Shown in pieces: positions 1 through 64,000 of a DNA stretch of 64,000 bases (its first letter is position 1; the number at the start of each line of letters is the position of its first letter). Source of the DNA: Qipengyuania marincola (GTDB lineage Bacteria > Pseudomonadota > Alphaproteobacteria > Sphingomonadales > Sphingomonadaceae); NCBI RefSeq assembly GCF_029688625.1, contig NZ_JARULC010000002.1:744001-808000 (forward strand), in the 5' to 3' direction. The position numbers and the translations under genes were made by a program. Below the pieces are notes generated by a model. That model was not told where the DNA came from, did not search any database, and was given only the letters and a program-made list of their open reading frames with translations.

Positions 1-501
1 CGTCGTGCCCACGTCGCGCACCCCGGGGATATTCAGCATAATCAGCGAGAGCGTGATGATGATAATCGCGACGCGCACGGTCCGCGACAGGATGGCGATG
101 CGCGTCATCCGCCCGCGCTGGGCGACCGGGTCCTCGCTTTCGGTAGCCTGCTTCTCGTAGCCTAGCGCCGCGCCCTTGACTGCGGCAAAGGCCAGCCAGC
201 CGACCAGCGCTGGCACGATGAAGGAGGCGAAGACGTCCCAGCCACGGCCGACCAGCGCGTCGTTTTCCGCGGCCACCGAGATCGCAAATCCCACCATCGC
301 CCAGCGCAGCGGCCGCTTGATCGTATCGAACACGATGTCGTCGATCTGGCTGTCCGATTTCTGGACGATCCGCTTGAGGAGTGCGAACAATACCCAGTGA
401 ATCGCCAATGCCGCGACGATCGCCCCGCCGAGCACGACGAGATGCTCCAGGATCGTCTCGTAGGCCAGCGTCCAGTTGCGGGGGTCGAAGCGTTCGAACA
501 T
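1..501 (-). CDS. Mechanosensitive ion channel (MscS family), 3' end outside window
   Basis: The 167 codons visible start at ATG 499-501 (MFERFDPRNWTLAYET) and run off the left edge, so only the N-terminal half is seen. Hydrophobic stretches near residues 22-45, 68-80, 90-110 and 137-160 look like the transmembrane helices that precede the MscS pore helix and beta domain. The segment QKSDSQIDDIVFDTIKRPL is the linker often seen in longer MscS-like proteins. Such channels sit in the inner membrane and release solutes on hypo-osmotic shock. The gene lies 46 bp downstream of the HWE kinase on the same strand. The pore helix is not in view, so the family call rests on the N-terminal layout. A second, smaller MscS-type gene is at 15246. 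Confidence 0.75.
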   Translation of the reverse strand, partial: MFERFDPRNWTLAYETILEHLVVLGGAIVAALAIHWVLFALLKRIVQKSDSQIDDIVFDTIKRPLRWAMVGFAISVAAENDALVGRGWDVFASFIVPALVGWLAFAAVKGAALGYEKQATESEDPVAQRGRMTRIAILSRTVRVAIIIITLSLIMLNIPGVRDVGTT

Positions 502-547
502 TGCGCGTGCGCTTATTGCGCGCACGGCGCGGTTTCAACCTTGGTCT

Positions 548-1822
548 TCAGCTTTCGAGCGGCAGATCGATCTCGACCACGATCCCCTGCGGCGTGAATT
601 TGCGCTCGATCGAGCCGCCAAACTGGCGCGCCGCGCTGTGCATCAGCATGCTGCCGAAGCCCTTGCGGTCTGGTTCGCCGTCGACCGGCTTGCCCAGCTC
701 GCGCCAGGTGATGAAGACGCGGCCATCCTTTTCCTGCCAGCGCACGTCGACGGTCCCTTGCCCGCTCCAGGCGCCGTATTTTACGGCATTGGTAGTGAGC
801 TCGTGCAACACAAGGCCCAGCGGGGTGACGTGCTTTGCCGGAAGCAGTACCTCGGGTCCCTCGACCGCGGCCGTCTGGGTGGAGGAGCGATAGGGGGCGA
901 GCGACGTCTCGATCAGCTGATGGAGCGAGGCGACCGGCCGTTCGAGCTCGCCCTGGCTCACCTCGTGCGCTGTCAGGAGCGCGCGGATGCGCTGGGCGAT
1001 GCTGTCGGTTACGTCTTTTGCCTCGGGCTTGTCGCGTGCGCTCATCTGCACGATGGCCAGGACGACGGCGAACAGGTTCTTGACCCGGTGGTTGAGCTCG
1101 CGTGCCAGCAGGTCGGCCCGGTCGCGCGCTTCGCCGATCGCGCTCGCCTGCGCGGCCTGCGCCTCGGCATGCGCGGCGCGCGACACCAGGCGCGACCCGA
1201 AAAAGATCGCTGCCAGCAGCAGGGCTATGAGGCCTCCCAGCAACGGGAGCACGCGCCCTTCGAGACGCGCCGTGTCCTGGCCCTGCGTTGCCAGGATTTC
1301 GTTTTCAATGGAGCGCATCTCTTCCACAGCGCGATTGAGGCGTTCCATGGCCTCCTGTCCCTCGTCGGAAAGAACCGCGCGCCGCGCATCGAGCAGGCGG
1401 CCCTCGCGGACCAGCGCGACCGAGCTTTCCATTTCGCTGAATTTCAGCCGCGCCAGCGCTTCAATCTGATCGACCAGTTCTTCCTGCCGGCCGGTCATTT
1501 CGCCATCCAGCAGACGGCGCAGGGCGTCGAGCGCGGGGTCGATCTGCTCGGCGCCTTCCTCGTAGGGAGTAAGGTACCTGCGATCGAGCGTGATGAGATA
1601 ACCGCGCTGCCCGGTCTCCGCTTTCAGCGTGGCGCGCTCGATATGATTCAATTCCTGCAGCACCTCGGCCGTTAGCGCGGCCTGTTCGCGCTGGCTGCGC
1701 TCTGCTTCCAGCGTCTGGTAGACGAGGAAGATAAGGCCCAGCATCGCGCCGAAGATCACGAGCGAGATGATCGCGTTCGGCCAACGGCGCGAGCGCTTGA
1801 GGATTTGCGTGATTTCGCTCAA
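548..1822 (-). CDS. HWE-family sensor histidine kinase with CHASE3 domain
   Basis: Membrane sensor kinase of 424 aa. A transmembrane helix lies at about 17-36, a CHASE3-type helical sensory region at about 40-185 (with the typical ETGQRGYLIT segment at 69-78), a second transmembrane helix at about 192-210, then the kinase core. The phosphoacceptor is His245 in ELNHRVKN, the N-box is HELTTNAVKYG, and a WRE motif (TWRELG) near the end places it in the HWE group that lacks the usual phosphoacceptor domain. The start is TTG at 1820-1822, which overlaps the polA stop TGA at 1819-1821, so translation is probably coupled; the next ATG (codon 27) would destroy the first membrane helix. No response regulator is adjacent. 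The signal is unknown; in alphaproteobacteria such kinases often feed general stress or light responses (family knowledge). Confidence 0.88.
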   Translation of the reverse strand: MSEITQILKRSRRWPNAIISLVIFGAMLGLIFLVYQTLEAERSQREQAALTAEVLQELNHIERATLKAETGQRGYLITLDRRYLTPYEEGAEQIDPALDALRRLLDGEMTGRQEELVDQIEALARLKFSEMESSVALVREGRLLDARRAVLSDEGQEAMERLNRAVEEMRSIENEILATQGQDTARLEGRVLPLLGGLIALLLAAIFFGSRLVSRAAHAEAQAAQASAIGEARDRADLLARELNHRVKNLFAVVLAIVQMSARDKPEAKDVTDSIAQRIRALLTAHEVSQGELERPVASLHQLIETSLAPYRSSTQTAAVEGPEVLLPAKHVTPLGLVLHELTTNAVKYGAWSGQGTVDVRWQEKDGRVFITWRELGKPVDGEPDRKGFGSMLMHSAARQFGGSIERKFTPQGIVVEIDLPLES

Positions 1823-4653
1823 TGCGCGGCTCCCCAGCTCTTGCCGGTGCCTATCTCCACGCCCAGCGGAACGCTAAGTTCGACCGCCGGACGGGCTGCC
1901 TCGGCCATGACGCGCTCGATGATCGGCGAGGCAGCTTCCACATCGCTTTCGGGCAGTTCGAAGACCAGTTCGTCATGCACCTGCAGAAGCATGCGGACAT
2001 GGCCGAGGCCCGCCTCTTCCAGCGCGGGCATCATGCGGGCCATCGCGCGCTTGATGATATCGGCGCTGGTCCCCTGGATGGGCGCGTTGATCGCCGCGCG
2101 TTCGCTGCCTTGCCGCTCATTCGGGTTCTTGGAGTTGATCCGCGGGAACCACGTCTTGCGACCGAACAGCGTCTCCGAATAGCCCCGCTCGCGGACACGC
2201 TCCGTGGTTTCGAGGATATAGCGCTGGATACCGGGAAAGCGCTGGAAATAGGTGTCGATCATGTCCTGCGCTTCATCGGCTTCCACGCCCAGGCGCCCGG
2301 CAAGCCCCCAGCGCGAAATGCCGTAGAGGATCGCGAAGTTGATCGTCTTGGCGCGCCCGCGCGTGTCGCGATTGACCTCGCCGAACATCTCCTTCGCCGT
2401 GCGTGAGTGGATGTCCTCGCCCTGTTCGAAGGCTTCCTTCAGGCTTGGCACATCGGCCATGTGGGCAGCGAGGCGCAGCTCGATCTGCGAATAGTCGGCG
2501 GCAAGCAGGACATTGCCGTCTTCGGCCACGAAAGCCTCGCGGATCTGGCGGCCGATCTCGGTCCGGATCGGGATGTTCTGGAGGTTCGGATCGGTCGAGG
2601 AAAGCCGCCCGGTCTGCGCGCCGACGAGGCTGTAGCTGGTGTGCACTCGCCCGGTCTCCGGGTTGATCGCTTCCTGCAGTGCGTCGGTATAGGTCGACTT
2701 GAGCTTGGCCAGCTGGCGCCATTCGAGCACCTTGTCGGCGATCTCCGCCCCTTCGCCGGACAGCCGCTCCAGCACGCTCTGGTCGGTCGAATACTGCCCG
2801 CTCTTGCCCTTCTTCCCACCCTTGTAGCCGAGCGTGTCGAACAGCACTTCGCCCAGCTGCTTCGGGCTGCCGACAGTAAACTCCGTCCCGGCGATCTCGT
2901 GAATTTCGCCTTCGAGCCGGCCGATCTCCTTGGCGAAATCCTCCGACAGCTTGGCCAGCCGCGCGCGGTCGACCTTGATGCCGTGGCGCTCCATGCGGGC
3001 GACGACCGGGACCAGCGGCCGATCGACCCGCTCGTAAACCCGCGTGCCGCCTTCGGTTGCAAGGCGGGGCTTGAGCATGGTGCGAAGGCGCCAGGTCACG
3101 TCGGCGTCCTCGGCTGCATATTCGGTCGCCTTGTCGAGCGGGACTTCGCCGAAGGGGATCGCCTTCTTGCCCGTTCCGCACAGCTCCTTGAAGGTGAGGC
3201 AGGTATGACCAAGGTGCCGTTCGGCAAGTTCGTCCATGCCGTGCCCGCCGCCGATCCCGTCCAGCGCGCGGCCGGCATCGAGATCGAAGCTGATGATCAT
3301 GGTGTCATCGATCGGCGCGACTGTGATACCGCAGCGAGCCAGCACGTTCAGGTCGTATTTCCCATTATGGAAGACCTTGAGCAGGGCATCGCTTTCCAGC
3401 AGCGGCTTCAGCGCTGCGAGCGCCGTATCGCGATCGATCTGGTCCGGTTTCTCCGCGAACATGTCGCTGCCGCCATGGCCCAGCGGGATGTAGCACGCAT
3501 CGTTCGGCCCAAGCGCCAGGCTCACGCCCACCAGCCCGGCGCGGATGGCATCAAGGCTGTCGGTTTCGGTATCGACCGCCACCAGCCGCGCCCCTCGGGC
3601 GCGTTCTATCCAGTGCTCCAGCCGTTCCATCGTTTGCACGCATTCATAAGCGGACCGGTCTACGTCCGGCATGTCCGGGAGGGGCTGACGATTGCCGTCG
3701 CTGGTCGCCTCCGCGGCCTTCGTGTCCTGCTTCGCCGGGTTCAGATTGTTGGCGCGCGTCGGACTGCCAGTGCCCGCTTCGAGACGCTTCAGGAGGCTGG
3801 TAAAGCCGTGCTTTTCGAGGAAAGCGGCGAGCGGCTCGGATGGAACGCCGTCGAGCTTCATGTCGTCGAGCGCGACCGGCAGTTCGCAATCTTCCTTCAG
3901 CGTCACGAGCACCCTGCTGAGTTCGGCATCCTTGCGATGCTCGATCAGGCGCTCTTTCAGCTTGGACTTTTTCATATCTTCAGCGGAATCGAGGGCGGCG
4001 GTCAGGCCGCCGTGTTCTGCAATCAGCTTGCTCGCGGTCTTGGGGCCGACGCCGAAGATGCCCGGGATATTGTCGACCGAATCGCCCATCAGTGCGAGGA
4101 CATCGCCGACCTGTTCGGGCGGGACGCCGAATTTCTCCTCGACCTCCTCGATATAGATCCGCGCGCTCTTCATTGTATCGAGCATGTCGATTTTCGCGCC
4201 GTCTTTCTCGCCGACGAGCTGCATCAAATCCTTGTCGGAGCTGACGATGGTGACGTTCCAGCCCTGCTCCTGCGCGGCGCGGGCATAAGAGGCGATCATG
4301 TCGTCCGCCTCCACATCGGGCTCCTCGATGCAGGGCAGGGAGAAAGCGCGCGTGGCATCGCGGATGAGCGGAAATTGCGGCACGAGGTCTTCCGGCGGGT
4401 CGGGGCGGTTCGCCTTGTACTGGTCGTAAATCTCGTTGCGAAAGGAATGGCTCGATTTGTCGAGCACGACTGCGAGATGCGTCGGGCCATCGGCCTTGTC
4501 GAGATCGTCGGCCAGCTTCCACAGCATGGTCGTATACCCGTAAACCGCACCCACCGGGGTGCCTTCGGGATCGGTCAGCGGCGGAAGCCGGTGATAGGCG
4601 CGGAAGATATAGGCAGAGCCATCGACGAGGTAGAGATGCGGTTGTGCAGCCAT
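1819..4653 (-). CDS. polA: DNA polymerase I
   Basis: Repairs gaps and removes RNA primers in the cytoplasm. The 944-aa protein has all three domains. The 5'-3' exonuclease covers about residues 1-300. The 3'-5' proofreading domain begins near residue 340, with the metal-binding DTE at about 360 in VAVDTETDSLD, the exo II segment FHNGKYDLN, and the exo III segment YAAEDADVTW. The polymerase domain carries motif A DYSQIELR near 719, motif B RAKTINFAILYG, and motif C QVHDELVFE near 889. The proofreading residues look intact. An upstream in-frame ATG at 4740 would add 29 unrelated residues; MAAQPHLYLVDGSAYIF at 4653 is the normal family N-terminus and is chosen. The stop overlaps the TTG start of the downstream HWE kinase. 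Confidence 0.98.
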   Translation of the reverse strand: MAAQPHLYLVDGSAYIFRAYHRLPPLTDPEGTPVGAVYGYTTMLWKLADDLDKADGPTHLAVVLDKSSHSFRNEIYDQYKANRPDPPEDLVPQFPLIRDATRAFSLPCIEEPDVEADDMIASYARAAQEQGWNVTIVSSDKDLMQLVGEKDGAKIDMLDTMKSARIYIEEVEEKFGVPPEQVGDVLALMGDSVDNIPGIFGVGPKTASKLIAEHGGLTAALDSAEDMKKSKLKERLIEHRKDAELSRVLVTLKEDCELPVALDDMKLDGVPSEPLAAFLEKHGFTSLLKRLEAGTGSPTRANNLNPAKQDTKAAEATSDGNRQPLPDMPDVDRSAYECVQTMERLEHWIERARGARLVAVDTETDSLDAIRAGLVGVSLALGPNDACYIPLGHGGSDMFAEKPDQIDRDTALAALKPLLESDALLKVFHNGKYDLNVLARCGITVAPIDDTMIISFDLDAGRALDGIGGGHGMDELAERHLGHTCLTFKELCGTGKKAIPFGEVPLDKATEYAAEDADVTWRLRTMLKPRLATEGGTRVYERVDRPLVPVVARMERHGIKVDRARLAKLSEDFAKEIGRLEGEIHEIAGTEFTVGSPKQLGEVLFDTLGYKGGKKGKSGQYSTDQSVLERLSGEGAEIADKVLEWRQLAKLKSTYTDALQEAINPETGRVHTSYSLVGAQTGRLSSTDPNLQNIPIRTEIGRQIREAFVAEDGNVLLAADYSQIELRLAAHMADVPSLKEAFEQGEDIHSRTAKEMFGEVNRDTRGRAKTINFAILYGISRWGLAGRLGVEADEAQDMIDTYFQRFPGIQRYILETTERVRERGYSETLFGRKTWFPRINSKNPNERQGSERAAINAPIQGTSADIIKRAMARMMPALEEAGLGHVRMLLQVHDELVFELPESDVEAASPIIERVMAEAARPAVELSVPLGVEIGTGKSWGAAH

Positions 4654-4777
4654 GCCGGGGTGCTTAGCAGCGCCCTCTGGGCAATGGGAGCGAATTTGGT
4701 CGCCACGCAAATAGAGCAGAAAACGGCCATTTTGAGGCAATTATGGCAAAAGTTTGTCTTAATTTTGCCGAAATTGC

Positions 4778-4806
4778 TTGCGGCGCCACATTCCTGCCCT
4801 TATTTA
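4778..4806 (+). promoter_or_regulatory. Candidate sigma-70-type promoter for the 4898 lipoprotein gene
   Basis: A -35-like TTGCGG (4778-4783) is followed after exactly 17 bp by TATTTA (4801-4806). Transcription from here would give a leader of about 85 nt before the lipoprotein gene. It lies in the 244-bp divergent gap between polA and that gene. The call rests on pattern match only. Confidence 0.4.
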
Positions 4807-4897
4807 GCCATGGTGAGGCTCGGTATCGGGGCTCGCGCAGGGGTCGGATCGAAAAACCGCTCCTCGCTAACCACTCGCTGTTTGAGGAATTTTATCT

Positions 4898-5170
4898 ATG
4901 CGTAAGATCGCTCTTGTCGCCGCCGCTTCGGCCGCTGCTCTCTCGCTCGCCGCTTGCTCGGAAGCTACCGAAGATTCGGCTGAAGCCACCATGGATTCGG
5001 CTGCTGCCGACACCGAAGCCAACATGGAAGCCGCTGGCGACTCCATGGAAGCTGCTGGTGCCGAAATGGAAGCCGGTGCTGAAGAAATGGCTGCCGACGC
5101 CGACGCAGCTGCTGCTGAAGTCGAAGCTGAAGTCGAAGGCGAAACCGAAGCTGAAGCTGCTGCCGACTAA
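4898..5170 (+). CDS. Small Ala/Glu-rich lipoprotein, function unknown
   Basis: A 90-aa protein with a lipoprotein signal peptide (MRKIALVAAASAAALSL, lipobox LAAC, lipidated Cys at 20). The mature part is almost wholly Ala, Glu, Asp, Met, Ser and Thr, low in complexity and very acidic, with no recognisable domain. It should be anchored to the membrane facing the periplasm. A GAGGAA ribosome site precedes the ATG and a strong terminator follows, so it is a single-gene unit. Two similar small acidic lipoproteins lie at 27251 and 27647; this one shares the K-IALVA start and LAAC lipobox with the second. No function is assigned. Confidence 0.8.
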   Translation: MRKIALVAAASAAALSLAACSEATEDSAEATMDSAAADTEANMEAAGDSMEAAGAEMEAGAEEMAADADAAAAEVEAEVEGETEAEAAAD

Positions 5171-5214
5171 TCGCGCCAGCGCTTCGGGACGGTTTATCGT
5201 TTCGAAACAGGAAA

Positions 5215-5243
5215 GGGCGGTGCCGCGAGGCACCGCCCTTTTT
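5215..5243 (+). terminator. Rho-independent terminator of the 4898 lipoprotein gene
   Basis: A perfect 10-bp GC-rich stem (GGGCGGTGCC at 5215-5224 with its complement at 5229-5238), loop GCGA, then five T (5239-5243), 44 nt after the stop codon. Confidence 0.9.
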
Positions 5244-5280
5244 CTATTCGCGCCGCTGGAGCAAGCAGCGGGGCGCCAGC

Positions 5281-6303
5281 CTATTCGCCGCCGTATTCCG
5301 CTTCGGCCCAGGCCCGGCCATTGTCATTGGCGGCACCAAAACCGCGATAGAGCGCGCTGGTTATGTTCGAAATGCGTGCATCGCGCAGACGACGGGCTTC
5401 AAGCTTCTGGGCGCGGCTACCATTCTCGACCGCCATGGAGGGGCTCTGGCCAGTAACGTAGATCGCCGCCGCGATTGTACGCCCGTCCGCCGTGCGGAAA
5501 ATCCCGATGTCGCTCGCCGTTCGGCTAAGCGTCCCGGTCTTGTTGGCCAGCTGCGCGCTCATCGGCAGCGCCGAGCGCATGCGCCGCTTGCCGGTGGTCG
5601 TTTCGATCATCGCATCGATGATGACCTTGCGCGAACTCTCACTGAGCCATTTGCCCTGATAGATACCGGCGAGCAACTGTCCCATCGCGCGCGGGGTGGC
5701 GCTGTCACGCGTGTCGATCGAGGAGGCAGGATCGCTGCGCCCGTCTTCGCGAATGAGGGTGGCGATGTCACGGCTGAGGGTGAAGTCGGAAATCCCGGCC
5801 TTGCGCATCCATTCGTTTACAGCCGCCGGACCGCCGACGGCATTAAGTAGCGCATCGGTGCAGTCGTTGCAGCTTTTGCTGATCATCAGCGCGATGTGGC
5901 GGTAGGCAGGCATATAGGCACCGCCCGGACGGGGCAGGCGCCATTCGCTCGTCAGGCCCCATTTCCCTTCATCGACCCCGGCCAGGTAGGTGGCGGCGAT
6001 GGCGACCTTGCTGGTGCTGGCCATCGGAAAGCGCTGGTCAGCCAGGATACCGACTTCGCGACCCGTTGACAGATCGATCGCGTAAACTCCGATCCGCCCG
6101 CGCGAACCCTCGGCGACTTGCGCAATGCTGCGCTCCAGCTGCGTGTCGTAACGCGCGACCAGCGACTGCGGCTCGCGCACCTCGGTGCCGAGTGCCTGAT
6201 CGAAAGATCGCTCGAAGGCCTGCGTGTCGGAATTTGCCAGAGCCGGGCTGGCCAGCAGAACGGCCCCGGCGGCGAAGATCGTCTTGAAAAATCCTGTCCG
6301 CAT
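5281..6303 (-). CDS. Class A beta-lactamase-like serine hydrolase, exported
   Basis: A 340-aa protein with a Sec signal peptide ending ALA at about 21-23. The penicillin-binding/beta-lactamase fold is shown by S-x-x-K at 96-99 (STSK), S-x-N at 144-146 (SCN instead of the usual SDN) and K-T-G at 255-257. The segment DTRDSATPRAMG matches the class A DTTTP region. The omega-loop motif with the catalytic Glu (class A position 166) cannot be identified: the stretch LSRDIATLIREDG has no Glu-x-x-x-Asn. Two cysteines (145, 148) flank the SCN motif. Hydrolysis of beta-lactams is therefore doubtful. It may be a peptidoglycan-related hydrolase or an inactive relative. It is monocistronic and convergent with the lipoprotein gene at 4898. 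Confidence 0.8.
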   Translation of the reverse strand: MRTGFFKTIFAAGAVLLASPALANSDTQAFERSFDQALGTEVREPQSLVARYDTQLERSIAQVAEGSRGRIGVYAIDLSTGREVGILADQRFPMASTSKVAIAATYLAGVDEGKWGLTSEWRLPRPGGAYMPAYRHIALMISKSCNDCTDALLNAVGGPAAVNEWMRKAGISDFTLSRDIATLIREDGRSDPASSIDTRDSATPRAMGQLLAGIYQGKWLSESSRKVIIDAMIETTTGKRRMRSALPMSAQLANKTGTLSRTASDIGIFRTADGRTIAAAIYVTGQSPSMAVENGSRAQKLEARRLRDARISNITSALYRGFGAANDNGRAWAEAEYGGE

Positions 6304-6385
6304 TGCGAACCGATACCCTCCACATGGTTTACCAATGCTTAAGTTGTACGAAACATTTGCGGCAAGCTTAGGGCGACAGAAAGTG

Positions 6386-6420
6386 TTGCGGGCGCGACAG
6401 TTTTAGTGCCGCGCCCGCAA
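6386..6420. terminator. Hairpin, possible terminator downstream of the host-attachment gene
   Basis: An 11-bp perfect GC-rich stem (TTGCGGGCGCG at 6386-6396 with its complement at 6410-6420) and a 13-nt loop, 22 bp past the stop of the minus-strand gene at 6442. No clear T-run follows on either strand, so termination is only a guess. Confidence 0.35.
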
Positions 6421-6441
6421 TGTTTCGTGGTTTGGACGATC

Positions 6442-6849
6442 TCAGGCCTCCGCGATTGCCTTTTCGATCCGGTCGACAGGCTCTCCGGTCATCGTCTTGT
6501 CGATTTCGCCGACGAGCTTCTTCTCCAGCTCGCTGTGGTAGTGCCGGCGCATCTCGCCGAGCGTTTTCGGGTCGGCGATCACCAGCACATCGCTGATTTC
6601 CCCCGCAATGGCCTTCGCATTGAGCCATTCGGCGGCTGCCGCGCCATGGGCAAGCTCGTTGAGATCGGTGCGCCCGTGCCGCTGGCCGATGTCGTCCTGG
6701 TGCTTCACCCCGGCGCTGAAATTGGTTGCGCTCAGATCGGGGTGTTGGGCGTCTTCCAGCTTCGGCTCGAACATCTGTCCGCCATTGCGCATGACTGTGA
6801 ACTTCTCGCCATCGACGATCGCGACATGCGCATTATTGGGAAGTTTCAT
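6442..6849 (-). CDS. Host attachment family protein
   Basis: A 135-aa soluble protein that matches the host-attachment family (Pfam Host_attach; first named from Agrobacterium attachment genes). The N-terminus MKLPNNAHVAIVDGEKFTV, the central DIGQRHGRTDLNELAHG and the C-terminal segment VLVIADPKTLGEMRRHYH with a trailing Glu/Lys helix are the family layout, which resembles a release-factor-like fold. The ATG at 6849 has an AGGAGAC site just upstream. It is monocistronic and divergent from the phosphotransferase gene at 6953. The family name is historical and a role in attachment is not shown by the sequence. Confidence 0.8.
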   Translation of the reverse strand: MKLPNNAHVAIVDGEKFTVMRNGGQMFEPKLEDAQHPDLSATNFSAGVKHQDDIGQRHGRTDLNELAHGAAAAEWLNAKAIAGEISDVLVIADPKTLGEMRRHYHSELEKKLVGEIDKTMTGEPVDRIEKAIAEA

Positions 6850-6952
6850 CCGGTGTCTCCTGTCTTTCGAATGGGTTTGCCCAGATCAACGAGCGACAGG
6901 CGTGTCGGGTCCGGGCTTGAGCGACAGGACAATTGCCGCCAAGCATGGGAGC

Positions 6953-8302
6953 ATGGGAACGGAGGAAACGAGGAGCGCGATCGCAGCGGGGCTGGAACGG
7001 GCGCTCGCCCGTGTCGGCCAGGGCGTGCCGCACGACCTGTCCCGCCTGACCGGCGGGGCAACGATGGAAAGCTGGCGTTTTTCCGCAGACGGAAGCGACT
7101 TCGTGCTGCGCCGCGCGCCGAGCCTGGGCTTCATGGAAGATCGCCCCTTCGGTCACGATACCGAGGCGGCCATCATTCGGGCGGCTCATGCGGCAGGAGT
7201 GACGGCCCCGGAAATCGTGGTCGAGCTGGAACCCGACGATGACATCGGCAGTGGTTTCGTCATGCGCGCCTTGCCCGGGACGCCCGATCCGCGCGCCATC
7301 CTGGCGATGGACGGGCCGGGTGGCCTCTTGCAGGACATCGCGCGCGACCTGGCGCTGATCCATGCGATAGATCGCGGCACCTTGCCTGCCGATGTGCCCG
7401 AATTGGATTATGCGGATGCCGTCGAGGGACTGGCCGACCAATTCGCGGAAGCGGGCGGCGACCGGCCGATCATCGCGCTGGGATTGAAATGGCTGCGCGA
7501 CAACTTGCCGGAGCCGGTGGAGCCGGTGCTCAATCATGGCGATTATCGCCTGGGCAATCTGTTGGCGGAGAATTCGCACCTCACCGGCGTGCTCGACTGG
7601 GAGTTGGCCCACTTCGGCGACCGGCACGAGGATCTTGCCTTCGGCTGCATGGCTGTGTGGCGGTTCTCGCGGGTTGACCGGCCGGCGCTCGGGCTTGGCT
7701 CGCTGGAGGATTATGTCGCGGCCTACGAGGCGGAAAGCGGCGCGTCGCTCGATGCCGGCCGCTTCCGGTTCTGGCTGGTCTATCGCACGGTCTGGTGGGC
7801 GCTTGGCTGCATCCGCATGGCTCAGTTCTGGCGTAGCGGCGAAGACCGCATGCTGGAACGGGTCGTGATTTCCCGCCGGACCAGCGAGCAGGAGCTCGAC
7901 TTGCTGCTGTTGCTCGAAGACGATGCGCCGGAAGAGGAACAGGCCCGCCCCCTTCCGCCTTCCGAGGTGAAGCTTGAGCCGATGGGCGAGGCGAGCGCTG
8001 GCGAGGTCGCAATCGCGGTTTCGGAATGGCTCGCCACGATCAAGGACCGGATGGAGGGCCATGATCGCTTCCAGCTTGCGGTGGCGCGCAATGCGTTGGG
8101 CATGATCGCGCGCGGGGATGGGGTGGAGATCGAATTCGCGGACGATCTGCTCGCGCAGGAACTGCTCGATGGCGAACGCTCGCTCGCGACCCCGGGATTG
8201 CTTGCCCTGCTGCGCCGGACCGCGCTCGACAAGCTGGCGGCCGACGTGCCCAAATACCCGATGCTCGCGCTGGCCCGCGCCAAATGGACTGGAGAGGACT
8301 GA
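6953..8302 (+). CDS. APH/ACAD10-like phosphotransferase fused to a DUF6285-like domain
   Basis: A 449-aa protein. Residues 1 to about 330 form an aminoglycoside-phosphotransferase-like kinase: the start of the nucleotide site is LTGGATMESWRF, the catalytic loop is NHGDYRLGNLL and the metal-binding motif is GVLDWELAHFGD. The C-terminal 110 residues (SEWLATIKDRMEGHDRF onward) look like the small helical DUF6285 domain that is a separate gene in other genomes. ATG 6953 is chosen because the longer frame to 6608 runs antisense through the previous gene. The stop overlaps the start of the acyl-CoA dehydrogenase gene as TGATG. In mammals the same kinase and dehydrogenase are fused in ACAD10/11, so a role in acyl-CoA catabolism is more likely than antibiotic resistance. 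Confidence 0.85.
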   Translation: MGTEETRSAIAAGLERALARVGQGVPHDLSRLTGGATMESWRFSADGSDFVLRRAPSLGFMEDRPFGHDTEAAIIRAAHAAGVTAPEIVVELEPDDDIGSGFVMRALPGTPDPRAILAMDGPGGLLQDIARDLALIHAIDRGTLPADVPELDYADAVEGLADQFAEAGGDRPIIALGLKWLRDNLPEPVEPVLNHGDYRLGNLLAENSHLTGVLDWELAHFGDRHEDLAFGCMAVWRFSRVDRPALGLGSLEDYVAAYEAESGASLDAGRFRFWLVYRTVWWALGCIRMAQFWRSGEDRMLERVVISRRTSEQELDLLLLLEDDAPEEEQARPLPPSEVKLEPMGEASAGEVAIAVSEWLATIKDRMEGHDRFQLAVARNALGMIARGDGVEIEFADDLLAQELLDGERSLATPGLLALLRRTALDKLAADVPKYPMLALARAKWTGED

Positions 8303-9594
8303 TGGACTTCACGATCCCCGAGGATCTCGAGCGCTACTACGAAGAGCTTGTCGGCTTCATCGAGAAAGAGATCATCCCGCTCGAACAACAGGACGAGAAT
8401 ATCCGCTTCTTCGACCATCGCCGCGAATATGCGCGGACCGATTTCGAAGAGGGCGGCTTGCCGCGCGAGGATTGGGAAGAACTGCTGCGGGAAGCCCGCA
8501 TGCGTGCCGATGCCGCCGGCCACTGGCGCTTCAGCGCGCCGAAGAAATACGGCGGCAAGGATGGCTCGAACCTCTGGATGGCTGTCATCCGCGACCGCTT
8601 CGCCCAGCGCGGCCTTGGCCTGCACAACGATCTGCAGAATGAACACAGCATCGTCGGCAATTTTCCCTTCGTCGAGATGTTCGAGCAGTGGGGCACGGAG
8701 GAGCAGAAAGAGGAGTTCATCCTCGGCGGGTTCGAAGGCAAGCGCCGCGTCGCTTTCGGCCTCACCGAACCGCATCACGGCTCCGACGCGACTCATATGG
8801 AGACTAAGGCGGTTCGCGAAACGCGCGACGGGGTCGACGGCTGGCGGATCGACGGCGAGAAGATGTGGATCACCGGCATGCACGTCGCGACCCATTGCGC
8901 GATGTTCGCCCGCACCGGCGGCGAGGATGGCGATGCCAGCGGAATCACCTGCTTCCTCGTCCCCAATCCGACCGAGGGGCTGGAGATCGAGGAGTGGCTG
9001 TGGACCTTCAACATGCCCACCGACCACCCGCGCCTCAGCGTCACGAATGTTTGGGTACCCGACAGTGCCATCCTCGGTGTCGAGGGCAGGGGCCTCGCGC
9101 TGGCGCAGAGCTTCGTCCACCAGAACCGTATCCGCCAGGCCGCGAGCAGCCTTGGTGCGGCCCAATATTGCGTGGAGGAGAGCGTGAAATATGCGCGGGA
9201 GCGAAAGCCGTTCGGGCAGGAGCTGGCGCGCAACCAGGCCATCCAGTTCCCGCTGGTCGAGCTGGCGACCCAATGCGAGATGCTGCGCCTGCTGATCTAC
9301 AAGACCGCTTGGGAGATGGACAACATGCCGCATGAAGAGATCGAAAAGACGATCTCGGACAAGGTTAGCATGTGCAATTACTGGGCGAACCGGCTGGTGT
9401 GCGAAGCCGCCGACCGGGCGATGCAGGTGCATGGCGGGATCGGCTATTCGCGGCACAAGCCGTTCGAGCATATCTATCGCCACCATCGCCGCTACCGCAT
9501 CACCGAAGGCGCGGAGGAAATCCAGATGCGCAAGGTGGGCGCCTACCTCTTCGGCTATCTCGGACCACGGCGAGGCAAGTTCGCTTCCGGTTGA
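8302..9594 (+). CDS. Acyl-CoA dehydrogenase (ACAD10/11-like)
   Basis: A FAD enzyme of 430 aa that oxidises an acyl-CoA to the 2-enoyl-CoA. Visible family features are the FAD-binding GLTEPHHGSDATHMETKA, the beta-sheet domain with DGEKMWITG, and the C-terminal helical domain with RERKPFGQELARNQAIQF and VHGGIGYSRHKPFEHIYRHHR. The ATG at 8302 is preceded by GGAGAGGA and overlaps the stop of the kinase gene as TGATG, so the two are translationally coupled. The kinase plus dehydrogenase pair suggests the hydroxyl of a hydroxyacyl-CoA is phosphorylated before elimination and oxidation, as proposed for ACAD10/11. The substrate is not shown by the sequence. Confidence 0.93.
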   Translation: MDFTIPEDLERYYEELVGFIEKEIIPLEQQDENIRFFDHRREYARTDFEEGGLPREDWEELLREARMRADAAGHWRFSAPKKYGGKDGSNLWMAVIRDRFAQRGLGLHNDLQNEHSIVGNFPFVEMFEQWGTEEQKEEFILGGFEGKRRVAFGLTEPHHGSDATHMETKAVRETRDGVDGWRIDGEKMWITGMHVATHCAMFARTGGEDGDASGITCFLVPNPTEGLEIEEWLWTFNMPTDHPRLSVTNVWVPDSAILGVEGRGLALAQSFVHQNRIRQAASSLGAAQYCVEESVKYARERKPFGQELARNQAIQFPLVELATQCEMLRLLIYKTAWEMDNMPHEEIEKTISDKVSMCNYWANRLVCEAADRAMQVHGGIGYSRHKPFEHIYRHHRRYRITEGAEEIQMRKVGAYLFGYLGPRRGKFASG

Positions 9595-9690
9595 TCCGCG
9601 CGGAAACGTCGTTCGCAGAACAAACGCTTGACCTTGCGCGCGGGCGCGGGGCTAATCAGGCTGACAAGAATACTTCGGGGACTGCACATC

Positions 9691-11910
9691 ATGACACCTT
9701 CGCTTCGCGCGCTCGCCGCCGGCCTGCTCCTTTCCACTTCCACTGCCGCCATGGCGCGACAGGTGCCTATCGTCCTGCCGGGCGCACCCGGGGAGGCATC
9801 GCGGGTGATTGCTGAGGACGAGGCGATCGCCTTGTCGAACACCGCCTATTCCCCGGCCGACGTCGCCTTCATGCAGGGGATGATCGTCCATCACCGGCAG
9901 GCTGTGGCCATGGCCGACCTCGTCGAGGGACGCACGAACAACGAAGCGATCGTCAAGATCGCCGAGCGCATCGATGCGAGCCAGAAGGACGAAATTTCGT
10001 TCATGACGACCTGGCTGGAAGATCGCGGCGAGAAGCTTGCCGCCGATCATTCCATGCACATGGGTCACGCCGGTCACTCCATGATGAAGGGCATGGCCAC
10101 GCCTGAGCAGATGGCTGCACTGGCCGCAGCCAATGGAACAGAGTTCGATCGGCTGTTTCTGCAGCTGATGACCGCACACCATCTGGGCGCGGTCGATATG
10201 GTGGACGAGCTCCACGAGGCACCCGGCAGCGCATACGAACCGGTGATGTTCGAGTTCACCAACGAAGTGGTGACCGACCAGAAGGCCGAGATCGACCGCA
10301 TGAACGCCGTGGCCGCCAAGCTCTCGACCGACCCCCGCGCCACGCTGGCGGCCGGCTTCCGCGATGCAGGCGAAGCGATCTCCAATCTGCGGCTCGTAAC
10401 GGCCATGCCCAAGCCCACCGGCTTCTTCGACCCCGAAAACCCCGCCCAGTTGCAGCCGGTCAAGGCGAAGGACGAGGATGAGGAAGAAGCGAAAGCCGCA
10501 AAGGGCAAGAAGGCGAGTGCGGATGACGACGACGACGAAGAGGAAAAGCCCCAGTTTGGCGAACGCGGCTCGCTGTTGAGCTTTGCCAATACCGACATTG
10601 CCTTTTCCGGAGACCTGATGGTCGCGGGCAATTACCACGGTTTCAATGCCTATCGTTTGGGCGAGGATGGCGTCCCTTCGCTGGTCAGCTCAACTGTCTG
10701 CCCGGGCGGGCAGGGCGACGTGTCGATCGCCGGCGACATCCTCGTGATGAGCGTGCAGGACAGCCGCGCGCGCGTCGATTGCGGGCTTCAGGGTGTGGAC
10801 GGCAAGGTCAGCGAAGACCGGTTCCGCGGTATCCGCATCTTCGACATTTCCGACATCACGCGTCCGCGCCAGATCGGTCTGGTGCAGACCTGCCGCGGCA
10901 GTCACACTCATTCGATCGTGAGCGCGGACGACACGCGCCTCGTAGTCTACAATTCGGGCACCAGCTACGTGCGCGACAATGACGAACTGGCCGGCTGCTT
11001 CGACACCGCAGGGGACGAGACCGCGCTGTTCAGCATCGACGTGATCGAGATTCCGCTCGCCGATCCTTCCAAGGCGCGGATCGTCGACAGCCCGCGCGTT
11101 TTCGCCAGGGATGGGCAGATCGCCGGCCTGTGGCGGGGCGGCGATCACGGCGAGGGTACGCAGGACACCTACATCACCAATATGTGCCACGACATCACCG
11201 TTTTCCCGGCCAAGAACCTCGCCGCCGGGGCATGCTCGGGCAATGGTATCATCATGGATATTTCCGACCCGCTGAAGCCGCAGCGGATCGACGACGTGAC
11301 CGACAAGGGCTTCGCCTATTGGCACTCGGCCACTTTCAACAACGACGGGACCAAGGTGCTGTTCACCGACGAATGGGGCGGCGGCGGGCGGCCGCGCTGC
11401 CAGGCAGGCGACCCGATGAACTGGGGCGCCAACGCCTTCTACGCCGTCGTCGATGGCAAGCTCGAGTATCGCGGCATGTACAAGCTGCCCGCGCCGCAGG
11501 GCGACAAGGAGAACTGCGTCGCGCACAACGGCTCGATCATCCCGGTGCCGGGCCGCGATATCTTCGTTCAGGCATGGTATCAGGGCGGCATTTCGGTGAT
11601 CGACTTCACCGATGCGAGCAATCCGTTCGAGATTGCCTATTTCGACCGCGGACCGATCGACGAGGATCAGCTGGTCACTGGTGGCTACTGGTCGGCCTAT
11701 TGGTACAAGGGCCGTATCTACGCGACAGAGATCACGCGCGGGCTCGATGTCTTCGCGCTCGAGCCGAGCGAGTTCCTGACGGCCGAGGAGATCGCGGCAG
11801 CCGAAGCGGCGATCTATCCGGGCGGTGTCTTCAATCCGCAGACCCAGACCCAGGTGACCTGGCCTGCCGAGGTGGTCGCCGCCGCGGAAGCGAGCCGGCT
11901 GGGAGGATAG
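9691..11910 (+). CDS. DUF305-LVIVD fusion, exported and possibly copper-binding
   Basis: A 739-aa protein with a Sec signal peptide (MTPSLRALAAGLLLSTSTA, cleavage near AMA-R). Residues about 40-210 are a DUF305 four-helix domain with the metal-type motifs FMQGMIVHHRQAVAMAD and LFLQLMTAHHLGAVDM and a Met/His-rich stretch at about 119-135 (MHMGHAGHSMMKGM). A highly acidic Asp/Glu/Lys linker at about 255-288 follows. Residues about 290-720 are a beta-propeller of LVIVD-type blades (GIRIFDISDITRPRQIG, GIIMDISDPLKPQRI, GISVIDFTDASNPFEIAYF). ATG 9691 is chosen since it begins the signal peptide; the frame upstream to 9628 is not secretory. The likely place is the periplasm or cell surface. Function is unknown; DUF305 proteins are often linked to copper handling. 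Confidence 0.85.
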   Translation: MTPSLRALAAGLLLSTSTAAMARQVPIVLPGAPGEASRVIAEDEAIALSNTAYSPADVAFMQGMIVHHRQAVAMADLVEGRTNNEAIVKIAERIDASQKDEISFMTTWLEDRGEKLAADHSMHMGHAGHSMMKGMATPEQMAALAAANGTEFDRLFLQLMTAHHLGAVDMVDELHEAPGSAYEPVMFEFTNEVVTDQKAEIDRMNAVAAKLSTDPRATLAAGFRDAGEAISNLRLVTAMPKPTGFFDPENPAQLQPVKAKDEDEEEAKAAKGKKASADDDDDEEEKPQFGERGSLLSFANTDIAFSGDLMVAGNYHGFNAYRLGEDGVPSLVSSTVCPGGQGDVSIAGDILVMSVQDSRARVDCGLQGVDGKVSEDRFRGIRIFDISDITRPRQIGLVQTCRGSHTHSIVSADDTRLVVYNSGTSYVRDNDELAGCFDTAGDETALFSIDVIEIPLADPSKARIVDSPRVFARDGQIAGLWRGGDHGEGTQDTYITNMCHDITVFPAKNLAAGACSGNGIIMDISDPLKPQRIDDVTDKGFAYWHSATFNNDGTKVLFTDEWGGGGRPRCQAGDPMNWGANAFYAVVDGKLEYRGMYKLPAPQGDKENCVAHNGSIIPVPGRDIFVQAWYQGGISVIDFTDASNPFEIAYFDRGPIDEDQLVTGGYWSAYWYKGRIYATEITRGLDVFALEPSEFLTAEEIAAAEAAIYPGGVFNPQTQTQVTWPAEVVAAAEASRLGG

Positions 11911-11922
11911 GATAACAGTGAC

Positions 11923-11945
11923 GGGGGCGGTGGCTATCCGCCCCC
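11923..11945 (+). terminator. Hairpin after the DUF305-LVIVD gene, possible terminator
   Basis: GGGGGCGG (11923-11930) pairs with CCGCCCCC (11938-11945) around a 7-nt loop, 12 nt after the stop codon. There is no T-run, so it is a weak candidate and the downstream gene may be co-transcribed. Confidence 0.3.
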
Positions 11946-11966
11946 CGCTCGCCTAAGCCTTCAGGA

Positions 11967-12947
11967 ATGAAGGACCTTTCGATACCGGGCCGCATCGTCA
12001 CCGCGTTGGCGGCAATCATCTTCCTCGCTTCGATCGTCTCGCTGGCGGACAACAATAGCGGGGCGATCCGCACGCTCGATTTTATTCGCGAGCCTGCCAT
12101 CTACCTGGCTGCCGTCCTGCTCGTCATCGCGCCGCTCGTGCTGGGACGGGGCCTAGCCCCGGCGGCGGGCCTTCTCGCCGGGTCGATGGCAGTCAATTTC
12201 TGGAGCATCTGGCCCTATACGCCGGTCGCTCCCCAACAGATGGCGCTTGGCGAGGCTAGCGAAGATGCCGGCTGCATGAGCCTGCTCGCCTTCAACGTGC
12301 TGCAGGAAAATGAAGATTACGCGCGCACCGCCCGGCTGATCGAGCGGGTCGATCCCGATATCCTGTTCCTGACCGAAACCAATCAGGCGTGGATCGACGC
12401 GATGGAGCCGCAGGTAGCGCGTTATGGCTACCGGCTCGACCAGCCGCTCGACAACAAGTACGGCAAGCTGTTCGCCTCGAAAATTCCGGTTGTGAAGGCC
12501 GAGTATTCGGACACGTTCGATGATGAAACGCCCACGCTCTACGCGACATTGCGGGCTCCGAATGGCGCCCGGTTCGAGCTGATCGGCCTCCATCCGCGCC
12601 CGCCCATGCCCGGGCGCTCGACTGCCAAGCGCGACGCCTCGATCGCGGAAGCCGGCCAGAAGACGCCCGACGGCCTCGCCAATGTCGTCGCCATCGGCGA
12701 TTTCAACGACGTGCCATGGTCGGATACGACGCAGAACTTCCGGGCACTTGGCGAGTATAGCGATCCGCGTGCCGGACGCGGCAGTTTCGCAACCTTCCCC
12801 GCCAGCTATGCCTATGTCGGCTGGCCGCTCGACCAGTTCTTCGTGAAGGGCAAGGTTTCGGTCCAGGACCTCAAGATCGGCGAGGCAGTTGGTTCCGATC
12901 ACCTCCCGCTGATGGCGCGCTTTTGCGTCGATCACGACGGACGCTAA
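11967..12947 (+). CDS. Membrane-anchored endonuclease/exonuclease/phosphatase family protein
   Basis: A 326-aa protein. The N-terminal 90 residues contain three hydrophobic helices (about 8-27, 43-60, 62-85). The rest is an EEP-fold metal-dependent hydrolase with SLLAFNVLQEN near 105, the metal ligand in FLTETNQ, an IGLHPRPP segment, GDFNDVPWSD near 243 and GSDHLPLMARF near 309. The catalytic Asn/Asp and Asp-His motifs are present, so it should be active on a phosphodiester or phosphomonoester. This architecture (membrane helices then EEP domain) is common in proteobacteria and its natural substrate is not known. It is convergent with groEL and shares a two-way terminator. Confidence 0.85.
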   Translation: MKDLSIPGRIVTALAAIIFLASIVSLADNNSGAIRTLDFIREPAIYLAAVLLVIAPLVLGRGLAPAAGLLAGSMAVNFWSIWPYTPVAPQQMALGEASEDAGCMSLLAFNVLQENEDYARTARLIERVDPDILFLTETNQAWIDAMEPQVARYGYRLDQPLDNKYGKLFASKIPVVKAEYSDTFDDETPTLYATLRAPNGARFELIGLHPRPPMPGRSTAKRDASIAEAGQKTPDGLANVVAIGDFNDVPWSDTTQNFRALGEYSDPRAGRGSFATFPASYAYVGWPLDQFFVKGKVSVQDLKIGEAVGSDHLPLMARFCVDHDGR

Positions 12948-12970
12948 AAGGACCTCAGTTCTAGGCATGC

Positions 12971-13007
12971 AAAAAGGCCCGGCGGATCGTTCCGCCGGGC
13001 CTCTTTT
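12971..13007. terminator. Bidirectional rho-independent terminator between the EEP gene and groEL
   Basis: A 12-bp perfect stem (AGGCCCGGCGGA at 12975-12986 with its complement at 12991-13002) and loop TCGT. On the plus strand it is followed by CTTTTCTT; on the minus strand the five A at 12971-12975 give a T-run. It can serve both convergent genes. Confidence 0.88.
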
Positions 13008-13034
13008 CTTGCCGATTGGCCGGTGGGCAGCGGC

Positions 13035-14720
<1,686 letters not shown>

Positions 14721-14734
14721 TCAGGGTCGGCAGA

Positions 14735-15022
14735 TCAGCCGATGATCCCCATGATGTCGCTTTCCTTCATGATCAGCAGGTCTTCGCCGTCGATCTTGAC
14801 TTCGGTGCCCGACCATTTGCCGAACAGCACGCGGTCGCCGGCCTTGACGTCGAGCGGGGTGACCTTGCCGTCATCCGCCTTTGCGCCATTGCCGACGGCG
14901 ACGATTTCGCCTTCGCTCGGCTTTTCCTGGGCGCTGTCGGGAATGATGATCCCGCCGGCGGTCTTCTGATCGGCTTCGATGCGACGGACCAGTACACGGT
15001 CGTGAAGCGGACGAAATGCCAT
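14735..15022 (-). CDS. groS: Co-chaperonin GroES (10 kDa)
   Basis: A 95-aa lid protein for Gro[23 protein letters not shown] is the normal N-terminus, and the mobile loop ([20 protein letters not shown]) and C-terminal [19 protein letters not shown] are conserved. A longer frame begins at 15067 inside the CIRCE region and is rejected in favour of ATG 15022, which has an AGAGAGG site just upstream. First gene of the groES-groEL operon. Confidence 0.98.
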
Positions 15023-15060
15023 GATATGTGACCTCTCTCGTGTGGAGTGTGAAACAGGTG

Positions 15061-15087
15061 TTGGCACTCACTCGGCGAGAGTGCCAG
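15061..15087 (-). promoter_or_regulatory. CIRCE operator (HrcA binding site)
   Basis: The inverted repeat TTGGCACTC (15061-15069), 9-bp spacer, GAGTGCCAG (15079-15087) matches the CIRCE consensus TTAGCACTC-N9-GAGTGCTAA with three changes. It sits 38 bp upstream of the groES start and just after the proposed -10, where HrcA would block transcription until heat stress. Confidence 0.93.
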
Positions 15088-15094
15088 CGGCGCG

Positions 15095-15123
15095 CATTTG
15101 GGGTCGCACACGCAGCGAGTCAA
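15095..15123 (-). promoter_or_regulatory. Likely groES-groEL promoter
   Basis: On the minus strand, TTGACT (15118-15123), 17-bp spacer, CAAATG (15095-15100). Transcription would begin near 15088, at the edge of the CIRCE operator. The -35 is strong and the -10 weak. Confidence 0.55.
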
Positions 15124-15245
15124 CGGGGGTTCATCCAAAAAATTTTTCGGGAATGGCCGAGGCGCGACGTGGGGTGGCCAAAGCGCGCCGACTTTCCTAG
15201 GAGCCGCGCAAATCTCCCGTTTCCTTTATTACGAGGCCGCCGTTC

Positions 15246-16079
15246 GTGACGACCGACCAGACCATTTCCGCCCTGACCGTACCGGAGCAGATTTTGCTGT
15301 GGCTGCGGCTCAACATGATGGACATTGCCGGGGCATTCGCCGTGCTGGTCATCGGCCTCGTCATAGCCAAGCTGCTGTCGCGCTGGGTCGAAGCCGCGCT
15401 TACGAAGTCTCCGCGCTTCGAGCCGACGGTCGCAAACTTCCTTTCGAACCTCGTCAAATATGCCCTGTGGGCGCTCGTCCTCATCACCGTGCTCGGCCAG
15501 TTCGGTGTCGAGACCACCAGCATCCTCGCTGCCCTCGGCGGCATGGCGCTGGCCATTGGCCTGGCCTTGCAGGGCACGCTGAGCAATGTCGCTTCGGGTG
15601 TGATGATCCTGGTGCAGAAGCCCTTCAAGGTCGGCGAAGCGATCAACGCCGGATCGATCACCGGAGTCGTCCAGCAGATCGGCTTGTTCACGACCGAGCT
15701 GAAGCAGTTCGACGGTCTTTTCGTCATGGTTCCTAATTCGGAGCTGTGGAACCAGGCCATCGTCAACTTTCACCGCCATCCGATCCGCCGTTTCGAGCTG
15801 GTCGTGGGTATCGGTTACGGCGACAGCATGGAGCAGGCGCGAACCGAATTGCTCGCGCTGGCGGCGGCGGACGAGCGTGTGCTCGACGATCCGGAGCCGC
15901 AAGCCTTCGTCAACTCGCTCGACGACAGCTCTGTCGGTATCGGCTTGCGCGTCTGGTGCAGTACCGCCGATTTCGTTGCCGTCGGCTGGGACCTGACCGC
16001 GGCCGCCAAGGCGCGGTTCGACGATGTTGGCATTTCGATCCCGTTCCCGCAGCGCGAGGTTACGCAGCGAGCGGCCTGA
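15246..16079 (+). CDS. mscS: Small-conductance mechanosensitive channel (MscS)
   Basis: Inner-membrane channel of 277 aa, close to classic MscS length. Three transmembrane helices are seen at about 24-45, 70-90 and 94-115. The pore helix is LGGMALAIGLALQGTLSNVASGVMIL with its Gly/Ala packing pattern, followed by the beta domain (QKPFKVGEAIN, VVQQIGLFTTELKQFDG, VMVPNSELWNQAIVN) and the C-terminal alpha/beta cage domain. It starts with GTG at 15246; no ATG gives a complete first helix. It is divergent from groES and its last 20 bp overlap the end of the convergent MATE gene. Confidence 0.94.
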   Translation: MTTDQTISALTVPEQILLWLRLNMMDIAGAFAVLVIGLVIAKLLSRWVEAALTKSPRFEPTVANFLSNLVKYALWALVLITVLGQFGVETTSILAALGGMALAIGLALQGTLSNVASGVMILVQKPFKVGEAINAGSITGVVQQIGLFTTELKQFDGLFVMVPNSELWNQAIVNFHRHPIRRFELVVGIGYGDSMEQARTELLALAAADERVLDDPEPQAFVNSLDDSSVGIGLRVWCSTADFVAVGWDLTAAAKARFDDVGISIPFPQREVTQRAA

Positions 16080-17505
16080 CCGGTTCTCCTGCGGATCTGA
16101 TCGTCAGCCCGAGCGCATCACGCCGGTGCCAGCGCCAACCAAGCAGGAAGGCCGCGACTATGAGTCCGGTGGCAAGGCCGATCCATACGCCCACGCCCTC
16201 CAGCGGGGTCACAAAGCCAAGCACGAGCGCGGTGCCGATGCCCGGCACCCAGTAGGCGAAGGCGGCGATCCACATCGGGATGCGCGTATCCTGCAATCCG
16301 CGCAGTGCGCCTGCCGCGACTGCCTGCATGCCATCGAACAGCTGGAAGGCGGCCGCCACCACGATATAGGTGAGCGCGAAGCCCACCAGTTCGGCATTGG
16401 CCGGGTCCCACGGGTCGATATAAATCGCCAGCAGCGGCTTGGGGATCGTGACCATCGCCAGCGCGGTGAGCAGCATGAAGCCGGTGCCGATGACGATGGC
16501 ACTCCAGCCGGCGCGCTTCATCCCCTGCGGATCGCGCGCGCCGTAGAAATAGCCGACGCGAATGGTTGCCGCCTGCCCGACACCGAACGGCACCTGGAAA
16601 GCGAGCGCCGCGATCTGTAGCGCGACCGTGTGCGCGGCCAGCTGGGTTGCGCCGATATTGCCCATCAGGAATGCCGCCGCGCCGAAGATTCCGGCCTCGG
16701 CGGTAATGGTCAGCGCGATCGGTGTGCCGATCCGGACGATATGCCCGAAGCGCTGCCAGTCGGGCGACCACCAGCGTCCGAAGATGCGATAGCGGTGCAG
16801 GCGCGGATCGAGGCGGATTGCAACGACATAGGCCAGCAAGGTCACCAGCGTGGTGATGATCGTCGCCACCGCCGCACCGCGAAGGCCGAGCTCGGGCGCG
16901 CCCAGATTGCCGAAGATAAAGGCGTAATTCGCCAGAGCGTTCACGAAGATGCCACCCGCCGTGATGGCAGTCGCGAAGATCGGTCGGTCCAGCGTCGACA
17001 CGAAACTGCGCAGGACATTGTTGATCAGGAACGGCACCATCGAGACGACGAGGATCGTGTTGTACTCCAGCGCCAGCGCGATGATGCGGGGCTCCTGTCC
17101 GGTCACGCGCATCAGCGGGCCGAGCAAAAGACATAGCGCCACCCCGCCCAGCCCCGATATGACAGCCAACCACAGGGCCATCCGCACCGAGCGACGCACC
17201 GGACGCAGGGCCGGCGCGCGCTCGCCGAGTTCGGCCGCGGCAACCGGCGCGACGGCACCTGTCAGGCCCGACAAGGCCCACATCACGAGACCGAACAGCG
17301 CGATCGCCAGCGCCGAGGCTGCCAGCTGTTCCTCCCCCAGGCGCGCGATGAAGATCACGTCGATCGCATAGGTCAGCATTTGCAGAAGGTTCGCTGCTGC
17401 CAGCGGCCAGCTCAGCCGAAAGGTTGCGCGGATTTCCTCGCGCCAGCCGTCGCTGCCAATTTCCGCTTCGCGGGGCAGGGGCTCTGGGGGCAGGTCGTGC
17501 GCCAT
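16060..17505 (-). CDS. MATE family efflux transporter
   Basis: Inner-membrane cation-coupled drug/metabolite exporter of 481 aa with about 12 transmembrane helices. MATE hallmarks include RLSWPLAAANLLQMLTYAIDVIFIARLGEEQLAASALA in the first repeat, an FVSTLDRPIFATAI segment, and the second-repeat RIGTPIALTITAEAGIFGAAAFLMGNIG. ATG 17505 (MAHDLPPEPLPREAEIG) is chosen because the frame extending to 17799 is arginine-rich noise. It overlaps the 3' end of the convergent mscS by 20 bp. Substrate is unknown; of the NorM type by general appearance. Confidence 0.93.
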   Translation of the reverse strand: MAHDLPPEPLPREAEIGSDGWREEIRATFRLSWPLAAANLLQMLTYAIDVIFIARLGEEQLAASALAIALFGLVMWALSGLTGAVAPVAAAELGERAPALRPVRRSVRMALWLAVISGLGGVALCLLLGPLMRVTGQEPRIIALALEYNTILVVSMVPFLINNVLRSFVSTLDRPIFATAITAGGIFVNALANYAFIFGNLGAPELGLRGAAVATIITTLVTLLAYVVAIRLDPRLHRYRIFGRWWSPDWQRFGHIVRIGTPIALTITAEAGIFGAAAFLMGNIGATQLAAHTVALQIAALAFQVPFGVGQAATIRVGYFYGARDPQGMKRAGWSAIVIGTGFMLLTALAMVTIPKPLLAIYIDPWDPANAELVGFALTYIVVAAAFQLFDGMQAVAAGALRGLQDTRIPMWIAAFAYWVPGIGTALVLGFVTPLEGVGVWIGLATGLIVAAFLLGWRWHRRDALGLTIRSAGEPVRPLAA

Positions 17506-17754
17506 GCAGCCGGCCCGAATAGGCGCGTGCGGCGCATGCGACAAACACAAAGGCAGGACGCGGCTCGATTTCCTCAAGGCTGTGGGATGGAGGCTGCGGG
17601 CCGCGAGTCCGATACTTGCTCGGACCCTCGCAAAACCGTCCCGAAACGGGACATAGCCGGAATCGCAATCTGATGTCCGACCACACCATCGCATAAGTTT
17701 GCCCTTAGGGGACGCAGGCTGGGGATTTTGTGCGGGAGCCTTTGGGGGTGAGCA

Positions 17755-18642
17755 ATGCACGGTAGCTATCAACTCAGGGAAATGCGGGACGGCGTGCATG
17801 TCTATGCGCGGTCGACCGATCTCGATGCGCTGATCGACAGTTTCCCGGCTCTCACCTTCGTCGATCCCGATCCTCGCAGCACGCGCGAAAAACTCGCCGT
17901 CGCAAGCCTCGGTGCGTCGGCATCGGTGTTGTTGCTGGCGCTTGGCAGTTCATCGCAGATGGACATCAAGCGGGAAGCGCCAGCGCAAAAGGCGGCTCCT
18001 GAGGCGGAAGCCACGCTTGATAGCCAGGCCGCGCCTACCGTGCCCGCCTCTACTGAGGTTTCGGTGGCGAGCGCGGTCGAGCGCGTGGCTCCGGTTTCCC
18101 CGCCGGAAGCGCCTTCGCCAGCACCGCCGCCTTTGCCGGTCGCGCAAACGACATCGCAGGTGGAGCCAGAGCCGACCGCTGCGGTTGACGCGCAGCCGCA
18201 GCCGGTCGATCCCAAACCGACGGTCGCGAGCGATAGCCAGCCGAGACCGGAGCTGCTCCTTTCCGAAGAAGCTGTTCTGAGCGAAGCCGATGCCTTGCTT
18301 GCCCCGCCTGAATCGGCTTCCACCAACCAAGGCGGAAAGACCCATCTCATTGCGCGGGTCGACGGGAATGAGGCAGGACAATTAAGCTTCAGCGACAGCG
18401 GCCAGACGATCAGCCTGCAGCTTGGATCGGTTCTCGCGCTACTGGCCGACCGCTTCCCGCCCGAGGAATTCGAACGGCTGGCCGGATCGCCGGCCGCGGC
18501 ACAATATGTTCCTGTCGACATGCTTGCTGCCGCGGGCCTCGCGATCAGCTATGACCCGGTCTACGACGAAATTTTGCTCGACACCTCTACAAGCGTCCCC
18601 GCCGAGGCCGGTCAGTCGCAGGTGCCTTCCGAATATTCGTAA
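17755..18642 (+). CDS. TonB-like single-pass protein next to the curli locus, function unknown
   Basis: I do not recognise the family of this 295-aa protein. An N-terminal cytoplasmic part of about 45 residues (MHGSYQLREMRDGVHVYARS) is followed by one membrane helix at about 48-66, a long Pro/Ala/Glu-rich periplasmic linker (about 70-195), and a C-terminal folded domain of about 90 residues (LIARVDGNEAGQLSFSDSG, VLALLADRFPPEEFERLAG, VPVDMLAAAGLAISYDPVYD). This layout is like TonB or other envelope-spanning proteins, though no TonB motif is seen. The gene runs toward the curli operon and its last 31 bp overlap the end of csgH. A role in curli export or attachment is only inferred from position. 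Confidence 0.75.
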   Translation: MHGSYQLREMRDGVHVYARSTDLDALIDSFPALTFVDPDPRSTREKLAVASLGASASVLLLALGSSSQMDIKREAPAQKAAPEAEATLDSQAAPTVPASTEVSVASAVERVAPVSPPEAPSPAPPPLPVAQTTSQVEPEPTAAVDAQPQPVDPKPTVASDSQPRPELLLSEEAVLSEADALLAPPESASTNQGGKTHLIARVDGNEAGQLSFSDSGQTISLQLGSVLALLADRFPPEEFERLAGSPAAAQYVPVDMLAAAGLAISYDPVYDEILLDTSTSVPAEAGQSQVPSEYS

Positions 18643-18953
18643 GTCGTCCCGTCCGCTTCGGTGACGGTCGCGCTGATGCACCATGGCTGGGCGGCGCTCA
18701 TGCGCATGGTCGACAGCACGCTTTCCTCGCCTGCCGACAGGCTGGTGCGGCCCGTGTGGCGGCTGGTCGAGGCGCCTTCGAGCACCAGCTCGTAGGCTAC
18801 CTTCTGGTCGATCGACGAATGGCCCTTCAGCACGACCGTTACATGGTCGGAGGCCTCGGCGACCTCCATCGAGATCGCGCGGTCGGTTGCATCTTGTGCC
18901 GGCATTGGGAGGGCGCTCCCGATAATCAGGGGGACGAAGGACAAGGGGGACAT
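18612..18953 (-). CDS. csgH: Curli assembly inhibitor, CsgH-like periplasmic chaperone
   Basis: A 113-aa protein with a short signal peptide (MSPLSFVPLIIGSALPMPAQ). The mature part is a small all-beta, immunoglobulin-like domain with VTVVLKGHSSIDQKVAYELVL, strand-rich Ser/Thr segments and two Cys (in PWCISATV and at the end, GTCD) that could form a disulfide. CsgH is the alphaproteobacterial counterpart of E. coli CsgC and keeps curlin subunits from polymerising in the periplasm. It is the last gene of the curli operon and its ATG overlaps the stop of the preceding gene as TAATG. The family call rests on fold pattern plus context. Confidence 0.75.
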   Translation of the reverse strand: MSPLSFVPLIIGSALPMPAQDATDRAISMEVAEASDHVTVVLKGHSSIDQKVAYELVLEGASTSRHTGRTSLSAGEESVLSTMRMSAAQPWCISATVTEADGTTYEYSEGTCD

Positions 18954-19552
18954 TAGCCGCCACCCTGCTGCGAAAGCTGGTTCACGATCGCCTCGATCAG
19001 GGCTTCGGTCTCGGCCGGAAGCTTGCTGTCTTCCTCCTCCGCCGGTGTGGCGGGAGTGTTGGGCGCCGGCACCAGCGCGATCGAGGCGAGTGCCTGAAGG
19101 TCGCGATCCTCGGGCGAGGTTTCCCGCCGACCGGCAGTACGCGACGCATCGGCCACGCCCTCACCAGCCATCGACGCGAATTTTTCGCCTACAAGGACCT
19201 GCTCGGCCGTCAGCGGCACCTCGCTGCGCGTCGCGAATTCGCTCGAACGCGTTTCGAGCCGCCGCGCACAATAATCCGCATCCTTGGCGGAAAGCAGTTC
19301 GGCGCTGCAACGGTCCATGCCCTCGACGCGCGCGAATTCCACCGTCGTGTCGGGCCGGGTCAGTTGCTCGAGATCCTCGTTGCGCGCCGCCTCGGGCGTC
19401 CCGATGGGTTCGGTGACGCGCGCATCGTCGCGGCTGCTGAGCTGTTCCATCGCCTCGGGCGCGGCCGCGTCGTTCGTGCCGGAACCGACTTGGTCGATCG
19501 CGATCGCCTGTTGTGCAAGCAGCACGGTGCCCAGCGAAATCAGGAAGCTCAT
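18953..19552 (-). CDS. Unknown exported protein in the curli operon
   Basis: I do not recognise this 199-aa protein. It begins with a short signal peptide (MSFLISLGTVLLAQQAIA, possible cleavage AIA-I). The mature part is hydrophilic and acidic, with a small Cys pair region (GMDRCSAELLSAKDADYCARRLE) about 80-100, a TAEQVLVGEKF helix, and a Pro/Ala/Glu-rich linker before a final helix (TEALIEAIVNQLSQQGGG). It lies 32 bp after the small curlin gene and overlaps csgH as TAATG, so it is firmly in the curli operon. A role as an accessory, specificity or assembly factor is inferred from position only; it does not look like CsgE. Confidence 0.8.
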   Translation of the reverse strand: MSFLISLGTVLLAQQAIAIDQVGSGTNDAAAPEAMEQLSSRDDARVTEPIGTPEAARNEDLEQLTRPDTTVEFARVEGMDRCSAELLSAKDADYCARRLETRSSEFATRSEVPLTAEQVLVGEKFASMAGEGVADASRTAGRRETSPEDRDLQALASIALVPAPNTPATPAEEEDSKLPAETEALIEAIVNQLSQQGGG

Positions 19553-19584
19553 GCGATCATCCTCGCCCTGCCAATCGGGTCCAC

Positions 19585-20358
19585 TCAGCCGCCGCCATTC
19601 GATTGCATCACGATGAGACCGGCGCCGCCTGTCTGCTCGATCTGCAAGTCGGACAGGCCGCTGCCATCCTGCGTCCAGTCGAGCCTGTTGTTAGCACCCA
19701 ATTGCACTGCTGTCATGGCGTTGCCATCGCCATTCTGGGTCAGCCGCGCCTGGTTGTCGCTGCCGTCCTGTATCAGGGAGACGCTGTTGTCCGCTCCCGA
19801 CTGGCTGATCGCAGCTGCCGAATAGGTAATGCCGTTGTCCCGCTGGAGCACATCGGCAAGGTTGCCGTTGCCCTGCTGCGCCAGCACCAGCGCGGTCTGA
19901 CCCGCGCCATCCTGGACGATTTCCGCCTGGTTGAGATCGCCATCCTGCGCCACAGCGGCGTAATGCGTGCCCTGGCCCTGGTCGATCTCGGCGCGATTGT
20001 CGTCCCCTTGCTGGACGATGCGGGCATAGCTGGAGCCCCCGGACTGGCGGGTCGTCGTTTGATTTCCGCTGCCGATCTGGTTCACGAACACGCCGCGCGC
20101 GTCCTCCTCGGGAGGATCGATCGGGTCGAAGGCTGGAGCGGTGCCGCCGGCATTGCCCTGTGCACCGCTATTGCCGTTGTTGCCGCCGCACGGATTGCCG
20201 GTGCCCTGGCCCGGACCGCTGCCGCATGGATTGCCCGGAGGCACATGCCCGCCGGCACCGCCGCCATTGCCTTGGGCGAAAGCAGGGACCGAACCGAGCG
20301 AGGCACCAAGGACCAACGCCGCGGCGGCTGTCGCTCTGAAGGCTGTCGTGATCTGCAT
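19585..20358 (-). CDS. Small curlin-repeat protein (CsgB/CsgA-like, possible nucleator)
   Basis: A 257-aa exported protein. The signal peptide ends SVPAFA-Q near residue 29. A Gly/Asn/Pro-rich stretch follows with two GNPCG motifs, then an acidic patch (DPIDPPEEDARG), then about eight curlin-type half repeats (VNQIGSGNQTTTRQSGG, RIVQQGDDNRAEIDQGQG, VAQDGDLNQAEIVQDG, LAQQGNGNLADVLQ, LIQDGSDNQARLTQNGDGN, VQLGANNRLDWTQDGSG). The start ATG 20358 has a GGAG site 7 nt upstream; an ATG five codons earlier has none. It differs from its two large neighbours in its Gly-rich start and its C-terminus, so it may be the minor or nucleating subunit, by analogy with CsgB; this is inference. Confidence 0.8.
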   Translation of the reverse strand: MQITTAFRATAAAALVLGASLGSVPAFAQGNGGGAGGHVPPGNPCGSGPGQGTGNPCGGNNGNSGAQGNAGGTAPAFDPIDPPEEDARGVFVNQIGSGNQTTTRQSGGSSYARIVQQGDDNRAEIDQGQGTHYAAVAQDGDLNQAEIVQDGAGQTALVLAQQGNGNLADVLQRDNGITYSAAAISQSGADNSVSLIQDGSDNQARLTQNGDGNAMTAVQLGANNRLDWTQDGSGLSDLQIEQTGGAGLIVMQSNGGG

Positions 20359-20500
20359 GGCGTCGCTCCGCATGGCTTTGATTGCGAGTGCTAATTCCCT
20401 ACATTCGACCGGAAACCGTTCACTCGAGAAACTCGTGTGCCGGCATCGCGCCGGCAAGAAAGGTGACGGGCCGCGCCGAAACGCGGCCCGTCGAGGGGTG

Positions 20501-21949
20501 TTACATACCCGCACCCTGAGTGACAGTGGCGCTATTGCCGCTGCCGCTCTGATTGATGAACGAGCTGTTGTTGCTCGAATACTGATCCACCATCGCGGTG
20601 TTGTCGGTGCCGGCCTGAACGATCGACGAGTAGTTGTCGTTACCGCCGTCATGCTGCGTCAGAGTGGCGCTGTTGCCACTGCCATTCTGCGCGACGAACG
20701 ACTCGCCACCATCGCCGTTCTGGGTCACCAGCGCAGTGTTGTCGAAGCTGACGCCACCGTCACCGAGGCCTTGGTAGATCGTCGAGCTATTGCCATCGCC
20801 GCCCTGATAGAGGCTGGCCTTCTGCAATTCGCCGATCTGGGCAATGCCCACCGAACTCCAGCGCTCGCCGGCGCTGTTATTGTTGCCGGTCTGGCGCACA
20901 GTCACTTCGTTGTCGACGCCGAGCTGACCGGCTACCAGGCTGTTGCTGGAATTGACCTGTTCGATGTCGGCGAAGAAGTTGTTGCTGGCATCGTTGTCGA
21001 AATAGGTCGGATCGCTGAAGTAATCGAAATCACCGACACCCAGCTGGCCCACAGCCGCATCGTTGCTCGTGCCGTTTTGAACGACCTTCGCAACCGTGCC
21101 GGCCGAAAGCTGTCCGACCAATGCATCATTGCTTGTGCCATCTTGATCGACATCGACTACCGAGCCGATTGCAATCTGGCCGGCGCGCGAGACGTTGGAC
21201 GTACCCGACTGGTTCACGTCGACAGTCGACAAAAGCCCCGCCTGGAGTACGGTCGACTGGTTGGCCGTGCCCGATTGGGTGACATTGACGGTTGCTGCGC
21301 CAGTCAGCTGGTAGACATCGGATTCGTTGTCGATGCCATCCTGGGTGACGGTGACATTCGAGAATGCCGCGGTCTGGCCGACGAAGCTGCGGTTGCCGCT
21401 GCTGGCAGAACCCATGTCCTGGCCCTGGTTGACCAGCACGGTGGAACTGGCCGCAAGCTGGGCCACATCCGATACGTTAGCACTGCCGTTCTGGTTGACA
21501 GTGGCACTGCTGTTGGTGCTGGTGCCGTCGAACTGCACCACCTGTGAGCTGTTGCCCGTGCCTTCCTGCAGCACGGTGATGGTCGAATCATCGCCCGCCT
21601 GCAGCACGTCCGACAGGTTGCCGGCCCCGTCCTGCGTCACCGAGGCAGTGTTGCCTTCCGAACCCGCGGTCTGCGTGATCAGCGATTCATTGGCATTCGA
21701 AGCGTCGGTGCCGGTCTGATTGACAGTCGCGGTATTTGTCGCGCCGGTCCCGGCCTGATCGATATCCGATACGCTACGCGATCCGATCTGGGTCACGCTG
21801 GCGACATCGTTGTTGCCGGTCTGGTCGATATCCGAGCAGTTCGCAGTGCCACCGACACAATCGGCGAGGCCCGGCGAGAGCTGCGCCATGGCGGGCGCGG
21901 CTAGAGCAAGCGCCAACGCCGAGGCGGACATTATAAGAGCATATTTCAT
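20501..21949 (-). CDS. Large curlin-repeat amyloid subunit (CsgA-like), 482 aa
   Basis: Exported fibre subunit, three times longer than E. coli CsgA (151 aa). The signal peptide ends APAMA-Q at 22-23, followed by a Cys pair (DCVGGTANC). Almost the whole mature chain is curlin-type strand-turn repeats of the form V-x-Q-x-G-x-x-N-x-S-x-V-x-Q, for example ASVTQIGSRSVSDIDQAG and VNVTQSGTANQSTVLQAG, with one longer insert (GVGDFDYFSDPTYFDNDAS). The C-terminus (YSSNNSSFINQSGSGN) is nearly the same as that of the 670-aa neighbour, so the genes are duplicates. ATG 21949 has GGGGAT upstream; the longer frame to 22012 is not secretory. It should stack as a beta-solenoid on the cell surface. Confidence 0.9.
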   Translation of the reverse strand: MKYALIMSASALALALAAPAMAQLSPGLADCVGGTANCSDIDQTGNNDVASVTQIGSRSVSDIDQAGTGATNTATVNQTGTDASNANESLITQTAGSEGNTASVTQDGAGNLSDVLQAGDDSTITVLQEGTGNSSQVVQFDGTSTNSSATVNQNGSANVSDVAQLAASSTVLVNQGQDMGSASSGNRSFVGQTAAFSNVTVTQDGIDNESDVYQLTGAATVNVTQSGTANQSTVLQAGLLSTVDVNQSGTSNVSRAGQIAIGSVVDVDQDGTSNDALVGQLSAGTVAKVVQNGTSNDAAVGQLGVGDFDYFSDPTYFDNDASNNFFADIEQVNSSNSLVAGQLGVDNEVTVRQTGNNNSAGERWSSVGIAQIGELQKASLYQGGDGNSSTIYQGLGDGGVSFDNTALVTQNGDGGESFVAQNGSGNSATLTQHDGGNDNYSSIVQAGTDNTAMVDQYSSNNSSFINQSGSGNSATVTQGAGM

Positions 21950-22015
21950 CAAAAATCCCCTGTTGGATGAAAGATTATCCGGCGGAGGGATACCCCCCCG
22001 CCGGATCGTCAATCA

Positions 22016-24028
22016 TCACATCGTACCCTGGACGACAGTGGCGGTGTTGCCATTGCCGCTCTGGTCTACGAATGAGCTGTTGTTGTTCGAATACTGGCTG
22101 ACGTCAGCCGTATTGTTGTTTCCGCTCTGGTACACTTCCGACAGGTTGGAGACGCCGGCCTGCAGGACTTCTGCAAGGTTGTCGTTGCCACCCTGCGAAA
22201 TGAGCGATTCGTTCAGCTCCGATCCTGCCGTCTGGATCAGACGGGCTTCGTTGCCGAGACCCGTCTGGATCACCGTCGACGTTCCGCTCTGGCCCAACTG
22301 CTGGACTTCGACTGCGTAGGTGAAGCCGTTGTCGGGCGTCGCGTTTTCACCCGACTGATCGACGTCCGAGCTGTTGCCCTGACCGATCTGCTGGACGAAT
22401 GCACTCGTGGTTGCCGACTGCGTAATCATCGAGTCGTTGAGCGCGTCGCCCGAGCCGATAGCGGCCGGATCGGTCTGTTGATCGACCTTTGCGATGGCGC
22501 TGACCGCACCTGCCTGTTGGTCGACATCAGACCGGTTCTGGCTGCCAGTCTGCATGACGTCGGCCGTGGCCGCATCTGCTTGGAAGATCGTCGACTCGTT
22601 TGTCGGGAAGCTCGGACCGTTGGTCGTGGTGTTCCCGAACTGGTTGACGGTTGCATGAGCACCGTCGGCCGTCTGGTCGACGAAGCTGTAATTGTCACCA
22701 TAGGTGCCGCCCTGGAACACTTCGGTAGACGCAGCAGCAGTCTGGCGAATGGCCGAATTGTTGAAGGTGCCCTGCTGTTCGAGCTCGGCGGATGCAGTGC
22801 CGGCATTGGCCATCTGTTCGACTTCCGAACGGTTGCCCGTACCGGTCTGGGTTACCATTGCGTTATTGGTGCCGAGGCCGTTCTGAATAACGCGCGAGAA
22901 GTTGCTGCGCACGGCAGCATCGAGCCCGAGCGGATCCGGCTGGTCACTGCGCGGCGCACCCGACACGAGACCCGAAGCGGTCTGGATGACGGTAGCCGAT
23001 GTGGTGCCGCCGGTCTGGTCAATAATGCTGTCGTTGAACGAACCGTTCTGCGTCAGGCTCGCGACAGCCGTGGATGACGTCTGGTCAACGAAGCTCGCGT
23101 TTTCGTTACCGGTCTGCTGCACGTCTACATCATTACCAAGAGACGAATTGAACGGATCGGACTGCTCGACGCGAGACAGGTTGTCGTTTCCGGTCTGAAT
23201 GATATCGACCGTCTGTGCATCACGGATACCGGTCTGCACAACCGACGAGATATTGTCGTCGCCGGTCTGCGTCACATTGACCCGCTGTCCGTTGGTGCCG
23301 CCGAAATTCTGGCCTGGCATGTTCTGGATAATGATCGAGTCATTGCCGACACCGGTTTGGGTCGTCGTGGCTCTGGTTCCCGTGGCACCGTTCGGGCCGC
23401 CATCGAAGCTTCCCTGATAGATTTCGGCATTGTTTTCAGAGCCGGTCTGAATGATGCCACCGTTCAAGTTGTTCGGATTGCCGTCCCCTACGGTGGCGAC
23501 GTTGCCGCTTTGCTGGAAAACAATTGCGGTGTTATCGCTGCCGCCCGACTGTGCAACTTCAGCCGTCGTATCAAGGCCGCCATTCTGCGCGATGAAGGAT
23601 GAGCTGGCGCCATCCTGCGTGACCACAGCGTTGTGATTGCGCGTTTCGGTCTGGAGAATGACCGATTCCGAACCCTGACCCGACTGGGTAACGGTCGCAC
23701 GGGTCGGGTAGCCAGCGATGCCGGCGTCCGATTGCAGGATGTAGGACGACGCATCAGTGCCCTTCTGCGTGACGGTCGCCTCCGCTTCGATCGAACCGGC
23801 TTCTTGGTCGATATCGGAAACGTTGCCCGAACCCGACTGCGTCACGGTAGCCGACAGGTCGGTACCGGCTTGGTCGATAAGCGAGCAATTGTTGGTGGTT
23901 CCGGCGCATTCCGGGGTTCCGGGCGCAGCGCTCGGCGTTGCCGGAGCGGTTGGGGCGGTCTGGGCAAAAGCCGGGGCCGCCATCGAAAGCGCCAGTACTG
24001 AGGCGCCGGTTAGAATAGCATTCTTCAT
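22016..24028 (-). CDS. Giant curlin-repeat amyloid subunit (CsgA-like), 670 aa
   Basis: Exported fibre subunit of 670 aa. The signal peptide (MKNAILTGASVLALSMAAP) ends AFA-Q at 22-23; a Pro/Ala-rich segment and a Cys pair (ECAGTTNNC) follow. The remainder is dozens of curlin half repeats (ATVTQSGSGNVSDIDQ, VDIIQTGNDNLSRVEQ, SLISQGGNDNLAEVLQAG), interrupted by short Gly/Asn/Pro inserts that may form loops. The last 30 residues (SQYSNNNSSFVDQSGNGN) match the end of the 482-aa neighbour. AAGGTGA lies 7-8 nt before the ATG. The 214-bp gap to csgG could hold a separate promoter, which would allow subunits to outnumber the secretion proteins; no clear promoter was found there. Confidence 0.9.
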   Translation of the reverse strand: MKNAILTGASVLALSMAAPAFAQTAPTAPATPSAAPGTPECAGTTNNCSLIDQAGTDLSATVTQSGSGNVSDIDQEAGSIEAEATVTQKGTDASSYILQSDAGIAGYPTRATVTQSGQGSESVILQTETRNHNAVVTQDGASSSFIAQNGGLDTTAEVAQSGGSDNTAIVFQQSGNVATVGDGNPNNLNGGIIQTGSENNAEIYQGSFDGGPNGATGTRATTTQTGVGNDSIIIQNMPGQNFGGTNGQRVNVTQTGDDNISSVVQTGIRDAQTVDIIQTGNDNLSRVEQSDPFNSSLGNDVDVQQTGNENASFVDQTSSTAVASLTQNGSFNDSIIDQTGGTTSATVIQTASGLVSGAPRSDQPDPLGLDAAVRSNFSRVIQNGLGTNNAMVTQTGTGNRSEVEQMANAGTASAELEQQGTFNNSAIRQTAAASTEVFQGGTYGDNYSFVDQTADGAHATVNQFGNTTTNGPSFPTNESTIFQADAATADVMQTGSQNRSDVDQQAGAVSAIAKVDQQTDPAAIGSGDALNDSMITQSATTSAFVQQIGQGNSSDVDQSGENATPDNGFTYAVEVQQLGQSGTSTVIQTGLGNEARLIQTAGSELNESLISQGGNDNLAEVLQAGVSNLSEVYQSGNNNTADVSQYSNNNSSFVDQSGNGNTATVVQGTM

Positions 24029-24242
24029 GGTTGCATCACCTTCTGATTAAGGCGATAACCATCGTCGACCACGGCGCGTTAGACGCCGGGCATCACCAGG
24101 TTATCGCAGCCTACACACTGCACGTTCGAGAGTTGCCGCTCTCGCGCGTGCTTTTTTTGCGACCTTTTCTCACATGCGCTGGTTCGAAATTATGCGCATG
24201 CTCCGATACTGGGCTCTCCTCCTCCGGCGTCTCCGCCGGTTC

Positions 24243-25205
24243 TCAATTTCGTTCCTCGTCATCGTCCTCTTCGACGATGGTCAGAGCGCTGAACGAGCCG
24301 GCCTTGCGATAGGCCGCCTGCACGTCGCGCGCTTCGTAGATGCCGTCCCGCTCGTTGCGGTAGAGGGCGCGGATCGGTGCGGCGCTCGCCATGTCGGCAA
24401 ACTGCCACAAATTGAGCTCGACGCCCTCCAGCACCAGGCCGTAAACCGCTTTCTCGACGGCCTGCTGCAGCGCGATCTGGTCGGGTTCATTGGTGGTGAA
24501 GCCGAATTCCGCTTCGAGCAGTTCCTTGAACGCCACGAAGCGATAGGCGCTGGCGCCGACCGCGCGCGATGCGATCGTCTTCGATGCGGTGACCGTGGTC
24601 AGAACTTCGCCGGTGCGGACCGAAACAGCGCGCAGATAGACGGTGACCGTATCCTGCCGGTATTCGGTGCGCCCGCCGATGCCGAGGAAGGCCGCGCCCG
24701 CCCCGCCGGTGACAGTATTGGTGTCGTAACCCACGATCCCGCCTTCCAGCAGGACCCCGGCAAACAACAGCGCGGGCAGGGCGTTGGGATTGACGCCTTC
24801 CTCACCAAGGTAGCGCTTGCGCATCTCGGAAATGATCTGCCGCTCCTTGAGGAGGTTATCGAGCTTCTCGCGCTCGACGATCGTGAACCACTGGCGAGTG
24901 CCCGCGTCTTGCAGCGCCTTGACCAGCATCGAGCTGGCACCCTGGGTGACGGCTCGCGACAGGGTCTGGCCCGCCTCGGTCGGTTTGAACTGCCCGGTCT
25001 GGTCGGTGAAGCCGTAGACCGCCACTGCGACCTGCCGCTGTGGCGGCGGCAATTCGTTCAGCAGGACCTGCGTCTGCGTACGCTTCGGGAAGAAGGCGAG
25101 TTTCGTCTCGGTCGGCAGGAAATCGCGACCGTCGTCGGTCAGCGTGCTGCACCCCATCAATGCGAGGCAGGCCGCGGCGGCCGTGATGCGTTTGAACACC
25201 CGCAT
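24243..25205 (-). CDS. csgG: Curli secretion channel lipoprotein CsgG
   Basis: Outer-membrane lipoprotein of 320 aa that forms the nonameric pore exporting curlin subunits. The signal peptide ends in lipobox LMGC (Cys at 19). Family features: VAVAVYGFTDQTGQFKP near residue 60-76, the amphipathic region LVKALQDAGTRQWFTIVEREKLDNLLKERQI, and the transmembrane hairpins around GGIVGYDTNTVTGGAGAAFLGIGGRTEYRQDTVTVYLRAVSVRTGEVL, ending EFGFTTNEPDQIALQQAVEKAVYGL. It is about 40 residues longer than E. coli CsgG owing to a C-terminal tail ending in an acidic stretch (EEDDDEERN). It follows csgF by 3 bp (TGA-GGC-ATG). Confidence 0.95.
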   Translation of the reverse strand: MRVFKRITAAAACLALMGCSTLTDDGRDFLPTETKLAFFPKRTQTQVLLNELPPPQRQVAVAVYGFTDQTGQFKPTEAGQTLSRAVTQGASSMLVKALQDAGTRQWFTIVEREKLDNLLKERQIISEMRKRYLGEEGVNPNALPALLFAGVLLEGGIVGYDTNTVTGGAGAAFLGIGGRTEYRQDTVTVYLRAVSVRTGEVLTTVTASKTIASRAVGASAYRFVAFKELLEAEFGFTTNEPDQIALQQAVEKAVYGLVLEGVELNLWQFADMASAAPIRALYRNERDGIYEARDVQAAYRKAGSFSALTIVEEDDDEERN

Positions 25206-25208
25206 GCC

Positions 25209-25658
25209 TCAGTCGACCTCGATGAACAGGGGAACGACGATGCGGGTTTCCTCACCCGTATCGTCATTGGTGATCACCAGCGTGACGGAATCGAGCGAGC
25301 GAAAGAATTCGATGGTCTGCCCGCCAAAGCTGATCGTGCCGCTTTCCTGCGGGTTTTCGCCGAAGATGGCGTCAACGATCTGCGAGGATAGGGCCGAGAG
25401 CAGGCGCGACTGCAACTGGCGTGCGAAAATATCGGCCTGCGATCCGCTCGAGGCGGCACGCGGATCGCGATAATCGTTCTGCGCATTGGCAGTGCCGAGG
25501 ATGTGGTTCGAATTGAACGGATTGCCGTTGAATGTCGGACTGATCGGTTCGTGGACCAGATCCTGCGCCACGGCCGGCGTCGCGAACAGTATGAAAAGAG
25601 CTCCTGCGAGCCCAACCCCTGATTTAGACACCCCTGTCTCCCAAGTCGTTTTCTGCAT
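25209..25658 (-). CDS. csgF: Curli assembly protein CsgF
   Basis: Caps the CsgG pore on the outside and couples it to nucleation. After a signal peptide ending AVA-Q, the mature N-terminus is DLVHEPISPTFNGNPFNSNHILGTANAQN, the conserved pore-inserting segment of CsgF, followed by the helical QLQSRLLSALSSQIVDAIFGE and a beta domain. ATG 25658 gives 149 aa but its GGAGG site is only 2 nt away; a GTG at 25629-25631 has GGGAG at good spacing and would give a neater signal peptide (SKSGVGLAGALFILFATP), so the true start may be there. First gene of the curli operon as seen here. Confidence 0.93.
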   Translation of the reverse strand: MQKTTWETGVSKSGVGLAGALFILFATPAVAQDLVHEPISPTFNGNPFNSNHILGTANAQNDYRDPRAASSGSQADIFARQLQSRLLSALSSQIVDAIFGENPQESGTISFGGQTIEFFRSLDSVTLVITNDDTGEETRIVVPLFIEVD

Positions 25659-25873
25659 GGCCTCCGCGACTATTGTTCGTCGGAGGCACGTAATCTTTGT
25701 TTTTTGTGCGACTCGAATTGGGGCTTAAATACATAGTGGGCTATCGGCAGGGAAGGCCCGTTTACCTCTCGTTAATCGCTGACCCAATTTGGGACAGCGG
25801 AAAAGCTAGCGGATTCAATGCAATCGGACGGCAATCTACGCCGCACGATTGAGGGCCTGACCCAAAATAGAAA

Positions 25874-25899
25874 TGGGCGGCACCTTGCGGCACCGCCCA
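25874..25899 (-). terminator. Likely terminator of the rplJ-rplL operon
   Basis: Reading the minus strand, GGGCGGTGCC pairs with GGTGCCGCCC (8 Watson-Crick pairs and 2 G-U) around a GCAA loop, followed by ATTTCTATTTT. It lies about 50 nt after the rplL stop. A second, perfect 7-bp hairpin (CCCCGCA/TGCGGGG near 25924-25939) sits just after the stop. The remaining 180 bp up to csgF show no further feature I can support. Confidence 0.6.
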
Positions 25900-25945
25900 C
25901 ATCCTGATCCAGCAAGAGCCGGCCCCGCAGATGCGGGGGCGCGGT

Positions 25946-26323
25946 TTACTTGAGCTCGACGGTACCGCCGGCTGCTTCGATCTTGCCCTTGATTTCTTCG
26001 GCTTCCGCCTTGTTGACGCCTTCCTTGAGCGGCTTGGGCGCGCCTTCGACAAGAGCCTTGGCTTCGGTCAGGCCCAGGCCGGTGATGGCGCGGACTTCCT
26101 TGATGACCTGGATCTTCTTGCCACCGTCGCCGGTGAGGACGACGTCGAATTCGTCCTTCTCTTCAGCAGCGGCACCAGCGTCGCCACCGCCGGCAGGCGC
26201 AGCAACGGCAACAGCAGCGGCGGCGCTGACGCCCCACTCTTCTTCAAGCGCCGTGGCAAGCTCAGCGGCTTCCATGACGGTCAGCTTCGACAGTTCTTCA
26301 ACAAGCTTGGCGATATCGGCCAT
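25946..26323 (-). CDS. rplL: 50S ribosomal protein L7/L12
   Basis: Stalk protein of the large ribosomal subunit that recruits translation GTPases; 125 aa. The dimerising N-terminal helices ([22 protein letters not shown]), the Ala/Gly-rich hinge ([14 protein letters not shown]), and the globular C-terminal domain ([34 protein letters not shown]) are all in place. It follows rplJ by 83 bp. Unusually, rpoB is not downstream; the curli operon is. Confidence 0.99.
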
Positions 26324-26406
26324 GATGTTTCACTCCAAAAATAATAGGCCGGGGCGGACTGTTTGAATGCCCCGATGAATAAATCGCGATATGCGATGAA
26401 CCTGGC

Positions 26407-26922
26407 TTACGCCGCGTCTTTGGCGCCATAGGCACCGAATACGCGGGCGAGCTTGCTCGCAGGGGCGTTGACGAGCTGGACAACCTTGGTTGCCGGCGCG
26501 TTGACGAGACCCACGATCTTGCCCCGCAGTTCGTCGAGGCTCGGCATCGAGGCGAGTGCCTTGACTCCGGCTTCGTCGAGCTTCTGCGCGCCCATCGAAC
26601 CACCGACGATCTCGATCTTGTCGGTGGTTTTGGCGAACTCCACCACGGCCTTGGCCGCGGCGACCGGATCCTCGGAATAACCGAGGGCGGTCGGACCTGA
26701 CAGGTACTCATCGAGACCTGCGTAGTCGGTGTCCTTGAGGGCGAGCTTGGCGAGGCGGTTCTTCGCAACCTTGTAGGACGCGCCGGCTTCACGCATCTTC
26801 GTGCGCAGTTCGGTCGACTGGGCGACCGAAAGGCCCAGGTTACGGGTCACGACGACCACGCCAGCCTGGTTGAAGACTTCGCTGAGCTGGGCGACCGAAT
26901 CGGCTTTCTGCGAACGATCCAT
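26407..26922 (-). CDS. rplJ: 50S ribosomal protein L10
   Basis: Stalk base protein that anchors L7/L12 dimers to the ribosome; 171 aa. MDRSQKADSVAQLSEVF begins the normal sequence, with GASYKVAKNRLAKLAL and the C-terminal L12-binding helix in view. ATG 26922 has AAGGAG 6 nt upstream; an upstream in-frame ATG at 26946 overlaps this site and is rejected. Expected to be autoregulated by L10(L12)4 binding its leader. rplK and rplA are not next to it. Confidence 0.98.
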   Translation of the reverse strand: MDRSQKADSVAQLSEVFNQAGVVVVTRNLGLSVAQSTELRTKMREAGASYKVAKNRLAKLALKDTDYAGLDEYLSGPTALGYSEDPVAAAKAVVEFAKTTDKIEIVGGSMGAQKLDEAGVKALASMPSLDELRGKIVGLVNAPATKVVQLVNAPASKLARVFGAYGAKDAA

Positions 26923-27195
26923 GCCATACTCCTTCACAATGGTCATACGGGATGGCTCCCGGACGACCGGCTACGTTTGTCCGTGCTGCACAAGGCAACA
27001 CGGGCGGGTCCGTTGATGGGGAAGGAGATGCGCCACCATGCGATATGGAGCTGGCGCGAACCGACGATGCCCTGCGGCACCGCGTGAAAACTCTGTTCCC
27101 CGTCTAGGCTGGAAATTAAGACCGGCAGATCCCGGTCACCAACTGTCTCGGACGGATGAACGCCGGGCACAGAGAGGCCCGCCGTTGCGGGGCGG
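26923..27195 (-). promoter_or_regulatory. Long leader upstream of rplJ, candidate L10 leader
   Basis: About 270 bp without a gene lie upstream of rplJ. In other bacteria this position holds the L10 leader, where L10-L12 binding represses the operon. The sequence contains several GC-rich self-complementary patches but I could not match the consensus structure by eye. A covariance search with the Rfam L10_leader model would decide. Confidence 0.45.
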
Positions 27196-27201
27196 GCCTC
27201 T
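27173..27201 (-). terminator. Perfect 11-bp hairpin between the 27251 lipoprotein gene and rplJ
   Basis: AGAGGCCCGCC (27173-27183) pairs with its exact complement (27191-27201) around a 7-nt loop. It lies 50 bp after the lipoprotein stop and has no T-run. It may end that transcript or overlap the rplJ promoter: a TTGACT at 27219-27224 lies 16 bp before a TAGAGG at 27197-27202 on the minus strand. Confidence 0.4.
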
Positions 27202-27250
27202 AAGCAATCTGCGGCGGGAGTCAAGCAAAAGCGTGACTCGTGCGATGCGG

Positions 27251-27511
27251 TCAGTAGCCGGTGGATTCGCTCTCGGTGCTGGCACCGGCTTCCGCTTCGA
27301 CAGGAACCGGCTCGACCGGCTCGTCGCCCGGAACCACGTCGTTTTGCAGCGGGCCATCCTCGCCGGGCTGATACTCGGTGTCGGTCGCCTCGCCGGTCCC
27401 GGCCGTCACGGCATCGGGGGCGAGATCGGCCGTGTCGCCGCCATCGGGGTTTCCGCAAGCAGAAATCGCAAGTGCGAGGGGAAGGGCAAACAGAAATGCG
27501 GATTTGGTCAC
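27251..27511 (-). CDS. Small acidic lipoprotein, function unknown
   Basis: An 86-aa protein starting at GTG 27509-27511 (TKSAFLFALPLALAISAC), with an AGGAGA site 9 nt upstream. The lipobox is ISAC. The mature part is Asp/Glu/Gly/Pro/Thr-rich and disordered, with no domain. The longer frame from 27568 would put the signal peptide internally, so the GTG is preferred. It is one of three small acidic lipoproteins in the window. Confidence 0.65.
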   Translation of the reverse strand: MTKSAFLFALPLALAISACGNPDGGDTADLAPDAVTAGTGEATDTEYQPGEDGPLQNDVVPGDEPVEPVPVEAEAGASTESESTGY

Positions 27512-27572
27512 GGGGCAATCTCCTGATGGGTTCTCACATTCAAAGCGTGCCCTACCGCTTCGTTCCAATTGG

Positions 27573-27602
27573 AAAGGCCCGCCCCAGAGCGGACGGGCCT
27601 TT
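27573..27602. terminator. Hairpin terminator downstream of the 27647 lipoprotein gene
   Basis: AAAGGCCCG (27573-27581) pairs with CGGGCCTTT (27594-27602) around a 12-nt loop, 44 bp after the minus-strand stop. The A/T ends give short T-runs on both strands. Confidence 0.6.
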
Positions 27603-27646
27603 CACAATTTCCTGGTCCCCGCCGAAGCATCGGACCGTAAGATGGT

Positions 27647-27895
27647 TTACTCGGCAGCCGGAGCTTCTTCTGCCGGAGCAGCTTCGGTGGCGGCCGGGTC
27701 GGTCGCCATCGGATCGGCCATTTCGCCTTCGGCAGCCGGGGTTTCAGCAGCCATCGGTTCCATCGCGGGCGTTTCTTCGACGACCGGAGCTTCGACAGCA
27801 ACTTCTTCTGCCGGGGTTTCTTCGGCAGCCTGTTCGCCGCAAGCAGCGAGAGTGAGGGCGAACGGCAGAGCAGCAACGAGAGCAATCTTCTTCAT
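27647..27895 (-). CDS. Small Ala/Glu/Pro-rich lipoprotein, function unknown
   Basis: An 82-aa protein: signal peptide MKKIALVAALPFALTL, lipobox LAAC (Cys at 19), then a mature part built almost only of Ala, Glu, Pro, Thr, Val and Met. No domain is recognisable. The N-terminus closely resembles that of the 4898 lipoprotein, so the two are likely paralogues. The ATG 27895 is chosen since everything upstream in frame is non-secretory. It lies between a membrane-protein operon and the second acidic lipoprotein. Confidence 0.75.
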   Translation of the reverse strand: MKKIALVAALPFALTLAACGEQAAEETPAEEVAVEAPVVEETPAMEPMAAETPAAEGEMADPMATDPAATEAAPAEEAPAAE

Positions 27896-27980
27896 GATAT
27901 TTGTTCCTGCGCCATGAGTGGCGTGGTCATAAAATAGCCTTATTCTCGCCCGGGAAAAGACACATTCTGCATTCCCGTCG

Positions 27981-28769
27981 TCATTTTGCGACGAACCGAG
28001 GCGAGCCTGCCGGCGCATCGGGCAGCAGACTGATCCCGCGCCGTTCGGCAGCCCGAATGGCGGCATAGGCAGTCGCGCCTGCCATGGTCAGCGCAAGATA
28101 TCCGACAAGCAGGGAGTCGATCGCCATCGCCACCCAGTCGAGCGAAGTGGGTAGCACGAGTACCGCTAGGATCGCGAGGCCGTAGTGCGGGATCATCAGC
28201 GGCAGGAAACCGATCGCGAAGAGGCCTAGCGCATACCAGAAGCTGCCATTCATGATCGCAAACGAACGCACCGGCCCGATAGCCGCGTTGCCGACCGCCC
28301 AGGCGACCGCCCAGCCGATGAGATAAATGGTCAGGACCATCTCCAGCACGAACATGCCGCCGTCGAACCACGGGGTCGCCGCGGCGGATATGCCGAGCAA
28401 TCCGGCTAGCGAGGGCCCGAACATGCCGAGCCAGCCGGTGACTACGAGTACGGCGAAGATTACGAGCCATAGAGCAAAGGCAGGCATCTCCATCCGTCCG
28501 GCTCGCTTCGCATTGTGGCCAAACACGATATAGCGCACGAACCAGTAGCCGGGCAGCTGGATGGCGAGGACTTTCAGAAAACCGAATTGCATGCGCAGGG
28601 TGTCGCCTTCGGCAGCGATCGCCCCTGCTTCGTCTACATACATTCCCGCCCGCATCTCGATTGCATGCTGGGCGAACTCGACCAGCACGGGGATCGCGAA
28701 AAGGATGGGGCAGGCAATGGCGAAGCGCCATGCGGAGCGGTAGATTGCTGTGGCATCGTTAAAGAACAT
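27981..28769 (-). CDS. Multi-pass membrane protein, function unknown
   Basis: A 262-aa inner-membrane protein with about six hydrophobic helices (about 16-34, 62-82, 97-120, 135-165, 172-197, 205-240). I do not recognise a family. Charged segments such as RYIVFGHNAKRAGRMEM fall between helices. It follows the HTH regulator by 4 bp and so is the third gene of the DUF2975-HTH operon, suggesting shared regulation and perhaps a membrane-stress role (inference). Confidence 0.75.
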   Translation of the reverse strand: MFFNDATAIYRSAWRFAIACPILFAIPVLVEFAQHAIEMRAGMYVDEAGAIAAEGDTLRMQFGFLKVLAIQLPGYWFVRYIVFGHNAKRAGRMEMPAFALWLVIFAVLVVTGWLGMFGPSLAGLLGISAAATPWFDGGMFVLEMVLTIYLIGWAVAWAVGNAAIGPVRSFAIMNGSFWYALGLFAIGFLPLMIPHYGLAILAVLVLPTSLDWVAMAIDSLLVGYLALTMAGATAYAAIRAAERRGISLLPDAPAGSPRFVAK

Positions 28770-28773
28770 CGGA

Positions 28774-28995
28774 TTACTCCCTGTAAGTCAGCAGATCGCC
28801 CGGCTGGCAGTCCAGTTCGCGGCAGATTGCCTCGAGCGTGGAGAAGCGGATCGCTTTTGCCTTGCCGGTCTTGAGGATGGATAGGTTGGCGAGCGTCAGT
28901 CCGATGCGCTCGGACAGCTCGGTCAGTGTCATGCCGCGATCCTGCAACAGCTCGTCTAGCCTTACAGCGATGGCGTGGGTGTCCTCGGCAGGCAT
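28774..28995 (-). CDS. Small HTH regulator, Xre/Cro family (YozG-like)
   Basis: A 73-aa DNA-binding protein that is little more than a helix-turn-helix: LDELLQDRGMTLTELSERIGLTLANLSILKTGKAKAIRFSTLEAICRELDCQPGDLLTY. This compact form with the ending QPGDLL(T/E)Y is typical of YozG-type regulators, which are often paired with DUF2975 membrane proteins. Its ATG overlaps the stop of the DUF2975 gene as TGATG. It probably autoregulates through the TATCGA palindromes upstream of the operon (inference). Confidence 0.9.
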   Translation of the reverse strand: MPAEDTHAIAVRLDELLQDRGMTLTELSERIGLTLANLSILKTGKAKAIRFSTLEAICRELDCQPGDLLTYRE

Positions 28996-29507
28996 CAGAC
29001 GGTGCCGTCCAGATCTTCGCGCATGGCAGCACCTTCACGGAAGACCCGCGCCAGCAGGAACAGCAGCAGCACGGCGAACCAGCCTGTAAGCGAGAACGTC
29101 CAGCCGAAATACTCGCCGCTGGCTTCGCTCGCCCAGATTGAAATCTGGCCGAATATAAGATCGAGAATGTTGACGACCAGCAGCGCCCAGCCGACGGTCG
29201 TCAGTCGCTTCGCATTTGTCTCGCTGAATGCCCGACCTTCGGCCGCGTCCCGGAGCAAGGCGATGAGCCGGGTGAAGATCAGATGGATGCAAACCGCCAT
29301 CGGCACGACGAGGGCACATGCCGACACGAGCCAGGTCCACACGGCCTCGACCGCCTGCTGTCCCTGCACTTCGAAGGCCTGCGTAATGGCGGGATAGAAA
29401 TGTTCGCTCGCCAGCAGCAGGGCGGCAAGGAGCAGTGTGAAAAGCACCGCGCCGATCCAGTTGAGCCAGTTTGCGATGCGTAGCAGCCAGATGGTGGTTC
29501 CGAACAT
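28995..29507 (-). CDS. DUF2975 family membrane protein
   Basis: A 170-aa protein with four transmembrane helices at about 12-36, 58-80, 108-128 and 135-155; the loop LLRDAAEGRAFSETNAKRLTTVGWALL is the DUF2975 signature. ATG 29507 is chosen (GGGAG 8 nt upstream) over the longer frame from 29561, which runs into the operator region. It overlaps the HTH gene as TGATG. The family role is unknown; the constant pairing with a small HTH protein suggests a membrane partner of the regulator. Confidence 0.87.
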   Translation of the reverse strand: MFGTTIWLLRIANWLNWIGAVLFTLLLAALLLASEHFYPAITQAFEVQGQQAVEAVWTWLVSACALVVPMAVCIHLIFTRLIALLRDAAEGRAFSETNAKRLTTVGWALLVVNILDLIFGQISIWASEASGEYFGWTFSLTGWFAVLLLFLLARVFREGAAMREDLDGTV

Positions 29508-29521
29508 GATCGAATCTCCCT

Positions 29522-29574
29522 TATCGATTTTCGATATGGAGCCGATCGGACTTATCGTCAATCGATAATATCGA
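29522..29574. promoter_or_regulatory. TATCGA/TCGATA palindrome cluster, candidate operator of the DUF2975-HTH operon
   Basis: Three inverted repeats lie in 53 bp just upstream of the DUF2975 start: TATCGA-TTT-TCGATA (29522-29536), TTATCG-TCAAT-CGATAA (29552-29568) and TCGATA-A-TATCGA (29562-29574). AT-rich palindromes like these in GC-rich DNA suggest a repressor site. It also lies about 32 bp upstream of the rpoB promoter, so it could in principle affect both directions. Confidence 0.5.
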
Positions 29575-29605
29575 AAAACGAGATGCGTGTCGGAGCGTCC
29601 GCCGC

Positions 29606-29634
29606 TTGACCCTACGCCGGTGGCTCCCTATATG
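29606..29634 (+). promoter_or_regulatory. Likely rpoB-rpoC promoter
   Basis: TTGACC (29606-29611), exactly 17 bp, TATATG (29629-29634), close to the sigma-70 consensus. Transcription near 29641 would give a leader of about 238 nt before rpoB. That leader shows no gene; it has a GC-rich stretch followed by CTTTTTG near 29768-29774, which could be an attenuator but I could not draw a convincing stem. Confidence 0.6.
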
Positions 29635-29878
29635 CCCCCTCGACCGACCGCTTCGAGCGAGTCCGATTCATGCGCGGGGATCGGACCCAGGATGGAAGCG
29701 GCGTTTCCATATCGCGACGTTCTTGGAGAGCTGCAGCCGCCGCCCGACCGGGTGTGCATGTCCTGCGGCCTTTTTGCGTCCCGTATGGCTTCTCACGCGC
29801 ATGAGATTTGAACTTCCGGCTCGTTCCCGTGTGATGCGGTGGGGCCGATGCAGCACAGACAAGAGGCACAGCACCTTT

Positions 29879-34075
<4,197 letters not shown>

Positions 34076-34138
34076 GGGAGCTTCGCGCTCCCCACCGCTC
34101 TTCCGCCCATTTGAATTCACCCGTTTAGGGAAAAAGTC

Positions 34139-38464
<4,326 letters not shown>

Positions 38465-38493
38465 GCCCACCTGTCACGGTGACGAAAGAAATG

Positions 38494-38525
38494 GCCCCGC
38501 GGACGCCTAGTCCGCGGGGCTTTTT
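38494..38525 (+). terminator. Rho-independent terminator of rpoBC
   Basis: A perfect 11-bp GC-rich stem (GCCCCGCGGAC at 38494-38504 with its complement at 38510-38520), loop GCCTA, then TTTTT (38521-38525), 30 nt after the rpoC stop. Confidence 0.95.
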
Positions 38526-38651
38526 CGTGGTCTGCGGCTGCTGCCTGAGCGCGAGAGTGTTGGATTCTGTGGAAAACTGTCGCATAGTGCCACCCGGCGG
38601 GGAAACTGGCTGACGTCCGGGGGGGCACGAGGTGGCGCGCTTGAGATCTCT

Positions 38652-40982
38652 ATGAGACAGCAGAGCGAGAAGGCGGAAGAGCGGCTGGCGCTGCAATGGC
38701 GGTTGCGCGATTCGCGCAACGGCGCCGCCATTCTCCTGCTGCCATCGCTCTTCGCAATCTTCGTCCTTGCCTATGTTTTCGCTGACGATGTCTCGCCCCT
38801 GCTGTTGCTTGCCTGGGCTGCCATCCAGTTCGTTCTGGTGGTGCTGCTCGCAACGCTGTTCGCAGGCTTCAATCCCGCGACTGCGCCGATGGACCAGCTG
38901 CGGCGGCGGTGGACCGCCGTGGGCGTGTCGCAATGCGCGGTGACCTGTGCCTGGATGGCGATCTTTCCTTTCGTCGGTCCGGTCGCCCAACCGCGCGAGA
39001 TGGCGTTGCTCGGGATCGTCGCGACGGCGGTTTATTGCGCTGTCCTGATCGCCGACCGCAGCAGCCCAAAGGCGGCGAGTTTCCACATCGTCGGGCTGTC
39101 GGCATCGTTTGCATGGACGGTGTGGTCGATTGCCGGTCCGCAGGGCTGGCCCACCTTCCTTCTGATCGGCGTGTGCGGCGGGGTGCTGCTCGTCGCGGTC
39201 TGGTTGCAGGAACGCAACTTCAAGACGACGGTCCGGACCGAAACCGAACGCCGCGATGGCGAAGCCACGATCCGGATGCTCCTTAACGATTATCAGGAGC
39301 ATACGTCCGACTGGCTCTGGACCACCGACGGCGAAGGTGCGCTGCGCGACGTGGGTCCCCGCCTCGCGACCGCCTTGAGCTGCGAGCCGGCCGCGCTCGA
39401 GGGGCAATCCTTCGCTGCACTTTTCCGGCCCTGCGAGAACCGGGACCAGTTCTCCCGCCATCTCGCCGAGCGGGCGCCATTCCGCGACTTGCTGCTCGAA
39501 CTCACGATTGCCGGATCGCGCAGGTTCTGGCGTCTGACCGCCCATCCGCGCGAGGACGGACGCATGAGTGGCGTCGCCCGGGATGTGACTGACAGCCGCA
39601 AGGCCGAAGAACAGATCGCCTTCATGGCGCATTTCGACAAATTGACCGGGCTCGCCAACCGCCATCGCTTCGACGAGCGGCTGCGCGGGGTGCTGCGCGG
39701 CGACGACCGGGCGCGCGGCGATGTGGCGCTGTTCTGCCTCGACCTCGACGATTTCAAGGCGGTCAACGACACGGGGGGGCATCTGGCGGGAGATGCGGTA
39801 CTGACTGAAGTCGCCCGCCGTCTCGAAGCGGAGGTGCGACCACAGGATATGGTCGCGCGGCTGGGCGGTGACGAATTCGCCATCCTGATCGAAACGCGTG
39901 CCGGAATGGGCATGCTGATCGAGCGTGCCCACCGCTTCCTCGCCGCGGTTCGCGAACCGTTCGAGATCGACGGACGCCTGCATCGCGTGACCACCAGTGT
40001 CGGCATTGCGCGATGCGTCGATGGAGAATCCGACGCAGCCGAGCTCGTTCGCCGCGCGGACCTCGCCCTGTTCGATGCGAAGCGCAAGGGGCGCGATCGC
40101 CTCGCTATTTTCGAAAGCGGGCTCGACCATGCCGCCCGCGAGCGGCGCGAACTGGAACGCGACCTTCGCGAGGCGCTCGCGCGGGAGGAACTCCGGCTGC
40201 ACTACCAGCCGGTCATGGACCTCGATCAGGGAAAGACGACCGGCTACGAGGCGCTGCTACGGTGGCATCATCCGGCCCGCGGCCTCATCGCTCCGGCCGA
40301 GTTCCTGCATATCGCGGAGGAAACCGGACTGATCGTGCCGATCGGCGAGTGGGTCATCCGCCAGGCGCTGACCGAAACTGCCGGCTGGCCCGGAGATTTC
40401 CGCATCGCGATAAACCTCTCACCCACACAGGTTCGCGATCCGCAGCTCGTTTCGCAGATTGCCCGGATTCTTCACGACAGCCAGATCGCGCCCGGACGCG
40501 TCGAATTCGAGATTACCGAACATGTCCTGATGCAGGAAGGCGAGGGCGTTACCGAAGTGCTGCACCGGCTCAAGGGTCTGGGGACGCGCATCGCGCTGGA
40601 CGATTTCGGCACCGGCTACAGTTCGCTCAGCTATTTGCGCCGCTTCCCGTTCGACAGGCTCAAGATCGACCGCAAGTTCGTCGAACACATCAGCGACGAT
40701 CTCGGCAGTCAGGCAATTGTCTCCAGCATCACGCGCCTGGCCGACGCGCTCGGTATGGAGACGACGGCGGAGGGGATCGAAACCCGGCGTCAGTTGGACC
40801 TTCTGCGCAAGCTCGGGTGCCAGGAAGCCCAGGGGTATCTGATCTGCGAGCCTGCCCCGGCCACCGTCTTCGCTGGTCCCGAAGGCGTGGAAACCAGTCT
40901 CGGCGATCAAGGCGCGGCTGTCGTCGACTATCGCAAGGCGCGCGAAGAGGTCTTGCGACGTCGCGGCGGAAAGGTCGCCTGA
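38652..40982 (+). CDS. Membrane PAS-GGDEF-EAL cyclic-di-GMP protein
   Basis: A 776-aa protein. Residues about 25-190 hold five or six transmembrane helices. A PAS-like domain follows (about 205-325: SDWLWTTDGEGALRDVGP). The diguanylate cyclase domain has an intact GGDEF (ARLGGDEFAI, near 404) and FDKLTGLANRHRF. The phosphodiesterase domain has EALLRW near 532, the metal site residues in EITEHVL and the DDFGTGYSSLSYL loop, and AEGIET. Both domains look catalytically intact, so it may make and break c-di-GMP. c-di-GMP commonly controls curli and biofilm in other bacteria, but no direct link to the curli locus 13 kb away is shown. Confidence 0.95.
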   Translation: MRQQSEKAEERLALQWRLRDSRNGAAILLLPSLFAIFVLAYVFADDVSPLLLLAWAAIQFVLVVLLATLFAGFNPATAPMDQLRRRWTAVGVSQCAVTCAWMAIFPFVGPVAQPREMALLGIVATAVYCAVLIADRSSPKAASFHIVGLSASFAWTVWSIAGPQGWPTFLLIGVCGGVLLVAVWLQERNFKTTVRTETERRDGEATIRMLLNDYQEHTSDWLWTTDGEGALRDVGPRLATALSCEPAALEGQSFAALFRPCENRDQFSRHLAERAPFRDLLLELTIAGSRRFWRLTAHPREDGRMSGVARDVTDSRKAEEQIAFMAHFDKLTGLANRHRFDERLRGVLRGDDRARGDVALFCLDLDDFKAVNDTGGHLAGDAVLTEVARRLEAEVRPQDMVARLGGDEFAILIETRAGMGMLIERAHRFLAAVREPFEIDGRLHRVTTSVGIARCVDGESDAAELVRRADLALFDAKRKGRDRLAIFESGLDHAARERRELERDLREALAREELRLHYQPVMDLDQGKTTGYEALLRWHHPARGLIAPAEFLHIAEETGLIVPIGEWVIRQALTETAGWPGDFRIAINLSPTQVRDPQLVSQIARILHDSQIAPGRVEFEITEHVLMQEGEGVTEVLHRLKGLGTRIALDDFGTGYSSLSYLRRFPFDRLKIDRKFVEHISDDLGSQAIVSSITRLADALGMETTAEGIETRRQLDLLRKLGCQEAQGYLICEPAPATVFAGPEGVETSLGDQGAAVVDYRKAREEVLRRRGGKVA

Positions 40983-41022
40983 ACGCTCGCAAAGCCGGGC
41001 CCGCTCGGCTATCGGCTCGCGC

Positions 41023-42372
41023 ATGACCACCATCACGCGTTTCGCCCCCTCGCCCACCGGGCGGCTCCATGTCGGCAACATCCGCACTGCGCTGCACAAC
41101 TGGCTGCTCGCGAGAAAACAGGGCGGGCGTTTTTTGCTGCGCATCGACGATACCGATGCCGAGCGCAGTCGCGAGGAGTATGTGGAGGCGATCCGCGCCG
41201 ACCTCGCCTGGCTCGGCCTCGACCCGGATGGCGAGGAGCGCCAGTCTGAGCGGCTCGAAAAATACGAGACGGCTTTCGAGGCGCTGCGGGCGGCGGGGCG
41301 GGTGTACCCTGCCTATGAGACGGCGCAGGAACTCGAGCTCAAGCGCAAGATCCAGCTCGGCCGCGGCCTGCCGCCGATCTACGATCGCGGCGCACTGGCA
41401 CTCAGTGCAGAGGAGCGCGCCGCGAAGGAAGCGGACGGCATCGTGCCGCACTGGCGTTTCATGCTCGATCATGACGAGGCCATTGTGTGGGAGGACGGCG
41501 TGCGCGGCGCACAGAAGTTCGACCCTGTGCAATTGTCCGATCCGGTCATTCGCCGGGCAGACGGAAGCTGGCTGTATATGTTGCCGAGCGCGGTCGACGA
41601 TCTCGACATGGGCGTGACCGACGTGCTGCGCGGTGAGGACCATGTCAGCAATACCGCAGTTCAAATTCAGATATTTACCGCACTTATTGCTGCACAATAT
41701 CCCGCGCAGCAAATGCCGCGGTTCGCGCATGAGGCGCTGTTGGTCGGCACGGAAGGAAAGCTGTCGAAACGGCTTGGCTCGCTCGGCTGCGACGCTTTTC
41801 GCGCCCAGGGTTTCGAACCGATGGCGATTGTTTCGCTGCTGGCGCGGCTGGGGACGAGCCAGCCTGTCGAGCCCTTTCTGGAAATGGCACCACTGGTCGA
41901 GACATTCGATCTGTCCACTTTCGGGCGCGCCCCCGCCAGGTTCGATGAGGCGGAATTGCTGCGCCTCAATGCGCAGCTGGTCCATCAGTTGCCCTACGAG
42001 GCGGTAAGGGGTTTCGTACCCGATGATTTCACGCGCGAGGCATGGCACGCAATCCGGCCCAATCTCGAAAAGGCGAGCGAGGTGGTCGAGTGGTGGCAGG
42101 TGGTGACCGGCCCGGTCGAGCGGCGGGAGTTTTCCCAAGACGATCGCGCCTATCTGTCTCAGGCGGCAGATGCGCTCGAATGGAGCGAGCAGCCGTGGCA
42201 GGATCTCACCGCCAGCCTGAAGGCTTCGACCGGGCGCAAGGGCAAGGCGCTGTTCCTGCCGCTGCGGCAGGCATTGACGGGCAGGGACCACGGGCCCGAT
42301 ATGGGCGAGCTACTGCCGCTGATCGGCGAAGCGCGCACACGCGAACGGCTGGAGGCGGCCGCACACGGCTAG
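41023..42372 (+). CDS. gltX: Glutamate-tRNA ligase
   Basis: Class I aminoacyl-tRNA synthetase of 449 aa. The ATP-binding HIGH motif is FAPSPTGRLHVGN near residues 7-19 and the KMSKS motif is EGKLSKR near 243-249. Also seen: the specificity segment LRIDDTDAERSREEY and the catalytic-domain DVLRGEDHVSNT. A Cys-based zinc site between them is not visible. Many alphaproteobacteria lack GlnRS and use a non-discriminating GluRS with GatCAB, or carry two gltX genes; which applies cannot be told from here. Start ATG 41023, 40 bp after the GGDEF/EAL gene. Confidence 0.95.
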   Translation: MTTITRFAPSPTGRLHVGNIRTALHNWLLARKQGGRFLLRIDDTDAERSREEYVEAIRADLAWLGLDPDGEERQSERLEKYETAFEALRAAGRVYPAYETAQELELKRKIQLGRGLPPIYDRGALALSAEERAAKEADGIVPHWRFMLDHDEAIVWEDGVRGAQKFDPVQLSDPVIRRADGSWLYMLPSAVDDLDMGVTDVLRGEDHVSNTAVQIQIFTALIAAQYPAQQMPRFAHEALLVGTEGKLSKRLGSLGCDAFRAQGFEPMAIVSLLARLGTSQPVEPFLEMAPLVETFDLSTFGRAPARFDEAELLRLNAQLVHQLPYEAVRGFVPDDFTREAWHAIRPNLEKASEVVEWWQVVTGPVERREFSQDDRAYLSQAADALEWSEQPWQDLTASLKASTGRKGKALFLPLRQALTGRDHGPDMGELLPLIGEARTRERLEAAAHG

Positions 42373-42383
42373 GGGGCACGAGA

Positions 42384-43676
42384 ATGTCGGTATCGCTTGC
42401 ATCACGGCTTGATCTGCCCTGCGGGGCGATCCTGCCCAACCGGCTTTCCAAGGCGGCCATGACCGAGGGGCTGGCAACACCGGACGGGCGCCCGACGCCT
42501 GAGCTCGAGCGGCTCTACGGCATCTGGTCCGATGGCGGCGCGGGCATGCTGCTCTCGGGCAATATCATCGTCGACAAGGATCATCTCGAACGGCCCGGCA
42601 ATGTCGTGATCGAGGCCGAGCCCGATGCCGACATGCGCGAACGTCTGGCCAGCTGGGCAAGGGCCGCCACGCGCAATGGCAATCATTTCTGGGCGCAGAT
42701 CAGCCATGGCGGGCGCCAGACGCAGAAGCTGGTCAATCCGCAGCCCAAATCATCCTCCGATGTCCAGCTCGCGCTCCCAAGCGGCCAGTTCGGCCAGCCG
42801 GTGCCACTGACGCGCGAGGAGATTGCCGATCTCGTCAACCGCTGGGCAATCGCTGCGCGAGCCTGCAAGGATGCGGGTTTTACCGGCGTGCAGGTGCACG
42901 GCGCACACGGCTATCTCGTCTCGCAATTCCTTTCGCCGCGCGTCAACCTGCGCGCCGACGACTATGGCGGAAGCCTCGAGAACCGGGCGCGCTTCCTGCT
43001 GGAAATCGTGGCGGCGGTGCGCGAAGCGGTCGGGCCGGATTTCCCGGTTTCGGTCAAGCTCAATAGCGCCGACTTCCAGAAGGGTGGCTTCGACTTCGGC
43101 GACAGCCTGCAGGTCGTCAAATGGCTGGAGGCAGCAGGTGTCGACCTGATCGAGATTTCTGGCGGAACCTACGAACAGCCAAAGCTCCTCGGCGTTGCCG
43201 GGCAGGAGGATGAAGCACCGCAGAACGTCGCGCCCTCGACCGCGGCGCGCGAGGCCTATTTCGTCGATTTCGCCAAGGCGATGCAGGCGGAAGTTTCCGT
43301 GCCCCTGATGGTCACCGGCGGCTTCCGCAGCCGCGCCGCAATGGAGCAGGCGCTGGAAAGCGGGGCGGCGGACGTGATCGGCCTCGGCCGGCCGCTATGC
43401 GTGGATACCGACGCGCCCAATGATCTGCTCGCTGGCGCAGCGGACCTCGCCCGCTACGAAAACGATCTCGATTTGCTTCCCGGCTGGCTCGGCTTCCTGA
43501 AACGGTTCGGCGTGGTCAAGGCGATCAGCGGATTTGCCGGCATCTACTGGTTCTACCAGCAGATCTGGCTGCTCGGGCACGAAGGCCGGGTCGATCGCGA
43601 TCTTTCGGTGATGAAGGCATTCCGCACGGTGGACGCGCGCAACAAGCGCATCATGCAGGAACGCCGCGCGGCCTGA
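42384..43676 (+). CDS. NADH:flavin oxidoreductase (Old Yellow Enzyme family)
   Basis: FMN-dependent TIM-barrel ene-reductase of 430 aa. Family landmarks are the N-terminal LPNRLSKAAMTEGLA, the FMN/active-site FWAQISHGGRQTQ, the catalytic VQVHGAHGYLVSQFLSPRVNLRADDYGGSLENRARFLLEIV and the C-terminal VTGGFRSR and DVIGLGRPLCVD. A hydrophobic stretch near the end (GFAGIYWFYQQIWLLGHEG) is an extra tail seen in some members. It starts 12 bp after gltX. The substrate is unknown. Confidence 0.93.
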   Translation: MSVSLASRLDLPCGAILPNRLSKAAMTEGLATPDGRPTPELERLYGIWSDGGAGMLLSGNIIVDKDHLERPGNVVIEAEPDADMRERLASWARAATRNGNHFWAQISHGGRQTQKLVNPQPKSSSDVQLALPSGQFGQPVPLTREEIADLVNRWAIAARACKDAGFTGVQVHGAHGYLVSQFLSPRVNLRADDYGGSLENRARFLLEIVAAVREAVGPDFPVSVKLNSADFQKGGFDFGDSLQVVKWLEAAGVDLIEISGGTYEQPKLLGVAGQEDEAPQNVAPSTAAREAYFVDFAKAMQAEVSVPLMVTGGFRSRAAMEQALESGAADVIGLGRPLCVDTDAPNDLLAGAADLARYENDLDLLPGWLGFLKRFGVVKAISGFAGIYWFYQQIWLLGHEGRVDRDLSVMKAFRTVDARNKRIMQERRAA

Positions 43677-43842
43677 CCGCGCCGTCCATGCGCCGCGCCT
43701 TCGGGCCGAAGATGGCGAGCACCGCCAGAGCGACCAGATAGGGCGTGAAAGTGACCATCTCCTGATTGATGCCGATCACGTCGCGCATCTCGTTGACCGG
43801 ATTGCGCACTGTCAGCAGCAGAACCCATGCGATGCGCGACAC
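43651..43842 (-). CDS. Small hypothetical membrane protein
   Basis: A 63-aa reading frame with one clear hydrophobic helix (FTPYLVALAVLAIFG, about 32-46) and another weak one at the start (RIAWVLLLTV). Codon use is GC3-rich like real genes. The ribosome site is weak and the last 26 bp overlap the end of the OYE gene on the other strand, so it is uncertain. No family recognised. Confidence 0.45.
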   Translation of the reverse strand: MSRIAWVLLLTVRNPVNEMRDVIGINQEMVTFTPYLVALAVLAIFGPKARRMDGAVRPRGVPA

Positions 43843-43878
43843 ATGGCGCCTGATGCGATGCCGTGCCCGGTAGGCGTC

Positions 43879-44274
43879 TTAGCGCAGCAGGAAGTTGAGG
43901 TCGAGTGCGACGAGGACAAGCAGTGGTCCGCCAACCCCGAGTGGAGCGGCCAGCGGGATGGCGCCGGACAGGACCTGCCGCGAAGCAAGGGCGCTGAAAC
44001 CGAGGAGCGCGACCAGCCCCAGCCCAAACAGCACCCATTCGGCGCGCAGGACCGCCGGGCTTCTCTGCCGCGTCGCCAGATACGCGCCGCCCCCGGCGTA
44101 CAGAGCGATAGCCACATTGACGATGATCGGACCCGGGAAATTGACTGTGATGGTCAACAGGGCGGTAAGCGCGGCAACACCCATGCCGAGCAGGTAGAGC
44201 TTGCCCGCGCTACGATGCAGGGAACTGCCCTTGATCGCATATAGCGCGACCAATGCCGCCACAACCGCGAGCAC
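43879..44274 (-). CDS. DUF2306-like membrane protein, 5' end unclear
   Basis: The visible 131 aa have four transmembrane helices and resemble DUF2306 proteins (the loop IKGSSLHRSAGKLYLLGM and following helices). The first usable start is GTG at 44274. However, the same frame stays open and protein-like for about 48 more codons upstream (for example PAEFDLLDPSPHHFVTYYSHIALG), to a TGA at 44422-44424, without any ATG, GTG or TTG. The true N-terminus may use a rare start or the gene may have lost its start. It is downstream of pyk on the same strand. Confidence 0.6.
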   Translation of the reverse strand: MLAVVAALVALYAIKGSSLHRSAGKLYLLGMGVAALTALLTITVNFPGPIIVNVAIALYAGGGAYLATRQRSPAVLRAEWVLFGLGLVALLGFSALASRQVLSGAIPLAAPLGVGGPLLVLVALDLNFLLR

Positions 44275-44463
44275 ACCCAGGGCGATATGGCTGTAATAGG
44301 TGACGAAGTGATGCGGGGAAGGATCGAGAAGATCGAACTCCGCCGGCGGCTGGGGAAAGTTCCGAAACAGACTGGGCCCGGATGTGACGACGGCAGCAAA
44401 CTTAGGCTCCCCTCCCGACCGTCAGCTTACTCCATAGTCATCCCGGAGCCAATATCCCGCTCC

Positions 44464-45930
44464 TCAATCGCCGTGCTTGGCCAGCTCGTCGCCCGTCACC
44501 GTCACGACATGCATGAGATTGGTCGATCCCGGTGTGCCGAAGGGCACGCCCGCCAGGGCGATCAGCTTGCTGCCAGCCACGCCGAATCCGTGACGCAGGG
44601 CCATGCGCTTGCCCTTGGCGATCATCTCCTCGAAGCTGCCGATGTCCTTGGTGGCAACGGCATGCGCGCCCCATAGCAGGCCCATGCGGCGCGCGGTCTT
44701 CATGCTAGGCGTCAACACCATCATCGGCACGCTCGGCCGTTCGCGGGCCACGCGGCGCGCGGTGCTGCCCGAGCCGGTAAACACCGTGATCGCACTGATC
44801 GACACCGTGTCGGCGACCGTCATGCAAGCATGGGCTAGCGCGTCGGCGGTGGTCGCATCGGGCGGCGTGTCGAGGAAACGCACACGGTCGAGATAGCTCT
44901 CGTCGCCTTCCACTTGCCGGGCGATGCGATGCATGATGGTGACCGCCTCTTCCGGCCAGTCGCCCGCGGCAGTCTCGGCAGACAGCATCACGCAATCGGC
45001 CCCGTCATAGACCGCATTCGCCACGTCGGAGACTTCGGCGCGCGTGGGCGCGGGGCTTTCGATCATGCTTTCGAGCATTTGCGTTGCCACGATTACGGGC
45101 TTGCCCTTGAGGCGCGTTGCATTGACGATCTTCTTCTGGAGCGGCGGGACTTCCTGCGGCTCCAGTTCGACGCCAAGATCGCCGCGCGCGACCATGATAC
45201 CGTCGGAGAGTTCGATGATTTCGTCCAGCCGGCGCACCGCCATCGGTTTTTCGATCTTGGCGCACAGCGCGCCATAGCCGCCCATCAGCTTGCGCGCCTC
45301 GGCAAGGTCTTCCGGGCGCTGGACGAAGGACAGGCCGATCCAGTCGACCCCCTGCTGCACGGCAAAGGCGAGGTCCTTGCGATCCTTGTCGGTGAGGGCG
45401 GGGATGGGCACTTCGGCATCGGGTACGTTCACGCCCTTGCGATCGGAGATCACGCCGCCGACTTCGGCAGAGCAATGGATCTTCTCGTCATCGGCACTGA
45501 TGACCTTAAGGCGGATCTTGCCATCATTGATCAGCAGGCGCTGGCCCTTTTCGAGCAGGCCGAACAGCTCGGGATGTGGCAATTCGACGCGCGTCTCGTC
45601 ACCCGGTTCGGGATTGCGGTCGAGCGTGAAATGGCCCGAATGGCGGATCACCGCCTGCCCGTCCTTGAACTTGCCGACGCGCAGTTTCGGACCTTGCAGG
45701 TCGGCAAGGATCGCGATCGGGCGATGGAATTCCTTCTCCATCGCGCGGATGGCTTTGATGGTCGTCTCGTGATCGGCATGTTCGCCATGGCTCATGTTGA
45801 CGCGGAAGGCGTCCACCCCGGCCTTGAACAGTCGGGCAAGCATTTCGGGTGAGCGGCTAGCGGGTCCCACGGTTGCGAGGATCTTGACCTTGCGGCCGCG
45901 TGGATCGAGCTTGGGGGCGGAAATGGCCAT
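44464..45930 (-). CDS. pyk: Pyruvate kinase
   Basis: Last step of glycolysis: phosphoenolpyruvate + ADP to pyruvate + ATP. A 488-aa cytoplasmic enzyme with KILATVGPASRSPEMLARLF at the start, the substrate site VRVNMSHG-type FRVNMSHGEHADH, the B domain, the catalytic signature CAKIEKPMAV, the metal site MVARGDLGVELEPQEVP and the C-terminal allosteric domain (FTGSGSTARRVARERP). It is divergent from the DUF1244 gene, with only 49 bp between starts. Confidence 0.98.
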   Translation of the reverse strand: MAISAPKLDPRGRKVKILATVGPASRSPEMLARLFKAGVDAFRVNMSHGEHADHETTIKAIRAMEKEFHRPIAILADLQGPKLRVGKFKDGQAVIRHSGHFTLDRNPEPGDETRVELPHPELFGLLEKGQRLLINDGKIRLKVISADDEKIHCSAEVGGVISDRKGVNVPDAEVPIPALTDKDRKDLAFAVQQGVDWIGLSFVQRPEDLAEARKLMGGYGALCAKIEKPMAVRRLDEIIELSDGIMVARGDLGVELEPQEVPPLQKKIVNATRLKGKPVIVATQMLESMIESPAPTRAEVSDVANAVYDGADCVMLSAETAAGDWPEEAVTIMHRIARQVEGDESYLDRVRFLDTPPDATTADALAHACMTVADTVSISAITVFTGSGSTARRVARERPSVPMMVLTPSMKTARRMGLLWGAHAVATKDIGSFEEMIAKGKRMALRHGFGVAGSKLIALAGVPFGTPGSTNLMHVVTVTGDELAKHGD

Positions 45931-45979
45931 GAAAATCGCCTATGGCACCGCCATGCGACAAAGCAAGGACGATAGCGAT

Positions 45980-46294
45980 ATGACTACGAATGCGCCCGAC
46001 ACGCTCGACGACCTGCCCGATGACGTTGCGGCTGCGGCCTTCCGCCGGCTCGTGCGCCACCTGCGCCATCGCCACGACGCGCAGAATATCGAGCTGATGG
46101 GACTGGCCGGCTTCTGCCGCAACTGCCTCGCCGACTGGATTCGCGATGCTGGCTACGCGGGCGACAAGGCCGCCGCGCGCGAGCTCATTCACGGCATGCT
46201 GCAGGACGAATGGAAGGCCACGCGCCAGAGCCCGGCGACCGAGGAGCAGCTGGCGCGAATGGAAGCCAGCATCGCGAAAAACGCACAGGGTTAG
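45980..46294 (+). CDS. DUF1244 family protein
   Basis: A 104-aa soluble protein typical of alphaproteobacteria; the core AAFRRLVRHLRHRHDAQNIELMGLAGFCRNCLADWIRDA is the DUF1244 signature, with a conserved Cys pair (CRNC). ATG 45980 (MTTNAPDTLDDLPDD) with AAGGAC upstream gives the normal family length; earlier in-frame ATGs at 45929 and 45953 would overlap the pyk start region. Function unknown. Confidence 0.87.
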   Translation: MTTNAPDTLDDLPDDVAAAAFRRLVRHLRHRHDAQNIELMGLAGFCRNCLADWIRDAGYAGDKAAARELIHGMLQDEWKATRQSPATEEQLARMEASIAKNAQG

Positions 46295-46372
46295 CCACAG
46301 GTCGCCTTCACGCGCTGGCACGCTGCGGCTATCGAGCGCTCGACCGATTCTCACACACCGGAGTAATAAGTG

Positions 46373-46609
46373 ATGGCAGAAGCCACCGACGACCGCCTGC
46401 GCCTGCTGATCGAGCGCATCGAACGCCTCGAGGAAGAAAAGAAGGGCATCGCCGACGATATTCGCGACGTCTATGCCGAGGCCAAGGCGGTCGGCTACGA
46501 TACCAAGATCATGCGCCAGGTCATCCGCCTGCGGAAGATGAAGCCGGACGAGCGCAGCGAGCAGGAAACCATCCTCGACACCTACAAGGCCGCGCTCGGC
46601 ATGGGTTGA
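46373..46609 (+). CDS. gapR: GapR family DNA-binding protein (DUF2312)
   Basis: A 78-aa coiled-coil protein. The sequence [57 protein letters not shown] is the full DUF2312/GapR signature. In Caulobacter GapR binds overtwisted, AT-rich DNA ahead of replication forks and assists topoisomerases (established). A GTG at 46370 directly precedes the ATG; ATG 46373 is chosen, with GGAG 9-10 nt upstream. It lies 78 bp after the DUF1244 gene and is probably co-transcribed. Confidence 0.94.
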
Positions 46610-46665
46610 TAATGCGCGCGCGCGTTCTATCTGCATAATACACCTTGCAGACAGGAGAGACTGAC

Positions 46666-47013
46666 ATGCCCGGACCCTGGAAGGACGCGCGCGGCGTCAT
46701 CGTGACCACCACCCCGACCATCGAAGGCAAGCCGATCCAAGACTATCTCGGGATCGTCACCGGCGAGGTCATCGTGGGCGCCAACCTGTTCCGCGACCTC
46801 TTCGCCAATATCCGCGATATCGTGGGCGGGCGCTCGGGCAGTTACGAGCGCATCCTGGCCGATGCGCGCGAACAGGCGATCCAGGAATTGCAGGCCGAAG
46901 CGGCCAGTCGGGGCGGGAATGCCGTGGTCGGCATCGACCTCGATTACGAGGTGATCGGCGATACCGGCTCGATGCTGATGGTCAGCGCCAGCGGCACCGC
47001 TGTGAAAGTCTGA
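46666..47013 (+). CDS. YbjQ/DUF74 family protein (putative heavy-metal-binding)
   Basis: A 115-aa protein of the YbjQ (DUF74) family: [49 protein letters not shown] and the C-terminal [22 protein letters not shown] are diagnostic. The pentameric family is annotated as heavy-metal-binding but its role is not established. ATG 46666 has AGGAGA at good spacing. It follows gapR by 56 bp and converges on the CPBP protease gene. Confidence 0.92.
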
Positions 47014-47014
47014 C

Positions 47015-47770
47015 CTAAGCCGCCGCCTCGCTGGCCATCACGACCAGCGAGATGAACAGTCCGTTGTGGAGCATGTGCAGCAGGATTGCTGCCCACAGGC
47101 CGTAGTGCACGCGCACATAGCCGAGGATCGCACCGGTCACGAATTGCGGCAGGACCAGCGGCAGCGCCATCGCCATTTGTGCAGGCTCGAAATTGAACAG
47201 GTGCACCAGCGAAAAGCCGAGCGTGCTGAGCCAGAAAAACCCTGGGAAGACGCGCTGGAACCAGCCCATCGCATCGCGCTTGCGCAGCAGAATGATTGCC
47301 ACCACTGCTGCGACGATTGCGGCCAGCATGCCGATGCCGGCGATAGCGGCGGCGCTTTCACTTGCACCCGCTTGCGCCAGCCCGAAAGCGCAGATCAACA
47401 GCAGGACGCAGGCCAGCACATGGCCCGGCCGACCGGAGAGCCAGCCGCGAAAGGCGATTTCCTCCAGCAGCGGCGCCCCGATGACCGCCGCGACAATGAT
47501 GGCGGTCGTGATTTCCATGCCCGCCAAGGCGGTTTCCGGCAGGTCGACGCCGGTCGCCATGACTATGCCCGCGATGCTCAGCAGCGCGGCCATCACGGCG
47601 AAATCGAGCAGCAGCATGCGCAGGGTCGCCAGCAGGGTGGCGGCGCGCGGCATCGGCGCGCGCGGCGGCAGGGCCGGGCGCTTCAGGAAAGCGAAGAACT
47701 GGCGCCATTCCCCCATGGTCGTCTTGGCAGGCGCGAGCGCGCCACCGGCACTTGTCGTGATTGCATCCAT
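47015..47770 (-). CDS. CPBP family intramembrane metalloprotease
   Basis: A 251-aa inner-membrane protein with about seven helices. The CPBP (CAAX protease/ABI) motifs are present: EEIAFRGW (motif 1, Glu-Glu-x-x-x-Arg), FSLVHLFNF (motif 2 His) and LLHMLHNGLF (motif 3 His). These His and Glu residues bind the catalytic metal. Roles in the family range from prenyl-protein processing to bacteriocin immunity. The physiological role here is unknown. It is divergent from yebC. Confidence 0.9.
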   Translation of the reverse strand: MDAITTSAGGALAPAKTTMGEWRQFFAFLKRPALPPRAPMPRAATLLATLRMLLLDFAVMAALLSIAGIVMATGVDLPETALAGMEITTAIIVAAVIGAPLLEEIAFRGWLSGRPGHVLACVLLLICAFGLAQAGASESAAAIAGIGMLAAIVAAVVAIILLRKRDAMGWFQRVFPGFFWLSTLGFSLVHLFNFEPAQMAMALPLVLPQFVTGAILGYVRVHYGLWAAILLHMLHNGLFISLVVMASEAAA

Positions 47771-47841
47771 GCGGCTAAGGCCACCCCCGAGATTCTCTTC
47801 GCGAGAAACATTCCACCACGATCAACGCGAAAAGCGACACC

Positions 47842-48588
47842 ATGGCAGGCCATTCCAAATTCAAGAACATCATGCATCGCAAGGGCGCGCAGGACAAGAA
47901 GCGCAGCGCGATGTTTTCCAAGCTATCCCGCGAAATCACCGTCGCGGCCAAGATGGGCATGCCCGATCCGGACATGAACCCGCGCCTGCGCCTGGCTGTC
48001 AATGCGGCCAAGGCGCAGTCCATGCCGAAGGACAATATCCAGCGCGCCATCGACAAGGCGAGCGCGCAGGATGGCGAGAATTACGAGGAAGTGCGCTACG
48101 AAGGCTATGGCCCGGGCGGCAGCGCGATCATCGTCGAGGCGCTGACCGACAACCGCAACCGGACGGCCACCAGCATCCGCACCGCCTTCAGCAAGAACGG
48201 CGGCAACCTCGGCACCGAAGGCAGCGTGGCTCACGGCTTCGAGCGGCTCGGCCTGATAATCTACCCGGCGGACGCTGGCAGCGAGGACGAGGTTCTGGAG
48301 GCGGCCATGGAAGCCGGAGCCGAGGACATCACTTCGACCGATGACGGTCACGAGATCTGGACTGCAGCGGAAGACCTGCACCAGGTGTCGAGCGACCTCG
48401 AGAAGACGCTGGGCGAGGCGGAGACGGTCAAGCTGGCCTGGAAGCCCAATCTCACCGTCGACATGGACGAGAAGAACGCTTCAACGCTGCTCAAGCTGAT
48501 CGACGCACTCGACGATGACGACGACGTACAAACCGTCTGGGGGAATTACGACATTTCCGACGAGGTGATGGACAAGCTGGAGGGGTGA
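47842..48588 (+). CDS. yebC: YebC/PmpR family protein
   Basis: A 248-aa cytoplasmic protein, standard length. [39 protein letters not shown] and the rest of the three-domain family sequence are well preserved ([23 protein letters not shown]). Long annotated as a transcription regulator; recent work connects the family to translation of proline-rich stretches. The location just upstream of ruvC is the common proteobacterial order. Confidence 0.97.
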
Positions 48589-48607
48589 GAAGGTTCTCGT
48601 TGAGTGC

Positions 48608-48741
48608 GGTCGGGACATCCGTCCCGACCTTACTGTGCCGTCCCGCTCCCCCACCCGGCCACCCAAACAATATGGTGCCCTGGGTGGCCGGGTGGGGGAG
48701 CGGGATGGAACAGCCGCAAGCCTTCGACGGATGTCGAAGGC
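48608..48741. repeat. Composite palindromic element, REPIN/BIME-like
   Basis: Three hairpins in 134 bp. Left: 9-bp stem GGTCGGGAC (48608-48616)/48621-48629 with loop ATCC. Centre: a perfect 25-bp inverted repeat, arms 48641-48665 and 48681-48705, 15-nt loop. Right: 9-bp stem GCCTTCGAC (48720-48728)/48733-48741 with loop GGAT. Read on the opposite strand, the left hairpin shares the core GACGGATGTC with the right one, so the two are inverted copies around the central palindrome. This is the layout of REP doublets (REPINs). It fills the gap between yebC and the 29-codon ORF. Confidence 0.7.
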
Positions 48742-48765
48742 GCACCCGACAATCAGGAGACGACC

Positions 48766-48855
48766 ATGCGCGATTGGGCGATTGCCGCGGTGTTGGGAGC
48801 GTGCTTCCTGCTGGCGATCGCGTGGCGCCTCGGCTGGCTGATCGGATTGTCGTGA
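48766..48855 (+). CDS. 29-aa single-helix membrane peptide, unknown
   Basis: [20 protein letters not shown] and nine more residues, ending GLS. Almost the whole peptide is one transmembrane helix. An AGGAG site sits 7 nt before the ATG, a near-ideal spacing, and the frame ends 13 bp before ruvC. Short length means chance cannot be excluded, but the ribosome site and helix argue for a real small protein. Confidence 0.5.
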
Positions 48856-48868
48856 GCTATCGCAAGGC

Positions 48869-49333
48869 ATGATCATCCTCGGCCTCGATCCCTCGCTCAG
48901 CTGCACCGGTTGGGGCGTGATCCGTGCGGAAGGCTCGCGCATCGCGCATGTCGCCAATGGCCAGGTCCCGACAGACGCCAAGGCCCCGATGGTCGAGCGC
49001 CTCGCGGCGTTGCAGGCGGCACTGGCCGACGTCATTGCCGCCCACCGACCCGATCGCGCGGCGGCGGAGGAGATCTTCGTCAACAAGAACCCGCAATCGA
49101 CACTCAAGCTGGCGCAGGCGCGCGGGGCCGTGCTGGCGGCCTGCGGTACGGCAGGGCTTGATGTGAACGAACACGCCGCTCGGCTGGTCAAGAAGGCGGT
49201 CGTGGGCACCGGCGGGGCCGACAAGACGCAGGTTCAGGCGATGCTCAAGATCCTGCTCCCCGGCGCTGAAATCGCCGGTGCGGACGCCGCCGATGCTTTA
49301 GCAGTCGCCATCGCCGACGCACATATCGCCTGA
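48869..49333 (+). CDS. ruvC: Holliday junction resolvase RuvC
   Basis: Resolves four-way DNA junctions during recombination; 154 aa. The RNase H-like fold has its acidic catalytic residues: Asp7 in [12 protein letters not shown], Glu67/68 in [12 protein letters not shown], and Asp139 and Asp142 in [16 protein letters not shown]. The start ATG 48869 is 13 bp after the 29-codon ORF. ruvA and ruvB, its partners, are not adjacent here. Confidence 0.97.
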
Positions 49334-49349
49334 TGAGGAGAGGCAGCCG

Positions 49350-49739
49350 ATGATCTATATCGTCCAGAACATCTTTCCGATCCTTGCCGCGACGATGGCA
49401 GGCCTCGCCATTGGTCTAGCGTGGGTTCGTGCCTCGGGTGGGCAGAGGCCGTCCGCGCGCGTCCTGCTGGTGGGCGCGCTGGCGGAATTCTGGCTGGCCG
49501 CAATCCTCGCAGGTGCGCTGATCCTCGCGCCATCGCAGGCAGGGGCCTGGACCATGGCGCTGGGCAGTGCATTCATCATCTGGGTTGGGTTCGTAATGCC
49601 CGCCTTCGTCGTGACGCTCGGCGCCGGTGGGGTGAAGGCAGGCCGTATCGCCTCGGTCGCCTTTCACTGGCTTGTCGTTATGTTGGCGCAGGCCGCTATC
49701 ATGCAGGCGATCGGAGTGGCCGCGCCGCCTGCCGCCTAA
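49350..49739 (+). CDS. DUF1761 family membrane protein
   Basis: A 129-aa protein with four transmembrane helices (about 5-25, 40-60, 68-92, 105-122). The pattern of DUF1761 is seen in FWLAAILAGALI and the GFVMPAFVVTLGAGG and FHWLVVMLAQAAIMQAIG helices. Function unknown. It begins 16 bp after ruvC and has an AGGAGAGG site 9 nt before the ATG. Confidence 0.78.
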   Translation: MIYIVQNIFPILAATMAGLAIGLAWVRASGGQRPSARVLLVGALAEFWLAAILAGALILAPSQAGAWTMALGSAFIIWVGFVMPAFVVTLGAGGVKAGRIASVAFHWLVVMLAQAAIMQAIGVAAPPAA

Positions 49740-49778
49740 GAACCGCCTCGCAAGAACTCAACATAGGGAGCGAACGCT

Positions 49779-50126
49779 ATGGCCATCCACCTTTACGGCA
49801 TTCCCAATTGCGACACGGTCAGGAAGGCGCGAAAATGGCTGGACGCGCAGGGGCTCGACTACATTTTTCACGACTACAAGAAGGAAGATGCCGATCCGGC
49901 CCGGATCGCGGCATGGATCGAAGCGGAAGGGGTCGATACCGTGCTCAACCGGCGCGGCACGACATTCCGCAAATTGCCCGAGGACGAGAAGGCCAGCATC
50001 GACGCGGCAAAGGCCGTCCGGCTGCTCGCGGCCAATCCCAGCATGATCAAACGCCCCGTGGTCGAACACGAGGGCGGGTTGCTGGTCGGCTTTGACGAGA
50101 CCGCGTGGTCGGCAGCGCTTCAGTAG
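49779..50126 (+). CDS. ArsC/Spx-family thioredoxin-fold protein (YffB-like)
   Basis: A 115-aa protein of the ArsC-like family: LYGIPNCDTVRKARKWL holds the single N-terminal Cys, with FHDYKKEDADPARIAAW, and a conserved KRPVVE segment. It matches the YffB/Spx-type branch rather than true arsenate reductases, since no ars genes are near. It may be a glutathione-linked thiol reductase. The stop overlaps that of the small convergent gene at 50120. Confidence 0.9.
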   Translation: MAIHLYGIPNCDTVRKARKWLDAQGLDYIFHDYKKEDADPARIAAWIEAEGVDTVLNRRGTTFRKLPEDEKASIDAAKAVRLLAANPSMIKRPVVEHEGGLLVGFDETAWSAALQ

Positions 50127-50287
50127 CCGCTGTCGGCGCCCCAGCCGTCATGCGAACCGGCCGTGACCGTGCGCGCGTTCTCGTTCGTCGCGCTCTTGAT
50201 CGATCGTTTGACCGACGAGAGATCGCTGCCCGAGCCGTAGACCAGGCCGATCACCACCGCGGTTGCGAGGAGTAGCTTCTTGATCAT
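50120..50287 (-). CDS. Small exported or membrane-anchored hypothetical protein
   Basis: A 55-aa protein: MIKKLLLATAVVIGLVYGSG is a signal peptide or membrane anchor, followed by a short hydrophilic tail ending SHDGWGADSGY. No family recognised. It overlaps the arsC-like stop by 7 bp on the other strand. The longer frame to 50524 reads antisense through the next gene and is rejected. Confidence 0.5.
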   Translation of the reverse strand: MIKKLLLATAVVIGLVYGSGSDLSSVKRSIKSATNENARTVTAGSHDGWGADSGY

Positions 50288-50371
50288 GGCACGTAGAATA
50301 ACCGATTCGGGCCTTAAAAAACCGCTAATGCCAGTGCTTGCGGCAGCGGTAACCATCCGTCCAAGCTTTGC

Positions 50372-50749
50372 ATGAACGGGTCCGAAACGGGCGAGGCCCA
50401 GCCTCGGCGTTCGATGCGATGGGTCTTGCGCGCTCTGGCCTTGCTGTGGTCGCTGTTCGCGCTCGGCTTGATCGTCGTCGCCGCGCTGTCTCCCGAAGCA
50501 CTCGCCAATGCGGTGTTCCTGCAAGTCACCCTGGCGAGCGCCTGCGCAGCCGTGGGCGCGATTGCCGCGGCCCGGTACATTTGCTGGGGCGTGGCGCTAG
50601 GCGCGGCGGGGCAGGCAGGCGTCCTGGTGGCATGGATTGCGGGCGATAGTGGCGAAAGCTACCGCCTGCCGGTGGCTGTCGCGCTGGCGGTATTCCTGCT
50701 GGCGTGTGCGCTCGACCGCCGCGCCTTCGTCAGGCCTTCCGGGCGGTGA
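50372..50749 (+). CDS. Hypothetical membrane protein, four helices
   Basis: A 125-aa protein with helices at about 20-42, 48-68, 73-90 and 98-112, and Arg-rich ends (RRSMRWVLRAL, ALDRRAFVR). No family recognised. Its last 20 bp overlap the end of the convergent ubiG. Codon use is normal for the window. Confidence 0.65.
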   Translation: MNGSETGEAQPRRSMRWVLRALALLWSLFALGLIVVAALSPEALANAVFLQVTLASACAAVGAIAAARYICWGVALGAAGQAGVLVAWIAGDSGESYRLPVAVALAVFLLACALDRRAFVRPSGR

Positions 50750-51488
50750 CGATGTAATTAAGCGCCAGGTCGTCGGTCAGGTGAAGGCCCTTGTCGGGGC
50801 GAAAGCCGATGCCACGCGGTTTGCCCATGACAAGGCCCGCTTCGATCATCAGCCCGTCGAGTTCGTCGGGAGTGACGAAATCGTCCCAATGATGCGTTCC
50901 CCGGGGGATGAGCCCGATGCCCTCCGCCGCGCCGATCATGAGAATGCGCGATTGCGGGGTGCGGTTGGGAGTGGACAGGACCATCAGGCCACCTGGGGCG
51001 AGCTTGTCCGCAAGGGCTGCCAGGAAGGCCGGCTTGTCCGCCACGTGTTCGATCACCTCCATCGCTGTGACGAGGTCGAATGTCCCGAGGTCGAGCGCCC
51101 CGATCTCGCCTGCGATGTAGCGAATGTCGAGCCCGGTCCCATCGGCGTGGATTGCTGCCGCAGCTATGTTTTCAGGCGCGGCGTCCACGCCAGTGACATC
51201 CGCACCGAGCCGGGCGAGGGGTTCGCATAGCAGGCCCGCGCCGCAACCCACATCGAGCGCGGCCTTGCCGTCAAGCGGCCGGCGCGCCTCGACATCGCCC
51301 GCCCAATGAACGTCTATCGCCTCGCGCAGGAAGGCCAGCCGGACCGGATTGAGCCGGTGCAGCATGGCCGACGAGCCCTTGGGGTCCCACCAGTCTCTGG
51401 CCAGCTTGCCGAAATGGGCGGCCTCTTCGGGCCGGATTGTTGCGCCGCGGCTAGATTTGCTTTGCGGGCTTGCGGTTGCATCGCTCAT
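50730..51488 (-). CDS. ubiG: Ubiquinone biosynthesis O-methyltransferase UbiG
   Basis: SAM-dependent enzyme (252 aa) for both O-methylations in ubiquinone synthesis. FGKLARDWWDPKGSSAMLHRLNPVRLAFLRE is the UbiG N-terminal signature; the SAM site is ALDVGCGAGLLCEPLARLGADVTGVDAA; STPNRTPQSR and FVTPDELDGLM are also typical. It is divergent from lysC. Confidence 0.97.
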   Translation of the reverse strand: MSDATASPQSKSSRGATIRPEEAAHFGKLARDWWDPKGSSAMLHRLNPVRLAFLREAIDVHWAGDVEARRPLDGKAALDVGCGAGLLCEPLARLGADVTGVDAAPENIAAAAIHADGTGLDIRYIAGEIGALDLGTFDLVTAMEVIEHVADKPAFLAALADKLAPGGLMVLSTPNRTPQSRILMIGAAEGIGLIPRGTHHWDDFVTPDELDGLMIEAGLVMGKPRGIGFRPDKGLHLTDDLALNYIVTARKA

Positions 51489-51541
51489 GCGCTGTGGCTA
51501 GCAGCCGTTACCCGGCTATTCCAGCATGGAGATGCACGCGC

Positions 51542-52822
51542 TTGGCCCGTATCGTGATGAAATTCGGCGGCACCTCCATGGCGGGGACCGAGCGTATTCG
51601 CCGCGTCGCCAATATCGTGCGCAAGCAGCAGGCACGCGGGCACGAGGTCGCGGTGGTGGTCAGCGCCATGGCGGGCGAGACCGACCGGCTGGTCAATTTC
51701 TGCCGCGAAGCGAACGCGCTTTACGATCCGGCCGAATACGACGTGGTGGTGGCATCCGGCGAGCAGGTGACGAGCGGCCTGCTGGCGCTCACCTTGCAGT
51801 CACTTGGCTGCAAGGCCCGCAGCTGGCTCGGCTGGCAATTGCCGATCAACACGATCGAGGCGCATGCGAAGGCGCGCATCGACAGCATCGATGCCGAAGA
51901 CCTAGTTGCCAGCATGGAGCGGGGCGAGATCGCCGTCATTCCGGGTTTTCAGGGCTTGGCGTCCGATGGCCGCATTACCACGCTGGGTCGCGGCGGCTCG
52001 GACACGTCGGCAGTGGCGGTGGCGGCTGCGGTCAAAGCCGATCGCTGCGACATCTATACCGACGTCGACGGCGTCTACACCACCGACCCGCGCATTGTCG
52101 CCAAGGCGAGGAAGCAGAAGGCGGTAACCTACGAGGAAATGCTCGAGCTGGCGAGCGTGGGGGCCAAGGTGCTCCAGACGCGCTCGGTCGGGCTCGCGAT
52201 GAAGGAGGGCGTGCGGGTGCAGGTCCTCTCCAGCTTCGTCGGCGAGGATGCGATCCCCGCGGACGATCACCCCGGTACGATGATCGTGTCCGAGGAAGAA
52301 ATGAACGAACTGGTGGAGAAGGGCGATATGGAACGCCAGCACGTGACCGGCATCGCGCATGACAAGAACGAAGCCAAGGTGATCCTGACCCGCGTGCCCG
52401 ACAAGCCCGGTGCAGTGGCCCATATCTTCGATCCGCTGGCCAAGGCCGGCATCAATGTCGACATGATCATCCAGAACGTCGGCCGCGACAAGGGCGAGAC
52501 CGACGTGACCTTCACCGTGCCTCAGGCCGACCTCGCCCGGGCCCAGGCCCTGCTGGAAGACAAGCGCGACGACATCGGCTTCAATCGCCTGATCACCGAC
52601 AGCCAGATCGCCAAGATCAGCGTCGTCGGCGTCGGCATGAAAAGCCATGCGGGCGTTGCCAGCACGATGTTCCAGGCGCTCGCCGACCGCGGGATCAATA
52701 TCCAGGCGATCACCACGTCCGAGATCAAGGTGAGCGTGCTGATCGACGAAGACGAGACCGAGCTCGCCGTGCGCGTGCTGCACACGGCCTACGGGCTGGA
52801 TGCTGCAGATGAGGCGGCCTGA
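51542..52822 (+). CDS. lysC: Aspartate kinase
   Basis: First step of Lys/Thr/Met and diaminopimelate synthesis: aspartate to 4-phosphoaspartate. The 426-aa protein has the kinase domain (IVMKFGGTSMAG at the start, VVVSAMAGETDRLV, GRGGSDTSAVAVAAAVKADRC with DVDGVYTTDPR) and two C-terminal ACT domains for feedback control. The start is TTG 51542, giving MARIVMKFGGTS, the usual N-terminus; GGAG lies 10 nt upstream. The longer frame to 51470 runs antisense into ubiG. Monofunctional, not fused to homoserine dehydrogenase. Confidence 0.96.
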   Translation: MARIVMKFGGTSMAGTERIRRVANIVRKQQARGHEVAVVVSAMAGETDRLVNFCREANALYDPAEYDVVVASGEQVTSGLLALTLQSLGCKARSWLGWQLPINTIEAHAKARIDSIDAEDLVASMERGEIAVIPGFQGLASDGRITTLGRGGSDTSAVAVAAAVKADRCDIYTDVDGVYTTDPRIVAKARKQKAVTYEEMLELASVGAKVLQTRSVGLAMKEGVRVQVLSSFVGEDAIPADDHPGTMIVSEEEMNELVEKGDMERQHVTGIAHDKNEAKVILTRVPDKPGAVAHIFDPLAKAGINVDMIIQNVGRDKGETDVTFTVPQADLARAQALLEDKRDDIGFNRLITDSQIAKISVVGVGMKSHAGVASTMFQALADRGINIQAITTSEIKVSVLIDEDETELAVRVLHTAYGLDAADEAA

Positions 52823-53507
52823 AGCGGCGATGCTGCAATGGGCCCGCGAGCGGTGGTTCTCGGTAAAGGAGCACCTCTTCCTGCGGCGCTACGATAATCG
52901 CGCAGATCGGTTTGGCGCCATTTATGCCAAGCGTATCTGGCAGAACCCGGAAAGCGCGTCCGGTTTCGGCAGCACCCTCGCCGCCACCGCACAGCTACGG
53001 CGCGGCCTTGAGGAGCTGGTCGAAGAGGAAGCGATCGAAACCATTCTCGACGCGCCATGTGGAGATTATAACTGGCAATCGCGCATGCGGATCGACGCCG
53101 ATTACACGGGTATCGATATCGTCCCCGACCTGATTGCGGAGAACACCGCGCGTCATGGCTCGGCGCGCGTGGCGTTCGCTGTCGCCGATCTCGTCGAGGA
53201 TGACCTGCCCGGGGCAAATCTCGTCCTATGTCGCGAATGTCTCAACCACCTGCCACTCGGCGATGCGATCCGCGCGCTGGACAATGTGGCCGGAGCGGCG
53301 CGGCGCTTTCTGCTGGTCACCCACTACCCGGATTGCAGCAGCAATACGGAACAAGCGGCGTCCTTCCGGTTTCGTCGGCTTAATCTGACCCTTCCTCCTT
53401 TCAATCTGCGCGCGCCCGATGGCTTTATCGACGAAGGCGATTACGAAGCCGGAAAGCAGGTGGCGATCTGGCGGCTCGAGGCTGGGCCGCTCCGCGCGAG
53501 ACATTAA
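52800..53507 (+). CDS. Class I SAM-dependent methyltransferase, substrate unknown
   Basis: A 235-aa protein. The SAM-binding core is seen in ETILDAPCGDYNWQSRM (motif I with a Cys-Gly-Asp), YTGIDIVPDLIAEN (motif II) and NLVLCRECLNHLPLGDAIRAL. The N-terminal helix FSVKEHLFLRRYDNRADRFGAIY is not of a well-known type. Starts at 52800, 52809 and 52830 are possible; the first overlaps lysC by 23 bp. It leads into purT. Target unknown. Confidence 0.8.
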   Translation: MLQMRRPEAAMLQWARERWFSVKEHLFLRRYDNRADRFGAIYAKRIWQNPESASGFGSTLAATAQLRRGLEELVEEEAIETILDAPCGDYNWQSRMRIDADYTGIDIVPDLIAENTARHGSARVAFAVADLVEDDLPGANLVLCRECLNHLPLGDAIRALDNVAGAARRFLLVTHYPDCSSNTEQAASFRFRRLNLTLPPFNLRAPDGFIDEGDYEAGKQVAIWRLEAGPLRARH

Positions 53508-53517
53508 AGGGTATCCA

Positions 53518-54678
53518 ATGGCGTACACTGCGAAAATCCTTCTCTTGGGTTCGGGCGAGCTGGGTCGCGAATTCGTGATTTCCGCCAAGCGGCTGGGCGC
53601 TTACGTGATCGCCTGCGACGCCTATGACAAGGCGCCGGCCAAGCAGCTTGCCGATGCGAACGAGGTGTTTTCCATGCTCGATGGCGAGCGGCTACGCGCC
53701 GTGGTCGAGCAGCACCGCCCCGATTATATCGTGCCGGAGATCGAGGCGATCCGCACCGAGGTGCTGGCGGAGCTGGAAGAGGAGGGCTTTACGGTCGTGC
53801 CATCGGCGCGGGCGACCCAGATGACGATGAACCGCGATGCGATCCGCGACCTTGCGGCAAACGAGCTCGGCCTCGTGACGTCACGCTATCGCTACGCCAA
53901 GAATCTCGACGAAGTGCGCGCCGCGGCGCAGCACACCGGTTTTCCCTGCGTGATTAAGCCGGTCATGTCGTCCTCGGGCAAAGGGCAGACGACCGTCCGC
54001 GACGCCGAAGGGCTCGAGGCAGCGTGGGATTATGCCGTCGCCAACATGCGTGGCGACCGGCAACGGGTGATCGTGGAGCAGTTCGTCGACTTCGACTACG
54101 AGATCACGTTGTTGACCGTCCGGCACAAGGGCGGCGTGACCTTCTGTCCGCCCATCGGGCACCGGCAAGAGCGCGGGGATTATCAGGAAAGCTGGCAGCC
54201 GACACCCATGTCGGACGCGGCTATCGGCAAGGCGCAGGACATGGCGAAGCGCATCGTCGACGACCTTGGCGGCCATGGCCTGTTCGGGGTCGAATTCTTC
54301 GTGAAGGGGGAGGAGGTGATTTTCTCCGAACTCTCACCGCGCCCGCACGATACCGGCATGGTCACGCTGGTCAGCCAGAACCTGACCGAATTCGACCTTC
54401 ACGCCCGCGCCATCATGGGCCTGCCGATACCGGCAAATTTGCGTGCGCGACCTGCCGCGAGTGCGGTGATCCTGGCAGAACGGGACAGCTCCGCGCTGTC
54501 CTACGATGGCATGGCCGAAGCGATGGCGGATGGAGCGGATTTGCGGATTTTCGCCAAGCCGACCAGTCGGCCCTACCGCCGGATGGGTGTTGCCCTGGCC
54601 ACCGCGAGCGACACTGAGGACGCTCGTCGGATAGCCAGGGCTGCGGCTGCGAAGGTGCAGATCTTATATCGCGACTAG
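53518..54678 (+). CDS. purT: Formate-dependent GAR transformylase PurT
   Basis: Makes formyl-GAR in purine synthesis from formate, ATP and GAR; 386 aa, ATP-grasp fold. ILLLGSGELGREFVISAKRLG at the N-terminus, EVLAELEEEGFTVVPSARATQMTMNRD, the ATP-binding CVIKPVMSSSGKGQTTV, and FGVEFFVKGEEVIFSELSPRPHDTGMVT are diagnostic. The start ATG 53518 has AAAGGG upstream; the longer frame to 53419 is in the methyltransferase gene. It follows that gene by 10 bp. Confidence 0.98.
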   Translation: MAYTAKILLLGSGELGREFVISAKRLGAYVIACDAYDKAPAKQLADANEVFSMLDGERLRAVVEQHRPDYIVPEIEAIRTEVLAELEEEGFTVVPSARATQMTMNRDAIRDLAANELGLVTSRYRYAKNLDEVRAAAQHTGFPCVIKPVMSSSGKGQTTVRDAEGLEAAWDYAVANMRGDRQRVIVEQFVDFDYEITLLTVRHKGGVTFCPPIGHRQERGDYQESWQPTPMSDAAIGKAQDMAKRIVDDLGGHGLFGVEFFVKGEEVIFSELSPRPHDTGMVTLVSQNLTEFDLHARAIMGLPIPANLRARPAASAVILAERDSSALSYDGMAEAMADGADLRIFAKPTSRPYRRMGVALATASDTEDARRIARAAAAKVQILYRD

Positions 54679-54686
54679 CGGCGCGA

Positions 54687-55151
54687 TTACCGGCAGCGGG
54701 CCCGCCCGCGGGCGACTTCGCGACCCAGGATGGCGCCACCTGCAGCACCAAGGATGGTGCCCAGCGAACGGTCGCCACGCGTATCGATCTCGCGCCCCAG
54801 CAGTGCGCCCACGGCGCCACCGATGATCAGGCCGGTCGTCCCGTCTTTCTTCCGGCAATAGGTGCGGCCGTCCCGCCCGCGCCAGACGCGCGTGTTGCGA
54901 TAAACGGGCTCGTCGTAATAGCGGCCCTGACGGCCGTAATAGCGATCGCGATAGCGGCGGCGCTCGTAGCGGTCGTCATCATCCCAATCGTCGTCATCCC
55001 AACGATCGCGACGGTGATCGAACGACAGGTCGCCAAGCGCGGCGACGCTTGCGAGCGGGGCGGGCGATGTTTCGATCGCCTGTGCCGGAGCGGCGAGAAG
55101 GCCCGCGCCGAGCGCTAGGCCAAGGGTGTTTGCTAGGACGGTCTTCCTCAT
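54687..55151 (-). CDS. Exported glycine-zipper (2TM) protein
   Basis: A 154-aa protein: signal peptide ending AQA near residue 25, a hydrophilic middle very rich in Arg, Asp and Tyr (RRDRWDDDDWDDDDRYERRRY), and a C-terminal Gly-zipper with two short hydrophobic Gly-rich helices (GLIIGGAVGALLGREI and GTILGAAGGAILGREV). The glycine-zipper 2TM family usually sits in the outer membrane or periplasm. ATG 55151 has AAGGAG upstream. Convergent with purT. Confidence 0.8.
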   Translation of the reverse strand: MRKTVLANTLGLALGAGLLAAPAQAIETSPAPLASVAALGDLSFDHRRDRWDDDDWDDDDRYERRRYRDRYYGRQGRYYDEPVYRNTRVWRGRDGRTYCRKKDGTTGLIIGGAVGALLGREIDTRGDRSLGTILGAAGGAILGREVARGRARCR

Positions 55152-55341
55152 GGTTTTTCTCCTTCTTGGCTTGCCCCGTCCACCAGGCTCGCCGTTTCGA
55201 GAATTCACCTTTGCACCCGCTTTCCTGAACAGGCCGAATGCAGGTCGGTCAGCTTTCGGAAAGCTGGGACGAAGGGTTTGGCTTTAGCGCCGAACCGAGT
55301 GCGCTTGCCGGTTTCCCCAAGCCGCCCTAAGCGCAGGGCCT

Positions 55342-56352
55342 ATGACCACCTATTCCAAGACGCGCGCCCTGATGCAGCGCGGCATCGATTTCCTCGGCAG
55401 CGAAACCGCCATCCTGTGCGGTGCAATGAGTTGGGTGTCGGAGCGCAATCTCGTCTCCGCCATCTCGAACGCGGGCGGCTTCGGCGTGATCGCCTGCGGA
55501 GCGATGGATCCCGAGCTGCTGGACAAGGAAATCGCGGCGACAAGGGAGTTGACCGACAGGCCTTTCGGCGTGAATCTGATCACCATGCACCCGCAGCTGT
55601 TCGAGCTAATCGAGGTGTGCGGCAAATACGGGGTCGGCCATGTCGTGCTCGCAGGTGGAATCCCGCCCAAGGGCAGTGTCGAGGCCATCAAGGGGCACGG
55701 TGCGAAGGTCATCTGTTTCGCGCCAACGCTGGCGCTGGCGAAGAAACTGCTCCGCTCGGGCGCCGATGCGCTGGTGATCGAGGGCATGGAAGCGGGCGGC
55801 CACATCGGCCCGGTCTCGACCAGCGTGCTGGCGCAGGAAATGTTGCCCGAACTGGCCGACGAGCATCTGATCTTCGTCGCTGGCGGGATCGGGCGCGGCC
55901 ATGCGATCGCGGGCTATCTCGAAATGGGCGCGGCAGGCGTGCAGCTGGGCACCCGGTTTGCCTGCGCCACCGAAAGTATCGCGCACCCCGATTTCAAAAA
56001 GGCATTCTTCCGTGCCAGCGCACGCGATGCGGTTGCGAGTGTGCAGGTCGACGCGCGTTTGCCGGTGATCCCGGTGCGCGCGCTCAAGAACAAGGGCACG
56101 GAGGAATTTACCGCCAAGCAGCGCGAAGTCGCCGCCGTGCTCGACCGCGAGGAAATCGCGATGGCCGAAGCCCAATTGCAGATCGAGCATTACTGGGCCG
56201 GTGCGCTGCGCCGCGCGGTGATCGACGGCGATGTCGAGAACGGCAGCCTGATGGCCGGCCAGTCGGTCGGCATGCTCAAGGAAGAGGAACCGGTCGCGTC
56301 GATTATCGAGAAGCTGATGGCGCAGAGCGAGGATGCGCTGTCGCGTCGTTGA
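55342..56352 (+). CDS. Nitronate monooxygenase/NAD(P)H-dependent flavin oxidoreductase
   Basis: FMN TIM-barrel enzyme of 336 aa. Visible: ILCGAMSWVSERNLVSAISNAGGFGVIA, PFGVNLITMHPQ, a central VIEGMEAGGHIGPVST (catalytic His of the nitronate monooxygenase family) and FVAGGIGRGHAIAGYLEMGAAGVQLGTRFACATES for phosphate and FMN binding. The family oxidises nitroalkanes or serves as an enoyl reductase; which applies is unknown. One base separates its stop from the next start. Confidence 0.93.
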   Translation: MTTYSKTRALMQRGIDFLGSETAILCGAMSWVSERNLVSAISNAGGFGVIACGAMDPELLDKEIAATRELTDRPFGVNLITMHPQLFELIEVCGKYGVGHVVLAGGIPPKGSVEAIKGHGAKVICFAPTLALAKKLLRSGADALVIEGMEAGGHIGPVSTSVLAQEMLPELADEHLIFVAGGIGRGHAIAGYLEMGAAGVQLGTRFACATESIAHPDFKKAFFRASARDAVASVQVDARLPVIPVRALKNKGTEEFTAKQREVAAVLDREEIAMAEAQLQIEHYWAGALRRAVIDGDVENGSLMAGQSVGMLKEEEPVASIIEKLMAQSEDALSRR

Positions 56353-56353
56353 C

Positions 56354-56671
56354 ATGGAAATCCGCCGCCTCGACCTCGACATTGCGATATTTCGCAACCG
56401 GATCCAGGTAAGCGAGCGGGCGACCGGCAAATTCGTGGACCAGCGGGCCGAGTTTCCCTTTTCCGAGGGTACGGACCTGATCGCGCAGCCGCGCTATCTG
56501 GAGGATACGATCGTGCGGGCAATCCGCCAGGTGCTGAGCGGAGGTTTCTCGCTCGGCGGGGCGATCGCGCATGTCGTTGCCAGCGAACTGCCGCTTTCCC
56601 CCAGCCAGAAGGTACTCGTCGAAGCCGCCTTGCACGGAGCCGGAATGCACGAGGTCGTGTTTGATCTCTAG
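56354..56671 (+). CDS. Conserved-looking hypothetical protein
   Basis: A 105-aa soluble protein, no family recognised. The start is MEIRRLDLDIAIFRNRIQV; the rest has helical and strand segments (FVDQRAEFPFSEGTDLIAQ, LEDTIVRAIRQVLSGGFSLGGAIAHVVASELPLSPSQKVLVEAAL). The ATG at 56354 comes one base after the NMO stop, so the two are co-transcribed. No signal peptide or membrane helix. Confidence 0.65.
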   Translation: MEIRRLDLDIAIFRNRIQVSERATGKFVDQRAEFPFSEGTDLIAQPRYLEDTIVRAIRQVLSGGFSLGGAIAHVVASELPLSPSQKVLVEAALHGAGMHEVVFDL

Positions 56672-56800
56672 GTACCGCTGCATCGTGCGCTGTCGATCGG
56701 CTGCTCCCCGTCGCCTGCCGCCGTTCAAATCCTGTCGGTGCCGTCTGTCATGCGGCTGTCGCTTGTGGCAGGCAGGGCAATCAGGATTCTCGAGGACTGC

Positions 56801-58216
56801 ATGATGACTATCGACCGCCGCAATCTGCTCAAGGCGTCCAGCGCCGCCTTCATCGCCTTCACCGCGCTCGGCACGGGTAGCCTCACGCGGGCGTACAGCG
56901 CCAACCCAGGCAAGCGGCTCGTGCCTGATCCACAAGGCCTGCTCGACTTGCCCGAAGGCTTTTCCTATCGCCTGCTCACGCAGACCGGCAAGCTGATGAG
57001 CGATGGCTTCGCGACGCCCGGGCGGCCGGACGGCATGGGTTGCTTTGCGCATCCCACATCGGCGGACCAGTGGGTGCTGGTTCGCAATCACGAAAACTGG
57101 GCGAGCATCGATCACGGCCACCCGTTCACCGCAGAGTCCAAATCGCTGGCCGATTTCGATGCCTCACGCATTTACGATCCGCGGCGCGAGGGCGACCCGT
57201 TCTTCGGCGGCACCACCAATGTCGTCATCGACGCCGCATCGGGCGAAATAGTGCGCGACAACATCTCGCTGCTCGGCACGGCGGCGAACTGCTCGGGCGG
57301 CACGACGCCCTGGGGGAGCTGGCTGACCTGCGAGGAGCAGCCGCTTAAGGTCGGCGAGGAAGATGCGCGCAAGCCCCATGGTTTCGTGTTCGAAGTGCCT
57401 GCCGATGCGACCAGGCCGGTCGCTCCGGTGCCGCTCACTGCCATGGGCCGCTTCGCGCACGAGGCAGTTTCGGTCGATCCCGAAACGGGCATCGTCTACC
57501 TGACCGAAGACGATCGCGAAGGCCTGTTCTACCGCTTCCTGCCGAACCAGCGCGGCAAGCTCGCGGCCGGTGGCAGGCTTCAGGCGCTCGCGATTATCGG
57601 TCGCGATAGTGCCGACACGCGCAATTACGCGCGCGACTGGAGCCGCGGAAACGACAGCCGGATCGACGTGGGCCAGGATCTTCCGGTCCGGTGGATCGAC
57701 CTTGAGAATGTCGAATCCCCCGATGGTGATTTGCGCCAGCGCGGTTTTGCCGCGGGCGCCGCCATGTTCACTCGCGGCGAAGGGCTCGCCTACGGAGCGC
57801 GCGGCGACGGGCAGGGGGCGCATTACTTCACCTGTACCGAAGGTGGGGCGCATCACACCGGCCAGGTTTGGAAATATGCGCCGGGCACCGGCGAAGGCAC
57901 GACGGAGGAGCAAGCCGGCACGCTGACGCTCATCTTCGAAAGTCCCGGAGCGGACACGCTCGACCTGTGCGATAATCTCGCGGTGACGCCGTGGGGCGAT
58001 CTCATGATCTGCGAGGACGGGCGCGGCGACAATTATCTGCGCGGGCTGACGCCGGAGGGCGCGGTCTATGATTTCGCCCGCAACGCGCATGCAGACCGTG
58101 CCGAATTCTGCGGCGCATGCTTCTCGCCCGATGGCAACACGCTGTTCGTCAACGTGCAGGAGCCCGGCTTTACCTATGCCATCACGGGCCCGTGGGAGAG
58201 CCTGCGGTCCGCATAA
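56801..58216 (+). CDS. PhoX-family alkaline phosphatase-like protein (DUF839), Tat-exported
   Basis: A 471-aa protein. The N-terminus has a twin-arginine type signal (MTIDRRNLLKASSAAFIAFTALG), then the PhoX/DUF839 beta-propeller: GFATPGRPDGMGCFAHP, VLVRNHENW, FFGGTTNVVIDA, NCSGGTTPWGSWLTCEEQ, RFAHEAVSVDPETGIVYLTEDD and GAYFTCTEGG-like AHYFTCTEGGAHHTGQVWKY. In PhoX such segments ligate Ca and Fe for phosphomonoester hydrolysis; the key Cys and Glu residues of the TCEE segment are here. Starts at 56801 and 56804 both fit. Its last 35 bp overlap the convergent PTP gene. Confidence 0.9.
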   Translation: MMTIDRRNLLKASSAAFIAFTALGTGSLTRAYSANPGKRLVPDPQGLLDLPEGFSYRLLTQTGKLMSDGFATPGRPDGMGCFAHPTSADQWVLVRNHENWASIDHGHPFTAESKSLADFDASRIYDPRREGDPFFGGTTNVVIDAASGEIVRDNISLLGTAANCSGGTTPWGSWLTCEEQPLKVGEEDARKPHGFVFEVPADATRPVAPVPLTAMGRFAHEAVSVDPETGIVYLTEDDREGLFYRFLPNQRGKLAAGGRLQALAIIGRDSADTRNYARDWSRGNDSRIDVGQDLPVRWIDLENVESPDGDLRQRGFAAGAAMFTRGEGLAYGARGDGQGAHYFTCTEGGAHHTGQVWKYAPGTGEGTTEEQAGTLTLIFESPGADTLDLCDNLAVTPWGDLMICEDGRGDNYLRGLTPEGAVYDFARNAHADRAEFCGACFSPDGNTLFVNVQEPGFTYAITGPWESLRSA

Positions 58217-58655
58217 GCAGGTCTCGCCAGGGCAAGGTGCGGGGGTCTTCGGAAGTCAGCGGATTCCACTGACGCGCCATCAACGCCTCGGCCTCCTTGC
58301 CTGCCATCCCCTGCTCGCGGTGGAGCATGTAGAAGAAGGCCGACACGCGAAAGCTCATGATGCAATGGACGTGGACCGGCCCTTGGCTGCTTTTAAGCGC
58401 TTCGCGAAATTCCAGATAATGATCGACGGTCGGGCGTTCGAACGCGACGGGGATGTGCGTGTAGCCGATACCCTGGGCTTCGAGCAGGGCTGCTTCGTCG
58501 CGCAGTGCTTCCGGATGGTCGTCGAGCGCCAGATTGATGACGTGGCGCACGCCGATCGCATGCAGGCGTGCGACATCATCCGGATCGAGCTTGCCCGAAG
58601 TGGTGATCTCCGACGACAGCCTTTGCCAGCCTCGGATGTCGTCGGGATCGGCCAC
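58182..58655 (-). CDS. PTP-like phosphatase (DUF442/Blh-type)
   Basis: A 157-aa cytoplasmic protein with a phosphatase loop VHVHCIMSFRVSAF (Cys-x4-Arg, as in the DUF442 family), preceded by HVINLALDDHPEALRDEAALLEAQGIGYTHIPVAF. The glycine normally in the loop is absent (CIMSFR), so activity is uncertain. It begins 2 bp after the PQQ-dehydrogenase stop and is surely in that operon. Confidence 0.8.
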   Translation of the reverse strand: MADPDDIRGWQRLSSEITTSGKLDPDDVARLHAIGVRHVINLALDDHPEALRDEAALLEAQGIGYTHIPVAFERPTVDHYLEFREALKSSQGPVHVHCIMSFRVSAFFYMLHREQGMAGKEAEALMARQWNPLTSEDPRTLPWRDLLMRTAGSPTGP

Positions 58656-58657
58656 CT

Positions 58658-60820
58658 CTAACGGCGGGCGACGCGGCCTTTCGCAAGCTGCGCCTCCATC
58701 GCCTTGTCCTCGTTGGCGCGCTTGATCACATAGTGGCGGATCGCGTCGATCTCTTCCTTCGTAAGCGAGCCTTCGAAACTCGCCATGCCATTGTCCTTCA
58801 GCGCGCCGTCATGGACGATCTGGAGCCAGGCGGCCGGGTTTTCGAGCGCGCCGGACCGCCGCAGGTCGGGAAGAACCGTCGATCCGACCGCGCCAGGCGC
58901 GTGGCATACGGCGCAATAGCGAGCGTATTTTTCGCGCCCCAGCTCGATGGTTGCCGCATCGGCGCGGCTGGCGGGCGGGTCCAGCGGTGCCCTCGCGAGC
59001 GTCGTCGGCTCCGGCAATTCGCCCGTTCCGCCGAGCTTGAAAACCAAGAGGCGGCTGACATTGCGCACCGGGTGCATCTGATCGATCAGCGTGCCATCCG
59101 CGCTCAGCGCAAAGGCGCCGCCCCAGCCCGCCAGGACGGCGACGTACTGCTCGCCGTTGACAGTATAGGTGATCGGTGGCGCAACGACCCCGGTCTGCGC
59201 GGCGAAACTCCAAAGCTTGTCGCCCGAGCTGGCATCATAAGCCGCGAACTCGCTGCCCGAGTTCCCCTGGAAGACGAGCCCGCCCCCGGTCGCCAGGACG
59301 CCGCCATTCCATGGTCCCGGATGCTCGACCGTCCATTTGGCCTTCTGGGTCACCGGGTCCCACGCGACCAGCTTGCCCGAGATGGTGCCCTGCACCTCGC
59401 GACGGAATCCGAGATCGGGCGGCAGGTCGCCGGCGCCGATATCGAAGCCGACGTTGAAGCCGCGGGCCCGGTCGGGCTTCCAGTCGGCCTCGGGGGCATA
59501 GAGCATCGCAGCCTCGAAGGCCGGAATGTAGACGAGGTTCTCGTCCGGGTGGAAGGCCATCGGGTGCCAGTTATGGCCCCCAAGCGGCCCCGGCATGACG
59601 AGCGCCGGCTTGCCGGTCCGATCGACGCGCGTCTCCGGGTTCTCGATCGGCCTGCCGTTTTCGTCGATGCCGCTTGCCCAATTGACGGGGATATAGGGTT
59701 CCGCACTGATGAATTCGCCCGTCGCCCGGTCGAGGACGTAGAAAAAACCGTTTTTGGGTGCCTGCATCAGGACCTGCCGCTCGCGCCCGTCGATCTCCAT
59801 GTCGGCCAGCATGATGTGCTGGGTCGCCGTGTAATCCCAGGTCTCGCCCGGCGTAGTCTGGTAATGCCAGACATAGTCGCCCGTATCGGGGCGGATCGCC
59901 ACGATGCTGGAAAGATAGAGATTGTCGCCTTCGCCCTTCCCGTCCGCGCCGGGGCTGCGATAGGCGCGGTTCCACGGGCTGCCATTGCCGACCCCGATAT
60001 AGAGCAGGTCGAGATCGGGGTCGTAGGCCATGGAATCCCACACCGTGCCGCCGCCACCGATGGCGTCTTCGCCGTAAAGCGCGTCCCCCTTCCAGGTCTG
60101 CGCAGCGGCCCGCAGATATTCCGGCTGGGCGGCATCCTTCTCGCCGCCCGGCACGGTATAGAAGCGCCACAGCTCCTCCCCATCAACGGCGTCATAGGCG
60201 GCGATATATCCGCGCACGCCGAATTCGGCGCCACCATTGCCGATCAGCACTTTGCCATCGATCACGCGCGGCGCGCCCGTAATGGTGTAGCTGGCATCCT
60301 GGTCGACGGTCACTTTCTCCCATGCGACCTCGCCGCTATCGCGGTCGAGTGCGACCAGACGCCCGTCGAGCGTGCCGAGATAGAGCTTGTCGCCCCAGGC
60401 TGCTAGACCACGATTGACGACATCGCAGCACGCCTTGACCCCGGTTTCGCCCGGCACCTGCGGATCGTAGCTCCACAGCGGCTCCCCGGTTGCTGCATCG
60501 AAAGCGAAGACCTTGCTCCACGCCGAGGTGACATAGAGCTTGCCGTCCATCACCAGCGGCGTCGCCTCCTGCCCGCGTGCGGTATCCATGTCCGCGAACC
60601 AGGCGAGACCGAGCTCGCCCACCGTCTCGCGATCGACCTGGTCGAGCGGAGAATAACGCTGTTCGGCATAGGTCCCGCCATGGGTGATCCAGTTGGCCGG
60701 ATCCTGCCCCGCATTGACCAGCCGCACCGCATCGATGCCGCCCTCGGGCACTTCTTCTGCGCCAAGGTTGCAGCCACCAAGCGCCAGCGCGGCCAGTGCC
60801 GCCACCGCGATCCTCTTCAT
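58658..60820 (-). CDS. PQQ-dependent alcohol dehydrogenase with heme c, lipoprotein
   Basis: A 720-aa quinohemoprotein. The lipobox is LGGC (Cys at 17), so it is anchored to a membrane from the periplasmic side. The 8-bladed PQQ propeller includes adjacent cysteines (KACCDVVNRG, near 129-130) that form the vicinal disulfide near PQQ, GGAEFGVRGYIAAYDAVDGEELWRFYTVP, and WDSMAYDPDLDLLYIGVGNGSPWNR. The C-terminal cytochrome c domain has CAVCH near 633 and a methionine in GMASF that may be its sixth ligand. No pqq synthesis genes are in the window. It starts an operon with the PTP-like gene. Confidence 0.94.
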   Translation of the reverse strand: MKRIAVAALAALALGGCNLGAEEVPEGGIDAVRLVNAGQDPANWITHGGTYAEQRYSPLDQVDRETVGELGLAWFADMDTARGQEATPLVMDGKLYVTSAWSKVFAFDAATGEPLWSYDPQVPGETGVKACCDVVNRGLAAWGDKLYLGTLDGRLVALDRDSGEVAWEKVTVDQDASYTITGAPRVIDGKVLIGNGGAEFGVRGYIAAYDAVDGEELWRFYTVPGGEKDAAQPEYLRAAAQTWKGDALYGEDAIGGGGTVWDSMAYDPDLDLLYIGVGNGSPWNRAYRSPGADGKGEGDNLYLSSIVAIRPDTGDYVWHYQTTPGETWDYTATQHIMLADMEIDGRERQVLMQAPKNGFFYVLDRATGEFISAEPYIPVNWASGIDENGRPIENPETRVDRTGKPALVMPGPLGGHNWHPMAFHPDENLVYIPAFEAAMLYAPEADWKPDRARGFNVGFDIGAGDLPPDLGFRREVQGTISGKLVAWDPVTQKAKWTVEHPGPWNGGVLATGGGLVFQGNSGSEFAAYDASSGDKLWSFAAQTGVVAPPITYTVNGEQYVAVLAGWGGAFALSADGTLIDQMHPVRNVSRLLVFKLGGTGELPEPTTLARAPLDPPASRADAATIELGREKYARYCAVCHAPGAVGSTVLPDLRRSGALENPAAWLQIVHDGALKDNGMASFEGSLTKEEIDAIRHYVIKRANEDKAMEAQLAKGRVARR

Positions 60821-60943
60821 AACCCTCTCCCAAGGCGACTATCGGTCGCTCTATGAAACCTATCCTGCACTCACGACGAATGCTTGTCCATCGCCCAATC
60901 GCGGCTAAGGTGCAGCCGCGGGAAGCGAGAGGAGAACAGGCTT

Positions 60944-61810
60944 ATGTGCGAACGCGACGATCTGGCCCGATGGGCAAGAACCGGGCTGACCCGGCGCGGA
61001 TTCGGTGCGGGTGCTCTGGCCGGCGCGGCCATGGCCTGCGCGCCGGTGGAGGGCGATATGGCAGAGCGAGGAGGCGCCGAGGTCCAGCGCCGCGATGTGT
61101 CCTTCCGTACACCGGACGGCACGCTCGATGGCGAGTTCTATTTTCTGGCGTCGCAAGCCCATCCCGGCGTCGTCCTGTGGCCCGATATTGCAGGCATCCG
61201 GCCTGCCAAGCGCGAGATGGCGCGCCGCCTTGCCGCGGCCGGATATGCCGTGCTGCTTGCCAATCCCTATTACCGTGACGTCGCCGGGCAGCAGTTCGAG
61301 GACTTCCCGTCCTTCGCCGGGAGCGGCGGGTTCCAGAAGGTCCAGCCTTGGCGGGGACGCTTTACGACGCAGACCAAGCAGATCGACAATCGCGCCTGCG
61401 CTCAATGGCTGATGACGCAAGCCGAGGTCGATGGCGATCGTGGCATAGGGGTGCAGGGCTATTGCATGACCGGTAGCCATGCCGTGGTCGCGCCCGGCGC
61501 GGACGAGCACATCCATGCAGGCGCCAGCTTCCATGGTGGCGGCCTTGTCACCGACAATGCCTCGAGCCCGCACCGAACATTGCGCGAGGATGCGCATTAC
61601 CTGATCGCAATCGCGCAGAACGATGACGAGGAAGACCCGGACGCCAAGACCGCGCTGCGGCAGGCTGCCGATGCTGTCAACACGACGGCAGAAATAGAGG
61701 TGTATCCCGCCGATCATGGCTGGTGCGTGCTGGATTCGCCGGCCTATGACGAGGTGCAGGCCGAGCGCGCCTGGGCGCGGCTACTGGCGCTCTACGCCGA
61801 CGCGCTCTGA
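60944..61810 (+). CDS. Dienelactone-hydrolase-family protein, Tat lipoprotein
   Basis: A 288-aa alpha/beta hydrolase. A twin-arginine motif (LTRRGFGAGALAG near 14-26) and a lipobox-like AMAC suggest Tat export and lipidation. The nucleophile is Cys in GYCMTGS near 172-175, as in dienelactone hydrolase; HGWC near the end supplies the catalytic His, and an Asp precedes it. Substrate unknown; export argues against aromatic catabolism in the cytoplasm. It is divergent from the PQQ dehydrogenase with 123 bp between. ATG 60944 has AGAGGAG upstream. Confidence 0.87.
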   Translation: MCERDDLARWARTGLTRRGFGAGALAGAAMACAPVEGDMAERGGAEVQRRDVSFRTPDGTLDGEFYFLASQAHPGVVLWPDIAGIRPAKREMARRLAAAGYAVLLANPYYRDVAGQQFEDFPSFAGSGGFQKVQPWRGRFTTQTKQIDNRACAQWLMTQAEVDGDRGIGVQGYCMTGSHAVVAPGADEHIHAGASFHGGGLVTDNASSPHRTLREDAHYLIAIAQNDDEEDPDAKTALRQAADAVNTTAEIEVYPADHGWCVLDSPAYDEVQAERAWARLLALYADAL

Positions 61811-61865
61811 GGCGTAAGCTTTCTGAAGCAACCTTGGCGCGCCGCTAGGGCCGCGCGCGGAGCAG

Positions 61866-62816
61866 TCAGGCCCCTGTCAGATCGGTGAAGCGGCCGTGCT
61901 TGCGATAGCGGACCATCCACTTGTCGAGGAACAGGCCGAGCGGCTTGGGCTCTATGCCGAGCTTGGCGAAGCCCGGGAACGCGCCGGAAACGACATTGCC
62001 CTGCTTGAGAAGAAGCCACTGGTCGCGCGACATCGGCGTTCCGGGCAGCGTGGCAAACGCGCCCGATAGCGCATCGGGCATCGGCAGGAAGGTGCGCTTG
62101 CGACCCTGCGCGTCGGCGATACGGCGGTTGATTTCCATCATCGACAGCTGCTCCGGCCCGCCGAGCTCGTAGATCTTGCCGGCATGATCGGCAGGATTCT
62201 CGGCAGCCCGCGCGACGGCTTCGGCGACGTCGTCGACATAGACCAGCTGCAGCTTGCTGTCGGGCGCGAACACCGGCAGCATCGGTAGGCGCGCGATCAG
62301 CCCGCCAAACATGTTGAGGAATTCGTCGTCCTTGCCGAACAGGATCGACGGGCGCAGGATCGTGGCCTTGGGAAAGGCTGCCCGGACACGCTCTTCGCCC
62401 AGCTTCTTGGCACCCGCATACTCGATCTCGGTGTCCTCGTCGGGTTCGGCGGCGATCGCACTGACGTGAACGAAGGCCTTCGCGCCCTGCGCCGCCGCAG
62501 CCTCGGCCATCCAGCCCGGCGCCTCGCCCATCAGCCGGTAGAGATTGCCTTCGAAGCTCCCGACCAGATTGATAACGGCATCGGCACCCGCGATGCAGCG
62601 TTCGACGCTTTGCCGGTCGGTTGCATCGCAACGCGCGAATTGCAGCTGGCCGAGATTCGCCAGCGGCTTCAGGGTAAACGCCTTTTCGGGATTGCGGCTG
62701 GCGATCCGCACCCGCGCGCCACGCTCCAGCAGGGCCTGAGCCACGTAATTGCCGATGAAGCCGCTACCGCCCATCAGCACTACGAGCTTGCCGTTCAACG
62801 CACTGCTTTTCGCCAT
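61866..62816 (-). CDS. NDUFA9-like SDR (complex I-associated NAD(P)-binding protein)
   Basis: A 316-aa atypical short-chain dehydrogenase. The Rossmann motif is VVLMGGSGFIGNYVAQALLERGARVRIASRNP, followed by FARCDATDRQSVERCIAGADAVINLVGSF, HVSAIAAEP, EYAGAKKLGEERV (Tyr replaced in context of Y-A-G-A-K-K) and LRPSILFGKDDEFLN. This is the mitochondrial complex I NDUFA9/39 kDa-like family, common in alphaproteobacteria. ATG 62816 (MAKSSALNGKLVV) is chosen; the longer frame to 62927 is unlike the family. Confidence 0.93.
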   Translation of the reverse strand: MAKSSALNGKLVVLMGGSGFIGNYVAQALLERGARVRIASRNPEKAFTLKPLANLGQLQFARCDATDRQSVERCIAGADAVINLVGSFEGNLYRLMGEAPGWMAEAAAAQGAKAFVHVSAIAAEPDEDTEIEYAGAKKLGEERVRAAFPKATILRPSILFGKDDEFLNMFGGLIARLPMLPVFAPDSKLQLVYVDDVAEAVARAAENPADHAGKIYELGGPEQLSMMEINRRIADAQGRKRTFLPMPDALSGAFATLPGTPMSRDQWLLLKQGNVVSGAFPGFAKLGIEPKPLGLFLDKWMVRYRKHGRFTDLTGA

Positions 62817-62920
62817 CGAGAATGCCTGTGTTTCAATCAGAGAAATTGTCGCTGCGCCCCTAGCCACAACCGGTGCGGCGCTGCAAGCGTTCCGAGCCGC
62901 GCGACCCGGTGCGATTGCAG

Positions 62921-62950
62921 TTGACAAGAATCGCGAGGCTTCGCTAGTGG
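62921..62950 (+). promoter_or_regulatory. Likely promoter of tRNA-Leu
   Basis: A perfect -35 TTGACA (62921-62926) followed after 18 bp by TAGTGG (62945-62950). Transcription would begin about 45 nt before the tRNA. The -10 is weak. Confidence 0.5.
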
Positions 62951-63000
62951 CGCGCTCCTACCCGCGGACCGGCATCGGATGACCGGTCAACGCAATGTGT

Positions 63001-63087
63001 GCCCAGATGGCGGAATTGGTAGACGCACCGTCTTCAGGTGGCGGCGCTCGCAAGGGCGTGGAGGTTCGAGTCCTCTTCTGGGCACCA
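63001..63087 (+). tRNA. tRNA-Leu(CAG)
   Basis: An 87-nt tRNA with CCA encoded. Acceptor stem GCCCAGA (63001-63007) pairs with TCTGGGC; D-loop has GGTAGACGC; anticodon stem CCGTC/GGCGG with loop TTCAGGT gives anticodon CAG (reads CUG); a long variable arm CGCTCGCAAGGGCG marks a class II tRNA; T-loop is GGTTCGAGTCC. The following integrase gene implies use as an attachment site. Confidence 0.97.
63061..63087 (+). other. Candidate attachment site (3' end of tRNA-Leu)
   Basis: Integrases of this type recombine into the T-arm and 3' end of tRNA genes. An integrase gene starts 167 bp downstream in the same direction. A matching direct repeat at the far end of the element would prove it; none can be seen in this window. 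Confidence 0.45.
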
Positions 63088-63253
63088 TTTGTTCTTCTCA
63101 CGTTCTCCCAAATAATCTATAAAACCCGCAGAAATCCTAGGGATTTGGCCCTTGGATCGTTCCGGATCGTCCCGCCTGTTCTCGGGGGTTCCAGACACTT
63201 TTGTGGGCCTTTTGAGGCCGTTTCGCAAAGGCCCCAGATGAAAAGGCCCCCAC

Positions 63254-64000
63254 ATGCCGCTGACAGATACTCGCCTCCGCGCACTCAAGCCCAAGGATAA
63301 GCCGTACAAGGTAACCGATGAGCGCGGCCTATATGTTGAGGTGACGCCCACCGGCGGCAAACTTTGGCGATTCCGATACCGGATCGGCGGCGCGCAAAAG
63401 AAGCTCTGCATCGGCAGCTATCCCGACATCAGCCTCAAGCAAGCGCGAGACGCGGCCTACGAGGCACGACGAGCTGTTGCTTCTGGGGGCGACCCGGCCT
63501 TTGAGAAGCGGAAGCGGAAAATCCGCGCAGAGTTTCTTTCTGCACAGACGTTCGAGGCAGTCGCACGTGAGTATATTGAACAGATGATGGTCCAGAATGG
63601 CCGCGCCGATGGCACGATCGTCAAGGCCAATTATTTCCTCGACAAGCTTGCGCCTGCCATCGGGAACCGACCCATCAACGAGATCGAGCCGTTCGAAGTC
63701 CTGGCTCCTCTCAAACGACTGGAAGCCACTGGTAAGCACGAGACTGCGAAGAAATGCCGCTCGTTCGCAGGCCGCGTGTTTCGCTACGGTGTTGCTACCA
63801 CCCGCTGCAAATCCGAAGCCTTGCGCATTCTTGCCGCGAGCGGAGTTGCGCCGCACGCACACCTGCTCCTCTTCCTCGTCAGCAGCGGCGATCACGCGAT
63901 TGCGTGGTTGCAATCGGACCTCGCGCAATTCTTCGAGGACTTTTCCGGCGAACTGCCTTCAGCGCTCCAACGTGTCCTGGGCAACCAGGTTCACGATGTG
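63254..64000 (+). pseudogene. P4-type tyrosine recombinase (integrase), probably disrupted, runs off the right edge
   Basis: The frame starts at ATG 63254 and stays open to the window end (249 codons visible). Residues 1-90 are the DUF4102 Arm-DNA-binding domain (MPLTDTRLRALKPKDKPYK, RGLYVEVTPTGGKLWRFRYRIGG, IGSYPDISLKQARDAA). Residues about 105-180 are the SAM-like core-binding domain (IGNRPINEIEPFEVLAPLKRLEA, KKCRSFAGRVFRYGVAT). After about codon 181 the sequence (TRCKSEALRILAASGVAP) no longer fits the family, which should continue toward a catalytic domain with Arg-His-Arg-Tyr. It lies next to tRNA-Leu. A disrupted or recombined integrase is the best explanation; a sequencing error is also possible. 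Confidence 0.75.

Follow-up and report, generated by a model that had tools for sequence, protein, structure and literature searches.

Does a curli locus with two very large curlin-repeat proteins encode an intact fibre system, and to which type of curli operon does it belong? In the window, meaning the whole 64,000-nt stretch of Qipengyuania marincola DNA that was analysed, the genes concerned form a single minus-strand operon comprising csgF, csgG, three curlin-repeat genes (670, 482 and 257 aa), a further gene referred to here as X, and csgH.

Gene order and type of the curli operon

The gene csgF (25209..25658, minus strand) encodes a curli assembly factor of 149 aa (Pfam PF10614, 7.8e-30, 104 bits) and csgG (24243..25205, minus strand) a secretion channel of 320 aa (PF03783, 2.9e-60). 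This CsgG, at 204.7 bits, is the sole near-full-length match that the genome contains, a further hit to the family being partial (33.6 bits), and all ten Curlin_rpt matches listed by the genome search fall in the curli locus. At the other end of the operon, csgH (18612..18953, minus strand) encodes a CsgC-like anti-amyloid chaperone of 113 aa, recognised by the NCBIfam model NF041112 (chap_CsgH_alph) at 42.3 bits against a cut-off of 35. The marks of curli (type VIII secretion) are present: a CsgG channel gene adjoining curlin genes, together with CsgF (Pfam). The initial annotation, according to which csgF, csgG and csgH frame the three curlin genes, was correct in coordinates and order and agrees with both Pfam and NCBIfam; its list of curli genes stands, but it left out X (199 aa) and a convergent gene at 17755-18642, here called Y. 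Profiles, gene order and one structure model support the assignment of the locus to curli (type VIII secretion) with two giant curlin subunits.

With the csgBAC/csgDEFG system of E. coli K-12 the locus shares CsgF, CsgG, curlin-repeat subunits and a CsgC/CsgH-type chaperone. It differs in being one operon, in its subunit size (257-670 aa versus 151 aa, the two largest subunits having three to four times the E. coli length), in the extra gene X, and in having neither a CsgE match nor a CsgD-like operon product: the Pfam scan found no CsgD-like protein among the seven operon proteins, and CsgE (PF10627) was found in none of 199 family genomes, own included, with a positive E. coli control. CsgE has been described as absent from Alphaproteobacteria in the relevant sections of Dueholm et al. 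2012 (PMC3521004), and its presence does not define the alphaproteobacterial curli branch. The alphaproteobacterial csgH operons, as presented in parts of that paper and of Taylor et al. 2016 (PMC4838910), share with the present one the lack of csgC, csgD and csgE and the position of csgH adjoining the curlins.

The giant curlins and the short terminal curlin

Giant curlin 1 (22016..24028, minus strand; 670 aa) and giant curlin 2 (20501..21949, minus strand; 482 aa) are followed by the short terminal curlin, the last of the operon (19585..20358, minus strand; 257 aa). An HMM search with the curlin profile PF07012 bore out both large proteins as curlins (5.6e-41 and 8.5e-44) and also matched the short one (5.6e-15), with 9, 12 and 4 matching stretches, respectively. 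Strict QxGxxN motifs occur 16, 14 and 8 times, compared with means of 0.68, 0.53 and 0.45 in 2000 shuffles (maxima 5, 4 and 3). The chains of half-repeat glutamines comprise 47, 36 and 14 glutamines, a spacing of 11 being the commonest, and all three proteins combine a Q at intervals of about 11 residues with the QxGxxN motif, the features by which a curlin is recognised. Gaps of 14 to 33 residues, representing insertions, number 9, 6 and 2, in agreement with the short loops reported earlier to break the repeats in both large proteins. The mature chains had also been described as consisting almost wholly of QxGxxN-type repeats; the repeats lie far above the shuffles, but “almost wholly” is too strong, because the majority of the half-repeats are degenerate. 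Canonical curlin repeats are found at the C-terminal ends of the large proteins.

By eye, the N termini of the three curlins are hydrophobic and end in AFA-Q, AMA-Q and AFA-Q, and a simple signal-peptide pattern accepted all three, placing the cut some residues later. Ahead of its first repeat giant curlin 1 carries a Cys pair (C41 and C48; 23885..23908, minus strand), and giant curlin 2 carries one at C31/C38. Relatives were examined in a set of loci in which curlins were called by motif count, “large” denoting any curlin before the last one (140 to 1110 aa); L146, whose “short” position is occupied by an 853-aa ORF, was kept. A C-x5-8-C element near the N terminus is present in 24 of the 173 large curlins of 70 loci, own included. 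In the same 70 operons, 40 of the 173 curlins that precede the short one measure at least 670 aa, these lengths being upper values because ORFs run from the first possible start (the 482-aa protein is counted as 503). The curlins of the window are mid-range in size for their clade, and giant curlin 2 has an 81% identical gene in locus L085.

The AlphaFold (AF2) model of the 670-aa protein is a repeat beta-solenoid of 46 strands (pLDDT 78.4, pTM 0.80), which, for this protein, agrees with the much longer beta-solenoid that had been suggested. VIA-align placed the solved CsgA of Pontibacter korlensis (R15.5; PDB 8c50) first, with a Z of 32.3 over 350/355 residues at 31% identity, the next row having a Z of 18.0. 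Further down, E. coli CsgA (8enq) appears at Z 9.6, and the other rows, different proteins of which many are beta-helical, are read as sharing the arrangement only. Foldseek against the PDB returned nothing at E <= 0.001 for this model (8c50 at 0.64), and the sequence search with profile A4 matched 8c50 at 1.6e-62 and 8enq at 9.1e-14. The repeats of R15.5 differ in being highly regular, according to a portion of Sleutel et al. 2023 (PMC10192328).

Giant subunits as such are not new, contrary to what had been implied. Curlin homologues of up to 22 repeats feature in part of the account by Dueholm et al. 2012 (PMC3521004), and the portions of PMC10192328 dealing with the long or degenerate (D-class) CsgA homologues present curlins of 4-62 repeats, including degenerate repeats with loop insertions. 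Many repeats, arc insertions, half-repeat geometry and beta-solenoid models are shared with that class, and against those portions no difference in kind was found for the two giant curlins; giant curlins being established, the present pair adds one more example.

In the 257-aa curlin the first half-repeat Q is residue 94, preceded by a Gly/Pro-rich stretch that is free of repeats, and homologues match the greater part of the protein (for example, 71% over 250 aa, L084). It may be regarded as a candidate nucleator. The NCBIfam CsgB model scores it above the CsgA model (77.0 versus 47.3 bits), but the 670-aa protein behaves likewise (144.5 versus 107.1 bits), so that the CsgB model does not tell the two apart. 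Short curlins do have a C-terminal consensus. The corresponding profile gives E. coli CsgA a higher score than CsgB (35.4 versus 24.3 bits), and its separation of short from large curlins is circular, the test sequences being those on which it was trained.

Compared with csgG and csgF, the large curlins show a faster turnover. At 85-90% CsgG identity a counterpart is kept for 115 of 694 large curlins versus 202 of 228 short ones, the short curlin being the conserved one. This contrast would fit a system in which the 257-aa curlin alone makes the fibre and the giant proteins are decorations or separate adhesive solenoids sharing the channel, as would the insertions in the large curlins and the Cys pair of some of them. 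We consider this unlikely, since the large proteins carry canonical repeats at their ends, VIA-align matches the 670-aa model to a CsgA that forms fibres (8c50), and the long homologue R15.5 makes fibres in vitro, as stated in a part of PMC10192328. Moreover, in a positional count, the short curlin is preceded by one or more others (shortest 140 aa) in 68 of the 69 other loci with X, L106 having no large curlin by this count. The preferred reading, as in the initial annotation, is that both large proteins would be exported through this CsgG and form fibres.

X, a candidate accessory component, and its neighbour Y

X (18953..19552, minus strand; 199 aa) lies between the 257-aa curlin and csgH and is a conserved accessory gene without a family model. 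The protein consists of a hydrophobic N terminus, a GxDxC...C core and a predicted helical C-terminal part, with spaced Q-[LVI]-[STG] motifs as a family feature. Across 54 members (alignment A3) G78, D80, C82, C95, E100 and R102 are invariant, including the Cys pair. The Q-[LVI]-[STG] elements, whose commonest spacing is 12-13 residues, were observed 80 times compared with 9.8 in shuffles; since the loci are interrelated and include some near-duplicates, the test was repeated on 31 X sequences of less than 50% identity. In Pfam and NCBIfam scans of the 54 members no family was common to more than one of them, the X profile gave just three matches in the PDB (E 0.8-0.9), and the AF2 model is poor (pLDDT 67, pTM 0.25), with low-confidence disorder and helices.

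The related csgG loci considered were the best 80 of 169, and 69 of these 80 contain X. The labels for X, Y and CsgH come from iterated HMMs seeded with the proteins of the window, and one X that is cut by the locus end is still counted (L122). In all 69 it lies on the csgG strand, at a median start of -4 nt from the short-curlin stop, as measured on ORFs from the first possible start. The order csgF-csgG-large curlins-short curlin-X-csgH is repeated in relatives, and CsgH was labelled in 50 of the 69 X loci, once weakly. Inspection by eye shows a short CsgH-like frame after X in some Caulobacterales, outside the CsgH count. X can be dispensed with in places: eleven of the 80 loci are without it, four of which (L141, L144, L159, L160) extend at least 2 kb past the last labelled gene. 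At family level, CsgF occurs in 19 of 199 genomes, and these include all 14 that bear X (hypergeometric, 1e-17); in the fetched stretch of three of these 19, X was not found (G075, G117 (short contig) and G145 (decayed)). Beyond the clade, the only one of 289 class genomes in which X appeared was the own genome, a count that may miss weak relatives because the first look scored at most nine candidates per genome. CsgF was present in five of the 289, own included; in three of the other four genomes the models used here found neither X nor CsgH at the locus, and the fourth lies below the CsgF cut-off. X regularly accompanies the subunit genes across Sphingomonadales and Caulobacterales.

No mention of X was found in the main-text accounts of alphaproteobacterial curli that form part of PMC3521004 and PMC4838910, and searches of the open PMC literature brought up no recognisable description of X. 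We propose X as a candidate undescribed curli accessory protein. Could it be a strongly diverged CsgE rather than a new component? The lack of any CsgE match in 199 family genomes, and the presence of a curli-linked X, would suit such an identity, which is nevertheless very unlikely: hhalign of A3 with E. coli CsgE (one template sequence) gave a probability of 0.1%, no CsgE family is among the Pfam matches of X, and X has its own invariant set together with predicted, low-confidence disorder and helices.

The convergent Y (17755..18642, plus strand; 295 aa) overlaps the end of csgH by 31 nt and is composed of a hydrophobic segment, a Pro/Ala-rich linker and a conserved C-terminal domain, matching no Pfam or NCBIfam family above cut-off. 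It is an optional neighbour: of the 69 other loci with X, 17 contain a Y homologue, which in 16 cases lies convergent behind csgH. In 12 of these 17 relatives the tail of Y has two Q elements similar to those of X, which are absent from the Y of the window.

Proposed assembly and its implications

Judging from the named families, all subunits would be exported by the Sec system, held unfolded by CsgH in the periplasm and passed as unfolded chains through CsgG, and at the surface CsgF and the short terminal curlin would start the fibre. The 670- and 482-aa curlins would then join as long ready-made solenoid blocks of a predicted ~23 and ~18 rungs, which at 4.8 A per rung would make them roughly 11 and 9 nm long, with the loops and the Cys pair outside the repeat core, decorating the fibre. 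E. coli CsgA has 5 rungs. X would be a dedicated accessory protein that most likely meets the curlins, its presumed targets, in the periplasm or at CsgG, the site of CsgE action in E. coli. A more specific proposal, which we put forward tentatively and with considerable doubt, is that X is an undescribed curli component with curlin-like pseudo-repeats, in which a disordered N-terminal Q-[LVI]-[STG] arm, joined to an invariant-Cys helical part, would bind unfolded giant curlins by mimicking half-repeats and deliver them to CsgG in CsgE's stead, Y being a possible second, optional partner.

That the operon is an intact-looking but non-working relic is highly improbable, even though CsgF persists in just 19 of the 199 family genomes and relatives have left remnants (in G126 the csgF start is fused in frame to the X end, with no csgG or curlin label in a 19-kb stretch; G145 retains a csgF fragment and csgH), as all seven operon reading frames are open and the repeat periodicity is far above chance. 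Taken as a whole, it is very probable that this is an intact alphaproteobacterial curli operon, CsgE-less and CsgH-containing, with the giant curlins as fibre blocks and X as a dedicated accessory.

That the large subunits turn over faster while the channel stays steady suggests that selection may change the fibre and not the export. X offers a way to test how long unfolded subunits, whose open frames reach 1110 aa in related operons, get to CsgG without CsgE.

Operon layout and predicted subunit structure

Seven consecutive genes were identified on the minus strand of the window (contig C2, 744001-808000, of a 2.99-Mb genome): csgF (25658-25209), csgG (25205-24243), three curlin genes of 670, 482 and 257 aa between csgG and X, gene X (19552-18953), which encodes 199 aa, and csgH (18953-18612), base 18953 being common to X and csgH. 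CsgF, CsgG and all three curlins pass the Pfam cut-offs and CsgH passes that of NCBIfam; the curli operon with three curlin-repeat genes and long subunits described in the initial annotation is real, and that first reading was correct. All ten Curlin_rpt matches listed for the genome fall inside this locus. Elsewhere in the same genome, at G000:C2:622318-622824 (minus strand), the CsgG family has another, partial match of 33.6 bits. Immediately upstream of csgF are the genes rplJ and rplL (25946-26946, minus strand); among the best 80 of 169 related loci they were found in 14 and 16, respectively.

Strict QxGxxN motifs, the repeat type reported initially, number 16, 14 and 8 in the 670-, 482- and 257-aa curlins, against shuffled means below 0.7, and the glutamine ladder of the three proteins is therefore not due to chance. 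The half-repeat chains comprise 47, 36 and 14 glutamines, most commonly spaced 11 residues apart, with nine, six and two wider gaps; the longest gaps of the 670-aa curlin, 33 residues each, follow Q172 and Q349. The 670-aa curlin carries a cysteine pair near its mature N terminus (23885-23908), and its 482- and 257-aa neighbours have such a pair too.

An AF2 model of the 670-aa protein, made from its alignment with 20 related curlins, has a pLDDT of 78.4 and a pTM of 0.80, with pLDDT below 50 at residues 1-32, 334-364 and 366-373. The protein is predicted to form an all-beta body of repeats that a single long loop interrupts, in agreement with the longer repeat solenoid proposed earlier. Foldseek returned no match for this model at E <= 0.001. 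When VIA-align was run on the 82 chains ranked highest by Foldseek, the top row was the solved Pontibacter CsgA (8c50; Z 32.3, next row 18.0), aligned over 350 residues at an rmsd of 8.2 and 31% identity, an alignment from which handedness is not readable. Cross-beta spacing is 4.8 A, and rung and length figures for the giants, the 670- and 482-aa proteins, are calculated from half-repeat counts and this spacing, hence estimates rather than measurements. A stagger of 2.4 A is given in PMC10192328.

Large curlins in related loci: size range and turnover

A CsgG scan of named genomes, of which the best 80 of 169 loci were retained, recovered mostly Sphingomonadales and some Caulobacterales, judging by titles, with the recurrent order csgF, csgG, large curlins, short curlin, X, csgH. 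Here "large" denotes every curlin ahead of the last one in the operon, whatever its size. The 69 loci with X carry one (12 loci), two (21), three (23), four (12) or no (1) large curlins. CsgE was found in none of the 199 family genomes. In metagenome bins titled Microbacterium and Flavobacteriaceae (L088 and L089), the genes of the curli loci match in size those of L086, the Qipengyuania flava locus (CsgG 99% for L088); these bins are probably mislabelled.

Published curlins span 4 to 62 repeats with a mean repeat of 23 residues and include a class of degenerate repeats bearing insertions (PMC10192328), and PMC3521004 mentions homologues with up to 22 repeats. Across 70 X-bearing loci (69 relatives and the window), the open-frame lengths of 173 large curlins extend up to 1110 aa, with the median at 548 aa; 40 of these proteins are 670 aa or longer, and 124 are 482 aa or longer. 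The giants are ordinary for their own clade. A C-x5-8-C motif occurs near the N terminus of 24 of the 173, and a cysteine pair in 23 of 70 short curlins, window included.

The window and its near relative L084 share 87.7% identity in CsgG, 88.0% in CsgF, 93.5% in the MATE neighbour and 96.0% in the MscS neighbour. For the two large curlins the top hits in L084 show 31% and 32% identity, about the level of unrelated curlins (median 33% at CsgG 80-85%). In L085, which is slightly more distant than L084, a gene with 81% identity to the 482-aa one is present. Over all ordered locus pairs, which are not independent, a large curlin was scored as having a counterpart when identity was 45% or more and the alignment spanned 0.8 or more of the longer protein; 52/69 had one at CsgG 93-97%, 98/206 at 90-93% and 115/694 at 85-90%. 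Short curlins, under a laxer rule (at least 45%, any length), gave 24/24, 70/70 and 202/228, and X gave 24/24, 70/70 and 190/228. Divergence is likewise fast in X and in the short curlin, whose median identities at CsgG 90-93% are 58% and 65%, respectively. Gene loss, gene gain and fast change all fit the turnover of large curlins.

Genes X and Y beside csgH

Gene Y (295 aa; 17755-18642, plus strand) is convergent with csgH and overlaps its end by 31 nt. Among the 69 X loci it was found in 17, convergent behind csgH in 16 and upstream of csgF in one. The window's Y matched no Pfam or NCBIfam family above cut-off; it has a hydrophobic segment, a Pro/Ala-rich linker and a conserved C-terminal domain. 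All 18 proteins listed, the window's included, have YDPVYDE as the closing motif of this domain. By manual count, Y is extended in 12 of 17 relatives by a tail holding two Q elements, both of them hydrophobic or small at the position two residues ahead of the Q; the window's Y is without this tail.

X likewise matched no family in Pfam or NCBIfam. An iterated HMM found it in 69 of the best 80 of 169 loci, one copy being cut off by the locus end; seven of the 11 loci without it end within 510 bases of the last labelled gene and four extend at least 2 kb. By single-protein search it occurs in 14 of the 199 family genomes, each of which is also one of the 19 CsgF-bearing genomes (hypergeometric 1e-17). 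The HMM adds X in G094 and a fused remnant in G126, and finds none in the stretches covered for G075, G117 and G145. In G126 (locus L079, 4804-5424, plus strand) a single reading frame runs from the start of csgF into the last part of X, and the 19-kb stretch holds no csgG or curlin label; this resembles a scar left by a deletion within the operon. In G145 (L083) a csgF fragment (about 4487-4618) lies shortly before csgH, which is contained in the frame 4976-5452, with no labelled curli gene between them; the operon core may have been lost here a second time, separately.

Six residues of X (G78, D80, C82, C95, E100, R102) are invariant in 54 members. In 31 sequences below 50% identity, its N-terminal part holds 80 Q-[LVI]-[STG] motifs, against a mean of 9.8 and a maximum of 21 in 1000 shuffles; the reversed motif occurs four times (10 in shuffles), and the C-terminal part has 14 (7.1 in shuffles, maximum 15). 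This likeness to curlin half-repeats is suggestive rather than proof, because the X motifs are most commonly spaced by 13 and 12 residues and window half-repeats mostly place Q every 11. In a low-confidence AF2 model, helices prevail in the C-terminal half, and little other structure is predicted. The window locus adds one more example of an already known kind, and X is the part worth following.
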